The position numbers and the translations under genes were made by a program. Positions 1 through 62,515 of a stretch of DNA of 62,515 nt are shown in pieces. Each line of letters opens with the position of its first letter. Position 1 is the first letter of the stretch. Source of the DNA: an uncultured Ruminiclostridium sp. (lineage in GTDB: Bacteria; Bacillota; Clostridia; Oscillospirales; Ruminococcaceae); contig CAJOMV010000067.1 in the NCBI GenBank assembly GCA_905235805.1, forward strand, positions 1-62,515, written 5' to 3'. Under the pieces are notes generated by a model. That model did no database searches and was not told the origin of the DNA. It was given only the letters and a program-made list of their open reading frames with translations.

Positions 1-3000
1 AAGTCCCATGTCAGTGGTGCCTGCGTTCGTGCGGGCTGCCGTAGCTTCGCCGGAGAACGTAAAGTCGTTATCCACGTCATACAGCTCAGAGGACGCCGCT
101 GCTGTATACCCGGTGACTGTATGTGCTTCACCGTCATAGTCAGCGGTATTACTGTTACCGGTTATGGTGACAGTGACATTTATCGGAGCAATAGTCAGAT
201 ATCCGTCAGCCGCTACATCGAATGTGACATCAAAGTTTGAATTGTTATTCGTGAATATTCCCGCAGTGAGACCCATATACACGGTGTCTGCGTTTATGCC
301 CGAAGCCTCAGCGAGTGCCGATCCGGGAGAGAAGTACGCTTCGGTGTACAGTGGGTCACTGATAGCCGCGGTATAGCCCGTAACGCTCTGCAATTCCCCG
401 TTGTAATCGACAGCGGCGTTATTTCCGGTTATTGTTACAGTGACCGGGCGCGGTATTATCGCAAAAGATCTGTAGCGATCGCCGGGGAGAACATAGCAGG
501 AGCTCTTTGCTCCGTCCAGGCTGTTTACCAGTGCTTCATAGCCTGTTCCCGCGTCTATCGGGGTCATGCCTGCACCGATAACGTTCGGTGTCACATCATC
601 GCCCGAAATAAGGTTCCCGAGAGTTACCGCCGGGTACTGCACTTCGCCGTTATATACAAGTGAAGTGCTTCCCCAGTTGAGGGTTACCTCGCGGGGGGAT
701 ACCGTAAAGTACCTGCAGCGATCGAGATCATAATGCTCCCTGCCGCCGTCTACATGCAATTCTACCTCTACTTCACCGACATTGCTGACCGTCATTATAC
801 CGGTCGTCGGATCATATTCCGCGCCTGTCACTGTGAAGTCGGTCTTCTCCACCACAGACCTGTCCGTGCCGGAAAGGTATTCCATAAGGTCAAAGGTCGA
901 TCCGTCACCGTAAACAAAGTCCGAAATTTCGGTTAGGCTGATGTCGTAGTATTCCTTATTGAGCATTACGATATCTACCGTAAGCATGTAGTTTTCATAA
1001 TTGTCGCAGTCTGTGACATTTATCGACAGCGTTGCGTTATATCCCGCATAAACGGAAATATCACGCATTTTGAAAGTAAGCGTCGAGGTCGATGAGTCAA
1101 AATTGTAGGTATCTATTATATCGTGAGAGTCTGTCTTGCTCACACTTTCGGCATCAAGCCGACCGCCTGCTTCGATGTAGGAAGCGAGCGATAATTCGCC
1201 TGTATTTCCGAAGTTTTCTCTGGTCGTTACCGTTACATCGGGATGGGCTTTCTTAGTGACCCTGACCGTCACGGGCTCAGCGTAACCGCCGATAACATAG
1301 CAGCCGCTCTTGGCGCCGGTCAGTGATACACCCGTAACGGACGTTACCGTGACACTGTCACCCGCAACAGCTGTACTGCTTATCTGTCCCACGGCTCCCG
1401 TAACGCTGACGGAAACATCGTCACCCGTGAGGAAGTCGGAGGAAGTACCCGACGCGAAGGTCACCGTCATATCATCGGGGTCATAAGGCTTGTCGTTCGC
1501 TGTGAGGGCTACCGTTACCGGCTTCGGGACCACCTTGAGGAGATAGTAGTCTTCAACGGGTCCGTATACGCCCTCCGCGTCACAGTGAGCTGTTATCCTC
1601 GCGGTGCCGACGCCGTTCAGAGTCAGAGTGCCGTCCGATGCTACGGTCGCAACCTCTTCATTGTCGCTGGAGTATGTGAATGGATTGCTGCCGTCGGTGG
1701 CTGCTCTGTACGAGGTATCGGCGGTGCCGTAGGTCAGGGTGACCTTCTTGTCCTCTATCGGGGGAGTTTCCGCGGGAGAGCCTGTGCCGACAGCGAATGA
1801 TATCGTACGGCTCACGCCCACGGGGGATATCATCACGACCACCGTGACAGGATAATAATACTCGTTCTCGACCTTGAAGCTGAATATCGCGGGAACGCCG
1901 TTTTCCACTAAGCTGTAATCGGCTTTCAGGGTAAAATCGACCGCTTTTGTTCCGCTGTTGTATGCGGGTGTACCTGTCAGGACACTGCTCACGCTGCCCA
2001 CGGATTCTATCGTGCCGCCAACAAAGGTCAGCCCGGGAACGGACGTAAGCTGTGTCTGAACATCTTCCTCTATACTTATGGAATCCGACGTTCCGATAGG
2101 CACGGAACGACTTACCATAATATAATTGGGGTATTTCTTTTTAATGATACTTACAGTAAGCGAATGAGTGCCGCCTGTATAGGAGTGGTTGCTGTCAGGG
2201 TCAAGCGTATAATATACGGTATAATTGCCTAAAGCAGTCGCCGTAGGTTCGTCAGCGCTGTAGTCCTCGTCGTTCAGGCTGTACTTGATAGTACCGCCTG
2301 TCGCTGTTCCGAGACTCGAAAGAAGTGTCTGCGGCTCGCCGTCATAATAAATAGTATCCTGCCCCACCGGAGCTGTGTCAATAGTGGCGGGGGCTTTTGT
2401 AATACTGAATGGTACTTCGACATTAACAACAGTATAATTGCCGTCGTTTTTGTTATTTACCAAGACATATTTATTACCCGTAACATTTGTGAAGTCGCCC
2501 GAGTACGATACCACATATTCGGTCACGGGTATAACATTATCTCCGTCATTGACCGTGACATTCGGCTTGTGTTCCGCGCCGTCGTATTCATGAGAAGTCT
2601 CCGAGAGTGTCACCGTCGGTGTGACTGTCTTTTTGTTGATCGTGAAGGACGTGGTCATGTCAGCGGGCGGAATATAGTTACCTTCTTTTGCGGTGGTGCC
2701 GTTGAAATTGATAGTGGCTGTCGCTGTGTATGTTCCGGCGTTTGTCTGCGCGCCGCTGACCCTAACTGTGCAGGTCTCGCTGCCGACAAGTCCCGTGACC
2801 TCCACAGTAGGCTTCTGCGAGCTTCTGTTATAGGTCAGCGCAGTATTGCTCCACGATAATCCCAGCTGTACCCGCTCTATCATGAAATTAACTGTCGTGT
2901 CAAAGCTGTAATTGCAGGTGTTCTTTGACGTGACCCTCACTGTCGCGGTACCCGCGTCTGTATTGCCGGAATACGATATATTGTATTGGCTCGGGTCTAT

Positions 3001-5620
3001 CACAACATTTCCGACCATAACGGAGGTGACATCCGGTGTTCTTGCAGCTCCGTTGTATTCGTAGCTGTACTGCGAGAGGGTCACTGCCGGGTCGGCTGAC
3101 TGCTGTGTGATAGCGAAGGTCGCGGTGCCGCTGATAATGTAGTTGCCGCCGTCCCTATCACTGACTGTGACCGTCGCGGTGCCGATGTCTGTATTTGCGG
3201 AATATGCGACACTATAATCGTCCGCGGTAAAGACTATATCGCCGTACTTTACAGTTACGGGAGGCTTTATCTCACTTCCTGTGTAGGTGTAGGAGGACTC
3301 GGGAACCGTTACCGTCGCGGTAATAGACATGGGGTTTATAGTGAAATTCGCCGTCTTCGTCGAAAAAGAGTAATTGCCGCCGCTGTTGTCGGTTACGGTG
3401 ACTGTCGCGGTACCCGCGTTTGTATTGTTGGAATACGATACCGTGTATTCGCCGGAGTCTATGACAGTATCTCCGTCCTTGACAGTAACTGTAGGCTTTT
3501 TTGCGCTGCCGTCGTATGTGTAGGAGGTCTGCGAGAGCGTCACTGTCGGTGTGACAGACTTAGCCGAAATAGTGAATGTGTTGGAGCCGTTGACCGTATA
3601 GTTGCCGCCGTTTTTGTCTGTGACAGTGACTGTCGCTGTACCCGCGTTTGTATTGTTGGAATACGATACCGTATATTCGCTTGCGGGTATTTCAGTACTG
3701 TTGTCCTTGACGGTAACTGTAGGCTCATTTGCGCTGCCGTTGTATGTGTAGGAGGAAGGAGAAAGCGTGATAGTCGGGCTGTTGACAGTCTTAGCCGTAA
3801 TAGTGAAGGACTGCGTGGTGTTAGTGGGTTGATTGTAGTTAGAGGAGCAGGTGATATTCGCTGTCGCGGAATAGCTTCCGACATCTGTCTGCTCTCCCGA
3901 GACTGCCACTGTCACAGTCTCACCGTTTACAGCTCCGCTCAACTCCGCCGTGGGTGCATGAGGACTTCCGTCATAAGTGAAGGAGGGCGTGGTGTCCGTC
4001 GTGGTGTCCCATGTGAGGGTGAGGTCTTTCTTGTTGACTGTGAAGGTCTTTATGAACGGATCGCCGGAGTATTTGCCCGTCGGGGTTATTGTAAGAGTGT
4101 ATGTAGCTGCGTCCTTTATAATCGAAGTACCGGTTGCGCCATTCGAAATCGACAGAGTATAGTCTGTGTCCTTTGTTAGAGTAATTCTATTATAAATAAC
4201 AGAGGGTATGGTTTGGTTCGAGCCTGTGTATGTTGCAGAATCGTTAGAAAGGCTGGTGTTTGCAGCGGTCAATGGTGTTGACCAGACAGCATAGAGTCTT
4301 TCACCATTGCTGATAGGAGTGCTGCTATCTAAAGCCGTAGTCGCGCCAGATGATTCTGCCCACCCTAACAAAGTATGACCAGCCCATGTCGGGGTATCGG
4401 TTATAGCTGATATTGTTGAACCATAAGGCAGTTGAACAGTTTTTGTATTCGCGTCGCTAAAACTACCGCCGTTGGCGTAAAGAGTAACGACGGTAGCTTG
4501 TAAAAGTTGAAGATCGTCGTTAGAATATGCCTTGTATATACAATATGCTTCGTTGTCAGAGAAGAAAAACGTGTCTGCGGCATCACCGGAATTATTTGCA
4601 TTATAGTTTCGAGTAAAATAACTTGCACTGCGCAAAGAAATACCCATACGAGCACCTGTTGTAAGAGCGCTACTAAAGTACATCCTATTATCACGCGTCC
4701 CAGCATTATTCAAATAAATGTTATTAGCGGTGTTTTCTGTTCCGGCAGTATTATCGGTAACTACGGGATTACCATTAACCTCAAAAGTTTGAGTGTTGAA
4801 ATATATACCGCCGCCATTTCCGCCAGTGTGATTACCTGTTATCCTGCCGCCTAAAAGAATTAGTTGTCCCAAATTACCAATACAAACACCTCCACCGTCC
4901 GATCCTGCAGTATTACCGGATATTGTACCGCCATTAATGAACAATTTACATTCCGATGAACTATAAATACCTCCACCCTTTTGTCCGGCATTATTATCAG
5001 ATATTGTTCCACCATTATTAATGATCAAATAACCTTTTTCACCATAAATACCTCCGCCATTATTGGTAGCTCTATTTCCGGTAATTACGCCGCCTTCAAT
5101 TGTAACTGTTCCGCTATTAAGATATATAGCTCCGCCGCCTTTAGAACCGGTGGATTCATTACCGGTTATTGTGCCGCCATTAATGGTCAAGGTTCCACTA
5201 TTTATAACACTAATTGCACCTCCGTTACTACCGGTATTTCCTCCGGTGATTCTGCCAGCGTTAGTGTCGCTCGAATCATTTATGGTAAGATAGCTATTAT
5301 TTACTACTATAATTGCATTATTTGCTGTACTGCTCCAGTTTGTATTTATTGTATGACCGTTTAAATCGAGTACGACTGTTTTTTTTGCACCAACTGATAA
5401 ATACTTATTTTCGGGAACAGTGATATCACTAGTAAGCTGTATAGTAACATCATTATTCATTTGGGTGTAAAGCTGATCATAAGTACTAACTGATACCGCA
5501 CTCGCCTGCACGGCAAAAAGACCTCCCAAAATCGGGGGGGGTATCGGGTGCGGCTGAAAGTACCATTGCGCCGGCGATCAGAACACTTGCGAGCTTCCTC
5601 AAAAATCCCTTTTTGTTCAT
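1..5620 (-). CDS. Giant secreted surface adhesin (signal peptide, GGxI/TG beta-helix repeats, Listeria-Bacteroides-type repeat, tandem MBG/Ig-like repeats); partial at left edge; frameshifted at a C8 tract near 5533-5541
   Basis: ATG at 5620 gives MNKKGFLRKLASVLIAGAMVLSAAPDTPP and then shifts frame. The frame with codon first bases at multiples of 3 reads ...ILGGLFAVQASAVSVSTYDQLYTQMNND... and appears open to base 1. I spot-checked it near 3660 (SNNTNAGTATVTVTDKNGGN) and 120 (TVTGYTAAASSELYDVDNDF). It is absent from the ORF track, probably because it runs off the window. Confidence 0.85.
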
Positions 5621-5675
5621 ATTTTTATCCGTCCTTTCACATGGAAAATGGAATAATATACAAATATACATCATC

Positions 5676-5704
5676 ATTATAATATAAGAAAAGAAAATAT
5701 TCAA
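5676..5704 (-). promoter_or_regulatory. Sigma-A-type promoter for the adhesin (TTGAAT-N17-TATAAT)
   Basis: Reverse complement reads TTGAAT ATTTTCTTTTCTTATAT TATAAT, about 56 bp upstream of the ATG at 5620. Confidence 0.65.
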
Positions 5705-5828
5705 TAGGCTTTGACGAATTTTGTTGGATTTATGAACAAAATATGCAAAATTTCGCATAAAATTTGGAATATGAACGATGTATATTTCCATTTGTTCATG
5801 TTTAAAGCTTATATAAACAAAAATAACA

Positions 5829-5862
5829 AAAAACCTCCCCGCTCCCGACGGAGCAGAGAGGT
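5829..5862 (-). terminator. Intrinsic terminator downstream of the hybrid kinase gene
   Basis: Minus strand ACCTCTCTGCTCCGTCGGGAGCGGGGAGGTTTTTTG: imperfect stem followed by a T run. Confidence 0.7.
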
Positions 5863-5873
5863 GATCCCGATAT

Positions 5874-5934
5874 CGCCGCAAAGCGGCGCACCACAACTAT
5901 TCACTTTTCACTGTTCATTATTCACTATTCATCG
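5874..5934. repeat. Interspersed element: CGCCGCAAAGCGGCG hairpin, GCACCAcAACT, then 5x heptamer TTCAYTN
   Basis: TTCACTT TTCACTG TTCATTA TTCACTA TTCATCG at 5900-5934. A matching copy lies at 44606-44665. Confidence 0.75.
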
Positions 5935-8675
5935 AGCGCGGTCAGCGCTTTCAGCTTCCCCCAGTCCACCTGTTCGGCGGCGTAGAGGAGAGCGGAGACC
6001 TTGTCGGCGTGCTCCGGGGGTATGGAGAAGGAGTCAAGCCTGTCGGCGATGTCACAGACGGCGTCGAAGTCGAAGTTTTCGGAGGCGGTGCGAAGCTCGG
6101 AGTAGAGGGCGGAGAGCTGCTCGGGTGAGGCGAGCGGGCGGTCGGCGGGCGGCTCGGGTGAAGCGAAGCCATAGCGGACGAGAACGCCGCGGTACATGGA
6201 GAGGAGCTCGGGGGTATTCTCGCGGATAAAGGCGAGGTCACGGCTGTCGCCGGCTTGCTCGAGCTTTGCGGCGAGGTCGGCTATGCGGGTCTCACCGACG
6301 AGGCGGGAGGTGCTCTTGAGGGCGTGGACTTTAATGGTGTAGTTCTCCCAGTCGGCGGAGTTGAAGCACTGCTCTATCGCGGAGGACATATTTTCGATGT
6401 CCGCGAGGTAGATCTCCATGACGCCGTCCTTGTCGAAGTCGTCCGTCGGTGTGGGAGCGCCTATGGGCGGGAGAACAAGCTCCGGCGGGAGGAGCTCCAC
6501 GGTCATCGCTTCGAGCCGCATGGGGTCTATGGGCTTGGTGAGGTATTCGGTGAAGCCCGCGGCTATGTACTGCTCACGAACGCCCGAGACGGCATTCGCG
6601 GTGAGACAGACGGCGGGGGTGTCGCGGTTGAGACCGTCCGGGTCGGATATTATCTCCGCGAGAGTCTCGAGTCCGTCCTTGACGGGCATTCTGTGGTCGA
6701 GGAAGAGGATATCGTAGCGTATCTTCCGGCAGAGCTGAATGGCTTCATCGCCGCTTGTGGCGCTTTCTATCTGCATCTGCGTGTTTTTGAGGAGCGAGCG
6801 GAACACCATTATGTTCATTTCCGTGTCGTCCACCACAAGTATCTTTGCCCCCGGTGCGCAGAAGGATTCGTAATACTTCCTGCGCGCGGCTACGGAGCGC
6901 TCGAGCGCCTGGCTGTAGTCGCCTATGGGGGTATCCTTGACAATGGTCTGGCGGAGAGTGAAGCCGAAGGTGGAGCCCTTCCCGTACTCGCTTTCTATCT
7001 CGAGGCGGCTACCCATGAGGGTGAGGAGGCTCTGCACTATGGAGAGACCGAGTCCCGTGCCTTCAATGGAGCGGTTGCGGTTCTCATCGATACGCTCGAA
7101 GGCTATGAAGAGCTTGTCGATGTCGTCCTTGCGGATCCCTATGCCGGTGTCGGTGACCCTCACAGTGAGGTCGGTATAGCCGTCGCCCTTCTTGTGGGTG
7201 ACGGAGAGGGTCACGGAGCCCTCCTTCGTGTATTTGACCGCGTTTGTGAGGATATTTGTGATTATCTGCTTTACGCGTATCTCGTCGCCGTGGAGGTAAT
7301 CGGGGATATCCGGTTCAGCCCGCACTATCAGCTCGAGCCCCTTATCACGCGCCCGCGGCTCTATCATGTTGGAGAGGTCGTTGAGCACCGAGGAGAACTG
7401 ATAGTCCACCTCGATTATCTCGGTCTTCCCCGCTTCTATCTTGGAGAAGTCCAGCACGTCGTTTATCAGACCGAGGAGCGTGTTGCCCGCCTTGCGGATA
7501 TCCTCGGCGTATTCGAGGGTCTGCTCGTCGGAGCTTTCCCGCAGTATCATCTCGTCCATACCGAGTATAGCGTTGATAGGTGTGCGTATCTCATGGGACA
7601 TATTCGCGAGGAAATCGCCCTTCGCGCGGGAAACAGCCTCCGCGGATTCCCTTGCCTGCTTTAACAGGCGTATGTAGCGGTATTCCTCCGTCTTGTCGTC
7701 TATGCGTATCTGATAGCCCTTGTGCTTCCTGCCGGAGTCTATGGGGCTTACGGTTATCTTGTAGTTTATCCCGTCACGCTCGAGTTCAAGCTCCGCACTG
7801 CCCTCCGAGCTGTCCATGGCGTCCAGCCAGCCCTTTATCAGCGCGGTGGAGGGTTCGTTCTCCGGGAGCTGCTTATCCACATATATCCTGTCAAACTCCG
7901 GGAAATACTCCGCGGCGGGAGGATTGCAGCCCAGAAATCTGCGCTTGTGGTCGAAGGAAGCGAAGCCCGTGCGTTCCTCCTGCATTGCCGTTGATACGGC
8001 GACATCGGTTATCGAGTACATCTTGAGCCGTCCGCTCATCACAAGCAGCAGCACCTGCGTCAGCACATAGGTCATCGGCAGCAGCTCCACCGGCAGGGAG
8101 AGCGCTCTCCCCAGCAGGAACCCCGACAGATTGACGAAGTACAGCGCGAACAGCAGCAGGGCGTTGCGCTTGGACACGTCCTTCCGCCTGAAGCCGTATA
8201 TCAGCGCCGCGAGCTCCGCCAGCAGGTAGAAGCCCAGCAGCATATAATACACGGTATGCAGCGGACCGTATTCCTTCACGAGATATCCCGGCATTCCCTT
8301 GTCCATGGGGACGAAGTCCACGCTTGAATATATCAGACCGTTATGGGTAGCCGTCAGCGCAGTGCTGCCTATCAGCGCGCTTAAGACGAACAGCGGCGCC
8401 GCGGCAAGCCGGGGAATGGTTATCTTGCAGAATTTGCATATATATACAAGGTACCCGAGCTGAAGGTAGCAGGTACACAGGTACACGAGCCCGTTCGCCA
8501 GCACAGCCTCGGGGAGGTTCTCCGCTACGGCGATGCGCAGATATCCCACGTTTATTATCGGCATGAGCAGATATACTACCGAGAATTCTACGGAGATGTA
8601 CCTATTCCACCGCCACAGGAACATTCCCGACAGTGTTATCGACAGATACAGCGCTATCTGATAGTATGCTATCAT
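5925..8675 (-). CDS. Hybrid sensor histidine kinase (multi-TM N-terminus, HisKA, HATPase, REC, Hpt)
   Basis: FLANMSHEIRTPINAILGMDE (H box), GTGLGLSIVQSLLTLMGSRLEIESEYGKGSTF, ILVVDDTEMNIMVFRSLLK...ILFLDHRMPVKDGLE (REC), KVHALKSTSRLVGE (Hpt). Start chosen at 8675 because GGAGGAG lies just upstream. The ORF track start is 8693. Confidence 0.93.
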   Translation of the reverse strand: MIAYYQIALYLSITLSGMFLWRWNRYISVEFSVVYLLMPIINVGYLRIAVAENLPEAVLANGLVYLCTCYLQLGYLVYICKFCKITIPRLAAAPLFVLSALIGSTALTATHNGLIYSSVDFVPMDKGMPGYLVKEYGPLHTVYYMLLGFYLLAELAALIYGFRRKDVSKRNALLLFALYFVNLSGFLLGRALSLPVELLPMTYVLTQVLLLVMSGRLKMYSITDVAVSTAMQEERTGFASFDHKRRFLGCNPPAAEYFPEFDRIYVDKQLPENEPSTALIKGWLDAMDSSEGSAELELERDGINYKITVSPIDSGRKHKGYQIRIDDKTEEYRYIRLLKQARESAEAVSRAKGDFLANMSHEIRTPINAILGMDEMILRESSDEQTLEYAEDIRKAGNTLLGLINDVLDFSKIEAGKTEIIEVDYQFSSVLNDLSNMIEPRARDKGLELIVRAEPDIPDYLHGDEIRVKQIITNILTNAVKYTKEGSVTLSVTHKKGDGYTDLTVRVTDTGIGIRKDDIDKLFIAFERIDENRNRSIEGTGLGLSIVQSLLTLMGSRLEIESEYGKGSTFGFTLRQTIVKDTPIGDYSQALERSVAARRKYYESFCAPGAKILVVDDTEMNIMVFRSLLKNTQMQIESATSGDEAIQLCRKIRYDILFLDHRMPVKDGLETLAEIISDPDGLNRDTPAVCLTANAVSGVREQYIAAGFTEYLTKPIDPMRLEAMTVELLPPELVLPPIGAPTPTDDFDKDGVMEIYLADIENMSSAIEQCFNSADWENYTIKVHALKSTSRLVGETRIADLAAKLEQAGDSRDLAFIRENTPELLSMYRGVLVRYGFASPEPPADRPLASPEQLSALYSELRTASENFDFDAVCDIADRLDSFSIPPEHADKVSALLYAAEQVDWGKLKALTALDE

Positions 8676-10047
8676 TTTTCTCCTCCACCTCACCGTCGTT
8701 GAATAATGCCGTCAGCTCATCGGGTTCTATGGGTTCCCCTTTCAGATATCTTCTGTAGAGCTGCTCCGGCTCCACAATTATCATTCCCACCCATTTTTCA
8801 AGGTTGTCAAAATCATTGTCTGATGCGTCATCGGCTGTTTTGCCGCGGAACTGCACGAATTCTCCGCGGCGCACATACCCTGCGTGCGAGTACCAGTTCT
8901 TACCATTCGGAATATGCCCCCGGGCGAGCGCCCTGAACCCGTCGTTCATCGGGAAAAGGAAGGAATTGCTGCGTATCAAAGCGTCGCCTCCCGCTTCCTT
9001 CCTGATAAACATATAGTAGGATATCTGCTTCACGATATCCGAATTCGCCGGGAGCCCGTTCCCGTTCTCCTTTGGAGCATAATACTTGGAATCGAATATG
9101 TGTATCTTTTCGGCATGTTCATTTCTCTTGATTATATGTACAGTGTCGGGTATCTGATCGCCTTTTCCGTTCAACGGCTCGCGTTCCTTGAAGTGATACC
9201 GGGGATTGCCGCTTTCCCATTTGCCGGGAGTTCCCCACACATAGTCATTTGTGCGCTCCCAGACCCGATGGAACACTGTAGTCCCGGAATCCTCGCGATA
9301 GTAACGAGTAGCCCCGCAGAACGCCTCCAGAGCTCTGAAAAGGTTCAGTGTGCGTTCTTCAAATACCGAAGCGCTTCTCCGGGCAATAAGTCCGCAGTAG
9401 CCCGAAAGATCGTCTCCGAGCTCCGCCGCCGTCCGTACCGGCTCTACCCTGATATCGGATATCCCCGACAGGAATTTCGCGCTGCGGTTGACTGCCGCGG
9501 CGTGCAGCATCGTCATTATATCCGACGGGTCGTCAATAACACGGCGGTTCACAGTGTCGGGATAAATGACCGTGCCTCTGTCTATTATCGGAGCGCAGCG
9601 CCGTACCGTAGCGCCCCACAGAGTTTTTCCGCGCCCCGCTCGCTGCTTCTCTATATCCTTTTTCACATACAGCCCGTGTATGATATAGTCCCGCAGTATG
9701 TACTCCGAGAGCGCGTACTTATCGACACGCTTTCGCTTCTCATGCGGGACAGTCACATCGAATACCGAGTCCACTTCGTCGTCATCAAGCGCGTCTGTCC
9801 GGGAACGTATCCTCTCTATCACCCGGCACACAAGCGTCATGTACTCTCTCGCAGCCTTCACGTCCGTAAGCATACTGTCCGGGCAGTACTTCGGCAGGCT
9901 GTATATCACGGTATCGCCTTTGTCAAACCTGCAGCAGCCGACAAACTGTACCTTCCCTTTCCGTATATAGCCGTTCCTGCGCTTGAGAAAACTATATATA
10001 TCCGCCTCCGGTTTATCGCCTTCCCGCGTGATAAGAGGCTCAGCCAT
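8602..10047 (-). CDS. LlaJI/McrC-like restriction endonuclease subunit
   Basis: Adjacent to an McrB-like GTPase, with PD-(D/E)xK-like ...IHIFDSKYYAPKENG... and VQFVGCCRFDKGDTVIYSLPKY. The start overlaps the end of the McrB ORF by 8 nt. Confidence 0.7.
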   Translation of the reverse strand: MAEPLITREGDKPEADIYSFLKRRNGYIRKGKVQFVGCCRFDKGDTVIYSLPKYCPDSMLTDVKAAREYMTLVCRVIERIRSRTDALDDDEVDSVFDVTVPHEKRKRVDKYALSEYILRDYIIHGLYVKKDIEKQRAGRGKTLWGATVRRCAPIIDRGTVIYPDTVNRRVIDDPSDIMTMLHAAAVNRSAKFLSGISDIRVEPVRTAAELGDDLSGYCGLIARRSASVFEERTLNLFRALEAFCGATRYYREDSGTTVFHRVWERTNDYVWGTPGKWESGNPRYHFKEREPLNGKGDQIPDTVHIIKRNEHAEKIHIFDSKYYAPKENGNGLPANSDIVKQISYYMFIRKEAGGDALIRSNSFLFPMNDGFRALARGHIPNGKNWYSHAGYVRRGEFVQFRGKTADDASDNDFDNLEKWVGMIIVEPEQLYRRYLKGEPIEPDELTALFNDGEVEEKNDSILSDSAVSVDNTVGNVPVAVE

Positions 10048-11905
10048 TACCCGTTACCTCCGATGCCTGCGGTGTGCCGGTATCGGTCCGTGCAGGCTCT
10101 TCCTGCTGCTCCTGCCCTTCCTTCTCTGTTCGCTCTGTCTCCCACTTTTCGAGCTCCTCTTTGGTGACAGCAGCCTTGAACCACCTGTTCAATGGTGTTC
10201 CCGATTTCACATAACCGCGTATCTGCGACATCGTGGGAGCTGTGTTGTCGTTATTATCACTGTCAGGATTCTTGAACATACTCAACGGGTCCAGTCTGAA
10301 AACGTCCTGACGAAGATAATACATAAGCTTGTCAACGAACGGATCGGGCATATCACTTAGATTTTTCTCTTTTTTCTTTACCGCTTCGCTGTATTTCCTT
10401 ATCTGATCCAGCTCCCGAGCGTTGAAATACCACATACCGAGGCATTTGTCCTCGTCGTAGCCTACTGAAAGTATCTTGTCGTTTATCTTTTTGCGGAATT
10501 CATTCCAGCCTATATCCTTGGGATCGGCAAATCCGTCAATAAAACAGGATATTGTACTATTTCCGGGAGTCGTGTCCCCATCGCTGCCGTAAAGATCCTT
10601 GTACATACAGCTCCAGCGGCGCTTGAATGCCGAGTCTAGCGGGAACACTCCCTGGTCTGCGCTGTTCATTGTCGCCCATATATACAGATTGTCCGGGAGA
10701 GACATGGTGCCGTCGTAATCGTCGCACAGCTCCTTTTCGAGATACTTGCCGAGATCGGGGTTCGGTGTTATGGTATAGATGCTGTTCCCGTTGTCATCAC
10801 GGTCGAGTAGCTGGAAGATATCCCCGAACACGCTCGCGGCTCTCGCGCGGTTTATTTCCTCTATTATAAGGAAAAAGCTCTTATCTTTTCGTGTCCGGGC
10901 GCGTTTGTACATATCAATAAACGGACCGGGTCTGAACTCGTATGTGATCTTTTCCTCCTCAACAGCGCCCTCTTTGTCTCCGTACTTTATCTTGGCGGTT
11001 CTCTTGTCCGGGACAGGCTTGTAACAGCCCACGAAGTCCTCGTAGGTATAGTCCTCGTAAAATGTTACCCTGCGGGAATATTCATTTATCTCCTTTGCTT
11101 TCCCAAGCTTATCAAGGCTTTTCTTCTCCTCGTCTGTAAGCTGTTCCCGGTCTTTTCCCACAAGACCGTACTCAGTTTCACCGGTGATACCGAGAGCTTC
11201 TTTTACCTTCTTGTCTAAGTAATAGCTCTTGCCTGTGCCGGGAGCTCCCGAGACGAGCAGATTAAAGGGGAGACTGTCTTTTTTGTCCTTTTTATCCGGC
11301 TGCTTCAACAGGTATATATAGTCTTTGACAGAGGTAAAGAATTTGCTGTACGAACGGCTGTCGGAGGATTCCATATAGTCACGCAGCGGGCGGTAATCGA
11401 TGCTGCCGTTTGCGTCTTTAAGCTTTATCGCAACTAAAGCGGCAAAATCCTGAGTCCCCTTCAGTCTTGCTATTGTGACATCATCTTTCAATGTAAGTAT
11501 ATCGTTATCAATGGAAATCTTGTTAGGGTTATTTTTTTTGCTGAAATTCACTTGCTGCAAATTGCTGTTTTTCAATTCTAATGCAAATATAAAATCATCC
11601 TTGTTTTTTAACGGGAGTTCATCATTAAGTTTACTCAACAGATAGAAACGTTTTTCGTCTTCTATCAGCTTTTTAACAATATTCTTATAATCTAAATCTT
11701 TTATATAAAAACTTCCACCTCGATAACCCAAAGTGAACGGAATGATATAGCTTACACCATCGCCGTTGATATCTAACTCCATAAACTCTCTGCTAACGTT
11801 CTCGCCGATACGGGCAGCTATCTCTTTATTTTCGCATACTTCTCTCGGTTCTTTTTTCCAGCATTCTTTCAGCACATCTTTTACCGGGTTAAAACACTCT
11901 ACCAT
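10040..11905 (-). CDS. McrB-like AAA+ GTPase subunit of a restriction system
   Basis: Walker A GAPGTGKSYYL, FFLIIEEINRARAASVFGDIFQLLDRD, WATMNSADQGVFPLDSAFKRRW, VTFYEDYTYEDFVGCYKPV. Confidence 0.88.
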   Translation of the reverse strand: MVECFNPVKDVLKECWKKEPREVCENKEIAARIGENVSREFMELDINGDGVSYIIPFTLGYRGGSFYIKDLDYKNIVKKLIEDEKRFYLLSKLNDELPLKNKDDFIFALELKNSNLQQVNFSKKNNPNKISIDNDILTLKDDVTIARLKGTQDFAALVAIKLKDANGSIDYRPLRDYMESSDSRSYSKFFTSVKDYIYLLKQPDKKDKKDSLPFNLLVSGAPGTGKSYYLDKKVKEALGITGETEYGLVGKDREQLTDEEKKSLDKLGKAKEINEYSRRVTFYEDYTYEDFVGCYKPVPDKRTAKIKYGDKEGAVEEEKITYEFRPGPFIDMYKRARTRKDKSFFLIIEEINRARAASVFGDIFQLLDRDDNGNSIYTITPNPDLGKYLEKELCDDYDGTMSLPDNLYIWATMNSADQGVFPLDSAFKRRWSCMYKDLYGSDGDTTPGNSTISCFIDGFADPKDIGWNEFRKKINDKILSVGYDEDKCLGMWYFNARELDQIRKYSEAVKKKEKNLSDMPDPFVDKLMYYLRQDVFRLDPLSMFKNPDSDNNDNTAPTMSQIRGYVKSGTPLNRWFKAAVTKEELEKWETERTEKEGQEQQEEPARTDTGTPQASEVTGNG

Positions 11906-11946
11906 AGGAAATTAACCTCTTCTACATATAAGTCATATATAGTTAT

Positions 11947-11975
11947 ATAATACTATATTTCCCTGAATTTGTCAA
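11947..11975 (-). promoter_or_regulatory. Promoter for the McrB-like operon (TTGACA-N17-TATTAT)
   Basis: Reverse complement TTGACA AATTCAGGGAAATATAG TATTAT, 42 bp upstream of the start at 11905. Confidence 0.65.
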
Positions 11976-11989
11976 TTAAAATATTTTTC

Positions 11990-12018
11990 TTGCAAAATAA
12001 TACGATATGTGTTATAAT
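11990..12018 (+). promoter_or_regulatory. Promoter for glmS (TTGCAA-N17-TATAAT)
   Basis: TTGCAA AATAATACGATATGTGT TATAAT, with the ATG at 12060. Confidence 0.7.
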
Positions 12019-12059
12019 ATAATGTATTATGAAAATCTATAAAGAGAGGTATCTTTATT

Positions 12060-13928
12060 ATGTGCGGAATAGTAGGATTTGCGGGACATCATCAGGCTGC
12101 GCCGATACTGCTCGACGGGCTTTCAAAGCTCGAATACCGCGGGTATGACTCGGCGGGACTTGCGGTAAGAGACGGGAGCGAGCCCGCGGAGGTAGTGAAG
12201 GCTGTCGGGAGACTGAAAAATCTCGCCGAAAAGACCGACGACGGCAAAGCTCTCCCCGGCTGCTGCGGTATCGGACATACACGCTGGGCGACCCACGGCG
12301 AGCCCTCACGGACAAACGCTCATCCCCATGTGTCGGGCAACTGCACAGGCAGCGGCTCCGGCAAGGTCGAGTCCGAGGTCGTCGGCGTACATAACGGCAT
12401 TATCGAGAACTATAAGGAGCTCAAGGAAAAGCTCGAGCGCCACGGCTACACCTTTTACAGCGATACCGATACAGAGGTCGTTGTAAAGCTCGTAGACTAC
12501 TACTACAAGAAGTATTTGCAGACCCCTATCGACGCTATCGCAAAGACTATGGTGCGTGTACGCGGCTCCTACGCCCTCGAGCTGATGTTCAATGACCACC
12601 CCGGCGAGATATGGGTTGCGCGCAAGGACAGCCCTATGATCATCGGTACGGCGGAGGGTGAGACATATGTCGCGTCCGATGTTCCCGCTATCCTGAAATA
12701 TACCCGGAACGTGTACTATATCGACAATCTCCAGTGCGCGAAGATAACACCCGGCGAGGTGCATTTCTACGACCTGAACGGCGATGAAGTCACCCTCGAG
12801 CCCACGGAGATAAAGTGGGACGCGGAGGCTGCCGAGAAGGGCGGCTTCGAGCACTTTATGATAAAGGAGATCTACGACCAGCCCAAGGCTGTCGGCGATA
12901 CCCTTAACGCCGTTATCAAGGACGGGAGGATAGACCTCTCCGAGGTGGGACTCTCCGAGGAGGAGATTAAGGATATCAGCTCGGTGACTATGGTCGCGTG
13001 CGGCTCCGCTTGGCACGTGGGAATGGCTGTGCAGTACGTAATAGAGGATCTAACCCGCATACCTGTGCGCGTGGAGCTCGCTTCGGAGTTCCGTTACCGC
13101 AATCCCATACTTGACCCGCATCAGCTCGTTGTTGTGATATCCCAGTCGGGAGAGACAGCGGACACACTCGAGGCACTGCGCCTCGCGAAGCGTAACGGCA
13201 TAAAGACTCTCGGTATCGTGAATGTCGTCGGCTCGTCGATCGCGCGTGAGGCGGACAATGTGTTCTACACCCTCGCCGGTCCCGAGATAGCCGTAGCCAC
13301 TACAAAGGCTTACAGCGCGCAGCTTGCGGCGGGTTATGCTCTCGCGGTGCAGTTCGGCTATGTTCGCGGCACTATCCCGCAGGCTGACTATGACAGATAT
13401 ATCTCGGAGCTTAAAACTATCCCCGCAAAGATAGAGAAGATACTTGAGGACAAGGAGCGCATACAGTGGTTTGCCTCCAAATTCGCACACAAGCGCGACG
13501 TATTCTTCATAGGACGCGGCATAGACTACGCTATCTGCCTTGAGGGCAGCCTGAAAATGAAAGAGATATCCTATATCCACTCCGAGGCTTACGCTGCCGG
13601 AGAGCTCAAGCACGGCACTATCAGCCTTATCGAGGACGGCACTCTCGTTATCGGCGTGCTCACCCAGAACGAGCTTTACGAAAAGACCGTGAGCAATATG
13701 GTGGAATGCCGCTCCCGCGGCGCTTACCTCTGCGGTCTTGCCACATACGGCAAGTATGAGGTGGAGGATCACTGCAATTTCGTGACTTATGTCCCCTCTA
13801 TCGACACACATTTCGCGGCAAGCCTTGCCGTTGTGCCGCTCCAGCTGCTCGGTTATTATATCGCCGTGGCAAAGGGTCTTGATGTGGATAAGCCCCGCAA
13901 TCTCGCCAAGAGCGTTACTGTTGAATAA
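12060..13928 (+). CDS. glmS: Glutamine--fructose-6-phosphate aminotransferase (isomerizing)
   Basis: MCGIVGFAGHHQAAPILLDGLSKLEYRGYDSAG N-terminal GATase domain, SQSGETADTLEALRLAK SIS domain, C-terminal DVDKPRNLAKSVTVE. Confidence 0.98.
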   Translation: MCGIVGFAGHHQAAPILLDGLSKLEYRGYDSAGLAVRDGSEPAEVVKAVGRLKNLAEKTDDGKALPGCCGIGHTRWATHGEPSRTNAHPHVSGNCTGSGSGKVESEVVGVHNGIIENYKELKEKLERHGYTFYSDTDTEVVVKLVDYYYKKYLQTPIDAIAKTMVRVRGSYALELMFNDHPGEIWVARKDSPMIIGTAEGETYVASDVPAILKYTRNVYYIDNLQCAKITPGEVHFYDLNGDEVTLEPTEIKWDAEAAEKGGFEHFMIKEIYDQPKAVGDTLNAVIKDGRIDLSEVGLSEEEIKDISSVTMVACGSAWHVGMAVQYVIEDLTRIPVRVELASEFRYRNPILDPHQLVVVISQSGETADTLEALRLAKRNGIKTLGIVNVVGSSIAREADNVFYTLAGPEIAVATTKAYSAQLAAGYALAVQFGYVRGTIPQADYDRYISELKTIPAKIEKILEDKERIQWFASKFAHKRDVFFIGRGIDYAICLEGSLKMKEISYIHSEAYAAGELKHGTISLIEDGTLVIGVLTQNELYEKTVSNMVECRSRGAYLCGLATYGKYEVEDHCNFVTYVPSIDTHFAASLAVVPLQLLGYYIAVAKGLDVDKPRNLAKSVTVE

Positions 13929-13946
13929 AATTTTCCGGATAAAAAA

Positions 13947-13986
13947 GAGACAGCCGTACCGCGTCCTGCAGTATGGCTGTCTTTTT
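13947..13986 (+). terminator. glmS intrinsic terminator
   Basis: GACAGCCGTAC...GTATGGCTGTCTTTTT. Confidence 0.75.
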
Positions 13987-13999
13987 GTATACAACGGCT

Positions 14000-15946
14000 T
14001 TAACGTCTGCGGTTGGTGAGAGGAAGCTCATTCAGGTCGGGTTCACCGTTTCGTACTCTGATATTGCAGAGCTTTTGCGCGCTGTAACGCTTCTTCGGGT
14101 CCGGCGCGTTTTTGTTGAGACGCGGCAGCACTATCCTGAACGAACGGCAGTTTCCGCCGTACTGCCCGAAGAACTGCTTCAGTACCTTGACGAGCATCTT
14201 TTCCGGGAACATACAGAACGCACGGAAGCCAAGCGCGTTCGGCAGTGAGAAGCAGCTCTCGGTGAGCGGTACTCTCTCCCCGTCCGTATCGTATACGGCA
14301 CTCGCGAAAAAGCACAGTCTGCCCGTGCCGTCTGCACGGAAGCTGAACTCCGCGATGTCTCCGACCGGTCCTGATTCTTCCTCGCCCGGAATGCAGGATC
14401 TAAGCTTGCAGCACACTACCGGCATACTCTCGAAATATGTTTCTGCGGACGTGATGACAGGCTCGGAAAACCCGATGTCGAGCGAGTCATGATAATAAAA
14501 ATGCTCCGCTGCCCTTATAGCACTCTCTATGACCTCCAAAGGCTCTCTCGCGCGCTCCTCCGCCTTCATGCGCTCCGTTATTGTCAGCCGCTCCAGCTGC
14601 GTCCTGCAGAAAAATGCTTTCAGAATGTCGTCGGTCGCGGCGAGCGGTATCACATTGAAGAGATATGGGTCTATGCGCCGCTCGTAACACCAGACAAGGT
14701 ACTCCCTTATCATGCTGTTGAGCTCATGTATAAAGGCGGGGACGTCCTTGTCAATAACAGCAATGTGCCGTTTCTCTGCGGTATGTATATATCTGTCCGG
14801 CTCCCTTCTTTCTTTCCATATCCTGAAGCCGCGTGCCGAATTGAAGCAATTCAGATAAAACGAGCTAAGCCCGAAATACTTTTTCAGCAGCTCCGCCTGT
14901 TTGTCGATGACCGCGTGAATAAGTCTTCCCCTTGTACCCATAAGACTTTTGCCGATGTATGCGGGCGGATCGTAGTCCGGTATAAAAAAATCTCCGAAAT
15001 TCAAGCCGCTTTTTATGACATCATCGCCTTTATACTGCCCCTCCGGGAAGAAGCAGCCGTCAAACGCTGCCGGCAGCTTATCCGGGTCAACGGTACGGTA
15101 AACTGTGAGCTCCTGCGGAGCGGGGTCTTCCCTACCGTACTCTTTGTCGTACCTCGAATAGACCTCCCACGCGTGCTCCCGATTCAGGAGCTCGACATTT
15201 CCGTCATGCACATAGAGACCGATATCTATGTTGTGCTCAAGATCCCATTCCTCCTCGTCTCTTTCGCTGTCGTCATCGTCCGATAACAGCTTATCCCACT
15301 CGTCATCGGGTATCTCATTCCAGCCCGTCACCACTATTATCAGGTCGATGAACGGACAGCGCGACGCAAGTAACAGCGCGTCGTCGATATACTCCCCGAT
15401 ATGCGGATATTTCTGCGTGATACTGCTGCTTTTTATACCGTTGAAGGGGGTGAAGAAATTAGTGGAGAAGTTCCCGAGATGTGTATATGACGGACGATCC
15501 CATTCAAAGTCCATCACCGCCTCCGTGTACTGTCTCTGCTCACAGGTCACCGGCTTTCCGCGTACACGGTAATATGCCTTACGCACGCCGGTATTCTGGT
15601 CAGCGACTTCCGGGTCAATGGTGATAGTGCGGGTACGGAGCAACTCAGCCAGCTTACCGTCAATTACTATGATATCCCCGGGAAGGTCGGTCTCCCGTAT
15701 CCTGCAGGGAGGCGGTCTGCGGATACCCGCCATACTATCCAGCAAATTCCAGGTATCAAAGTAGTGCATATTATCACCCCGGTAGTCCCACTCACCGTTC
15801 TCATCGGTCTCCGGCATCTTCCGCTTCAGCTTGTACCCGCCCTCATACTCCTCGAAAATGTTCTCATCGCCGAACTCACGTCTGAAGAAATCTATTATCG
15901 GCAGCTTGCTGCACGGTTCAAAAATACTGGACATATACATTATCAT
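14000..15946 (-). CDS. Hypothetical protein, 648 aa, no recognised domain
   Basis: Long ORF with AAGGAGGTG upstream. Starts 9 bp after the end of the 555-aa ORF, so it is probably cotranscribed. Confidence 0.85.
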   Translation of the reverse strand: MIMYMSSIFEPCSKLPIIDFFRREFGDENIFEEYEGGYKLKRKMPETDENGEWDYRGDNMHYFDTWNLLDSMAGIRRPPPCRIRETDLPGDIIVIDGKLAELLRTRTITIDPEVADQNTGVRKAYYRVRGKPVTCEQRQYTEAVMDFEWDRPSYTHLGNFSTNFFTPFNGIKSSSITQKYPHIGEYIDDALLLASRCPFIDLIIVVTGWNEIPDDEWDKLLSDDDDSERDEEEWDLEHNIDIGLYVHDGNVELLNREHAWEVYSRYDKEYGREDPAPQELTVYRTVDPDKLPAAFDGCFFPEGQYKGDDVIKSGLNFGDFFIPDYDPPAYIGKSLMGTRGRLIHAVIDKQAELLKKYFGLSSFYLNCFNSARGFRIWKERREPDRYIHTAEKRHIAVIDKDVPAFIHELNSMIREYLVWCYERRIDPYLFNVIPLAATDDILKAFFCRTQLERLTITERMKAEERAREPLEVIESAIRAAEHFYYHDSLDIGFSEPVITSAETYFESMPVVCCKLRSCIPGEEESGPVGDIAEFSFRADGTGRLCFFASAVYDTDGERVPLTESCFSLPNALGFRAFCMFPEKMLVKVLKQFFGQYGGNCRSFRIVLPRLNKNAPDPKKRYSAQKLCNIRVRNGEPDLNELPLTNRRR

Positions 15947-15954
15947 TCACCTCC

Positions 15955-17622
15955 TTACCGCTCATCCGTCTGAATGACCGAATAGCTTATCGGTGCGCTG
16001 CCGCGCTCTATACCGACTGCGAGACCGATGCTGTACTTGTTGTGTATGATGACCTGCACAGGCTTCGCCGCACTGAGGGCGATATCGCAGTGATATAACG
16101 GCGGAGGCGGATATACGGCGCCGAATACCGTTTCGGGATCATCTGCCTTCCCGACAAAGGGCGTGTCGAGGTATATATCGACCGTATCGCACTCGAGGTC
16201 ACGGAGAATAAGCTGAATATCATGGAGAGAGTCGCCTTTTACCGTTACATTGCGGAGCTTCTTCAGTCCGGCACCCGCGTAGGCGCCGGAAAAGCTCCCG
16301 CTGATGGCGACCGTTTCAAGCTCCGGTGCGTCTCCGGTAACAACAGCCTGCTGACCGGCTTCATATCCCGAAAAATCTATGCTCTTCTCCGAGTATTTGT
16401 CAAGTACGAGAACAGCAATCCCGGCGCATTTCTTCGGCAGGTGGAGCTCCTTTACCGAGGCGAGCTCTATGATAAAGCCGTTCGGCATAACATCGGGCAG
16501 CTTCAGCGCCATGAAATGATAGCCTTCACCGTCCGCATAGTTAATACCCTTTCCGAGCAGCGGTTCAACGGTAGTCATGCCGATATTCATGTGCTGATAA
16601 AACTCGAGGGTCTGACTCCAGCGCAGCATCTCCGGCTTTCTGCCGGTAATGAGCCGGAAGGTCTCAAACTTGTTTCCCTTGATATGCAGAGCCCTGCACT
16701 TATTATCCGACGGGATATATCCTATATCTACAGGAGGATATGACTCGGTGCATATCATAATGTTACCTTCCGGGAAAGAAAGTATCCTGGTTTCGTCATC
16801 ATTATAGCCGCTGAAGGGATAGATCCCGAGCATAGCGCCTGTGTTTGCTGATCTGTAGCCATTGAACATTTCCCAGCCGATCAGCTTCAGAAGGGATATG
16901 GTCTCGCGATACCGTTCATCGAACTTTACGCTCGAAATTACATTGCAGTTGTCAAAACAACCCGGTATCTCGCCGTCGGCAAGCATATTTCCGACTGTGA
17001 CGGGAACGCCATTCTTCACATTTTCGGAGATATACGCAACCATTCCCTTCAGCGCTTCGGGTGTGCTTTCCGTGACATTCCCGAACCAGTCGACGGAATA
17101 GACAGGCTGGCTTTCGTCGAACTTATCAATAAATTTCTTCGAGCGTTTCTTTCGCCGGAATGAACCCTTCGAGCCTATCGCCTGAACCGCTTTCTTCATG
17201 ACATTTCCGCTTGTGCTGACTACAGCCATATCGGCGCACCGGTCAAACAGTACATTACCCGATACAGTACCTTCAAAATCCGAGATTCCGGCGGTTATGT
17301 ACTGCGCTTCGGGGATATCATATCCCCAGTAACGTTTTTCACGATTGAGGTCATGAATGAACTCCCTGATCGGAATATCCCGTGTTTCCAGTTTATCGGG
17401 GAGCACGGGGCTTATCGGGACGCTCACAAGAGCGTTGTAGGGAATGCAGTCCGCGTCGATCGCCACATCAACGACAGAGTTATCCTCATTGAAGCCGTTG
17501 TCGTCCTCGAGCACCTTCATAGGTATCTTCGGGAAATCATAGTCGAAATAACCTATCCTCACAGCATTCAGTGCTCCGTCAGTTTCGGTAATCACCGCAA
17601 GAGGTATATAAAGCTTTACCAT
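15955..17622 (-). CDS. Hypothetical protein, 555 aa, possible C-terminal repeat/solenoid
   Basis: Long ORF. The C-terminal half has LRR-like stretches (LETVAISGSFSG.., LKKLRNVTVKGDS). No family recognised. Confidence 0.85.
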   Translation of the reverse strand: MVKLYIPLAVITETDGALNAVRIGYFDYDFPKIPMKVLEDDNGFNEDNSVVDVAIDADCIPYNALVSVPISPVLPDKLETRDIPIREFIHDLNREKRYWGYDIPEAQYITAGISDFEGTVSGNVLFDRCADMAVVSTSGNVMKKAVQAIGSKGSFRRKKRSKKFIDKFDESQPVYSVDWFGNVTESTPEALKGMVAYISENVKNGVPVTVGNMLADGEIPGCFDNCNVISSVKFDERYRETISLLKLIGWEMFNGYRSANTGAMLGIYPFSGYNDDETRILSFPEGNIMICTESYPPVDIGYIPSDNKCRALHIKGNKFETFRLITGRKPEMLRWSQTLEFYQHMNIGMTTVEPLLGKGINYADGEGYHFMALKLPDVMPNGFIIELASVKELHLPKKCAGIAVLVLDKYSEKSIDFSGYEAGQQAVVTGDAPELETVAISGSFSGAYAGAGLKKLRNVTVKGDSLHDIQLILRDLECDTVDIYLDTPFVGKADDPETVFGAVYPPPPLYHCDIALSAAKPVQVIIHNKYSIGLAVGIERGSAPISYSVIQTDER

Positions 17623-17806
17623 ATCATCTTCTCCTCCCAGAATACTTATGTATACTTAATGTCTTTTCTTACATTGTCTATGATATCAGATTTTCAGTCT
17701 TTTGTCAAGCTTTTAATGTTCCATTTTTGGCACACATCAAACATCAATCCCAGTTATACCGCCGTTCAGCAAATAATGCTTTTGTATTTTTCTGTACCAA
17801 TACATC

Positions 17807-17835
17807 TTGACATTACAGCATAGATGTGTTATAAT
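17807..17835 (+). promoter_or_regulatory. Perfect consensus sigma-A promoter (TTGACA-N17-TATAAT)
   Basis: TTGACA TTACAGCATAGATGTGT TATAAT upstream of the ATG at 17864. Confidence 0.85.
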
Positions 17836-17863
17836 AGACTCAGATGAAACGGAGGTATGACCA

Positions 17864-18469
17864 ATGAGAACGCAAAACACCCTCTCAGATAGATCCAAAA
17901 ATTTTCATGAGACAGCTAACCTTCTTGACAATATCCGCGCTGAACTCAAGTTTGCCGAAAGCGAGCTTGTACTCGGGATAAACAATGAGCTGTACAGAAC
18001 GGACGACCCTGTACAGCGGCAGAAAGCTGTAAATCAGCTGCTGATGCAATACCACGAAAAGACCTCGGAGCTTGCCGGAAAGCTCGCCGAAACGGCTGCC
18101 GGGCTTCGTGAGACACCCGCGGAATACCGTGAAGCAGATGTGCAGTATCCCGATGAGCCGCCGGAGCTGCTGCCGGGAAGATACCGTTTCAGTCAGGCGT
18201 TTGTCGAGGTGACCAAGGACGACGACCTTATAATACTCCGTGGATCCCTTATAAGAGCTGTGAGAGATCCCGACAGCAAGACCACGCGCGCAAGGCTGGC
18301 GGAGATAGCGGAAATATCCGATATCGAACAAATGCGGAGCAAGGAGTATTTCAGACTTCGGGAGGACTATCTTCTGCCCGGAAAGGGTCTGTCCACGCTC
18401 TGTACGCTTGTCTGCGGTTACACCACAAACTACCGCAAGCATTATGAACGGTTCAGACAGTACCGATGA
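17864..18469 (+). CDS. Hypothetical protein, 201 aa
   Basis: ORF with an upstream RBS, a perfect promoter and a downstream terminator. No recognised domain. Confidence 0.85.
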   Translation: MRTQNTLSDRSKNFHETANLLDNIRAELKFAESELVLGINNELYRTDDPVQRQKAVNQLLMQYHEKTSELAGKLAETAAGLRETPAEYREADVQYPDEPPELLPGRYRFSQAFVEVTKDDDLIILRGSLIRAVRDPDSKTTRARLAEIAEISDIEQMRSKEYFRLREDYLLPGKGLSTLCTLVCGYTTNYRKHYERFRQYR

Positions 18470-18480
18470 TACAACAATAA

Positions 18481-18517
18481 AAGCCTGTCATTTCATGCTG
18501 AAATGACAGGCTTTTTT
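18481..18517 (+). terminator. Intrinsic terminator
   Basis: AAGCCTGTCATTTCATGCTGAAATGACAGGCTTTTTT. Confidence 0.85.
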
Positions 18518-18543
18518 CTGTCTGTGTAAAGGCGTGATACCTG

Positions 18544-20397
18544 CTACCCGCGCTTTTTGGCGGATTTCTCGGTATACATACGGATATCGGCTTCACTGAA
18601 CATACGGCTGAAGGATTCCGAGCCGTCGGAGGTATATACCCCCACACTGGCGGAGACGGTGTACGGCTTTTCGGAAGTCTCGTTATAGCGGGAGAGACTT
18701 TCGTGCACGGTCTGCCTGATGCTGCCCTCGTCGGCGGTACCCTGAATGAGCCCTATGAGCTCGTCACCGCCATACTTCGAGCAGATACCGTTGGGACAGG
18801 CTTCAGACAATGCCTGCGATACGCGATATATCGCGTTGTCGCCCTCCGTATGACCGAAGGTGTCGTTGATATACTTGAGTCCGTCAAGGTCACATATTAT
18901 AAGCGTAAGAGCACCGTGCTCACCGGAGAATATCCGCTCAAACTCCATATCGAAGCCCTTTCGGGTGTACAGCCCCGTGAGGTCGTCATACTTGTACAGC
19001 TCCTCTATCCTCTGCCTCAGATGCTGCTGATACCGCATATCGCGGTAGGCGCTCACAGAGGAATTAACGCAGGCGCGTATCTGTCCCATTTTCAGGTAAT
19101 TCGTCTTGTCTATATCACAATAACAGAAGCAAAGGAAACCGAGCGGCACATCAATATTGTTCAGTGCCGTGAATACAAGCGGGTAACCTGTTTCTATTAT
19201 ATCCTCGGGGTCGGGTATTATCTGCTCCGCGTCGAACGCCCTGTCCCTGCCCTTGTAGGAGCACCTGTGGTCGTACAGTATGCAGAGCTCCCTGCCCGAC
19301 TTGTCCTGCCCGGCGATCTTGTGGGGGTCAAGGGTACAGTCGAGACATTCAGAATTGAGGAATATCATCATATTGTAGAACAGTTCATTACGGAGGCGTT
19401 CCTCAAGTGTATCTATACTGTCGCTGTCCGAAGCCTGCGCCGCTATGTTCTGAAGCTGACGGTATTCGGACTGATACCGGTAGTACATATTGTTCAGCGC
19501 CATCATCTGCTTTGCGGCGTCTATGTTCGTGAAGTCCGAGCAGCCGCAGGATTCGGTCACTATTACCTCGGGGTTGATAATGATATCCTCCGCGATGCCG
19601 TTGCTCACATAGCGTATCACCGCTTCGCCGGCGGCTCTGCCGAGCTTGACGAAATCGCATTTTGACGAGGTTATCTTCGGAGAATTGAACATTATCTCCT
19701 TAATGCCGTCGAAGCCTGTTACTATAATATCATCGGGAATATGTAAGCCGTGCTTTTCCAGCGTCTCGCAAACGCTTATCGCCATAACGTCATTAGCGCA
19801 GATTATAGCCTCCGGTATATGTCCGCTCTCTACTATGCGCTCTGTGGCGGCTATGGCGGGAAGCGACCAGAAATCGCCGTAGCTTACCCTGTCATCGCCG
19901 AACGGTACATTATTCTCCGCGGCTACCCTTCTTACCGTTTCTATGCGAACCTGCGAAAATTCGGACTCCCTGAAGCCCGCTATCATGTGGATATCCTTCG
20001 CTCCGTGGTGCTCTATGACGTGCCGTACCACGTCCTCAAAGCCCGCTTCATAGTCGAAGCGTATGCTGACGCTGCCTTCGTGGACGTTGTCTATCGCAAA
20101 GAGCGGTATCCCCTTTTCGCCGCAGTTGCGGTATATCTCATTCTTGACATTCACATCAAAAAGACTGTTCTCTACCACAAGAACAGCGTCCGTTATCTTG
20201 TAATTTATCAGTCCGAAAACGCTTGCTTCGCCCTTGTCTGAGGGTGTGCCGAAATACATATCCGAGTCGGAGGCATACACGAATACTCTCCACCCGTCTG
20301 CCGTGAGTACCGTATTCAGCCCCTCGATAAGGTCACGCCACTGATCTTCATATATTTTCGCCGCGCAGAGAGCGGCTATTTTATATCCGTTGAACAC
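18544..20397 (-). CDS. LacI/periplasmic-binding-protein-like sensor fused to a GGDEF diguanylate cyclase (cytosolic)
   Basis: N-terminal LacI-type substrate-binding fold (IICANDVMAISVCETLEKHGLHIPDDIIVTGFDG); C-terminal DLTGLYTRKGFDMEFERIF...CDLDGLKYINDTFGHTEGDNAI...KYGGDELIGLI. Confidence 0.9.
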   Translation of the reverse strand: MFNGYKIAALCAAKIYEDQWRDLIEGLNTVLTADGWRVFVYASDSDMYFGTPSDKGEASVFGLINYKITDAVLVVENSLFDVNVKNEIYRNCGEKGIPLFAIDNVHEGSVSIRFDYEAGFEDVVRHVIEHHGAKDIHMIAGFRESEFSQVRIETVRRVAAENNVPFGDDRVSYGDFWSLPAIAATERIVESGHIPEAIICANDVMAISVCETLEKHGLHIPDDIIVTGFDGIKEIMFNSPKITSSKCDFVKLGRAAGEAVIRYVSNGIAEDIIINPEVIVTESCGCSDFTNIDAAKQMMALNNMYYRYQSEYRQLQNIAAQASDSDSIDTLEERLRNELFYNMMIFLNSECLDCTLDPHKIAGQDKSGRELCILYDHRCSYKGRDRAFDAEQIIPDPEDIIETGYPLVFTALNNIDVPLGFLCFCYCDIDKTNYLKMGQIRACVNSSVSAYRDMRYQQHLRQRIEELYKYDDLTGLYTRKGFDMEFERIFSGEHGALTLIICDLDGLKYINDTFGHTEGDNAIYRVSQALSEACPNGICSKYGGDELIGLIQGTADEGSIRQTVHESLSRYNETSEKPYTVSASVGVYTSDGSESFSRMFSEADIRMYTEKSAKKRG

Positions 20398-20488
20398 TTT
20401 TTGTTACCCCATTACTTAAACATCGAAATTCGGTTTAACTAATATGATACCATATTTTTTACGATTTGTAAATAAGTTTGTGAAAATT

Positions 20489-21712
20489 TTATCGCTGTTT
20501 GCGGCAGACTGCCGTTACACACATCTCCCCGTCCCGTATCTCCGCGAATATGTCTCCGCCCATTGCGTTCATAAGGCTCCGGCATATATACAGACCAAGC
20601 CCGCTCCCGTTCTGCGTACCTGCGTTTGAGCCACGCCAGAAGCTGTCGAAAATGTGCGGGAGCTCGCTTTCGGAAAGTGTACAGCCCGTATTGACGACTG
20701 TCACAAGGCGGCAGTCCTCCTCGTCAGAGAAGCTTAAGCTTATTCTTCGCCCGTCACCGTACTTTATGGCATTCTCTATGATATTCTGGAGCACTTCCGC
20801 AAGTCTGTCACGGTCTCCCGTTATCATACAGTCTGTATATTCCCCTATGAGGAGATCAGTGCCTGAAAGCTTGTCACGATAGTACGCGCCGATACCGTTT
20901 ATAACATCGGAGAGATAGAACTCCTCCTTTTTGACCTCGAAATGTATTATATCCTCGGTGTTTGATTTCATTATCTCGCTGACAAGCTGCTCTATCTCAT
21001 CTGCCTTGGCATTTATGCTCTCCGCTGTTTCCCTCTGCTTGTCCGTGTCGGTGTAAATACCGTTGGAGAGGGCTTTGGAGTACAGCTTTATTGCCGAAAG
21101 AGGGGTCTTGATGTCGTGAGACAGAGACATCAGCATCGTCTTTTTCTCCCGCTGAAGCTCAAGCTCCGAGCGTTTCGACCGCTCCAGCGTCTCCCGAAGC
21201 ATATCAAGTCCCCACAGGAGCTTCCCGAAATACCTGCTTTTGCTCTCCTTCAGCGGTACCGTCAGCTTTCCTTTTGCCAGCTCATAAGGCAGCTCCGTTA
21301 TCTCACCGAACGGTTTTATTATGCTGTGCCTTATGTACAGCAAAACAATAAGCACGGAAACGGCAAGTACGCCTATCACAAGGTTCACCGCAAGTACTGT
21401 CACCGAATCATCATACATATCCTCATATTCTATCCTGTACAGGATCCCGTTTATCTCCCGTATCACATATTCACTATGAGAATCAAAGAAGCCGTTCTCC
21501 GCTGACTGCTCAAAAACTCCGGTTATTGTTTCGCAGCCGCTGATATCCGGCACCTTGCCGCTCTCCGAGATCCCGCGTACAACACGGCTTATCTCGATAT
21601 TCCGAAGGTTTATCTGCCTGCTGTTTTCCCGGAGAAGCACAAAATTGACCGTCGCAAATACAGCGGCGACCATAATACAGAATAATGCTATGAGCTTGTT
21701 GAAGCTTTTCAT
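20489..21712 (-). CDS. Sensor histidine kinase (paired with the adjacent OmpR-type regulator)
   Basis: MLMSLSHDIKTPLSAIKLYSKAL H box, NIIENAIKYGDG, GSGLGLYICRSLMNAMGG; N-terminal TM segments. Confidence 0.95.
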   Translation of the reverse strand: MKSFNKLIALFCIMVAAVFATVNFVLLRENSRQINLRNIEISRVVRGISESGKVPDISGCETITGVFEQSAENGFFDSHSEYVIREINGILYRIEYEDMYDDSVTVLAVNLVIGVLAVSVLIVLLYIRHSIIKPFGEITELPYELAKGKLTVPLKESKSRYFGKLLWGLDMLRETLERSKRSELELQREKKTMLMSLSHDIKTPLSAIKLYSKALSNGIYTDTDKQRETAESINAKADEIEQLVSEIMKSNTEDIIHFEVKKEEFYLSDVINGIGAYYRDKLSGTDLLIGEYTDCMITGDRDRLAEVLQNIIENAIKYGDGRRISLSFSDEEDCRLVTVVNTGCTLSESELPHIFDSFWRGSNAGTQNGSGLGLYICRSLMNAMGGDIFAEIRDGEMCVTAVCRKQR

Positions 21713-21746
21713 AGGCTGTTCTCCTTTGTCTCCGGGCGGCTGCCAT

Positions 21747-22406
21747 TTACTCCCACCTATAGCCCTTTCCCCATACCGTCAGTATATGCTTCGGTGCCTT
21801 CGGGTCGTCCTCTGTCTTTTCACGGAGCCATTTTATATGCACGGTGAGCGTCTGCTGTTCGGATTCGCTGTCCATGCCCCAGACAGCGTTGAAAAGCCTG
21901 TCCTTGGAGAGAGTCTGACCCTTGTTCTCTATCAGTATTTTCAACAGCTCGAATTCCTTCGAGGTCATCTCTAGAGGCTTGCCGCTTTTTGTTACCGTTC
22001 CCGCCGCGAGATCAAGGGCGATGTCACCATCCGTGAGCTTGTCCTCCGCGAAACGGCGCTTGAAAATTCCCTTTATCTTCGCGAGCAGTATGTCTATATC
22101 ATACGGCTTTTCTATGTAGTCATCGGCTCCGAGGATAAGCCCGCTGAGCTTATCCTCCTTGCTCACCCGCGCGGTCAGCATTATTATCGGGGTATTCCCC
22201 TGCGCTCGTATCCTCTCGCACACAGCGAAGCCGTCCATTCCCGGTAAATTGATATCAAGCAGAACGAGCCTTGCCCCGTACCTTTCGTACAGAGACAAGG
22301 CTTTTTCGCCGTTATCCGCGGCGCTTACGGTATATCCTTCCGCACGGAGGAAATCCGTCAGCAGCTGCAATAATTCTTTGCTGTCTTCGACTATCAGTAT
22401 GTCCAT
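21747..22406 (-). CDS. OmpR/PhoB-family response regulator
   Basis: MDILIVEDSKELLQLL...VLLDINLPGMDGFAVCE...KPYDIDILLAKIKGIFKRR; wHTH C-terminus (LSKDRLFNAVWGMDSESEQQTLTVHIKWLREK). Confidence 0.96.
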   Translation of the reverse strand: MDILIVEDSKELLQLLTDFLRAEGYTVSAADNGEKALSLYERYGARLVLLDINLPGMDGFAVCERIRAQGNTPIIMLTARVSKEDKLSGLILGADDYIEKPYDIDILLAKIKGIFKRRFAEDKLTDGDIALDLAAGTVTKSGKPLEMTSKEFELLKILIENKGQTLSKDRLFNAVWGMDSESEQQTLTVHIKWLREKTEDDPKAPKHILTVWGKGYRWE

Positions 22407-22407
22407 G

Positions 22408-23166
22408 TCACCAGCCCATTTCCATAAGCCAGTTATTCAGTCCGCGTTCACGGTCGCGGAGAGTATCGGCTTTATTTATATTATACTCTCCTTTTATGTT
22501 CCCGTCAACTATAAATAAAACTCTTGTGCATTTTGCCGCGACCTTTGCGTCGTGAGTAACGAGCATTATAGTGGTCCCGGAATCGTTGAGCTTGGCAAGC
22601 TCCTCCATTACCTCCTCGGAGGAGGTACGGTTGAGGGCGCCTGTGGGCTCATCGGCGAATATCATCTTCGGGTCGTTTATCATACTGCGGCAGATGCATG
22701 CGCGCTGGAGCTGTCCGCCCGATACCTCGTTGATATCGTTGTCCGCTGTGTCTTCTATGCCGAGCTTCTTCATAAGCTCACGTCCGCGCCGGGTGATCTC
22801 CGCGCGGGTCTCCTTGGTCTTATCGCTCTTGCAGGCGGGGAGTATGACATTATCGAGCACGGTGAGGTTTTTCAGCATATACATCTGCTGGAAGATGAAG
22901 CCCATATCGTCAAGACGCAGCTTCGCGAGCTCGTCTTCGCCCAGCTTCGATATATCCCTGCCGCAGAAGGCAACAGTACCCGCTGTCATTCTGTCCATTC
23001 CCGACACGGTGTACAGGAGGGTGGATTTTCCGGAGCCGGAGGGTCCCATTACCGCTACCATCTCCCCCTCCGCAATGCTGAAATCCACATTACGGAGAAC
23101 ATTGTTCTGGTGCTTGTTCACTATATATGTCTTACAAAGGTCTTTAACTTCAAGTATCGTTTCCAT
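22408..23166 (-). CDS. ABC transporter ATP-binding protein (MacB/LolD/BceA-like)
   Basis: GPSGSGKSTLLYTVSGMD, VSGGQLQRACICRSMINDPKMIFADEPTGAL. Confidence 0.96.
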   Translation of the reverse strand: METILEVKDLCKTYIVNKHQNNVLRNVDFSIAEGEMVAVMGPSGSGKSTLLYTVSGMDRMTAGTVAFCGRDISKLGEDELAKLRLDDMGFIFQQMYMLKNLTVLDNVILPACKSDKTKETRAEITRRGRELMKKLGIEDTADNDINEVSGGQLQRACICRSMINDPKMIFADEPTGALNRTSSEEVMEELAKLNDSGTTIMLVTHDAKVAAKCTRVLFIVDGNIKGEYNINKADTLRDRERGLNNWLMEMGW

Positions 23167-23177
23167 TTTGCTGCTCC

Positions 23178-25550
23178 TTACTCTATATCCGCCGTATCGG
23201 ACGATCTGATCGTATTCGTGTACAGTGAGGTCATGAATGCTGCGAGTATCGTTACCGCGAGGATAATTACGGGATACACTGCGAATATCTCTCCGGGAAC
23301 TATCTCATACCCCACGCCGTTCACCGCGCCCATTATCCCCATTATCGGGTCTATAGCAAGCTTCGTTAGCGGCAGACATAGCGCCGCGGCGATGACCGAC
23401 GCGGTAAGCGCAACTATCGCGAACCGCAGCGTGTGATGCGCCATTACAGAGCGGTTTCTGAACCCTATCGCCTTCATCAGGGCTATCTCCGCTTTCTCGC
23501 GGGAGATGAACGAGCGCTCCATAAGCACGGCAATCAGAATTACTACGATCAGCGTAATTATAAGCACCATATTCTTTACCGCGGCTATAATGTCCGATGC
23601 GCCGGTGCAGTCCTTCACAAAATCAGCTGCGCTGAACACGTTACCGGTATCGTATAGCTCCTTAAGTACCCCAATGCGCCTGTCGATCTCGGCTGCGTCC
23701 GGGTGATCGTCGAAGTCTATCTGATACGAGTAGGCGCTCGAAAGCTCGAGACCGTTCACATCAAAGCTTTCGTGCAGCCGCGCGGTCTTTCCGAGCTGTC
23801 CGAAGCTCTGGAACAACGCGGTTATGATACATTCGCGCTCCTCGCCCTTCACCGTAAGGATAACGGTATCACCTATCTTTGCGCCCAGACGTTCCGCGAC
23901 AGGGTATGTTACCGCTATCTCGTTGTCATACGCGGGTGCAGTCCCTTCCTCATAAACATAGTCGGACGCGTTAGTCTGAGGGCATATCTGAAATACAACG
24001 TTCGTCTTTTCTTCTCCGAATGTTACCGGTATCGTGTACATTCTCTCAACGTGTACCTTTCCGGGCATACCGTTTTCGGCAAGCGTCCTTTCGAGCTCTT
24101 CGAGTGGACGCCGGATAATTTCGTCCACATTGGACGGGTCACCAATAGCTTCCATGATATCGCCGGTCATTGTGATGTACACATCGCTTTTCGTTGTACC
24201 GAAAAGGAACAGCAGTTTTTCGCTGTTCAGCGTATTCGCCGTGTTCGCGAGTATCATCACGAGCAGGATCAGGATAGTGAATACCACGGTGATGATGCCG
24301 TACTGCTTCGGGCTGCTTATAACGTCGTTAAGCGCGAGAAACGGAGTTGTACCGAGCCTGCTTTTCCCGAGGTGCAGCAAGCCTTTTCTGTGAAACCTCT
24401 CACCCGTCTGTCCGCTTCGTACCGCATCTATCGGAGAAAGTTTCCTCACCTTTCGGGTACTGCTCCAGCAGAAGAGCATAATGATACCGACTACCGCGAT
24501 ACAGCAAAGAAGTGCGACAAGAAGTGAATTTTCGCTTCCGAGCAACATTGTTTCGGAAACGCTCGCAAGAAGCATATCCCCGAAGGGTATGCTGCAGAAG
24601 AAGCCGATCGCGGCGCCTACCGCAGCTATACCGAGATATTTCACAAGGTACAGTCCGCGTATCTGACCGTTTTTTATGCCGATAGCCTTCATCACGCCTA
24701 TCTCGCGGAACTCCTCCTCAAGCGTGAAGCCGATAGTGAACCGCAGCACCACGAATGCCACAAGTATCAGACAAACGCTGACTATAAGCAGCAGCGCAGC
24801 CACGATCATTGACATCACATAAGCAAGCTTCATCTGCTCGGCGCTTATGCTGAGCAGTATTCCGTTTGCATCGGCAAGTGACGCTTCAAGCGCCGGTATA
24901 TCGCCGGTGTCAATGTAATAGGTGCTGCCCGCCGCAAGCTTTGCGTATTCGTCGGCGGCAATGACGTCAAAGTCTTCGCTGTTCAGAATAAAGCGCGAGT
25001 TTCCCATAAACTGAGAGCCGAGGAATGCGTCCTTTGCGAAGCCGCCGTATTCAAGCTCAAGCTCCGCATTGCCGTAGTTTATTGTGAATTTGTCGCCGAC
25101 CCTGATACCGCTCATTTCAGGAACATTGCCGGATATGTAAGCTTTTCCGCGTTCTATTCCGGTTATCACGTTATTTTGACTATCAAAATAGTTCAGCTTG
25201 GTATCTGTCACGCTCATTATGAAGATCGTGTTTGTGGTATCGGAAAGATATTCACCGCTTCGCTTGAAATTCGTCCTGTCGGCGAATATCGCGGATTCGC
25301 GGCGGACGTCGGTAACATACGGCTCATCCAGCAATGTCTGCTCCATATCGGCATTGGTGCTGTCGAGGGTGACAACGAAGTAGTCGGACATTCCCGCTTT
25401 TTCAAAGTAATAGTCTATGCCCGTCACGACCGCGATGATATTGTTCACACTGGAGGCCGCGAACATTGCCGACAGCACCACGAACAGGAGAACTATCACA
25501 TTCATCGTCTTCTTGCGCTTCAGGTCTTTTTTCAGTATGTTCAGGTACAT
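23178..25550 (-). CDS. FtsX-like ABC transporter permease
   Basis: Two FtsX-type TM modules with large extracellular domains; REIGVMKAIGIKNGQIRGLYLVKY. Confidence 0.93.
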   Translation of the reverse strand: MYLNILKKDLKRKKTMNVIVLLFVVLSAMFAASSVNNIIAVVTGIDYYFEKAGMSDYFVVTLDSTNADMEQTLLDEPYVTDVRRESAIFADRTNFKRSGEYLSDTTNTIFIMSVTDTKLNYFDSQNNVITGIERGKAYISGNVPEMSGIRVGDKFTINYGNAELELEYGGFAKDAFLGSQFMGNSRFILNSEDFDVIAADEYAKLAAGSTYYIDTGDIPALEASLADANGILLSISAEQMKLAYVMSMIVAALLLIVSVCLILVAFVVLRFTIGFTLEEEFREIGVMKAIGIKNGQIRGLYLVKYLGIAAVGAAIGFFCSIPFGDMLLASVSETMLLGSENSLLVALLCCIAVVGIIMLFCWSSTRKVRKLSPIDAVRSGQTGERFHRKGLLHLGKSRLGTTPFLALNDVISSPKQYGIITVVFTILILLVMILANTANTLNSEKLLFLFGTTKSDVYITMTGDIMEAIGDPSNVDEIIRRPLEELERTLAENGMPGKVHVERMYTIPVTFGEEKTNVVFQICPQTNASDYVYEEGTAPAYDNEIAVTYPVAERLGAKIGDTVILTVKGEERECIITALFQSFGQLGKTARLHESFDVNGLELSSAYSYQIDFDDHPDAAEIDRRIGVLKELYDTGNVFSAADFVKDCTGASDIIAAVKNMVLIITLIVVILIAVLMERSFISREKAEIALMKAIGFRNRSVMAHHTLRFAIVALTASVIAAALCLPLTKLAIDPIMGIMGAVNGVGYEIVPGEIFAVYPVIILAVTILAAFMTSLYTNTIRSSDTADIE

Positions 25551-25563
25551 TTACTTTTCCTTC

Positions 25564-25827
25564 TTACTTGTCTTCGTCATTTCCGCCTAACGGGTGGAGC
25601 AGCTTGTTCCTGAGATTGCCGGCTATAAGCTCCGAGGCTGCGTTGGAGATATTCTCCGCTGTCTGTGCGTCAAAGCCGAGCTTTTCGGATATCTCCGCGA
25701 TGACCGCTTCCTTCGACTTCTTGCCGATGATGTGGTGTGCTTCTAAGATCTCGTTCACCTGCGAAGCCTGTTCCTCGGTGATGTTTGCCTTTGCTGCGAG
25801 TTCCTTGATAAAATCTGTCTTGATCAT
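25564..25827 (-). CDS. Small conserved-looking protein (87 aa) heading the ABC/two-component operon
   Basis: ORF with RBS ending 13 bp before the permease start. No recognised family. Confidence 0.75.
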   Translation of the reverse strand: MIKTDFIKELAAKANITEEQASQVNEILEAHHIIGKKSKEAVIAEISEKLGFDAQTAENISNAASELIAGNLRNKLLHPLGGNDEDK

Positions 25828-25922
25828 GATGTTTTCCTCCGTATTTTAGTGTTATTCGGTTTTTTCCTTTACTGTGGCTTTATTATAACATGGAAATTAT
25901 TAAATAATCCTTAAATAAATTC

Positions 25923-25951
25923 TTGACTATCAGCCGTATTATTGTTATAAT
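25923..25951 (+). promoter_or_regulatory. Promoter for the Uma2 gene (TTGACT-N17-TATAAT)
   Basis: TTGACT ATCAGCCGTATTATTGT TATAAT. Confidence 0.7.
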
Positions 25952-25989
25952 ATAATTAAGAAATACTTACCGGACAGGAGGTTTATGAT

Positions 25990-26538
25990 ATGGCTGAAAA
26001 AAGAAGATATACCTCCGATGAATTTCTCGCTATGACCGACCTTGACGGACGGTACGAGCTTGTCAGCGGCGAGCTTTATGATATGTCGCCGTCTCCGAGC
26101 TTCAAGCATCAGAGATTATCGGGGGGCTTTTACTGGAAAATAAGAAACTATATTGAGGAACGCGGCGGTCCGTGCATAGTTCTTGCCGCGCCCATGGACG
26201 TGAAGCTGAACGACGAGGACATCGTCCAGCCGGATATATTCGTGGTGTGTGACCCCGATAAAATGGACGAGCAGAAATGCAACGGAGCGCCCGACTGGGT
26301 CATCGAGATACTCTCCCCGTCTAACTCCGAGCATGATACCGTGGAAAAGCTCGCTATGTATTCAAAGGCAGGCGTGAGAGAATACTGGATAGTTGACCCT
26401 ATGAACGAAAAGGTGCTTGTATATCCCTTCGAGAAAGCGAAAGCTACGGGAATATTCACATTCGATGATGAGATATCGGCGGGAATATATGAAACGGAAG
26501 AGGTTCAGCTTGTCCTTCGTGTCAGAGACATATTATAA
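25990..26538 (+). CDS. Uma2 family endonuclease-fold protein (DUF820)
   Basis: YTSDEFLAMTDLDGRYELVSGELYDMSPSPSFKHQRLS...VQPDIFVVCD...PDWVIEILSPSN...KLAMYSKAGVREYWIVDP. Confidence 0.95.
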   Translation: MAEKRRYTSDEFLAMTDLDGRYELVSGELYDMSPSPSFKHQRLSGGFYWKIRNYIEERGGPCIVLAAPMDVKLNDEDIVQPDIFVVCDPDKMDEQKCNGAPDWVIEILSPSNSEHDTVEKLAMYSKAGVREYWIVDPMNEKVLVYPFEKAKATGIFTFDDEISAGIYETEEVQLVLRVRDIL

Positions 26539-26544
26539 AGCAAT

Positions 26545-26578
26545 AAGACTGTTATGTCAATACGCATAACAGTCTTTT
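26545..26578 (+). terminator. Intrinsic terminator after Uma2
   Basis: AAGACTGTTATGTCAATACGCATAACAGTCTTTT. Confidence 0.8.
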
Positions 26579-26581
26579 CTG

Positions 26582-26731
26582 TCATCTGTTCCCGCACATC
26601 TGCGCCAGCACCCGTGCCTGCTCGTCGTCAAGCCCGCGGGCTGTATCACAGCTCCTGCATTTCGCGGCGCCGCGGACCAACGCCCACATGAGTACGCCCG
26701 CTGTGCCGAGCGCTGCAAATATCCACGTCAT
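26582..26731 (-). CDS. Small membrane protein, 49 aa (MTWIFAALGTAGVLMWALVRGAAKCRSCDTARGLDDEQARVLAQMCGNR)
   Basis: Below the ORF-track cutoff. GGGAGG about 8 nt upstream of the ATG, one TM helix, CxxC. Confidence 0.55.
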   Translation of the reverse strand: MTWIFAALGTAGVLMWALVRGAAKCRSCDTARGLDDEQARVLAQMCGNR

Positions 26732-26873
26732 TTCATAAGCCTCCCGTTTTTTCCTCATTATATGATATTCTGCACGTATATGTACTTATTATTCGTACTG
26801 ATATTTTCTGTGCTTGACAAACGTATTTTTTAATGATATACTTAAATAAAATAATACATCAGCGGAGGGCAAA

Positions 26874-27761
26874 ATGAGCAAATTTATCCTGTCATGCGAA
26901 TCTACCGTGGATCTCCCATACAGCTACCTTGCGGAAAGAAATATCCCTGTTCTGTTCTATACCTACACCGTGGACGGCAAGCCCTACAAAGACGACCTCG
27001 GCAAGGATCCCGACTCTCTCCCGAATTACTACAAGCTGCTTGACGACGGTGCTATCCCCTCTACGTCGCAGATAAACGTATTTGAGTATCAAGAATTCTT
27101 CGAGGAGCAGCTGCAGAAGGGCGACCTGATACACGTCACGTTAAGCTCCGGTATCACAGGCTCTTACGCAAACGCCGTGACCGCGGCGGATAATCTCCGC
27201 GAGAAGTACCCTGACAGGAAAATATCTGTGATCGACTCCTACGGTGCGTCCTCCGGCTCCGGTATGCTGGTGGATACTGCCGCGGATATGCGGGACAACG
27301 ACAGCTCCTTCGAGGACGTGGAGCGGTGGATACTCAGCAACAGGCTCCATATACATCATCAGTTCTACTCGATCACAATGGACTATTTCAAGAGAAGCGG
27401 ACGGGTCTCGGGTCCTGCGGCGACTATCGCGACCATACTGAATATCTGCCCCATGATGCGCTTTGACAGTCAGGGACGTATCATCGCGTATGAGAAGGTA
27501 CGCGGCATAAAGAACGTTATCCGCAAGACCGCGGAGGCTATGCTGGAGCATGCAGACAACGGTGAAAGCTACACCGGAAAATGCTGGATAAGCCACTCGA
27601 ACTGCATCGACGCCGCAAATCAGCTCAAGGGCATGATAGTACAGGATTTCCGAAAGCTCCGCGCCGACGATATCAGGATTTTCGATATCGGCACGATCAT
27701 TGCTTCACACACGGGTCCCGGTACACTGGCACTGTTCTTCTTCGGAGATGAGAGAAAATAA
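26874..27761 (+). CDS. DegV family fatty-acid-binding protein
   Basis: FILSCESTVDLPYSYLAERNIPVLFYTYTVDG...VTLSSGITGSYANAVTAA...IDSYGASSGSGMLVDTAADM. Confidence 0.95.
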   Translation: MSKFILSCESTVDLPYSYLAERNIPVLFYTYTVDGKPYKDDLGKDPDSLPNYYKLLDDGAIPSTSQINVFEYQEFFEEQLQKGDLIHVTLSSGITGSYANAVTAADNLREKYPDRKISVIDSYGASSGSGMLVDTAADMRDNDSSFEDVERWILSNRLHIHHQFYSITMDYFKRSGRVSGPAATIATILNICPMMRFDSQGRIIAYEKVRGIKNVIRKTAEAMLEHADNGESYTGKCWISHSNCIDAANQLKGMIVQDFRKLRADDIRIFDIGTIIASHTGPGTLALFFFGDERK

Positions 27762-27783
27762 AACAAAGCCGCATATAAAAATT

Positions 27784-27815
27784 GCCTCCCGGGCGGAAAT
27801 ATCCGCCCGGGAGGC
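27784..27815. terminator. Strong bidirectional hairpin between convergent genes
   Basis: GCCTCCCGGGCGGA AATA TCCGCCCGGGAGGC: perfect 14-bp stem. Confidence 0.75.
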
Positions 27816-27849
27816 TTCGTCTTATCTGATGATCATAAATTCCTTTATT

Positions 27850-28473
27850 TTACTTTCTCTTTCTGGAGGCTATTACAGTGCCGGCTGCAACTGTCATTAC
27901 CGCTGCTGCCGCGAAGATGTCTGCTGTGCCTGTTGCGGGATTGCCGCCTGCCTGCGCTGTTGTGACTGCGGGAGCCGCGTCTTCAACGACTGCCGCTGTG
28001 GTCTCGGCTGCTGCGGGTGCAAGTGTCTCATCGTTTGAATATGTGATAGTGCCGAGTGTCACGCCGTGACCCATGAAAGCCATACCTGCTGTCTGAAGGT
28101 GCTCAAGCTCCGCTGCGGGGATAGTGAACTTCAGCTCGGTCTGTCCGGGCTCTACGGGATAAGAATCGCCGCCTTCGGAGAGCGCGGGACCTACGAGAGT
28201 ATCGATGAACGGCCAGCCCTCGTCGTTTATCATGGGCTTGATGCACCAGTAGTTATGTCCTTCCTTCTCTGCAAGGGACTCGTCAACTGTGAAGGTTACG
28301 GTGAATACGGAGTCGGTGGTCGCACCCTCGAATTCCTCGCCCGGTACTGTGATGCTTACGCTCCAGCCGGTCTTGAGGTCCTTGTTGAGGTCGTATGCCG
28401 CCGCGCTTACTGCGAATGCGGATACTGCCACTGCGGATGCTGCGATTGCTGCTAAGATCTTCTTGATGCTCAT
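27850..28473 (-). CDS. Secreted cell-surface protein with C-terminal NPATG-TM-RKRK sorting-like signal
   Basis: MSIKKILAAIAASAVAVSAFAVSAAAYD signal peptide; C-terminus GGNPATGTADIFAAAAVMTVAAGTVIASRKRK. Start taken at 28473 rather than 28557. Confidence 0.85.
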   Translation of the reverse strand: MSIKKILAAIAASAVAVSAFAVSAAAYDLNKDLKTGWSVSITVPGEEFEGATTDSVFTVTFTVDESLAEKEGHNYWCIKPMINDEGWPFIDTLVGPALSEGGDSYPVEPGQTELKFTIPAAELEHLQTAGMAFMGHGVTLGTITYSNDETLAPAAAETTAAVVEDAAPAVTTAQAGGNPATGTADIFAAAAVMTVAAGTVIASRKRK

Positions 28474-28630
28474 AATTTTCTTCCTTTCACTGATCGTAAT
28501 TTTTCGGGTTTTTGTTCCCTTTCGGTAATTACAATATACCACAAAAAGGCGCATCAAAATATCAAAATCTTAACATCTATATCCCGAATTTAATCGATCC
28601 GGAATTTTTTTCACTGCAATAACAAGCTCA

Positions 28631-29425
28631 TTATTTATTACCATTCCTTTCCTCTTTGAGCTTTGCAGTATCATTTATACTCCTGTCACCCCAGCGTGTG
28701 CGGTAGAAACGTTCGCGGTACTCGCCGGGGGTAGTCTTGGTGAAGGTGCGGAAAACGTAGATGAAATGGCTCTCTGTGCCGAAGCCGAGATACTGTGAGA
28801 TATCCGTGCAGGGGTAATCGGAGAATTTGAGGAGGTTCTCCGCGGCTTCCACCTTCTTTCCGAGTATGTACTGTTTTATGGTGGTGCCTGTCTCCTTCTT
28901 GAAAAGCTTGGAAAGATACGGGGCGCTCAGTCCGGTTATATCCGCCAGATCGTCGAGCGTAATTTTGGAATGGAGATTGTCGTATATATAGTCGATACAG
29001 ACTATGACGGGACGGGAAAATACACGCTTTTCGTGGAGCTTGTTCATGTGGCGGACATAGGTCTCCACCACCTCCCTGTGTATCGCGTCTACCTCCGTCA
29101 ATGAATTGCACTTATCCACCCTCTGGATATAGATATCGCTCAGATTGTAGGCTTCCTCCATAGGAAGTCCGCCTTCGATACAGTAACGGGTGATAAACGC
29201 TATCGTAATGATAAGGTGGTATTTAAGATTGCGCACGGGATCATCGGAGAGCTTTCCTAAGCCCTCACTGTTCAGGGGCTTGAAAAGTCGCTTCGTTTCC
29301 TCGATGTTGCCCATTTTTACGCTCTGGTAGAACTCCATTTCGCGGTCGTAGGAGAGATGAGTGATCATGTACTCGCGGTTGCGGAATTCCATTTCTGAGA
29401 GCAGCTTTTTCATATCAGCAGGCAT
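28631..29425 (-). CDS. AraC family transcriptional regulator
   Basis: C-terminal ITLDDLADITGLSAPYLSKLFKKETGTTIKQYILGKKVEAAENLLKFSDYPCTDISQYLGFGTESHFIYVFRTFTKTTPGEYRERF. Confidence 0.96.
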   Translation of the reverse strand: MPADMKKLLSEMEFRNREYMITHLSYDREMEFYQSVKMGNIEETKRLFKPLNSEGLGKLSDDPVRNLKYHLIITIAFITRYCIEGGLPMEEAYNLSDIYIQRVDKCNSLTEVDAIHREVVETYVRHMNKLHEKRVFSRPVIVCIDYIYDNLHSKITLDDLADITGLSAPYLSKLFKKETGTTIKQYILGKKVEAAENLLKFSDYPCTDISQYLGFGTESHFIYVFRTFTKTTPGEYRERFYRTRWGDRSINDTAKLKEERNGNK

Positions 29426-29609
29426 ATTTCATTTCCTCCCGTATTGTTTTTATATCAATAGTATAACATATTTCCGTAGGAAATGCAACATTTTTTCGAA
29501 ACAAAAGTTAATTTTCCGATATTGCTTTTTCTTTTGCCGTGATATAATTACAGCATAGAGGCAGTGTACGCCTCATGTGTCCGTAATTATTACAGGAGGG
29601 AACAAAGCT

Positions 29610-31043
29610 ATGAAAACCAAGAAATTATTATCCGCCATACTCGCTCTTACCTGCGTCGTAACAGCAGGCTCCTGCGCGGGAGGAAGCTCCGACGGCGGCG
29701 CAAGACCCGAATCCGCGGCTCCGGCAGCTACAACAGCACCGGAAAGCACCACGACCACTACCCCGCCCGCTACGCTTAAGGAAGAGGATAAGGCAGTTAT
29801 CGAGCAGATAGAGACCGACCTGCCGGTACTTGAGAACGGCACAATCCGCCTTCTCGCGAACTTCGACCTCAACCCCGCTGCCGGCAAGCCAAAGGGCGTC
29901 GCTCTCGAGATGTTCGAGACAAAGTGCGGCGGCAAGGTCGAGTCGATACTCACATCGTGGGATTCCCGCTATGACAAGCTCTCCACAATGGTGCTCGCGG
30001 ACGATGCCCCCGATATGTTCAGCGCCGCTGACCTCGACATATTCCCCGGCAACGTCATAGACGGCAAGTTCCAGGCTATGGACGCTTATGTGGACTACGA
30101 TTCCGAGCTCTGGGCTCCCATGAAGCACGTCAACGATATGTTCAGCATAAAGGGCAAGCACTACATAGGCGCTACCTCCACAGATGTCGGCGTGGTGGTC
30201 ATCTACAACAAGAAGACAATTGAGGAAAACGGACTCCCCGACCCCGCACAGCTCCTCGCGGAGGGCAACTGGACATGGGATACGTTCTACGAGATGATGG
30301 AGAAATTCTGCGACCGCTCGCAGGAGAAGTTCGGCATTGACGGCTGGGAATTCGAGAACGCTTTCGCCGTGACCTCCGGCGTTCCTTATGTTGACTACAA
30401 CGGCAGTGAGCTTGTCAGCAACCTCACCCACCCGAGCATCGTAAAGGTGCAGGAATATATGCTCAATCTTAAGAGAAACGACATTCCCGTGCCGAAGGGC
30501 GAATACGCGTGGACGGTACACCCCGAAAAGATAGCTACCGGCAAGACACTGTTCTATCCGCAGGGCTCATACGTTCTCTTTGAACCCGACAACAAGGCTG
30601 TGTTCGGTGAACCCGACGAGGTAATGTTCGTGCCTATGCCCAAATGCACAGATGCCGACGCTTACTACCTGCCCAGCATAATCAATGGTTACTCGATACC
30701 AGTGGGCGCGAAGAACCCCGAGGGCGTTGCCGCTTACCTCAACTGCGAGATGATATGCCGCGACAGCGAGGAAGTACGAGCTATAGAAGAAAATCAGGTA
30801 TTCGAGGACTACGGCTGGACACAGGAGATGTATGATATGCTCCTCACCACCCGTGAGCTTACGGAAGAGCACCCCGTATTCGAATACTTCAAGGCTGTCA
30901 ACGACGACGTTTATGACTGCGTCCTGAACCCCTCAAAGGAATCCTACAATCAGGGAATTCCGTGGTCGCAGACAGTCGAGGAGATCAAGTTCGAGCTCCA
31001 GGCACTGCTTGACGCAGCCAATGAAAAACTCCGCAACATCTGA
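29610..31043 (+). CDS. Extracellular solute-binding lipoprotein (ABC sugar-type)
   Basis: MKTKKLLSAILALTCVVTAGSCAGG lipobox; SBP_bac_1-like body (NKKTIEENGLPDPAQLLAEGNWTWDTFYEMMEKF). RBS GGAGGG before 29610. Confidence 0.92.
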   Translation: MKTKKLLSAILALTCVVTAGSCAGGSSDGGARPESAAPAATTAPESTTTTTPPATLKEEDKAVIEQIETDLPVLENGTIRLLANFDLNPAAGKPKGVALEMFETKCGGKVESILTSWDSRYDKLSTMVLADDAPDMFSAADLDIFPGNVIDGKFQAMDAYVDYDSELWAPMKHVNDMFSIKGKHYIGATSTDVGVVVIYNKKTIEENGLPDPAQLLAEGNWTWDTFYEMMEKFCDRSQEKFGIDGWEFENAFAVTSGVPYVDYNGSELVSNLTHPSIVKVQEYMLNLKRNDIPVPKGEYAWTVHPEKIATGKTLFYPQGSYVLFEPDNKAVFGEPDEVMFVPMPKCTDADAYYLPSIINGYSIPVGAKNPEGVAAYLNCEMICRDSEEVRAIEENQVFEDYGWTQEMYDMLLTTRELTEEHPVFEYFKAVNDDVYDCVLNPSKESYNQGIPWSQTVEEIKFELQALLDAANEKLRNI

Positions 31044-31072
31044 TCTTTGATCGTATTTTGTTCCCCGAAAAG

Positions 31073-31106
31073 ACCGCCGGACGCGAAAGCGCCCGACGGT
31101 TTTTTC
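31073..31106 (+). terminator. Terminator after the solute-binding protein gene
   Basis: ACCGCCGGACGCGAAAGCGCCCGACGGTTTTTT, imperfect stem plus T run. Confidence 0.65.
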
Positions 31107-31120
31107 TTGCGGAGAAAGGG

Positions 31121-33412
31121 TCATTCCCTCTCCCCATATATATTCGCTCCGCCGCGAAGATTGGCGGTCTCGGTGTCGGCGTAGGGGGCTGCCGACCATA
31201 TCTCCGCCGCACGCGCGGTGTTGCTTTCGGTAATGGGATAGAAGGAATAGTCCGTTGCGTTGCTCCTCCTGTAAACGACAAGGTAGTACCTCTCGTCTTC
31301 GTTATAGTAAGACTTCTCGGCGGTATATTCCATAAGCTCCACAAATTCGGGTGAGTCGGCGGACAGCCTGTGCATGGCGGTCTCCTGCGTATTGAATAAC
31401 ATATCCCGGAAATCATACGAAGCGGACTGCAGGGTAAGTGTGCTGCCGAGCTTCTGTATTACGGTGGCTTTCACTATGAACGCAAGGTCTCCCGAATACT
31501 CCGCCTCCGGGAACAGGTCTATGCCGTGCTCCCGCATGAGCGTCACAGTCCTTGTGAAGAACGGATATACAGGAAAGCTCTGTTCGTCGTAGCCCGCAGC
31601 GCTTATCCCGCTTGCCGGGTCCTTCGGATACTCTGTTGTGAAACGGATATACAGATATTCCGGCGAACGGTACGGGGTGAGGTAGATATCGTCAAAGGTC
31701 ACTTCCGCCGCGTCCGCCTGCATTGCCGCAAACAGCTCGTCAATATCCACATCGGACTGTATTATATCCTGTCTTGTACCGCCGTTTTTATATATGAATG
31801 CAAATTCACCATTGGCATTCAGCTCGTACTTTTCCCAGCGATATTCGCTTGTAAGATAGGTATATTCATAATTCTTCTCACGGACATACTTCTCCTTGAA
31901 GCCGTATTTGAAATACAGCGCGTACAGGCTGTCGATATAGCTGTCGTCTACCATATAGTCACGGTAAGATATGTTACTTCCTCCGCTCTTATAGTTTATG
32001 GCGACATGAGGTCCGTCGATACGCTTTGAAAGCCGGTTATACTCGGGATACGGGCGTTCTTCAAGTATACGCTCGTGCAGCTTTACAGCCTCGTCATACG
32101 GTACGGTAAAGGACATACAGTCACCGTAATTGACGAAATCAATGACTACGCTGTCCGCTTCGGTGGAAGAGGGGATATATTTCCAGTAGCCGAAGCCCTC
32201 CGTGAACATGGCTCCGGCGCATATCCCGAAGCACAGCCCCGCAGTCACGACGAAACGTAACGCTGTGAACGGGAGCTCCTTCAGCTTTCCTCCCCCTAAG
32301 ATCTCCGCAACAATCAGGATAATCAGCGAGGTAAGCAGCCACAGCACAACGAAAACGCTTGTGTCGTATGTCACCCCATAGCCGCCGAAAAGCCTGTACA
32401 GACTGAAATATTCCGCAAGCTGCGGAGACAGTATGCGAAGAGCGAAGAACGCTGTCGCAGCCATAATATACAGCGCCGTGAAGCCGTGGCGGGCATACTT
32501 ATAGACGAACGGCTCACCGGTGCGCTCGTTGCGGCGATGCTTCTGCACAAAATATGCTCCGGCGCAAAGTGCGGCAAGATACACCGTGATGAACAGATAT
32601 CCCCACGGGGTACGGTTCATAAGAGAGTGCATATCCCCGTAGCCTACCGCCATGACGTATCCGAAGGGCGAGAGCAGAGTGAACAGCGTCATATCCCCGA
32701 CCGCTACAGAATCCGACGCGCCGTAGGAATTGCCTACCGCGAGAAACCACAGAACAAACGTTATGACCGGTACCGTGACCTGTACGAACGCTATCATCAT
32801 GAACGCTATCGGAGTGCGCCCGCAGAAGCTGATAACGAACAGTGACATAAAGAGCAGCATAAGCGCGACAACAATAAACAGCAGGATCGTCGAGTCTATC
32901 CTGTCGCAGTACTTGATAGGCTGGGGGATAACGTCCGGTCCCCAGAACTCCGAAAAGTCTATACTGCGGACATGAAGCACCACAGCCTCTCCTATCCCGC
33001 ACGCCGCGAGTATCGGGACAAACTGCGCCGTCAGCACGGCGAGCAGGTCGCCGAAGAAGCGCTGGGTGTGCGTTACCGGGAGCACCATATCCATGTTGAC
33101 ATACTTTTTCCTGTGCAGATACCGGAACCCTTCGAGAAGTATCAGCACCATAACGAGCAGACAGCATGCCGCACCCACAAGGAATATCTTCCACCCGAGG
33201 TCGGTGCAGAGATTGCGAAAGGTCTCGTAGGTGCCGCTTTCAAGCTCCTCGTAATTTATCGTCGCGTAAGCATACCTTTCCACTAATACCGAATACAGCG
33301 GGAACGTCAGAAGTGAGAAGAACCCGAGCAGTATCATAAGATATTTCAGCCGTCCGAGACGGTACAGGTAGTATTGCAGAAATCTGTTATTCGTCGAGCT
33401 TTGAGCCGTCAT
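31121..33412 (-). CDS. ABC transporter permease-like multi-TM membrane protein
   Basis: Many TM helices and a large soluble C-terminal domain. Overlaps the end of the ABC ATPase gene, in a GntR-ATPase-permease order. Confidence 0.8.
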   Translation of the reverse strand: MTAQSSTNNRFLQYYLYRLGRLKYLMILLGFFSLLTFPLYSVLVERYAYATINYEELESGTYETFRNLCTDLGWKIFLVGAACCLLVMVLILLEGFRYLHRKKYVNMDMVLPVTHTQRFFGDLLAVLTAQFVPILAACGIGEAVVLHVRSIDFSEFWGPDVIPQPIKYCDRIDSTILLFIVVALMLLFMSLFVISFCGRTPIAFMMIAFVQVTVPVITFVLWFLAVGNSYGASDSVAVGDMTLFTLLSPFGYVMAVGYGDMHSLMNRTPWGYLFITVYLAALCAGAYFVQKHRRNERTGEPFVYKYARHGFTALYIMAATAFFALRILSPQLAEYFSLYRLFGGYGVTYDTSVFVVLWLLTSLIILIVAEILGGGKLKELPFTALRFVVTAGLCFGICAGAMFTEGFGYWKYIPSSTEADSVVIDFVNYGDCMSFTVPYDEAVKLHERILEERPYPEYNRLSKRIDGPHVAINYKSGGSNISYRDYMVDDSYIDSLYALYFKYGFKEKYVREKNYEYTYLTSEYRWEKYELNANGEFAFIYKNGGTRQDIIQSDVDIDELFAAMQADAAEVTFDDIYLTPYRSPEYLYIRFTTEYPKDPASGISAAGYDEQSFPVYPFFTRTVTLMREHGIDLFPEAEYSGDLAFIVKATVIQKLGSTLTLQSASYDFRDMLFNTQETAMHRLSADSPEFVELMEYTAEKSYYNEDERYYLVVYRRSNATDYSFYPITESNTARAAEIWSAAPYADTETANLRGGANIYGERE

Positions 33413-34286
33413 AACCCACACCCTCCATTTCATACACAAATATCTCTTTCAGCGAGAGCTTCATAAGGTCGCAGAGCTTCGGGGACAGCTTCTCTGCCGC
33501 AGCACGCGCCTTCTCCGCCCCTCCGCGGGCTATTATCTCCGTAAGGCTTCCGCTCTTGCCTATGTGCAGTACCTCAAGCTCCGGAAAATCGCTGATTGTC
33601 ACGTCACGGTCGAATGCCGCGCGTACCTTCACAAGGTCGCTCTTCACGCTGTCGAGCTCGCAGTCGAACAGCACCTTACCCGCGTGCAGCAATCCCACAC
33701 GGTCACAGAATTCGTCTATCTCGCTGAGATTATGTGACGAGAACACGACGGTAAGATTATTGTCGAGCATTTCGTCTATCAGGATATTCTTGACTATCGT
33801 GCGCATGGTCTGGTCGAGCCCGTCGAAAGCCTCATCTATGAACAGATAGTCCGCTTTGCATGCCACACCGCTTATAACCACAGCCTGCCGCTTCATGCCC
33901 TTTGAGAATGTATGCGTTTTCCTTTCCGTCGGAAGTCCTACAGTCTGTACCAGCTTATCGAACAGGGCACTGTCGAATTTCGGGTAAAATCTGCTGTAAT
34001 ACCGCTTCATATCCTTCATCGTCATATCCGAGAACTGCACTGTCTCGTCGTCCACAAAGAACAGTCTCTCCTTTACGGCAGGATCGTCCCATACACTTTT
34101 CCCGTCAACGAGCACTTCACCGGACGTAGTGCGATAAATACCGCCAAGCAGCTTCAGCAGCGTGGATTTTCCCGCGGCGTTCGAGCCCAGAAGCCCGTAT
34201 GAACAGCCCTCGGGTATGGTCAGCGAGACATGGTCTATCGCCCTGTTTTCGCCGTAATCCATTACGCAGTCTTTTATTTCTATCAT
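33387..34286 (-). CDS. ABC transporter ATP-binding protein (YtrB-like)
   Basis: MIEIKDCVMDYGENRAIDHVSLTIPEGCSYGLLGSNAAGKSTLLKLLGGIYRTTSGEVLVDG; TFSKGMKRQAVVISGVACKADYLFIDEAFDGLD. Confidence 0.95.
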   Translation of the reverse strand: MIEIKDCVMDYGENRAIDHVSLTIPEGCSYGLLGSNAAGKSTLLKLLGGIYRTTSGEVLVDGKSVWDDPAVKERLFFVDDETVQFSDMTMKDMKRYYSRFYPKFDSALFDKLVQTVGLPTERKTHTFSKGMKRQAVVISGVACKADYLFIDEAFDGLDQTMRTIVKNILIDEMLDNNLTVVFSSHNLSEIDEFCDRVGLLHAGKVLFDCELDSVKSDLVKVRAAFDRDVTISDFPELEVLHIGKSGSLTEIIARGGAEKARAAAEKLSPKLCDLMKLSLKEIFVYEMEGVGYDGSKLDE

Positions 34287-34660
34287 TGTCCTTCTCCCTT
34301 CTTTCCCCATATCTCATTCACCAGATCATGCGCCTCCTCACAGGTAACTCCCGTCTCTGCAGCCTTTTCCATTGCCGCTTTCAGTGCGTCGGCAGCGTCC
34401 TTTTTCACCGCTTCGGCTGCCTTTCCGTCCGGCGCGACATAGCTCCCCTTTGCCGGAAGCGAGTATATGAGCCCGCTTTTTTCGAGGGCTGCGTACGCTT
34501 TCTGCACGGTATTGGGGTTTACTCCGAGAGCCTTCGCGGTCTCGCGCACCGCGGGGAGCTTTTCGTCGGGAGCGAGAACGCCGAGTGAGATGAGGCGCGC
34601 CACTTCACTGCATATCTGCTCGTGTATGCTCATATTCCCGTCAAGCTTTATCTCAAACAA
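34283..34660 (-). CDS. GntR family regulator, YtrA subfamily
   Basis: MFEIKLDGNMSIHEQICSEVARLISLGVLAPDEKLPAVRETAKALGVNPNTVQKAYAALEKSGLIYSLPAKGSYVA. 4-nt ATGA overlap with the ATPase. Confidence 0.96.
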   Translation of the reverse strand: MFEIKLDGNMSIHEQICSEVARLISLGVLAPDEKLPAVRETAKALGVNPNTVQKAYAALEKSGLIYSLPAKGSYVAPDGKAAEAVKKDAADALKAAMEKAAETGVTCEEAHDLVNEIWGKKGEGQ

Positions 34661-34689
34661 ACCGACACCTCCTTTAAAATATGTCTATG

Positions 34690-35397
34690 TCATAATATTG
34701 GGTCGTTTTTACTGATCTGATATACAGATGTCCTGCCTTTTTCCGTAAATCCAGGAAATATCTTTTTGAACAGCAAATACAGTATATATCCCAAAGCGGC
34801 ACCAAGAGTATTACAGATAAGGTCGTCCATTTCACACGACCGCCCTATGAAGAACTGAATGAACTCAATCAGAAAGCTCAATGAAAAGCCTGTCAATACC
34901 GTTTTAATGAATGTCGTTTGTTTACCCAGAAACGGCAATGCAGATCCTAAAGGTACGAATAACAGGATATTCAGCAGTAAATGCGGAAGAAACGCCCTCG
35001 CTTCAAGCAAAATCCATTCGTGATGCCCATTCAGTATATATCGCAGAATTTCAGGAATCACTATTATTTCTCCGAAACGGCCCGATATAATGTCTTTAAA
35101 AGGATCCAGCCCGACTATGAGGCATTCCCAGAAGTGCATCCAGAATCCCGTCGGAGAAAGAACAAGACACAGCAGAGCACAGGACCAGCAGACTGTCAAA
35201 AGTCTGATCGTCTCGTTTAAATGTGCCTTTCTGCGTATGGTTCCGAATTCATCTCCGAGCTTTTTCTTATGGAATATCAGTCTTGACAGCCAATATATAA
35301 AAGTTATCAGGATTATAAAAGGCAAAGCGAATATTACTGTATCAAAATCGCCTGTATGGAGATAGATCCATAATATAAAATCACTAACACTTTTCAC
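34690..35397 (-). CDS. VanZ family membrane protein
   Basis: Multi-TM; FVPLGSALPFLGKQTTFIKTVLTGFSLSFLIEFIQFFIGRSCEMDDLICNTLGAALGYILYLL. GTG start. Confidence 0.9.
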   Translation of the reverse strand: MKSVSDFILWIYLHTGDFDTVIFALPFIILITFIYWLSRLIFHKKKLGDEFGTIRRKAHLNETIRLLTVCWSCALLCLVLSPTGFWMHFWECLIVGLDPFKDIISGRFGEIIVIPEILRYILNGHHEWILLEARAFLPHLLLNILLFVPLGSALPFLGKQTTFIKTVLTGFSLSFLIEFIQFFIGRSCEMDDLICNTLGAALGYILYLLFKKIFPGFTEKGRTSVYQISKNDPIL

Positions 35398-35423
35398 AAT
35401 ATACCTCTGTTCTGCCTAAGCTA

Positions 35424-35450
35424 AACTGTACTACTCTCACTGGTACAGTT
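35424..35450. promoter_or_regulatory. Operator 1 upstream of VanZ: AACTGTAC-N11-GTACAGTT
   Basis: Direct reading: AACTGTAC TACTCTCACTG GTACAGTT. Confidence 0.85.
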
Positions 35451-35452
35451 GT

Positions 35453-35481
35453 AGTATAGCACAAAACTGTACCATTGTCAA
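35453..35481 (-). promoter_or_regulatory. VanZ promoter (TTGACA-N17-TATACT) interleaved with the operators
   Basis: Reverse complement TTGACA ATGGTACAGTTTTGTGC TATACT. Confidence 0.8.
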
Positions 35482-35491
35482 TAGTACAGTT
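35465..35491. promoter_or_regulatory. Operator 2 upstream of VanZ: AACTGTAC-N11-GTACAGTT
   Basis: Direct reading: AACTGTAC CATTGTCAATA GTACAGTT. Confidence 0.85.
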
Positions 35492-35528
35492 GAAATTTTT
35501 TCAAAAAATTTTTTCAGAAAACGCGAAA

Positions 35529-35556
35529 AGCCCGCTGTTATCATTAACAGCGGGCT
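35529..35556. terminator. Hairpin downstream of the GH16 gene
   Basis: AGCCCGCTGTTATCATTAACAGCGGGCT. Confidence 0.65.
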
Positions 35557-35594
35557 ATCCGTTATGGTTGTCTCCTCTATTTTTTCTATCTCTG

Positions 35595-36431
35595 TTATTC
35601 GGCGGGAGTAAATCTTATCCACTCATATTCCGCAAGTATCGGAAGACTGCTGTCATCAAAGGCGTTCAGCCAGCCGTCAACACCTGTACCGCACCATGCG
35701 TTCATCATTATCTTGCTCGGTGTCACGGGTATCCTCTTTTCCGCCTTGTGTGCCTCAACACCGTCAACATACCATGTTATGCTGTCCTCTTTCCACTCGA
35801 ACGCGTATACATGAAAATCCTCCGATGCGTCAAAACCGAGGTCATACATATACTCATGACCGCCCTTACCGTCGGTGAAGTAGTTGAACTGTACCTGCGT
35901 TGTGTCCTTGCCGAGTATCTCCACATCTATCTCGTCCCACGGATTGTTGTCGGAGGGACCTGTGTAAGTAAAGAAGGAGGAAACAACGCCGTCATTCTTT
36001 ATTGCCTTCATGCTGACCTCATACAGTCCATAGCCGTAGAAATCCTTGCTGCGAAACTCGCCGCCGGAGTACGGTATCCCTTTCTGCGGCTTGGGGTCAT
36101 TATCTATTATCAGCTGCATTTTACCGTTCTCAAAGGTCACGTTCGCCGCGTGCCAGAACACATTGAACATACTGCCGTTTGTCCAGCCGTCAGACGCTTC
36201 AAAGTCGGCGGGCATTCCCAGAGAAAGGTCGGCATACATGGAGCCGTCCTCGTTCACCGCCGCGGCGGGTACAGGCTCGGGTTCCTGCGTGGTTGTCTCG
36301 GGAGCCGCTGTCTCGGCAGCGGGAGTCTCCGAAGCGGGAGCCGCGGGCTGCTCTGTCTGTGTGGGCGCGCCGCAGGACGCGAGAAGCATTGCGGACATTA
36401 TAAGGGGTAATACTCTGTAAGCTCTTTTCAT
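35595..36431 (-). CDS. Glycoside hydrolase family 16 (lichenase/beta-glucanase-like) lipoprotein
   Basis: Lipobox LLASC; catalytic WDEIDVEILG; HVYAFEWKEDSITWYVDGVEAHK. Confidence 0.94.
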   Translation of the reverse strand: MKRAYRVLPLIMSAMLLASCGAPTQTEQPAAPASETPAAETAAPETTTQEPEPVPAAAVNEDGSMYADLSLGMPADFEASDGWTNGSMFNVFWHAANVTFENGKMQLIIDNDPKPQKGIPYSGGEFRSKDFYGYGLYEVSMKAIKNDGVVSSFFTYTGPSDNNPWDEIDVEILGKDTTQVQFNYFTDGKGGHEYMYDLGFDASEDFHVYAFEWKEDSITWYVDGVEAHKAEKRIPVTPSKIMMNAWCGTGVDGWLNAFDDSSLPILAEYEWIRFTPAE

Positions 36432-36568
36432 TTTTCGTTCCTCCTGATCGTTTTCTGTTTTGTTCCCTGTGGTCTTATCCACTGTACACATTATAACATT
36501 TATATGCGGCGTTTCATATCGCATTTTTATCTTATATAACATTATTTTGTCTTCTTTATATTAAATTA

Positions 36569-36598
36569 TTGACATCAACAATAATAATATGATATAAT
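36569..36598 (+). promoter_or_regulatory. Promoter for GH5 (TTGACA-N18-TATAAT)
   Basis: TTGACA TCAACAATAATAATATGA TATAAT. Confidence 0.65.
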
Positions 36599-36682
36599 CG
36601 ACATACAGGATATGTTATAATAAAACCGTAAAAGGAGTTCCGATAATATCGCTCCGTATCACAACGAAAGGAATATACCCGT

Positions 36683-37639
36683 ATGAAAGAATTCAAAGGC
36701 TACAAAAAAGGAATAGACCTCGGAGGCTGGCTCTCACAGTGCGATTACAGCAAGGAGCGTCTCGAGGGCTTCATCAAAGAAGAGGACATAAAAACTATCA
36801 CGGACTGGGGCGCAGATCATGTCCGTCTGCCGATAGATTTCAATATCCTCGAGGACAATAACGGCGGTTATCTCGAAAGCGGCTTCGGGTATATCAGCGG
36901 TGCTGTTGAGCTCTGCGGGAAGTACGGTCTGAATATCGTCATAGACCTCCACAAAACCGCCGGATTTTCATTTGACAAGGGTGAGAAGGAAACAGGCTTC
37001 TTTGACAGTGAAGCGCTTCAGGAACGTTTTTACAAGCTCTGGGAGGAGATATCGAAGCGTTTCGGGAATGACCCGGCACATATCGCGTTCGAGCTTCTCA
37101 ATGAAGTCACAGACAAGGAATTCAGCCCAAAATGGAACAAGATAGTACATGAGTGTATCGCGCGTATCCGTAAGTTCGCTCCCGATACCCCCATTCTCGT
37201 CGGCAGCTACTGGAACAACAGCGTCAGCGCGGTCAAGGACCTCGACGATCCGTATGATGACAAGGTGGTATACAATTTCCACTGCTACGACCCTATCGAA
37301 TTCACCCACCAGCACGCATACTGGGTAGAGGCAGACAGGTTCGATGTAAGCAAGGATATGAGCTTCGAGGAGAGCGGAGCCTGCGAGGAATACTTCGAGG
37401 AGCTTTTCGCGGAGGCTGTCAGAAAAGCAGAGGAGAATGATACCGTTCTTTACTGCGGTGAGTACGGAGTTATCGACAAGGCTTCTCCCGAGGATACGCT
37501 GAAATGGTACAAGGCGATAAACGCGGTGTTTGAGAAGCACAATATCGGCAGATGCGCCTGGTGCTACAAGGAAATGGACTTCGGTCTTTCGGACAAGCGG
37601 CTCGACGGGATAAGAGAAGAGCTGCTGAAATACATCTGA
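36683..37639 (+). CDS. Glycoside hydrolase family 5 (cellulase/beta-glucanase), no signal peptide
   Basis: GIDLGGWLSQ, DHVRLPIDF, IVIDLHKTAG, AFELLNEVTDK (acid/base E), YCGEYGVI (nucleophile E). Confidence 0.94.
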   Translation: MKEFKGYKKGIDLGGWLSQCDYSKERLEGFIKEEDIKTITDWGADHVRLPIDFNILEDNNGGYLESGFGYISGAVELCGKYGLNIVIDLHKTAGFSFDKGEKETGFFDSEALQERFYKLWEEISKRFGNDPAHIAFELLNEVTDKEFSPKWNKIVHECIARIRKFAPDTPILVGSYWNNSVSAVKDLDDPYDDKVVYNFHCYDPIEFTHQHAYWVEADRFDVSKDMSFEESGACEEYFEELFAEAVRKAEENDTVLYCGEYGVIDKASPEDTLKWYKAINAVFEKHNIGRCAWCYKEMDFGLSDKRLDGIREELLKYI

Positions 37640-37647
37640 TAAAGCAA

Positions 37648-37678
37648 ACCTCGGTATGTTATCCATACCGAGGTATTT
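37648..37678. terminator. Terminator between GH5 and the SpoIIE-type gene
   Basis: ACCTCGGTATGTTATCCATACCGAGGTATTTTT. Confidence 0.8.
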
Positions 37679-37681
37679 TTG

Positions 37682-39343
37682 TCATTCTTTTCCGGGGAAG
37701 GTCAGACAGAGCATCGTGATATCATCGAAGGGGTCTATGCCGCCGACAAAGGTGTCTATTTTCTCCTTGACCTGTGTGAGCTGTTCCTCCGGGGAGAGCT
37801 CCTTGACGTCGTTCAGAGCGGCTATCAGAGCTTCCATTCCGAAGCGCTCTCCGTCGGCACTCTTAGCCTCCGGAACGCCGTCCGTATAAAGGAATATACT
37901 GTCTCCCGCGCCGAGAGTTATCGTCTCGTTGTCGAACTCCATATCCTCCATTGCCGCGAGCGGAGGGCAATTATCGCCCTGAACTACCTCAAAGCCCTTG
38001 CCGGCGCGTCCTATAACGGGATATTCATGACCCGCGTTCGAGAACTCTATCACGCCTGTCTTCAGGTCGAGGATCCCGAGCCATACCGTCACGAACAGTC
38101 CGGCACCGTTGTTGTTGCAGAGTATATTGTTTGCTATCGCAAGTATCTGCGCGGGATCTCCGCCGTTCATCGTCTGATTTCGGAGCACGACCTTCGCAAT
38201 TACCATGAACAGGGCGGCAGGAACGCCCTTGCCGGATACGTCCGCCATAACGAGAGCTATGTGGTCGTCATCAATGAAGAAGAAGTCGTAGAAGTCTCCG
38301 CCGACCTCCTTCGCGGGGGTCATTGTGGCATAGAGACGTACATCGTCCCGCTTCGGGAAGTCCTTCGGCAGCATATCCGCCTGGATCTTCGTCGCAACTC
38401 CCAGCTCCGCGGTGATGCGCTCCCTGCCCTTCTTCTCCGCGGACAGGTTCTTCATAAGGAGCAGTATCGAGAACAGCAGCAGTATGAATACGACAGCGAC
38501 CGCAAACACTATGTAGATAACATAACGCGAGATCTTGTCGGAAACGTCGGAGATCGCCGTGCGCGGCAGCAATACCGCGAAATTCCACCCGTGGACACCG
38601 ACCGCCGTGATATCGGCGAGCATTTCCGAGCCGCCCTTCTCATACGGGAATATTGTGTCTCCGTCATTGTTCGCGGAGTAGTTTATCATTGTATAGAGAT
38701 TGGTGTCATCTGCGCCTATAAAGGGCGTATCCATTGTATGCGCAAGAACGGTGCCGTCGTCGTCGAACAGTACGTTTGCGCTGCCGCCTAAGCTTACAGT
38801 CTCTACCAGCGTGTTGAGTATGACCTTGGTGAAGGTGCCGAACACAAGACCCGTTACCTTCCCGTCCTGTATTATCGGTACGGCGAGGACAAGTACCTCG
38901 TCGCCGTCCTCATCGGTGTATGTGCTCTGGGAGATAGCGTTCGCGCCGGTCATTGCCTCCTTGAAATAGTCGGTGAGCATTATATTGCCGGAGGATTTGC
39001 CGTTATAGTTTATCGTGGCACCGGTGGCGTTCGCGACACCGATGTTCTTGAAGTCGCCGATACCCTTTGTCTGGAGTATCCTGTCCTTCATGGCGTTATA
39101 ATCGGACAGGTCTATATCACGGAAATATCTTACCTGCGACTCAAGCATGACGAGCTGGTCCTCGAGCTTGGTGTTGAAGATAGCAGCCATAGCTTTGGTA
39201 TTCTCGTCGAGGTACATACGCGTATTGTCGTCGATAGTAGATGTAACGCTGTTTCCGAATATCGCCATGGATACGGACAAATATACCGCCGACACTGCTA
39301 CCACAACGATAATGACAAGGTATGATTTGATAAACTTTTTCAT
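37682..39343 (-). CDS. Membrane Cache-domain PP2C-type (SpoIIE) protein phosphatase
   Basis: N-terminal TM plus extracellular Cache-like region, second TM, then LGVATKIQADMLPKDFP...KEVGGDFYDFFFIDDDHIALVMADVSGKGVPAALFM...NAGHEYPVI...LYTDGVPEAKS. Confidence 0.94.
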   Translation of the reverse strand: MKKFIKSYLVIIVVVAVSAVYLSVSMAIFGNSVTSTIDDNTRMYLDENTKAMAAIFNTKLEDQLVMLESQVRYFRDIDLSDYNAMKDRILQTKGIGDFKNIGVANATGATINYNGKSSGNIMLTDYFKEAMTGANAISQSTYTDEDGDEVLVLAVPIIQDGKVTGLVFGTFTKVILNTLVETVSLGGSANVLFDDDGTVLAHTMDTPFIGADDTNLYTMINYSANNDGDTIFPYEKGGSEMLADITAVGVHGWNFAVLLPRTAISDVSDKISRYVIYIVFAVAVVFILLLFSILLLMKNLSAEKKGRERITAELGVATKIQADMLPKDFPKRDDVRLYATMTPAKEVGGDFYDFFFIDDDHIALVMADVSGKGVPAALFMVIAKVVLRNQTMNGGDPAQILAIANNILCNNNGAGLFVTVWLGILDLKTGVIEFSNAGHEYPVIGRAGKGFEVVQGDNCPPLAAMEDMEFDNETITLGAGDSIFLYTDGVPEAKSADGERFGMEALIAALNDVKELSPEEQLTQVKEKIDTFVGGIDPFDDITMLCLTFPGKE

Positions 39344-39443
39344 ATTATTCTCCCTCGGGAAGATCTGTTCCGGGACGGATCTGTTCTTATTTGGTCTATT
39401 ATACCATATTTTTTGAAATATTTCAATCCTTTTTATGAAAATT

Positions 39444-41903
39444 TTACAGATTTATGATAACCGGATCTCTTACATAGCCTTTTTCCGTCGCGAGGGAGCC
39501 TGCGGCAAGGAGTGAGTCCGCCGGCATATCAAGCACTGCCTGCTTCTGGGGACATTCCCCTGCCGGGATCCCGAATACGCGGCGCTCTCCCGGTCTGAAG
39601 CCGAATTCGCCCGCATGGATATTCACGGCGAAGCTGCCGTCAATGTCGGCGCTTTTTGCAGTGATACAGCAGATGATCCCGTATTTGCCGCCGTTCTTCA
39701 TTATCTTTCCCACAAGCGGAGACCGTGCGGACATATCCCAGTTTTCGGAGCTACCGATGATGAGCAGGGTCAGAGGTGCGCTGTTCTCCTTTTTCCGCAT
39801 CAACAGCTCCGTCAGGAAGGTATTCGCTGCTTCCGCGCCGGCGAAATGGAGATAGGAGATCCCGTTGTCCTCCGAGTCCTCCGCGTCGGATATATCTGCG
39901 GCTATCACCTGCCCGCCGAGCCCGCGTACGCCGTTTATTATGCTGCCGCATACCGAATAACGCAGGGAGAGGTCTTCCCCGCTTATAAGAATATTAGCGC
40001 ATTCGCTGCCGGACAGGGTTCCGAATGCGAGACATATCTGCTGTCCGCAGCACTGAGCGAAGGGTATCATTATCTCCGGAGCTCCGGCGGCAAACTCGTT
40101 CACCACCGTCCGCAGCTCCCCGTAGGGAAACAGCTTATCCTGCACTATCTCGTAAACTCTGTATGATCTTCCGTTTACCGTCGCGGAGCGCTGGAGCGAC
40201 AGCTCGCTGCGGGATATTATCCCCCTTGAAGCGAACACAGCCGCAAAATCCGTCCTCCACATATCCCGGCGGGCATATTCGTTGAGCGACTCGGCTATTA
40301 CATTGGCATTCCCGCTCCTGTTCAGGCTGACACCCTCGCTGCCGGAGCGCAGGAAGCCCTTCAGCCGTTCTGTCATGTGCTCGTCGGCGTCCTCGGTCAC
40401 TGTAACGAACCATTTGCGCAGTCTGCCGACATACTCCTCCGCGCTCTCCCTGTCAGTAAGCTCGGAGAGTATTATCCATACCGTCACAAGGAGCTGTGCG
40501 GCAAGATAGGACGAATATACGTTGAATTCCGATACATCTACCCCTTCTACCGTCCTTTGCCAGTCCTCGGGCGTTATACCGTGCTTTATGAATACTGTGC
40601 GGATATGGTCGTATATACCCCGGATATCGGAGACTTCGCTCTCATTTCTTGTGTATGGGAGCACTACGGCGCTGCGGAGCATCTCCCCGTCGCCGAGCTG
40701 CTTTGCCGCACCCGCGGCGAATATCGTCGGGCGGACATCCGCGGAGCTCATTATCTCAGGCATATATCTGCCTATATTGTATTTCGTGCAGTTAGCGGCG
40801 TTGAAAAGCCGCACGCGTTTATTGTCCGCATCCTTGTAGTGCTTGTCTATCTTGTATATATCCGGCTCGCCGAGTATCTCAGCGATATCCCCGAGAGCGG
40901 CTGTGCTGTCGTGCGCCGTAAATATCAGCACAGGGAACTCCTGCATATACCCCGAAGCCTCCAGCTCCGTCAGCAGGCGGTAGCACAGAAGGAACACCGT
41001 ACGGAAGCTGCCGCTGTCCGTGAACAGCTCCTTCACCTTCGCGGCGGGAGCGGCATTGCGGAAGATCGCTGCTTCATCGGGGTGATGAACAGTACCATCT
41101 TCATCACGGTAGAAGCTGAGGTACTGTATTATGTGTTCCTCGGAGCTCGCACTCATATCCAGAAGATACTTCGCGGCAATTCCCGCATTCTTTCTTGTAA
41201 AGAACTGCACTCCGTTCTCCGAGGCTATATCAAACAGCTTTTCGGGAGACTTTTCAAGCTCCCGCTTGTTTATCAGTCCCTCAACGGTGGTATGATCCCT
41301 GCGGAAGCGGGCGTTCAGATACTCACGTCCCACGCCGTCATAGCCTACTATCGTGAGGACTTCGGCTATATCTATCATGCCGCGGCTTATCTCCTCATAC
41401 CCCGCTCTGCCCGAGGAATTGCGGGCGCGAAGGATAGAGAAGCATTCCCGCGAGCGGTTCACTATTATCTCGCTTGTCGCGTGAGGAGCGGTATTCCATG
41501 CTTCATGCAGCTCTGCGGCTGCGCGTTCATCGGCGGTGCGCGCAGGCTGCTCCGGGAGCGGCTGTATATCCGGCTCTGGCATCTCCGCTTCTTCAGGGAC
41601 AGGAATATCCTCCGGCTCAGGGACTGCGGGGGCGGCAGTCGGCTCGGGAGTTTTTTCGGGGGAAGGCTGCCGCGGCTCCGGTCTGCGGTCAAACGCAAAG
41701 TCGTCATCAAAGCCTATGGAGCCCTCATTCAGCTTGTAGCGTTCTATATCCGAGCGGGTGAATGTACCATGCTCCGATGAACCGATATTTCTTCCGAAGG
41801 GCGATATATATCCCCCACGGAACGTACCGCCGAAGTCGTTCTCCTCGGTATATCTGTTCAGTGCCTCAAGCCTCGCTCTGCGCTTTTCTTCCGCTTCGCT
41901 CAT
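39444..41903 (-). CDS. Large protein, 819 aa, Pro/Glu-rich linker and possible degenerate FtsK/HerA-like C-terminal domain
   Basis: Long ORF. The C-terminal region (ANILISGEDLSLRYSVCGSIINGVRGLGGQVIAADISD...LTLLIIGSSENW) resembles the FtsK-family P-loop region without GK[ST]. Confidence 0.5.
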   Translation of the reverse strand: MSEAEEKRRARLEALNRYTEENDFGGTFRGGYISPFGRNIGSSEHGTFTRSDIERYKLNEGSIGFDDDFAFDRRPEPRQPSPEKTPEPTAAPAVPEPEDIPVPEEAEMPEPDIQPLPEQPARTADERAAAELHEAWNTAPHATSEIIVNRSRECFSILRARNSSGRAGYEEISRGMIDIAEVLTIVGYDGVGREYLNARFRRDHTTVEGLINKRELEKSPEKLFDIASENGVQFFTRKNAGIAAKYLLDMSASSEEHIIQYLSFYRDEDGTVHHPDEAAIFRNAAPAAKVKELFTDSGSFRTVFLLCYRLLTELEASGYMQEFPVLIFTAHDSTAALGDIAEILGEPDIYKIDKHYKDADNKRVRLFNAANCTKYNIGRYMPEIMSSADVRPTIFAAGAAKQLGDGEMLRSAVVLPYTRNESEVSDIRGIYDHIRTVFIKHGITPEDWQRTVEGVDVSEFNVYSSYLAAQLLVTVWIILSELTDRESAEEYVGRLRKWFVTVTEDADEHMTERLKGFLRSGSEGVSLNRSGNANVIAESLNEYARRDMWRTDFAAVFASRGIISRSELSLQRSATVNGRSYRVYEIVQDKLFPYGELRTVVNEFAAGAPEIMIPFAQCCGQQICLAFGTLSGSECANILISGEDLSLRYSVCGSIINGVRGLGGQVIAADISDAEDSEDNGISYLHFAGAEAANTFLTELLMRKKENSAPLTLLIIGSSENWDMSARSPLVGKIMKNGGKYGIICCITAKSADIDGSFAVNIHAGEFGFRPGERRVFGIPAGECPQKQAVLDMPADSLLAAGSLATEKGYVRDPVIINL

Positions 41904-41973
41904 GCCGCTGTTCCCCCTCGCGTTGATGATATTATTATTATATCAAAAATGCGTGATATTGTCAAGGAAACGT

Positions 41974-44469
41974 TTATTCGGTGTACAGCAGGAAATGCTT
42001 AAGAGCCCTTTCGTCCGATCCGCTCAGCACATTCATAAAGCCGTCATGCCGCCAGTCCCATGTGTAATACCCCTCTGTTATCTGCCAGTCGGCAGGCTCG
42101 GCTGTCACTTCGGCGTTCTCCGGTATGTATACTTCGCCGGTATTATCTCCCATATCGCGCAGCGGTTTTCTCAGATATGCCACGCCCTCATCGTCGCTGG
42201 TAAGCTCGAGCCGCCCGCCGCTGAACTTTATCACGCTCGCGCTGTATATGCAGGTCTCCTTTGAATGTATGCTAACCTGCGCTCTGTCACTGATACTTAA
42301 TGTGCAGTAATACGGACAGAATTCTATACCCGTTCTGTCGGACTCTATCTCAAATATCCCGTCGTCGCTGACACCGTAATAAGCTGCTCCATAGGTTCGG
42401 TCAAAGGCGTAGCCCTCCGACTGAACATGGAACTCCCCGTGTTCGTGTATATTTATCTCCGCCACGTCCTTGAAGGTCGAAGCGTGCTCGGCGCGCAATA
42501 CCGCGTAACCGGCTATATCTATCTCCCACAGCTTGCATTTGCGCATTTTCAGGAACGCGTTGTCCTTCATGACAAGATAATTTACCTCTATCGCTCCGCC
42601 GTCCTCAGGTTCCGTTATCCTCGCGTTACCCTCAATGGTCAGATAACTTCCGTAGCTGGCTATACCGCTCTCGTCATCTACATACATATTGTTCGTTACA
42701 AGCTCGCCGTCACCTGTCACAGTGATGCGGTCATAGGCTGCAAAGCTCAGCCTGTCCGATATTATCCTGTTTGTTCCGACAAGCACGATATCGGTATTGC
42801 CGGTGTTTTTCAGCTCAAGCCCTATCTTCCCCGATACATCAATATCGACGTTTTCAAGAGTTACGGTGTTCGTCATATAATCGTATGAAATGCCGTCATA
42901 CCGCGCGCCGTGAAGGATATCCTCACCGCCGGCGAGTATCTGCATATCCTTCGGGAAGCTAAGCTCAATGTACGGATACTCGGTCACGTCCTTGCCGTTG
43001 ATATGCAGGACAGCGGCAGTCTCCGGGTCTGCGCCCGGCTTGTCCGCAAATCTGCTGTCAAGGACGTAGAACTGCCCGTTAAGATCGTGTTCCTCAATAT
43101 ACCCCATTATTCCGTTATCTATGGGAGTGTAGGAGGAATTTTCCGCCGATACTGTTTTCAGGAATACTTTTCCGGTATCGTCGGTATCAAACAGTCCATA
43201 TACAGGGTGTTCGACTGTTGGAATTTTGCCCATATAGTCGTATTCCTCAACATACTCATGATCGAAATATGAGCCCACCACAGCGTAACAGGTCTCCCCC
43301 GCCGCATTGTTTTTCAGCAGTGTGACATCATCAAGCCGTCCTCCGAACCCCATATAGTAAGTATCTTGCTCATAGCGGGAATCGAGCTCCGTTTCCAGAT
43401 TTGTACGGACTAATTCCCAGCTGCCGCTTTCAACATTAAAATAACTTACATTCAGCGAACCGCCGCGATATACCTCTATCAATTCCGGGAAATTATCGCC
43501 GTTCAGATCCATGAATATAACACCCCGTCCGTAATCGGTATAATGCTCGGCGTCCAGCAGAGCACGGGAGAGGATATTGTCGTCCGGGAAGGTCACTTTC
43601 GTGTAATCCCGCAGATTTGTGAGACCGCGGACAGGGATATTTGCGCTTATGGGGATATCGAGGTCGCCGAGTATCTTCTTATCGCAGTATTCCACCGTAG
43701 AGGGCAGCGAAAGCTCTGTCAGCTTTGTTTTTGCGAACGCGTAAAATCCCACATACTCCAATCCCTCGGAAAGTGCGATGCTCTCGAGAGAGCTGTCTTC
43801 AAACGCTGAATTGTCTACTTTCTTTACCGACGGAGGGAGTATCACAGATGTCAGGGCGCTTTTGCGGAAAGCCGCCTTGCCTATCGTTTCTACTGTGTCG
43901 GGAACGGTGAATTCCCCGGTGCGTCCCGGCGGCATGAATATCAGTGTTTTTCCGTCCGCGCTGTAAAGCACGCCGTCGGAGGAGCTGTAATTTTCGTTCG
44001 GTACTATGTGGATATCCCGAAGCGCGCTGAAATAAGCGAACGAGGTCAGGGGGATGTTTTCAAAGGACGGAGGAAGATACAGCTCTTCAAGCGTGCTGCC
44101 GAGGCTGCCGCTGCCGACTATATCGGTTATGCCGTCCGACAATGACAAGTATGTGATCCCGACCTCCGAGAAAGCGGCAGCGTTGACCGTTGTCACGGGA
44201 TAGCCGTCTATCAAAGAAGGCACCGTGACCTCGGTATCTGTGCCGTTATACTGCGTTATCGTGGCAGTATCGCCGCTCACCTTGTAATCAAACAGCGGGA
44301 GCAATCCCGGTTCGGACTGTTTCTCCGGAGCTGCCGTCCCGGCGCTTTCGGCAGCTTCCGATCCCTCCGTTGCCTCTCCCGCTGTACTTTTCTGTGTGGC
44401 ACCGTCACAGGCGGACATCAGCATTAAGGCTGCAAGAAACGCCGCCAAGAGCTTTATCCTGTTTTTCAT
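41974..44469 (-). CDS. BspA-type leucine-rich-repeat lipoprotein
   Basis: Lipobox LMSAC; LRR_5-type units (VTTVNAAAFSEVGITYLSLSDGITDI, VETIGKAAFRKSALTSVILPPSVKKVDNSAFEDSSLESIALSEGLEYVGFYAFAKTKLTELSLPSTV). Confidence 0.9.
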   Translation of the reverse strand: MKNRIKLLAAFLAALMLMSACDGATQKSTAGEATEGSEAAESAGTAAPEKQSEPGLLPLFDYKVSGDTATITQYNGTDTEVTVPSLIDGYPVTTVNAAAFSEVGITYLSLSDGITDIVGSGSLGSTLEELYLPPSFENIPLTSFAYFSALRDIHIVPNENYSSSDGVLYSADGKTLIFMPPGRTGEFTVPDTVETIGKAAFRKSALTSVILPPSVKKVDNSAFEDSSLESIALSEGLEYVGFYAFAKTKLTELSLPSTVEYCDKKILGDLDIPISANIPVRGLTNLRDYTKVTFPDDNILSRALLDAEHYTDYGRGVIFMDLNGDNFPELIEVYRGGSLNVSYFNVESGSWELVRTNLETELDSRYEQDTYYMGFGGRLDDVTLLKNNAAGETCYAVVGSYFDHEYVEEYDYMGKIPTVEHPVYGLFDTDDTGKVFLKTVSAENSSYTPIDNGIMGYIEEHDLNGQFYVLDSRFADKPGADPETAAVLHINGKDVTEYPYIELSFPKDMQILAGGEDILHGARYDGISYDYMTNTVTLENVDIDVSGKIGLELKNTGNTDIVLVGTNRIISDRLSFAAYDRITVTGDGELVTNNMYVDDESGIASYGSYLTIEGNARITEPEDGGAIEVNYLVMKDNAFLKMRKCKLWEIDIAGYAVLRAEHASTFKDVAEINIHEHGEFHVQSEGYAFDRTYGAAYYGVSDDGIFEIESDRTGIEFCPYYCTLSISDRAQVSIHSKETCIYSASVIKFSGGRLELTSDDEGVAYLRKPLRDMGDNTGEVYIPENAEVTAEPADWQITEGYYTWDWRHDGFMNVLSGSDERALKHFLLYTE

Positions 44470-44534
44470 ATATTTCCCTCCGCAATTCATTGAAGCGTTT
44501 TATCAAATTATAACACAATATTTTGCGGAAATCA

Positions 44535-44578
44535 ATTACAAAACGATTACAAAATTATTACAAACCGGTAACAAAAAG
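44535..44578. promoter_or_regulatory. Four 11-bp-phased direct repeats (Pho-box-like) upstream of the LRR lipoprotein gene
   Basis: ATTACAAAACG ATTACAAAATT ATTACAAACCG GTAACAAAAAG, just upstream of TTGATT-N17-TATAAT on the minus strand. Confidence 0.65.
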
Positions 44579-44596
44579 GACGGTCCGAGCCGTCCC
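44572..44596 (-). terminator. Terminator after the helicase gene
   Basis: Minus strand GGACGGCTCGGACCGTCCTTTTTGTT. Confidence 0.7.
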
Positions 44597-44605
44597 GAAT
44601 TCCGA

Positions 44606-44665
44606 TAACGGCGAAGCCGCACCAAAACTGTTCACTATTCATTTTTCACTGTTCATTGTTCACTA
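44606..44665. repeat. Second copy of the interspersed element: GGCGAAGCCGC hairpin, ACCAaAACTg, 5x heptamer TTCAYTN
   Basis: TTCACTA TTCATTT TTCACTG TTCATTG TTCACTA at 44631-44665. It overlaps the helicase stop codon. Confidence 0.75.
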
Positions 44666-46898
44666 AATACCGTCCTGTCCATTCACCGATGCGGGCTTTC
44701 ATCTCGTCGATGTTCAGTATGCCGTAGGCGAAGCCCTTTTTTACCAGCTCGGGAGGGATAAATTCGTCGTACTTCTCAAATACCGGCACCTCGTCGGGAT
44801 AGACGAGCTCGAGCGGGTCGAGGGGCAGTGCGGCTTCTTCGGCAAGCACCGAGAAGAATGCCTGCGCGTCGTACTTCATGGTGAACTGCATGAAGTAGGG
44901 TCGGAAGGAGTCAAGGCTTTTCAGCCCGAGCTTCTTTGCACACCGTATCTTGATAAATCGTTCCAGCGCAAGGAACGCATAAGTCCCGAGCCACGGGAAC
45001 AGCGCCCACATATTACCGCCGAGGTTTATCAGCGGTATCTCTGTTATGCCGGCGTTGCGGGAGCTCTGACGCGCCTGTGCGAGCCGCAGAACGGCGTTTG
45101 ACATGAGGTAGGGATAGCCCTTGTCCTCGCGGAGAACTTCCCGCATTCGCTCAAGTATCTTCGTGTTAATGTCGCCGGGACAATCCCCGAAATAGGCGGG
45201 CACTTTGCCCTTGACGGGCTCGCAGTAAACAAGGTGACGCTTGCGGTCGAGCTCGGTGACTATCCAGACATGACCCGCTATAGCTATCTTGTCCCCCACG
45301 GGAGGCGGCATGACGAGCGTACCGAGCTCCTGCGATTCGCAGCGGACGGTAAACTCCTCATTCTCCTGAAAGACAGCGTAGAATTTGAAGGAATTCGTCA
45401 CCCGCTCACCCGCAAGACCTACTATAAGTCCACCCTCGTCTGTGCGCTGGATATGCTCTATCTCGATGAGGTGACGGAGCAGTATCCTGTAATCCTCCTG
45501 CGATATGCGGCTGAAATATTTCAGCTTCAGAACACGCTGCGCAAGCTCCGCAGGAGTCAGCTCACCGCCGGAGGCAAGGGTGCTCATGGTCTGGTGATAG
45601 AGCAGGCTGAACGGGAGCCTGTCGAGCTTGGGAGGCTCTACCCAGCGTTCCTCAAGATATACCTGTATCAGCGCTATGCCCTGTATCATCTTCCACGGGA
45701 CTGTCTCCGGCATCATTGCGCGGGGCTCGGGCATCTCCTCGCGGATAACGAACCACATCTCCGGCGGGAGCTCGCGGCGCCCCGTTCTGCCCATTCTCTG
45801 GAGAAAGGAGGAAACCGTGAACGGAGCGTCTATCTGAAAAGCTCGCTCCAGACGTCCGATATCTATGCCGAGCTCCAGCGTTGCGGTGGTAACGGTTGTC
45901 ATATAGATGTCCTCGTCCTTCATTGCGGCTTCGGCAGTCTCACGGTAGGATACCGACAGATTTCCGTGGTGTATGAGAAATCTGTCCGGTTCGTGATTAG
46001 CTTCGCAGTATGAGCGCAGCGTTGTGGTGACCGCCTCGCATTCCTCGCGGGAATTGACGAAAATAAGGCACTTCCTGCCCTTCGTATGCTCGAAGATGTA
46101 GCCCATGCCCGGGTCGGAATTCTGAGGAGCTGTGTCTGTGGGCTCCTCCGGCATGGGGAGCGCTTCGGGGATAACCTTGCCGTCGGACGCCTGCTTGTCG
46201 GAGATGTAGAAGTGCTCCATTGAGAGCCGCCATTTCGTGCCCTTAACCTCTATCCGCGGTATCACAGTCCCGCGTCCGGAGCCGTAGGAGAGGAAGTCCC
46301 CCGCTGCCTCGAGGTCGCCTATCGTAGCTGACAAGCCGATCCTGCGGGGATCCACACCCGCGAGCTTCGACAGTCTCTCGATAAGGCATATAGTCTGCCC
46401 TCCCCTGTCGCCGCGCATGAGGGAATGGACTTCGTCTATCACGATGAAGCGCAGGTCGCCGAACAGCTTCGGGATAGCGGAATGCTTCCGCATGAGCATG
46501 GCTTCGAGGGATTCAGGGGTTATCTGCAATATACCCGAGGGGTGCTTCATCATCTTGTCCTTGTGGGACTGCGAGACATCGCCATGCCAGTGCCATACCG
46601 GGATATCAGCCTCAGCGCAGAGGTCGTTCAGACGCGTGAACTGGTCGTTTATCAGCGCTTTCAGCGGTCCTATGTAGATAGCTCCCACGGAACGCGGCAT
46701 ATCCTCCGAGAACAGCGTCAGTATCGGGAAGAACGCCGCCTCTGTCTTTCCGGACGCTGTGGACGCGGAAAGGAGCACATTTTCGTCGGTATTGAATATC
46801 GCGTCACCCGCCGCAGCCTGTATCGCCCGGAGAGATTCCCAGTTATTACGGTAGATAAAATCCTGCACGAAGGGTGCGTATCTGTCAAAAATGCTCAT
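44646..46898 (-). CDS. Lhr-like DEAD/DEAH-box superfamily 2 helicase
   Basis: LSASTASGKTEAAFFPIL (Walker A), VIDEVHSLMRGDRGGQT (DEVH), LSATIGD, TTATLELGIDIGRLERAFQIDAPFTVSSFLQRMGRTGRR. Confidence 0.95.
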   Translation of the reverse strand: MSIFDRYAPFVQDFIYRNNWESLRAIQAAAGDAIFNTDENVLLSASTASGKTEAAFFPILTLFSEDMPRSVGAIYIGPLKALINDQFTRLNDLCAEADIPVWHWHGDVSQSHKDKMMKHPSGILQITPESLEAMLMRKHSAIPKLFGDLRFIVIDEVHSLMRGDRGGQTICLIERLSKLAGVDPRRIGLSATIGDLEAAGDFLSYGSGRGTVIPRIEVKGTKWRLSMEHFYISDKQASDGKVIPEALPMPEEPTDTAPQNSDPGMGYIFEHTKGRKCLIFVNSREECEAVTTTLRSYCEANHEPDRFLIHHGNLSVSYRETAEAAMKDEDIYMTTVTTATLELGIDIGRLERAFQIDAPFTVSSFLQRMGRTGRRELPPEMWFVIREEMPEPRAMMPETVPWKMIQGIALIQVYLEERWVEPPKLDRLPFSLLYHQTMSTLASGGELTPAELAQRVLKLKYFSRISQEDYRILLRHLIEIEHIQRTDEGGLIVGLAGERVTNSFKFYAVFQENEEFTVRCESQELGTLVMPPPVGDKIAIAGHVWIVTELDRKRHLVYCEPVKGKVPAYFGDCPGDINTKILERMREVLREDKGYPYLMSNAVLRLAQARQSSRNAGITEIPLINLGGNMWALFPWLGTYAFLALERFIKIRCAKKLGLKSLDSFRPYFMQFTMKYDAQAFFSVLAEEAALPLDPLELVYPDEVPVFEKYDEFIPPELVKKGFAYGILNIDEMKARIGEWTGRYLVNNEQ

Positions 46899-48217
46899 AA
46901 TTCAAACTCCGCGAACTCCTCGCCGCCCTCACCGTCATCATCGCCGCCCGACGGCTTGGAATACTGTATGCCGCCCGAAGCTACGAATTCCGAAATATTG
47001 ATCGACGGGTTCTGATATATGATATCCAGCAGCTCGATAAAATCGCGTATCACCTCACGCGGGGTAATGTGGGAATCCGCGCCGATACGTCCGAATTCGG
47101 TCTTGATGAACACTATCAGGTCGTCCTGTGTTATCATCTGCTCATAGCCGAAAAGCTGGGCGTGAATGTCTGCAAGCTTTTCCGTCAGTACCAGCATTTC
47201 CTCGTAAGTCAGCGGTACCAGATGTATCACCGGGGCAAGCATGTCCTTTATCCCCTCACGTCCGAAGCGCCCGTCCGCAAGTCGGGAGCGAAGCGCCTCA
47301 TAGCTGTACACTCCGCGGCGGGTGTCCTCGATGCACTGGGGAGTGCCGCCCATTATTATGCCGAGGTGCTTTGCTTTTCCCTGCAGGGTATCGTTGTACA
47401 TCGTCAGTATCTTCTCGTAATTGTACTGTCTTGTTATCGCGTTCGGTATCTTATAGATGTTCACAAGCTCGTCTATCAGCACCAGCAGACCGTTGTAGCC
47501 CGCCATTTTCAGAAACGCGGCGAACAGCTTTATATATTCATACCAGTCGTCGTCCGTTATGATGATGTTCACGCCGAGCTCGGACTTTGCTTCGCTCTTG
47601 TTCACATACTCACCGCGAAACCACTTCGCGACCTTCGCCTTGTCCTCGTCATTGCCCTCGGTGCAGGCATGGTAGTAGATATTCAGCAGCTTCGCGAAAT
47701 CAAAGCCGTGCACCATTTCGTTGAGGGAATTGATGACCGAGTATATCTTCGTGGTGACTGCCTTCGCGAATTCAGGAGCACCCGCGTCAAGCCCGCTTTC
47801 GGCAGCAGTCTCGGACTGCACTCCGCTTATCCAGCGGTCAAGTATCAGCGTGAGCGCTCCGCCGTCCGGGCAGGTCTTTGTGGACATATTGCGGATAAGC
47901 TCCTTGTATGTTGCTAACCCCTGTCCCTTCGTTCCCTGCAAACGCCTTTCTGGAGAGAGGTCGGCGTCCACTACGACGAAATTCCTGTCCATTACATGGC
48001 TGCGGATAGTCTGCAAAAGGAAGCTCTTTCCGCTGCCGTACTTGCCGACGATAAAGCGGAAGGACGCTCCGCCGTCCGCGATTATGTCAACGTCATGCAG
48101 CAGCGCGTCTATCTCCAGCTCACGCCCCACGGTTATGTACGGGAGCCCTATCCTCGGCACCACGCCGCCCTTCAGGGAGTTTATCACAGCCGATGCTATG
48201 CGCTTGGGTATCTTCAT
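46895..48217 (-). CDS. DUF2791/BrxD-like P-loop ATPase
   Basis: FRFIVGKYGSGKSFLLQTIRSHVMDRNFVVVDADLSPERRLQGTKGQGLATYKELIRNMSTKT; GLLVLIDELVNIYKIPNAITRQYNYEKILTMYNDTLQGKAKHLGIIMGGTPQCIEDTRRGVYSYEALRSRL. ATGA overlap with its neighbours. Confidence 0.9.
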   Translation of the reverse strand: MKIPKRIASAVINSLKGGVVPRIGLPYITVGRELEIDALLHDVDIIADGGASFRFIVGKYGSGKSFLLQTIRSHVMDRNFVVVDADLSPERRLQGTKGQGLATYKELIRNMSTKTCPDGGALTLILDRWISGVQSETAAESGLDAGAPEFAKAVTTKIYSVINSLNEMVHGFDFAKLLNIYYHACTEGNDEDKAKVAKWFRGEYVNKSEAKSELGVNIIITDDDWYEYIKLFAAFLKMAGYNGLLVLIDELVNIYKIPNAITRQYNYEKILTMYNDTLQGKAKHLGIIMGGTPQCIEDTRRGVYSYEALRSRLADGRFGREGIKDMLAPVIHLVPLTYEEMLVLTEKLADIHAQLFGYEQMITQDDLIVFIKTEFGRIGADSHITPREVIRDFIELLDIIYQNPSINISEFVASGGIQYSKPSGGDDDGEGGEEFAEFEL

Positions 48218-49728
48218 TCGGGTATCATTCCTTTCAGTTCTTCTTCGTAATCTTCTATGACCGCGGGCACTCCGCCCGACAGGTCTATCACCGTATCGCC
48301 GAATATATCGAACAGCTTCTCGTTCACCTTATCCGCGAGCAGAGACGGGAGAGTTCCCGCTTTTCCCGCGGCTTCATTTATATCGCCGCCGTACAGCAGA
48401 CAGTGCACGAAGCAGTATTCCGCTTCGTCAAGCGGGGTGTTGTTCCCGGATATTTCCGCTGTCTCTTCAACAGGCTTCGCGGGCAGTTCCGGTTCCGGTA
48501 TTTCCGCTTCTTCCTCGTCAACTATCAGCTTGTCGCGGGTAATATCGGAAGCTTGTCTTATCCCGACGAGCTTTGATGTGTCTATGTCAATCCGCGCAGC
48601 CTCCTCGCGCTTCTTCCGCTCGATAAGCTCATCTATCGCAGCAATTATCAGCTTCTTTTCCGTCACGGTAGCGGAGCATTCCTCGAGCTTGTCGGGATAA
48701 TCGTACTTTTCCCGCATATTGAAGTCTATGGCGTTCATAAGTCCTCGGAGCTGCTTGCTGTATGTGCGGTCGCCCTGTATCATATCGGCGAACCATGCGC
48801 CTCTGTGCGCCTCGTAGCGGCAGAGCTCGCTCACCTTATACTCAAACTCGCGCTCCGGCATACGGTCATAGAATATCGCTCCCTGAAACATGGTGTAAAG
48901 ACATTCCACACGCCGCCCGAAATATTTCTCGAACAGGGTGTTTTTGTTGTGCGCGGTACAGTGGTCGGCATAAGAACGATAGACCTTGCAGGCTACATAA
49001 GCGAAGTCCTCGGGATAGTCGTTATAGAACCCGCACACCGTTACATCATATCCCGACAGCCGTCTCATCGCTTCAAAAAGCTCCGGATCCTTCCTCTGCT
49101 TACAGTCCCTCAGGACCAGCAGTGCGTCATCGTAGCCGTCATTCATTTCCGCGAACAGGGACGGGGGCAGATCATTATAGATAATGTAGTCTCTTATCCA
49201 CTTATCGATATATCTGGCAACGGAGATGTCGTCACCGAAGAGCTCCTTTGCCCTGCGGAGCTTTGCTACACCGTCCTCCGGTGAGCTGACTCCTATGCTG
49301 TTGATCAGCTCGTACAGATATACGAAGATGTAGGATTTGCCGAAGAAGGGGACTTCTCCTCTGCGCACGGCAGCTCTCCATGTGAAGTAGCCGCGGAGCT
49401 GCTCGGTGCTCATGGAGGTGTAGGTCGGGTAAAAGGTCACAAAACTTTCGGGATAGACGTAGGTGTCCTCATAGTCCTCCATGAGCTTCGCCTGACGGTA
49501 GAAGATATGCTCCCGGGACTCCCACATCATCTCGTCGGAATAAGCGAGACGCTTCATCTCCGCTATCCGTTCCGGTATCACGTTTTTCGGAGCCGCGGGA
49601 CGCGGTATCTGCGACGCGGGTCGGAGAATGGGCTCGTCGCGGTATACCTTGCCCCCGGTCAGCTTGCTGTCCTCCATGACCGCGTCTATAAGATCGTATA
49701 TATCCCGAAACGAGCTTCTGTCTGCCAT
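48214..49728 (-). CDS. TerB_N/TerB_C-like protein, first gene of the operon with the BrxD-like ATPase and helicase
   Basis: MSTEQLRGYFTWRAAVRRGEVPFFGKSYIFVYLYELINSIGVSSPEDGVAKL typical of TerB_N; acidic linker and conserved C-terminus. Start at 49728 after GGGAGGTGGGAGA. Confidence 0.8.
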   Translation of the reverse strand: MADRSSFRDIYDLIDAVMEDSKLTGGKVYRDEPILRPASQIPRPAAPKNVIPERIAEMKRLAYSDEMMWESREHIFYRQAKLMEDYEDTYVYPESFVTFYPTYTSMSTEQLRGYFTWRAAVRRGEVPFFGKSYIFVYLYELINSIGVSSPEDGVAKLRRAKELFGDDISVARYIDKWIRDYIIYNDLPPSLFAEMNDGYDDALLVLRDCKQRKDPELFEAMRRLSGYDVTVCGFYNDYPEDFAYVACKVYRSYADHCTAHNKNTLFEKYFGRRVECLYTMFQGAIFYDRMPEREFEYKVSELCRYEAHRGAWFADMIQGDRTYSKQLRGLMNAIDFNMREKYDYPDKLEECSATVTEKKLIIAAIDELIERKKREEAARIDIDTSKLVGIRQASDITRDKLIVDEEEAEIPEPELPAKPVEETAEISGNNTPLDEAEYCFVHCLLYGGDINEAAGKAGTLPSLLADKVNEKLFDIFGDTVIDLSGGVPAVIEDYEEELKGMIPE

Positions 49729-49770
49729 TCTCCCACCTCCCCCGGCTGTGCGCCGGACTGATTTCTTTCT

Positions 49771-49799
49771 ATTATAACACATTGCAGTACATTTTTCAA
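49771..49799 (-). promoter_or_regulatory. Promoter for the TerB/BrxD/helicase operon (TTGAAA-N17-TATAAT)
   Basis: Reverse complement TTGAAA AATGTACTGCAATGTGT TATAAT. Confidence 0.7.
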
Positions 49800-49820
49800 T
49801 CTCATAAATGAAATTTGACA

Positions 49821-49846
49821 AAACTGTTCCGAAAACGGGACAGTTT
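49821..49846. promoter_or_regulatory. Dyad between the divergent TerB operon and ECF sigma promoters
   Basis: AAACTGTTCC GAAAAC GGGACAGTTT, 9/10 matched arms. Confidence 0.55.
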
Positions 49847-49982
49847 TTTGATATTGTATTGCAATGCGGAATGGTGTATAATATTTTATGGAAAATTTTT
49901 CGGCATGCGGCAAAAATCGCCCCTCCCGAACGTGTTATATATGAAAGGTCCTTTCAGCAACAATAAAACAGGAGGCGAGGAA

Positions 49983-50468
49983 ATGACCGAAAATGAGCTC
50001 GAACGATATATCGGAATGTACAGAAAAAGCGTATATGCAGCAGCTCTCTGCCGCTGCGGGAATCCGACAGACGCTGACGACGCCGTGCAGGACGTTTTTC
50101 TGAAGCTGTATACCTGCGGAAAGGAATTCGGGGACGATGAACACGTCAAGGCATGGCTGCTGCGGTGTGTGATAAACCGCTGCGCCGATATTAAACGCTC
50201 ACACAGGAACAAATTCACGGTGCCTCTTGAGGCAGCGGAGAGCATGATACATTACGACAGCAAGGACCTCACGCAGAGCGCTCTTACTTCGGCATTGATG
50301 AAGCTCGACTGTAAGAACCGCACTGTCATCTATCTGTATTACTGCGAGGGTTATACGGTAGAGGAGATAGCGGGTATGACAAAGTTGTCGCAGACTGCCG
50401 TGCGGTCGCGTATCGCGCGGACAAGGGAAAAGCTGAAAAAGCTGCTGGAGAATGAAAGGAGTCTTTGA
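49983..50468 (+). CDS. ECF sigma-70 family RNA polymerase sigma factor (copy 1)
   Basis: MTENELERYIGMYRKSVYAAALCRCGNPTDADDAVQDVFLKLYTCGKEF...KAWLLRCVINRCADIKRSH...KNRTVIYLYYCEGYTVEEIAGMTKLSQTAVRSRIARTREKLKKLL. Confidence 0.95.
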   Translation: MTENELERYIGMYRKSVYAAALCRCGNPTDADDAVQDVFLKLYTCGKEFGDDEHVKAWLLRCVINRCADIKRSHRNKFTVPLEAAESMIHYDSKDLTQSALTSALMKLDCKNRTVIYLYYCEGYTVEEIAGMTKLSQTAVRSRIARTREKLKKLLENERSL

Positions 50469-50469
50469 T

Positions 50470-51291
50470 ATGGGATATGAAGATAACATACGAGCCGCGT
50501 TCGGCGGACTGACGGAGATGTTTCCCGGCTCGGACGACGGAACTGTGCTGAAAACCGTTCTTGACAGAGCCGCCGGGAACTATGTTCCCGCAAGGAAAAA
50601 GAAAAGCATTGTAAAGACCATACTCGCGGGAGCGGTAGCGACTCTCGCCATCGGCGGAGCGGGAATATTCGGGATATACCTTGCCGGAATAGGTGCTGTG
50701 CCGATGTCCGAGGTAAAAATGGCGGGGATAGGTCTGAACAATTTCTCCGCTTATGATATAGTTTTCGGCTATGTAGACCACACGATCGGAGGCGTTTATC
50801 CCGACGCGATATTTCAGGATATGAGCAGTGAGGAATTCACTGCATACGAACAGATTCTCACGGACAACGGGTTCGCGGGACATTATCCAATGTTCGGAAA
50901 CCCGAAGACCTTCGCCGGAGATCTGAAGGACGGCGGTGACGCTTTCAAAAAGACGGAACACGTTTACCTTGCGTTATATGACCCGCTTACCCTCTATGCG
51001 TATGATGTTATGCTCAAATACAACAATCTCGTTAAAATGGAATACACGGTAGAAAATGACGGGAAAACTCTTACCGTTGCATATCATAATACCGGCTATC
51101 CCGACGGTATCGAGGGAGATTCGGTCGAATTCGGGCATACATTTATGTGGGATATCGAAAATGTCAGCGTAAACAATATCCCGAAGCTCGACGAGGAAAG
51201 CATAAAATTCGTCGAACCGTTCTATGAGCGGTATAATACCACCTATGAAGAAGCAGTGGCAGGTTTCTGTGAGACATACGGATATCACTGA
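50470..51291 (+). CDS. Single-TM membrane partner of ECF copy 1 (putative anti-sigma/sensor)
   Basis: Directly downstream of the sigma gene. Short cytosolic N-terminus, TM (SIVKTILAGAVATLAIGGAGIFGIYLAG), extracellular domain. Confidence 0.75.
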   Translation: MGYEDNIRAAFGGLTEMFPGSDDGTVLKTVLDRAAGNYVPARKKKSIVKTILAGAVATLAIGGAGIFGIYLAGIGAVPMSEVKMAGIGLNNFSAYDIVFGYVDHTIGGVYPDAIFQDMSSEEFTAYEQILTDNGFAGHYPMFGNPKTFAGDLKDGGDAFKKTEHVYLALYDPLTLYAYDVMLKYNNLVKMEYTVENDGKTLTVAYHNTGYPDGIEGDSVEFGHTFMWDIENVSVNNIPKLDEESIKFVEPFYERYNTTYEEAVAGFCETYGYH

Positions 51292-51297
51292 TATCAT

Positions 51298-51332
51298 ACT
51301 CCCGGTACACACGATGTATCGGGAGCATTTTT
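51298..51332 (+). terminator. Terminator after ECF module 1
   Basis: CTCCCGGTACACACGATGTATCGGGAGCATTTTT. Confidence 0.7.
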
Positions 51333-51407
51333 ATCTCAAAATGATTGACAGCGGCGGAAACGATGTGATATAATAAATACAATATGACATGAAAAGGAAG
51401 TGTTGTA

Positions 51408-52814
51408 ATGTCGGCTAAGGAATACGATATCGCTATAATCGGAGCGGGCGTTGTCGGGTGCGCTGTTGCGCGAGAGCTGTCCCGGTACGAGCTCGGTATC
51501 GTGGTGATCGATAAGGAAAGCGACGTCTGCGAGGGCACCAGCAAAGCAAACAGTGCTATCATACACGGGGGCTTCGACGCGGAACCGAGCACCCTCAAGG
51601 CTAAGCTGAACGTGCGCGGAAATCAGCTCATGGACACCCTCTCTAAGGAGCTCGATATACCGTTCCTGCGGTGCGGCGCTATGGTGACCTGCCGGGAGGA
51701 AGCGGAGATAACAAAGCTCGAGGAGCTGCTCGAACGGGGAAAGAAGAACGGCGTTCCCGACATGAGGATTCTCTCCCGGGAAGAAGCGCACGAAATGGAG
51801 CCTAACCTCGACGACAGGGTGTGCGCGGCGTTGTACTGCCCTACCTCCGGTATTGTGGATCCGTTCGCCATGACTGTCGCTTTTGCAGAAAATGCTTACG
51901 CCAACGATGCTGAATTTATGCTTTCGACTGAGGTTACCGGGATAAGCAAGAATGAGACAGGCTTCGGTATCTCCACCACAAAGGGAGAGATAAACGCCGG
52001 TATCGTCATAAACTGTGCAGGTGTGTATGCCGATAAGATACACGATATGGTCTGTGCGCCGTCATTTAAGATAACCGCAAGACGCGGTGAGTATATGCTG
52101 CTCGACAGGAGCGCGGGAGATACTGTCGGCAAGACGATATTCCAGCTTCCCACAAAGCTTGGAAAGGGTGTGCTCGTTACTCCGACGATTCACGGGAACC
52201 TGCTTATGGGACCCACTGCCGAGGATATCGACGACAAGGAGGACACTGCCACAACGCGCGATGGGCTGTCCACCGTGCGGGCTAAAAGCGCTCTGTCTGT
52301 CAGGAATATACCATACAATCAGGTTATAACCTCCTTTTCCGGGCTCCGTGCAACAGCCGACACGGGAGACTTCATTATCCGTGAGGACAGCCTTGCAAAA
52401 GGCTTCATAGATGTTGCGGGGATAGAATCCCCGGGACTAAGCAGCGCTCCCGCGATCGCGGAATATGTAAGAGATATTGTCGGCGGCATACTGACACTCA
52501 ACGAAAAGAAGGATTTCATTCCGACAAGAAAAGGCATTACACTGCTCGCTATGCTGTCCGTTGAGAAAAGAGCGGAGCTGATAAAACAGAACCCCGCGTA
52601 CGGACAGATGATCTGCCGCTGCTCACAAGTGAGCGAGGGTGAGATCGCCGACAGTATAAACAGACCGCTGGGCGCAACAACGCTGGACGGTGTAAAACGC
52701 AGGACAGGAGCGGGTATGGGAAGGTGTCAGGCGGGCTTCTGCTCCCCGAAGGTGATAGCAATGCTTGCCGAGAAGCTCGGTATTCCTATGAGCGAGGTGA
52801 AGAAAAATGGCTGA
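51408..52814 (+). CDS. GlpA-like FAD-dependent oxidoreductase with C-terminal BFD-like [2Fe-2S] domain
   Basis: DIAIIGAGVVGCAVARELSRYELGIVVIDKESDVCEGTSKANSAIIHGGFDAEPSTLKAKLNVRGN; C-terminal MICRCSQVSEGEI...TGAGMGRCQAGFC. Confidence 0.93.
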   Translation: MSAKEYDIAIIGAGVVGCAVARELSRYELGIVVIDKESDVCEGTSKANSAIIHGGFDAEPSTLKAKLNVRGNQLMDTLSKELDIPFLRCGAMVTCREEAEITKLEELLERGKKNGVPDMRILSREEAHEMEPNLDDRVCAALYCPTSGIVDPFAMTVAFAENAYANDAEFMLSTEVTGISKNETGFGISTTKGEINAGIVINCAGVYADKIHDMVCAPSFKITARRGEYMLLDRSAGDTVGKTIFQLPTKLGKGVLVTPTIHGNLLMGPTAEDIDDKEDTATTRDGLSTVRAKSALSVRNIPYNQVITSFSGLRATADTGDFIIREDSLAKGFIDVAGIESPGLSSAPAIAEYVRDIVGGILTLNEKKDFIPTRKGITLLAMLSVEKRAELIKQNPAYGQMICRCSQVSEGEIADSINRPLGATTLDGVKRRTGAGMGRCQAGFCSPKVIAMLAEKLGIPMSEVKKNG

Positions 52815-54078
52815 ACATATCTCTCTTGCGATAATAGGCGGAGGTCCCGCGGGACTTGCCGCGGCAGTCGCAGCCTATGACAGCGGCATCACCGACCTCG
52901 TGATCTTCGAGCGCGACAGCGAACCCGGCGGCATTCTCAACCAGTGCATTCACAACGGCTTCGGACTGCATACCTTCAAGGAGGAGCTCACAGGTCCCGA
53001 ATACGCGGCACGCTTCATCGAACAGGCGAAGGAACGAGGGATAAACTGCGAGACCGGGAGCATGGTGCTCTCGATAAGCCCGGAGAGGGAGATAACCGTG
53101 GTCAGCAGGACAAAGGGACTTCGTATCATACAGGCGGACGCGGTGATCCTCGCCATGGGCTGCCGGGAGCGTCCGAGAGGCGCTCTGAATATCCCCGGCA
53201 TGAGACCGCAGGGGATATATACCGCCGGTACGGCGCAGAAGCTGGTCAACTGTGAGGGCGTTATGCCGGGTAAGGAAGTTGTGATACTCGGCTCCGGTGA
53301 TATCGGACTTATCATGGCGAGAAGAATGACGCTCGAGGGGGCTCATGTAAAGCTCGTCGCGGAGCTCATGCCATACTCCGGCGGACTGAAACGAAACATT
53401 GTGCAGTGCCTCGACGACTACGGTATCCCGCTGCTGCTGTCTCACACGGTAGTTGACATCAAAGGAAAGAGAAAGCTCGAAGGCGTGACGATAGCGGAAG
53501 TTGACAGCACAGGCACTCCAATTCCCGGGACGGAGGAATTCTACGAATGCGATACTCTGCTCCTGTCCTGCGGACTGATACCCGAAAATGAGCTGTCGCT
53601 CACGGCGGGCATAACGATCAACGGTGCCACAAACGGTCCTGTGGTGGACGAGAGGCTCGCTACAAGCGCCGAGGGTATATTTGCCTGCGGAAATGTGCTG
53701 CACGTCCACGACCTTGTGGACTTCGTCTCCGAGGAAGCTGCAAGAGCAGGCAGAAATGCAGCGAAATATATCAATGACAAAGGGAAGAAAGCAAATGCTC
53801 CCGTCCTCGTTAAATTCATTGCGGGAAACGGCGTGAGATACACCGTTCCCTGCACCGCGGACATCGCGAATATCGAAGAGGATATACATCTGCGTTTCCG
53901 TGTTCGGAATGTTTACAAGGGCTGCACGATAAAGGTATGCGAAGGGAAAAATGTGCTCTACTCCAAGAAAAAGCGCATAACCGTTCCGAGCGAAATGGAA
54001 GATATTGTTTTAAAACCCGATATGCTGGCAGGCATTGACGGGGATATCACTGTAAGCATTGAGGAGGGCAGTATATGA
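52807..54078 (+). CDS. NAD(FAD)-dependent oxidoreductase (second subunit)
   Basis: LAIIGGGPAGLAAAVAAYDSGITDLVIFERDSEPGGILNQCIHNGFGL...ILGSGDIGLIMARRMTLEGA. Overlaps the upstream gene. Confidence 0.93.
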   Translation: MAEHISLAIIGGGPAGLAAAVAAYDSGITDLVIFERDSEPGGILNQCIHNGFGLHTFKEELTGPEYAARFIEQAKERGINCETGSMVLSISPEREITVVSRTKGLRIIQADAVILAMGCRERPRGALNIPGMRPQGIYTAGTAQKLVNCEGVMPGKEVVILGSGDIGLIMARRMTLEGAHVKLVAELMPYSGGLKRNIVQCLDDYGIPLLLSHTVVDIKGKRKLEGVTIAEVDSTGTPIPGTEEFYECDTLLLSCGLIPENELSLTAGITINGATNGPVVDERLATSAEGIFACGNVLHVHDLVDFVSEEAARAGRNAAKYINDKGKKANAPVLVKFIAGNGVRYTVPCTADIANIEEDIHLRFRVRNVYKGCTIKVCEGKNVLYSKKKRITVPSEMEDIVLKPDMLAGIDGDITVSIEEGSI

Positions 54079-54428
54079 CACGGAATATGATCTGTATAGG
54101 CTGTCCTATGGGCTGCGAGCTGACCGTGGAGGTGGAAGACGGCAAGGCTGTCAGCGTGACGGGCAACACCTGCGGTATCGGAAAGAAATACGCCGAGACG
54201 GAGGTCTCCGCACCTACGCGAATGGTCACCTCCACAGTTATGTCGGATGCGGGAAAGCCCGTTCCCGTAAAGACTCGATCACAGGTCCCGAAGGACAAGA
54301 TATTCGACGTTGTGCGGGAGATAAAAAGCGCGACTGTCAGACTGCCCGTCCGCATCGGTGATGTGGCTGTCGGAAATGCCGCAGGAACGGGCGTAGATGT
54401 CATTGTGACAAAAAATACCGAAGCATAA
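54075..54428 (+). CDS. DUF1667 protein (Cys-rich third subunit)
   Basis: MICIGCPMGCELTVEVEDGKAVSVTGNTCGIGKKYAETEVSAPTRMVTSTV. 4-nt overlap with the upstream gene. Confidence 0.93.
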   Translation: MTRNMICIGCPMGCELTVEVEDGKAVSVTGNTCGIGKKYAETEVSAPTRMVTSTVMSDAGKPVPVKTRSQVPKDKIFDVVREIKSATVRLPVRIGDVAVGNAAGTGVDVIVTKNTEA

Positions 54429-54435
54429 GAATGAT

Positions 54436-54467
54436 AAAAGCTGTCCGGCGGGGCAGCTTTTATTTTT
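54436..54467 (+). terminator. Terminator of the GlpA-like operon
   Basis: AAAAGCTGTCCGGCGGGGCAGCTTTTATTTTTT. Confidence 0.75.
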
Positions 54468-54508
54468 TGCAAAAAATAAATTATTTTACGTTTATCGTTA
54501 ATTTTCTG

Positions 54509-54537
54509 TTGACAAACGTAAATTTTTGTGGTATAAT
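54509..54537 (+). promoter_or_regulatory. Perfect consensus promoter (TTGACA-N17-TATAAT) for the DUF2975 cassette, flanked by an inverted repeat
   Basis: TTGACA AACGTAAATTTTTGTGG TATAAT. Arms ATTTTACGTTTATCG (54483-54497) and GACAAACGTAAATTT (54511-54525). Confidence 0.8.
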
Positions 54538-54592
54538 GTAATCACAGTAAGCTTACATAAGAATTTCGGTTATCAATGGAAAGGGAATTGTT

Positions 54593-55120
54593 ATGAAAAC
54601 AGTTGATGTAAACAAGAGAACACTTGAACAGGAAAAGCAATACCTCAAACAGACAAGCGGGATAGTTCGTATTGAAGCGGTGTGCTTCGCAGCTGTACTT
54701 ATTATGCTTATGGTGCAGGAGATCATCTCTGCGGCTCCCGGTGACGGCGAAAGTGCTTCGGCATTGTTCTGGGTGAAGCTCGCGTTTCTGCCGTTTCAGG
54801 CTGCCTCTGCTATAGTTGCTACAAGGTTTGTGATAAATATGTTCAAAGAGATTGAAAACGGAGAGACTCCGTTCAGATACAGTATCGCTGATAAGCTGAA
54901 AGGATTGTCAGACGCGATACTCGGAGGAAGTATCGTATTTGCAGCACCATACCTCGTCGCTATGTTCGTTTACTCGTTCACGGGAACGGAAGGCAGCCCG
55001 ACAAATGCTTCAGCCGTGATAATGCTTGGGGGGCTGTTCCTCGGTGTACTGTTCAAGACGCTTTCATACATCTTCGGGTATGGCTGCAAGCTCCAGCAGG
55101 AGTCGGACGAAACGCTTTAA
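54593..55120 (+). CDS. DUF2975 family membrane protein (copy 1)
   Basis: 4-TM protein ending FGYGCKLQQESDETL, upstream of a YozG-like XRE gene. Confidence 0.85.
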   Translation: MKTVDVNKRTLEQEKQYLKQTSGIVRIEAVCFAAVLIMLMVQEIISAAPGDGESASALFWVKLAFLPFQAASAIVATRFVINMFKEIENGETPFRYSIADKLKGLSDAILGGSIVFAAPYLVAMFVYSFTGTEGSPTNASAVIMLGGLFLGVLFKTLSYIFGYGCKLQQESDETL

Positions 55121-55132
55121 GAGGGGTAAAAT

Positions 55133-55645
55133 ATGGATAATAACGTCAAAACTGATATTTCGGAAGATCAGAGATTTAAAGGTATCTGCGGTTTGATACA
55201 CAACTTCGCTGTAGCATTCAAGATCGGCATATTGATACTGCTTGTTGTTCTCTTTCTGATAAATCTGACTGATACCTTATCGGTCATATATATGAGTGAT
55301 ATATTCAAGGCTGCTTTTATCCTGTACTATTCGGCTGTGTTCTTTATTGTCGCAGGCTATGTTGAGCAGATATTCGGCAGGCTCAGAAAAGCCGAAACGC
55401 CGTTCACATACGATATTGCCCATAAAATGAAAGGGCTCGGATATATACTCGCAGTTGGCGGTATCGTCGGAGGAGACATATTCGTATTATTTCACCTTTT
55501 TATTGACGGACTTTCGGACGAATGGTTCGGATTCCCGCTTATCATAAGCTTTGTGCTTATGGTCGTGGGACTGATATTCACAGCGTTCGCGTTAATATTC
55601 GAGCACGGCTGCAAGTTGCAGCAGGAATCGGACGAGACTCTGTAA
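55133..55645 (+). CDS. DUF2975 family membrane protein (copy 2)
   Basis: 4-TM protein ending FEHGCKLQQESDETL. Confidence 0.85.
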   Translation: MDNNVKTDISEDQRFKGICGLIHNFAVAFKIGILILLVVLFLINLTDTLSVIYMSDIFKAAFILYYSAVFFIVAGYVEQIFGRLRKAETPFTYDIAHKMKGLGYILAVGGIVGGDIFVLFHLFIDGLSDEWFGFPLIISFVLMVVGLIFTAFALIFEHGCKLQQESDETL

Positions 55646-55658
55646 AGGCGGTGGTGGT

Positions 55659-55871
55659 ATGATAATCCTACGGCTCGACAGGGTAATGGCGGACAGGAAG
55701 ATGTCGCTCAATGAGCTTTCCGAGAAGGTCGGGGTGGCGAATGTGAACCTGTCAAAGCTGAAAACCGGCAAGGTCAGCGCAGTGCGGTTCTCGACACTTA
55801 ATGCGATATGTAAGGTACTGCACTGCCAGCCCGGAGATATCCTCGAATACGCAGAGGACGATGAGGAATGA
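55659..55871 (+). CDS. XRE/YozG-family HTH regulator
   Basis: MIILRLDRVMADRKMSLNELSEKVGVANVNLSKLKTGKVSAVRFSTLNAICKVLHCQPGDILEYAEDDEE. Confidence 0.95.
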   Translation: MIILRLDRVMADRKMSLNELSEKVGVANVNLSKLKTGKVSAVRFSTLNAICKVLHCQPGDILEYAEDDEE

Positions 55872-55872
55872 A

Positions 55873-55904
55873 AAAGCGGGGAAATGTTCTTCCCCGCTCT
55901 TTGT
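55873..55904. terminator. Bidirectional terminator between convergent genes
   Basis: AAAGCGGGGAAATGTTCTTCCCCGCTCTTT. Confidence 0.75.
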
Positions 55905-57073
55905 TATTTACGCTTCGGTATCTTCTTATAAATATCGTTCAGTCTGTTCAGTGCCTCATTCAGCGTTTCATCACGCTTCGCAAAATGCAGGCGGATAAGG
56001 TGGTTCACAGGCTCCCGGAAAAAGCTGGAGCCCGGTACTGCGCCAACGCCCACATCACGGGCGAGGACTTCGCAGAACTCGAGGTCGTCGTCAAAGCCGA
56101 AGTCCGAGATATCCAGCATTATGTAATACGCGCCCTGCGGGACGGTATGCGGTATGCCGATATCGTCGAGCCCCTTCAGGAACAGGTCGCGCTTGTGGGT
56201 GTAGGTCTCCGCAAGCTTTTCGTAGTAATCCGCGCCGAATTTCAGACCTGTTACGGCGGCTTCCTGCAAGGGTGCGGCGGCTCCCACGGTAAGGAAATCG
56301 TGCACCTTCTTCGCCGCCTCTATTACCTCGGGAGCGGCTATGATATAGCCCAGTCTCCAGCCCGTAATCGAATATGTCTTAGAGAGCGATGAGCAGGACA
56401 GCGTACGCGCCCGCATTCCCGGGAGAGAAGCGAGGTATATATGCTTGTGCGGCGCGTAGACTATGTGCTCATACACCTCGTCGGTTATCACAAACGCGTC
56501 GTATCTCTCCGCGAGGTCAGCTATCGTTTTCAGCTCCTCGTAGGTGAAAACCTTGCCGCAGGGGTTAGAGGGATTGCAGAGGATAAGAGCCTTCGCGCCC
56601 TTCCTGAATGCCGCTTCAAGCTCGTCGGTTTTGAAATTGAACTCCGGCGGGTATAGCGGGACATATATTGGCTCGGCACCGGAAAGTATCGCGTCCGCGC
56701 CGTAATTCTCGTAGAAGGGGGAAAATACTATCACCCTGTCACCGGGGTCTGTGACCGTCATCATTGCCGCCATCATGGCTTCGGTGCTGCCGCAGGTGAC
56801 AACTATCTCCGCGTTCGGGTCTATATCGAAGCCCATGAGCGCCGACTGCTTCTCCGCCAGCGCTTCACGGAAATTCTGCGCTCCCCATGTTATGGAGTAC
56901 TGGTGGAAGTCCTCGCGCGTTACTTCGGCGAGGCGGTCGAGTATCTCCTTCGGAGGCTCGAAATCCGGGAAGCCCTGTGACAGATTGACTGCGCCGTATT
57001 TCAGTGAAACGCGGGTCATACGGCGTATGACAGAGTCGGTAAAGGTCTCTGTTCTTTTTGATAATGTGGGCAT
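55904..57073 (-). CDS. Pyridoxal-phosphate aminotransferase class I/II
   Basis: VNLSQGFPDFEPPKEIL, LILCNPSNPCGKVFTYEEL, SLSKTYSITGWRLGYIIA. Confidence 0.95.
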   Translation of the reverse strand: MPTLSKRTETFTDSVIRRMTRVSLKYGAVNLSQGFPDFEPPKEILDRLAEVTREDFHQYSITWGAQNFREALAEKQSALMGFDIDPNAEIVVTCGSTEAMMAAMMTVTDPGDRVIVFSPFYENYGADAILSGAEPIYVPLYPPEFNFKTDELEAAFRKGAKALILCNPSNPCGKVFTYEELKTIADLAERYDAFVITDEVYEHIVYAPHKHIYLASLPGMRARTLSCSSLSKTYSITGWRLGYIIAAPEVIEAAKKVHDFLTVGAAAPLQEAAVTGLKFGADYYEKLAETYTHKRDLFLKGLDDIGIPHTVPQGAYYIMLDISDFGFDDDLEFCEVLARDVGVGAVPGSSFFREPVNHLIRLHFAKRDETLNEALNRLNDIYKKIPKRK

Positions 57074-57088
57074 GATGTTCTCCTTTTC

Positions 57089-59530
57089 TCAATAATTTCG
57101 TATCTCAAGCAGCTGCTTAAAATTCTCTGCCGAAAACGCAGACGGTTTTTTCACTGTTACTGTAACGGGTGTACCTCCGTGAATATCAAACCAGTTATCG
57201 GAGAAAATGCAGTCGAAAGCTTCCAGCGAAAGGCACACGCTTTTGGCGAAATTATCTGATGTCAGCATTATTTCAAAGAACTCACCGCAGTCTTTGACTT
57301 CGGTATTTATATGCACCGGAAGGAACTCAAATTCCTTCGGACGCACGAACAGAGTAGTTCCTGCGCTTATCAATTCCCCGCCCTTTTCAAGCGTGTATTC
57401 GAGATATTTGGTGCGCTTGTCGGCGGTGAGCTTCACAAGGTCGGATATCTGTGCTGTGAGTATCGGAGCCGCGCTAAGAGCGGGAATTTCCGCGTCTGTC
57501 GTGAACTCCCGGAGTGTCTCCGATGTGTTCATGCGCAGACGGCATTTCACGGTAACCGTTATGTTATCCGGTGTATCGTTCGTGACCCAGAGCTTCGGCT
57601 CGGCGGGGTCTGTGTCGTCACAGCTCAGCAGCACCGGCGCGTAGAAACGCTTTGCCGCGTAATGCAGAGCCTTCCAGCGTCCGAAGTAATCTATCGACGA
57701 CCATGAGATGACAGGGTTAGTGTCGTTCACCTGCCAGTATGCGGAGCCCATGCAGCGTCCGCGTGCACGTCTCATGTGCTCCACATTCGAGCGAATGCAA
57801 TCAGCCTGGACAAGCTGTGTGCAATATATAAGCCGCTCAAAATCATACGGATAGTTTACCATCTGTGCAAGATAGAACATCAGCTTCTCATTGCCGAGGG
57901 AGCACTTCTGGTGCGCCTGCATGACGTTACCGCAGAGGTCGAAGTCTCCCTTATCCTCGTCTGCAAACGCGCGGACGGTCTTGATATCCGGTACGCTCTC
58001 AAAGCCGTATTCCGAGCAGAAACGGTAGTAATACTTCCGGAAATCCTCGATAGGCTTGAAGCTGTGCCAGACAGCCCAGTAGTGCATATCCCCCGCCCTG
58101 TTCGACGACGGGTCGATGAAGCCGCCGCCGGAGGACGGCGATGAGGGGTGATAGAACGGAGCACGGACAGGGTCATGCAGCTGGAGAGCTCTCGGTATTA
58201 TCTTCTCGAACAGCGTGAGGTAATCCTGCCTGCACTCCTCGTCCTCCGGCAAGCCCCAGCCTACCCATGCGCTTTCTATCTCATTGTTGCCGCACCACAG
58301 ACCCAGCGAGGGGTGGTGGCGAAGCCGTTCTATATTGTCTGCTATCTCACACTCTGTCGTATAGCGAAACTCCTCGGTCAGCCGATACGCCGAGCAGGCG
58401 AACATGAAATCCTGCCACACCATGAGCCCCAGCTCATCGCACTTGTCATAGAACCAATCGGGCGGGTAAATTCCGCCGCCCCACACGCGGATAAAGTTGA
58501 AGTTCGCCGCCGCGCAGTCCTCGAGCAGCCGGTCTGTACGCTCCTTTGTCATACGGGTGATTATCTGATCCTCGGGAATGTAGTTCGCGCCCATTGCGAA
58601 CACTTTCACGCCATTGCACCGGAAGCAGAACTCCTCGCCCCACTCGTCCTTGTCCTTTGAAACTGTCAGCGTGCGCAGACCTATCCTCTTTGTGCAGGTG
58701 TCGAGAACTTCCCCTCTTTCATCGCGAACCTCCACGGTCACTGTGTACAGCGGCTGACCGCCCAAGCCCCGCACCCACCAGAGCTGCGGGTCGGGAACCG
58801 GGATATCGCCCTCTGTGGGATATTCTCCGTCGTATATGACCTTTCCGTTCGGATCTGTTACCGTATAATTGCAGATATGTTCAGTGACATCTTTACAATG
58901 CGCAAGAAAAACCTCAACAGACAGCTCCACACTGTCGGCAGGCAGCTCCTGCACAGGTTTTATATAGATATTTCTTATCCGGAGCTTGTTGTACGCGCGC
59001 AGCTCTGCGTCACGCCATATCCCCATGTCCGGCAGCATGGGACCCCAGTCCCAGCCAAACATACAGTGCGCTTTGCGAAGGTGCGGATAGCCCTTCATGC
59101 ACTCCCCTACGCCCCATATCGGGCGTTTTGCGTTCTCCCGCTCGATGTATTCTATGGGAGACTTTATGCGCACCTCAAGCGTGTTGTGCTCCTTCAGCTT
59201 TCCCTCTACGGGTATCTCCCACACGCGGTGCATATTGTCGGTATCCTCTGTCTTTTCGCCGTTGAGGTATATCTCCGAAAGAGTGTCTATCCCGTGAAAG
59301 ACAATGAACTGCATATCGGCGGAAAGGATATCCCGGCTAACGTCAAACTCTTTTCTGAATGTCACGTCCCTGCGGCTCAGGTCGGTCGAGATATACTCGT
59401 TCTCGCGGTAGTACGGGTCGGGTATGACCTTCTGCTCTATGAGCGTTTTATACATCGAACAAGGCACTGTACAGGGGTATTCCCTGCCGTTATACTCCAT
59501 GGTCCAGTTATCGTTCAAATTAAAAATCAT
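57089..59530 (-). CDS. Glycoside hydrolase family 2, beta-mannosidase-like
   Basis: FNLNDNWTMEYNGREYPCTVPCSMYKTLIEQKVIPDPYYRENE; RVWGGGIYPPDWFYDKCDELGLMVWQDFMFACSAY; LWCGNNEIESAW; FCSEYGFESVP. Confidence 0.95.
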   Translation of the reverse strand: MIFNLNDNWTMEYNGREYPCTVPCSMYKTLIEQKVIPDPYYRENEYISTDLSRRDVTFRKEFDVSRDILSADMQFIVFHGIDTLSEIYLNGEKTEDTDNMHRVWEIPVEGKLKEHNTLEVRIKSPIEYIERENAKRPIWGVGECMKGYPHLRKAHCMFGWDWGPMLPDMGIWRDAELRAYNKLRIRNIYIKPVQELPADSVELSVEVFLAHCKDVTEHICNYTVTDPNGKVIYDGEYPTEGDIPVPDPQLWWVRGLGGQPLYTVTVEVRDERGEVLDTCTKRIGLRTLTVSKDKDEWGEEFCFRCNGVKVFAMGANYIPEDQIITRMTKERTDRLLEDCAAANFNFIRVWGGGIYPPDWFYDKCDELGLMVWQDFMFACSAYRLTEEFRYTTECEIADNIERLRHHPSLGLWCGNNEIESAWVGWGLPEDEECRQDYLTLFEKIIPRALQLHDPVRAPFYHPSSPSSGGGFIDPSSNRAGDMHYWAVWHSFKPIEDFRKYYYRFCSEYGFESVPDIKTVRAFADEDKGDFDLCGNVMQAHQKCSLGNEKLMFYLAQMVNYPYDFERLIYCTQLVQADCIRSNVEHMRRARGRCMGSAYWQVNDTNPVISWSSIDYFGRWKALHYAAKRFYAPVLLSCDDTDPAEPKLWVTNDTPDNITVTVKCRLRMNTSETLREFTTDAEIPALSAAPILTAQISDLVKLTADKRTKYLEYTLEKGGELISAGTTLFVRPKEFEFLPVHINTEVKDCGEFFEIMLTSDNFAKSVCLSLEAFDCIFSDNWFDIHGGTPVTVTVKKPSAFSAENFKQLLEIRNY

Positions 59531-59642
59531 GCGGCACCTCCGAAGATATCCAAAATATTCTTTATTATACCACAGATGAGGACGGTTGTAAATCAGGCGC
59601 GAAAAAAGTGCGGATTATGCGCAAAACCGTCCTTTTATACGC

Positions 59643-59671
59643 TTGACATTTCCCGCGAACTGATATATAAT
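59643..59671 (+). promoter_or_regulatory. Promoter TTGACA-N17-TATAAT
   Basis: TTGACA TTTCCCGCGAACTGATA TATAAT upstream of 59701. Confidence 0.75.
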
Positions 59672-59700
59672 TTCTACATAACATTCTTTGAGGTGACAGC

Positions 59701-60432
59701 ATGAAACTGATAATTGTAAGACACGGCGACCCGGACTACGAGAACGATACGCTTACCGAAAAGGGCAAGCGTGAGGCGCAGCTTGTTTCCGGGAGACTCG
59801 CAAAGCTAGATATACGGCAATTTTACTGCTCTCCGCTCGGACGCGCGAAAATGACAGCTTCTTATACGCTCGAAAAGCTCGGGAGAACTGCGGTGACCTG
59901 CGACTGGCTGAGGGAGTTCGACCTGCCTCCCGTAAAGGACAGGGTGACCGGGGAAAAGCGGCTCGCTTGGGATCAGCTCCCAGCCGACTGGACCGCGGAG
60001 CCCGGATATTACGACAAGGACGAATGGGTCAATGTTCCTATGTTCCGTGATGCAGATATGGAGAAATACGTCCGTGAGGTCAATGACGGTATCGACGGTA
60101 TAATTGAAAAGCATGGCTACAAAAGACACGGAAATTACTACGAGGCGGTATCGCCGAACACCGATACTGTCGTTCTTTTCTGCCATTTCGGAGTTACCTG
60201 CGTGATGCTCGGGCATATACTCGGTATCTCCCCTATGGTGCTGTGGCACGGTACAGTCAGCCTTCCCACTTCAGTTACTACCCTCGTAACAGAGGAACGC
60301 CGCAAGGGTATCGCGTCCTTCAGAATGAACGGCTTCGGGGATATCTCACACCTGTACGAAGCCGGAGAGCCTGCCTCATTCTCCGGCAGGTTCTGCGAGA
60401 TGTACACTAACTTCGATGAACGTCACGACTGA
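59701..60432 (+). CDS. Histidine phosphatase family protein
   Basis: MKLIIVRHGDPDYENDTLTEKGKREAQLVSGRL...YCSPLGRAKMTASYT...VVLFCHFGVTCVMLGHIL. Confidence 0.96.
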   Translation: MKLIIVRHGDPDYENDTLTEKGKREAQLVSGRLAKLDIRQFYCSPLGRAKMTASYTLEKLGRTAVTCDWLREFDLPPVKDRVTGEKRLAWDQLPADWTAEPGYYDKDEWVNVPMFRDADMEKYVREVNDGIDGIIEKHGYKRHGNYYEAVSPNTDTVVLFCHFGVTCVMLGHILGISPMVLWHGTVSLPTSVTTLVTEERRKGIASFRMNGFGDISHLYEAGEPASFSGRFCEMYTNFDERHD

Positions 60433-60440
60433 TATCCGAA

Positions 60441-60469
60441 AGCAGATCATTAGCGATCTGCTTTTTTCT
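60441..60469 (+). terminator. Terminator
   Basis: AGCAGATCATTAGCGATCTGCTTTTTTC. Confidence 0.8.
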
Positions 60470-60562
60470 TGAAAAAAATCTCAAAAACCTGACCAGATTT
60501 TGCCCTCTCATTCGTTTTATTATCAGAGGAGCCTCTATTTCAAAACAGAAAGAAGGATAGGA

Positions 60563-61048
60563 ATGACGGAGAGCGAGCTTGACCGATATATGCGGCTGCA
60601 CTACAACAGTGTGTACAGCGTTGCACTGTGCTGCTGCAAAAATCCCGACGACGCGTACGATATAGCGCAGGAGGTATTCTTAAAGCTATACACCTGCGGC
60701 GCGACATTCTCCGGCGAGGAGCACGTCAAGGCGTGGCTGCTGCGGTGCGCGGTGAACAAGAGCAGAGACTTTGTGCGCTCGCACTGGTATCGGTTCTCAC
60801 AGCCGCTCGACAGTGCCGCGGACGCTCTTACATACACAGAAAGCCGCTATGAGGGCTATGAGCTGCTGCCGCTTATCATGAAGCTGAAAAAGAATGACCG
60901 CGTCGCGCTGTATCTGCACTACTACGAGGAATACACCGTCTGCGAGCTCACGGAAATGCTCGGTATCAGTGAGCAGGCTCTCCGTTCAAGACTGCGCAGA
61001 GGCAGAGAACGCCTGAAAAAGCTGATAGAAAGCGAAAGGAGCAAATGA
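60563..61048 (+). CDS. ECF sigma-70 family sigma factor (copy 2, paralogue of 49983-50468)
   Basis: MTESELDRYMRLHYNSVYSVALCCCKNPDDAYDIAQEVFLKLYTCGATFSGEEHVKAWLLRCAVNKSRDFVRSH...EYTVCELTEMLGISEQALRSRLRRGRERLKKLI. Confidence 0.95.
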   Translation: MTESELDRYMRLHYNSVYSVALCCCKNPDDAYDIAQEVFLKLYTCGATFSGEEHVKAWLLRCAVNKSRDFVRSHWYRFSQPLDSAADALTYTESRYEGYELLPLIMKLKKNDRVALYLHYYEEYTVCELTEMLGISEQALRSRLRRGRERLKKLIESERSK

Positions 61049-61049
61049 T

Positions 61050-62315
61050 ATGGAAATGAAAGAGATCTTCGGAAAGGCGTTTTCCGGCGTGCGGAATGCT
61101 TATTCCTGTCCCGACCATGAAACAGCATTGAAAGATGTATTGGAAAGGGCTGATAAAATGAACAATAAGAAAAGAAATATCACCGGAGAAGAGGTTCCCT
61201 ACTCCGGAGAGCAGAAAAAGCACGGCATTCTTCCCGTCATCGCGGGAGCTGCCGCAGTAGTGGCGATACTTGGCGCGGGGATATTCGGGCTCGGGTATAT
61301 GAACTCCCACGGCATTGAATGGACTCCGCTCAAGGAGGGCGCTTCAAAGAATACCGGCGGCTCACAGCCGGGAGTTTATACCGCGGTGTCGTCTGTCGCG
61401 GCGGAGACTATTGACATTTCTGAGCTCAAAGGTAAAATATTCAAATTCTCCGACTGCACTGTCATGATAGACTACGCAAACTACGACGGACAGTACATCA
61501 GAGTGGATTATACGCAGGAATTCACCGGAGAAGTCACGCAGAACGCTTTCTTCCTTGAGCCGCAGGACGTTTCAAGGTATAAAGATACGAAGACCGCATT
61601 CTGTCATACAGAGTATGGGGCGTCCGAGCAGAAATGGACATACATAGCGGAAACGGCGCAGGCTTCAAATTATTCCCGCAGCTTTAATCCAGCTTTGTAT
61701 CATGAGAACGGTGTCGAGCGCGTGACTGACCTTCTCATTACGGCAACAAAAGATCACTCCGCGCTCGTAAGACAGCCGATATGGGACGATATCGACGATG
61801 AGGTGGACGAGGGAACTAATATCAGAATGTACTGGGCTTCAGCGGATGTTCTCGAGGCTCAGTTCGATCACGACAATACTATCCAATTAGGTGATATTGT
61901 TGTATATGCCGTCGCACAGGACGGGGAAAAATATCCTCTTATCGGAAACTGTGTTGACAGTTATATAAGCGTTAACTCAACTCCCGAAAAACCGATTATA
62001 CGGTTTAATAATTATTATATCTCAGAAGATCCAGACATACCGCCGCTCTGGCAGATGAAGGGATTTGAGGTCAATGGAAAGCTGTTTGAGATTACCGAAG
62101 CTCCGGAAATCATAAACGTAATTATAAACGAAAACGGTGAGGAAGAGATCATCGGAGGTCCGCAGATGGAATCCACCATAACCACAAAAATATATGAAAC
62201 TGTACCGACGGAGGCAGAGGATACCAGCAATCCCATTACTACAGCGCCATTGACCGAACCGGAGAACGAAAACACAGATGTAAGTGATACTACTACGGAA
62301 CCAACCACAGAATAA
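61050..62315 (+). CDS. Single-TM membrane partner of ECF copy 2, Thr/Glu/Pro-rich C-terminal tail
   Basis: N-terminus like the copy-1 partner; TM GILPVIAGAAAVVAILGAGIFGLGYM; tail TTAPLTEPENENTDVSDTTTEPTTE. Confidence 0.75.
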   Translation: MEMKEIFGKAFSGVRNAYSCPDHETALKDVLERADKMNNKKRNITGEEVPYSGEQKKHGILPVIAGAAAVVAILGAGIFGLGYMNSHGIEWTPLKEGASKNTGGSQPGVYTAVSSVAAETIDISELKGKIFKFSDCTVMIDYANYDGQYIRVDYTQEFTGEVTQNAFFLEPQDVSRYKDTKTAFCHTEYGASEQKWTYIAETAQASNYSRSFNPALYHENGVERVTDLLITATKDHSALVRQPIWDDIDDEVDEGTNIRMYWASADVLEAQFDHDNTIQLGDIVVYAVAQDGEKYPLIGNCVDSYISVNSTPEKPIIRFNNYYISEDPDIPPLWQMKGFEVNGKLFEITEAPEIINVIINENGEEEIIGGPQMESTITTKIYETVPTEAEDTSNPITTAPLTEPENENTDVSDTTTEPTTE

Positions 62316-62321
62316 CAAACA

Positions 62322-62352
62322 AAACCTGCACGGGATAACTGTGCAGGTTTTG
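62322..62352 (+). terminator. Terminator after ECF module 2
   Basis: AAACCTGCACGGGATAACTGTGCAGGTTTT. Confidence 0.8.
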
Positions 62353-62431
62353 ATATTATATCGGCAGCGAGGCAGAAAAATACCGTCTCAGGCTAAACCC
62401 GAGACGGAATTCGCCGCGGGGCGCTCCCCGC

Positions 62432-62515
62432 TGGTGCCGCTGACCGGGGTCGAACCGGTACGGATTTTACTCCGAGGGATTTTAAGTCCCTTGTGTCTGC
62501 CTATTCCACCACAGC
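62432..62515 (-). tRNA. tRNA-Leu(UAA), 5' end cut by the window edge, CCA encoded
   Basis: Minus strand (GCC)GCTGTGGTGGAATAGGCAGACACAAGGGACTTAAAATCCCTCGGAGTAAAATCCGTACCGGTTCGACCCCGGTCAGCGGCACCA. Class II variable arm, TTCGA loop. Confidence 0.93.

Follow-up and report, generated by a model that had tools for sequence, protein, structure and literature searches.

Genes and features at the locus

The window, meaning the whole stretch of DNA analysed here, is an entire contig (C67) of 62,515 bp from a metagenome-derived assembly of 134 contigs and 2.43 Mb that is 80.7% complete. Its minus strand carries the following features, given from upstream to downstream:

5925–8693, minus strand: hybrid histidine kinase, the intact upstream neighbour (7TM, HisKA, HATPase, receiver and Hpt domains)
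5833–5862, minus strand: intrinsic terminator with a 13-bp stem and a T tail, between the histidine kinase gene and the surface-protein gene
5676–5704, minus strand: sigma-70-like promoter, TTGAAT-17 nt-TATAAT, 55 nt upstream of the ATG and matching 10 of 12 consensus positions
5632–5637, minus strand: putative Shine-Dalgarno-like sequence AAAGGA upstream of ATG 5620
5486–5620, minus strand: frame as assembled with 8 C, a truncated signal-peptide product of 44 codons from ATG 5620 to the stop TAG at 5488–5486
5534–5541, minus strand (read from 5541 down to 5534): C8 homopolymer where the signal peptide is encoded, out of frame by one base with the gene downstream
1–5533, minus strand: open downstream frame of 1,843 codons from TTG 5529 that runs off the contig, with an AVQASA signal-peptide end, a parallel beta-helix and MBG/Ig-like repeats

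A first-pass annotation of this DNA had described an early frame break at a C8 tract, followed by an open frame of about 1,840 codons, and both are confirmed here, with the tract position corrected from 5533–5541 to 5534–5541. As assembled, translation from ATG 5620 gives the 44-aa product MNKKGFLRKLASVLIAGAMVLSAAPDTPPDFGRSFCRAGECGIS and stops at 5486, while the frame past the tract, ILGGLFAVQASAVSVSTYDQ..., stays open to base 1 of the window. Downstream of the tract this frame contains 0 stops, the other two contain 130 and 106, and the probability of so long an open frame at the given base composition is ~e^-93. A change of one base at the tract decides whether the gene, intact apart from this, is read in frame, and the large surface-protein gene would be OFF in the assembled copy through one extra C. 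Internal restarts at TTG 5529 or at a GTG (codon 7 of the TTG frame) were considered and rejected, as the product would be without a signal peptide, and the GGAGG nearby belongs to Gly-Gly codons.

The claim that the gene has an intact promoter also held, with a promoter-like site and a ribosome site of its own upstream of ATG 5620, although promoter-like sites numbered 2 against 1.1 expected in shuffles. The strong terminator between the histidine kinase gene and the surface-protein gene indicates that the latter is a separate transcription unit. Further upstream, a 481-aa gene (8602–10047) overlaps the histidine kinase gene by ~74–92 nt in a different frame (window 8602–8693), the histidine kinase starting at either GTG 8693 or ATG 8675.

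Signal peptide and protein architecture

The 128-residue N-terminus obtained by reading through the tract aligned with surface proteins of congeners (L066, L070, L071 and L074) in a single frame across the tract, with alignments that begin at residue 3–10 and extend to, or almost to, the last residue of the query. The congener signal peptides follow a common plan of a basic start, a hydrophobic core and a cleavage region of the LPDxxxLLPxLTVxASA type, which is matched by ...APDTPPILGGLFAVQASA; MKKLIRKIAALLTASTIALAAVTLPDTEGLLPGLTVRASA in L071 is an example of a congener signal peptide matching across the tract. Since the related signal peptides match the other-frame reading, the gene is truly interrupted as assembled. 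A C run at the equivalent place was absent from all the related genes of the genus that were examined. The locus itself had no orthologue in a nucleotide search of 71 congeneric genomes, the surface-protein gene had no close homologue in the genus, and the region around it showed no DNA-level conservation either. A scan of the genome collection returned distant beta-helix relatives only, whose best segment reached at most ~50% identity.

The first several hundred residues of the open frame consist of GGGIY...G-type beta-helix repeats, followed by MBG/Ig-like repeats with domain matches to MBG_3 (E=1e-4, just under the curated cut-off) and Big_2 (E=7e-5, just over the curated cut-off). The start of another contig of the assembly, C108, is identical over 17 nt to the end of the window and in frame with it, so that C67 and C108 would form one gene, joined by this 17-nt overlap alone. 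C108 carries on the same repeats and then shows a PPSEEPPAEE wall-spanning segment and NPATGTNTGNVFALTVVFAAIALLSRKRGK, with NPATG, a hydrophobic stretch and a basic tail at the C-terminus. Against the Rumino_NPXTG model (NCBIfam NF033846) this tail scored 19.1 bits (E=0.001), below the curated cut-off of 23.5. With the ~765 codons contributed by C108, the whole gene would span ~2,600 codons with a single lesion, and no further stop or frameshift was found in the 1,843 codons on C67 or the ~765 on C108. The undamaged state of the remainder argues for a recent, a segregating or an artefactual break.

The gene encodes a giant surface protein, probably anchored in the cell wall, in a Clostridia bacterium of gut type. 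It resembles the Ruminococcus-type NPXTG-anchored proteins (NF033846) in its NPATG tail on C108, its long Pro/Glu-rich wall-spanning segment and its N-terminal signal peptide, and differs in that the model match is under the curated cut-off and the two contigs are linked by the short overlap only. In the term “giant adhesin” used in the first-pass annotation, the surface-protein character is borne out by the signal peptide, the beta-helix and Ig-like repeats and the putative NPXTG anchor on C108, whereas “adhesin” is a guess from domain type.

Length and composition of the tract

The C8 at 5534–5541 lies within coding sequence and is of switch-competent repeat length by the cut-off of at least 7 G/C applied in the Campylobacter tract search (PMC6321876), falling in the switch-competent range for both Campylobacter and Neisseria (PMC6321876, PMC5084427). 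In Campylobacter, poly-G lengths peak at 9–10 and runs of at least 7 exceed chance expectation (PMC6321876); in N. meningitidis and C. jejuni, tracts of at least 8 vary as a rule (PMC5084427, PMC6321876). The likeness of the present locus to these contingency loci consists in a C/G 8-run near the start of a surface gene and a frame that toggles with one base. It differs in that the genome has no overall C/G-run excess and no run of 9 or more and the tract is not conserved in relatives.

At the tract, Thr-Pro-Pro is spelled ACC CCC CCG, and the shares of these codons within their families in the genome are 0.44 for ACC, 0.43 for CCC and 0.44 for CCG. As all three are favoured codons, the C run requires no special explanation.

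Long C/G runs across the genome

The genome contains 16 C/G runs of at least 7, of which 13 are of exactly 7, three are of 8 and none is of 9 or more. A 797 kb sample, which takes in both contigs holding the three 8-runs, contained 46 runs of 6, 3 of 7 and 3 of 8, against 318, 85 and 23 expected from composition; long C/G runs are thus depleted, not enriched, relative to composition. By frame, the 16 runs comprise nine that are coding and in frame, five that are non-coding or at a ribosome site and two that break a gene, so that 2/11 coding runs of at least 7 are frame-breaking, one in the surface-protein gene and the other in cysD. None of the 373 coding C/G runs of 5–6 tested showed a genuine frame switch, the three that were flagged all reading as gene boundaries. 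A coding-model scan of 657 kb found 0 internal frameshifts in ~540 coding segments; it also missed the cysD break and is therefore insensitive near gene starts.

The second break lies in cysD, encoding sulfate adenylyltransferase subunit 2, and is caused by +1 C at a C7 (G000 contig C13:14914–14920; L093 1501–1507, L222). The protein begins MHELSH...KAFYPEKPP and continues, one base out of frame, as FPFLHVNTTWKF..., with both halves matching CysD models (E=4e-24 and 7e-125). In 11 congeners the gene is uninterrupted, is 93–98% identical over the second part and has no C run at the site. The frame breaks of this assembly thus cluster in the longest C runs and are not confined to surface genes, although, as two broken tracts are known in all, the statement that housekeeping genes are also affected depends on one gene.

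The two remaining 8-runs of the genome (L152, G000:C71, 8576–8583 and 11233–11240) lie in a prepilin-like gene cluster, one being intergenic and the other located within a pilin-like gene, whose frame it keeps. Among the remaining congeners sampled, most runs of C8 or longer either kept the frame or lay between genes or at their boundaries. The many C runs of some congeners (e.g. G005 and G004) were considered as support for switching and set aside, most of the long ones drawn lying at contig ends. Such terminal runs in congener assemblies (L140, L141, L142, L144 and L145) look like poly-G sequencing artefacts.

Origin of the frame break

The reading favoured here, at somewhat below even odds (probability about 0.47), is an ordinary and potentially reversible slippage mutation at the C run. 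It is favoured on the combination of the break with the open frame beyond it, the signal peptides of relatives that span the tract, the continuation on C108, the codon usage and the parallel break in cysD; slippage at a C run accounts for both breaks. The signal peptide is incidentally written in preferred codons that produce a C run, and replication slippage may then have inserted one C, so that translation would end after 44 codons and the assembled copy be OFF. Given the undamaged remainder of the gene, the slip would be recent or segregating, and another slip at this run, plausible at such a tract length, could bring the frame back. The locus could in this way act as a low-rate site resembling phase variation, with no sign of selection as a dedicated switch. 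A comparable case is glpK of M. tuberculosis, which is silenced and restored through indels (PMC8339072 and references in it): there too an indel in ordinary coding sequence silences a gene that a second indel can restore, and a metabolic gene (here cysD) is also affected, although reversal was demonstrated for glpK and is only presumed here. Two features speak against plain slippage, namely that C8 is within the range deemed hypermutable elsewhere and that its position in a surface-protein signal peptide resembles that of contingency loci.

These features bring in the next most probable reading, a possible but rather unlikely one, in which the C run is a maintained contingency tract that toggles the surface protein at high frequency by slipped-strand mispairing, as happens in surface genes of Campylobacter or Neisseria; slipped-strand ON/OFF switching had been proposed in the first-pass annotation. 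The layout on which that proposal was based stands, with the frame break, the promoter, the intact frame and the surface character of the product, and a ribosome site is present as well. The C8 is located where the signal peptide of a large surface protein is encoded, and the gene has a promoter of its own and a frame free of other damage. The position of the other two genomic 8-runs in the prepilin gene cluster, the poly-G runs at similar genes of relatives (G14 in RGIG3872 and G13 in Methanobrevibacter cuticularis), the acyltransferase gene of congener G002 whose frame is broken at a G9 and the common variability, in both C. jejuni and N. meningitidis, of tracts of at least 8 (PMC6321876, PMC5084427) point in the same direction. 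The proposal is weakened by the lack of any excess of long C/G runs, with none reaching 9 as against the Campylobacter peak at 9–10 (PMC6321876), by a tract that codon usage explains and by its absence at the equivalent place in the genus relatives examined. It is weakened further by cysD, which carries the same event, or a miscall, where a switch would be unexpected, so that a dedicated switch at the surface-protein gene is possible and not established. Ranked third, and a little less probable again, is a sequencing or assembly error, under which the true tract length differs, the gene is intact and cysD is a second instance. Both breaks are indeed +1 C at the longest C runs, one of them in a gene expected to be functional, and the assembly is fragmentary; against this, the nine other coding runs of 7–8 and the 373 coding runs of 5–6 in the sample are in frame and the ~540 coding segments are free of internal frameshifts, which argues for good consensus quality, a level at which runs of 7–8 bases are usually right.

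Two further explanations carry far less weight. The frame is broken as assembled, as it would be in a fixed early pseudogene whose protein has been lost for good in the lineage, but a gene with no second stop or frameshift over so many codons makes this very unlikely. More improbable still is +1 ribosomal frameshifting on CCC CCC, whether leaky or programmed, by which the 8C gene, and cysD likewise, would yield some full-length protein. Slippage of +1 on CCC-C is a classic event, and runs of Pro CCC codons are present at the shift site in both breaks; however, there is no stop or pause element right at the site and no conservation, no Rfam motif was detected in 5400–6000, and the congener cysD genes are without the C run.

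Natural variation of the tract, if it occurs, would mean that a gut bacterium of commensal type switches a surface protein of ~2,600 residues by a mechanism known above all from pathogens of mucosal surfaces. Otherwise, the locus would be a caution for homopolymer frameshifts in surface genes of metagenome assemblies; with the same break in the housekeeping gene cysD, such a frameshift in a surface gene is by itself no evidence of phase variation.

Poly-C/G tracts in other gut anaerobes

It is a doubtful proposition that gut Clostridia of this genus switch giant NPXTG beta-helix proteins, pilins and glycan-modifying enzymes by poly-C/G slippage, as a surface-variation system of commensal Firmicutes. 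Three loci with longer runs (G14, G13 and G9) in relatives nevertheless make it a fair hypothesis that gut anaerobes switch surface genes by slipped-strand mispairing, and they would be better test cases than the C8. At the G9 run (L151 794–802; G002:C8:104893–104901), the frame of an Acyl_transf_3-like gene is broken at ~codon 28; its two halves, each in a frame of its own, fit the start of the family as two short pieces under the curated cut-off. In the cultured archaeon Methanobrevibacter cuticularis DSM 11139, a G13 run (L063 1301–1313) is located ~250 bp upstream of a 1,268-codon adhesin-like beta-helix frame. The G14 run (L011 265–278; JAFTJJ010000062.1, RGIG3872) is from a roe-deer Clostridia assembly and lies upstream of a 1,398-codon beta-helix surface frame, between TTGACT and TATAAT with a spacer of 21, a textbook promoter-spacer poly-G layout.
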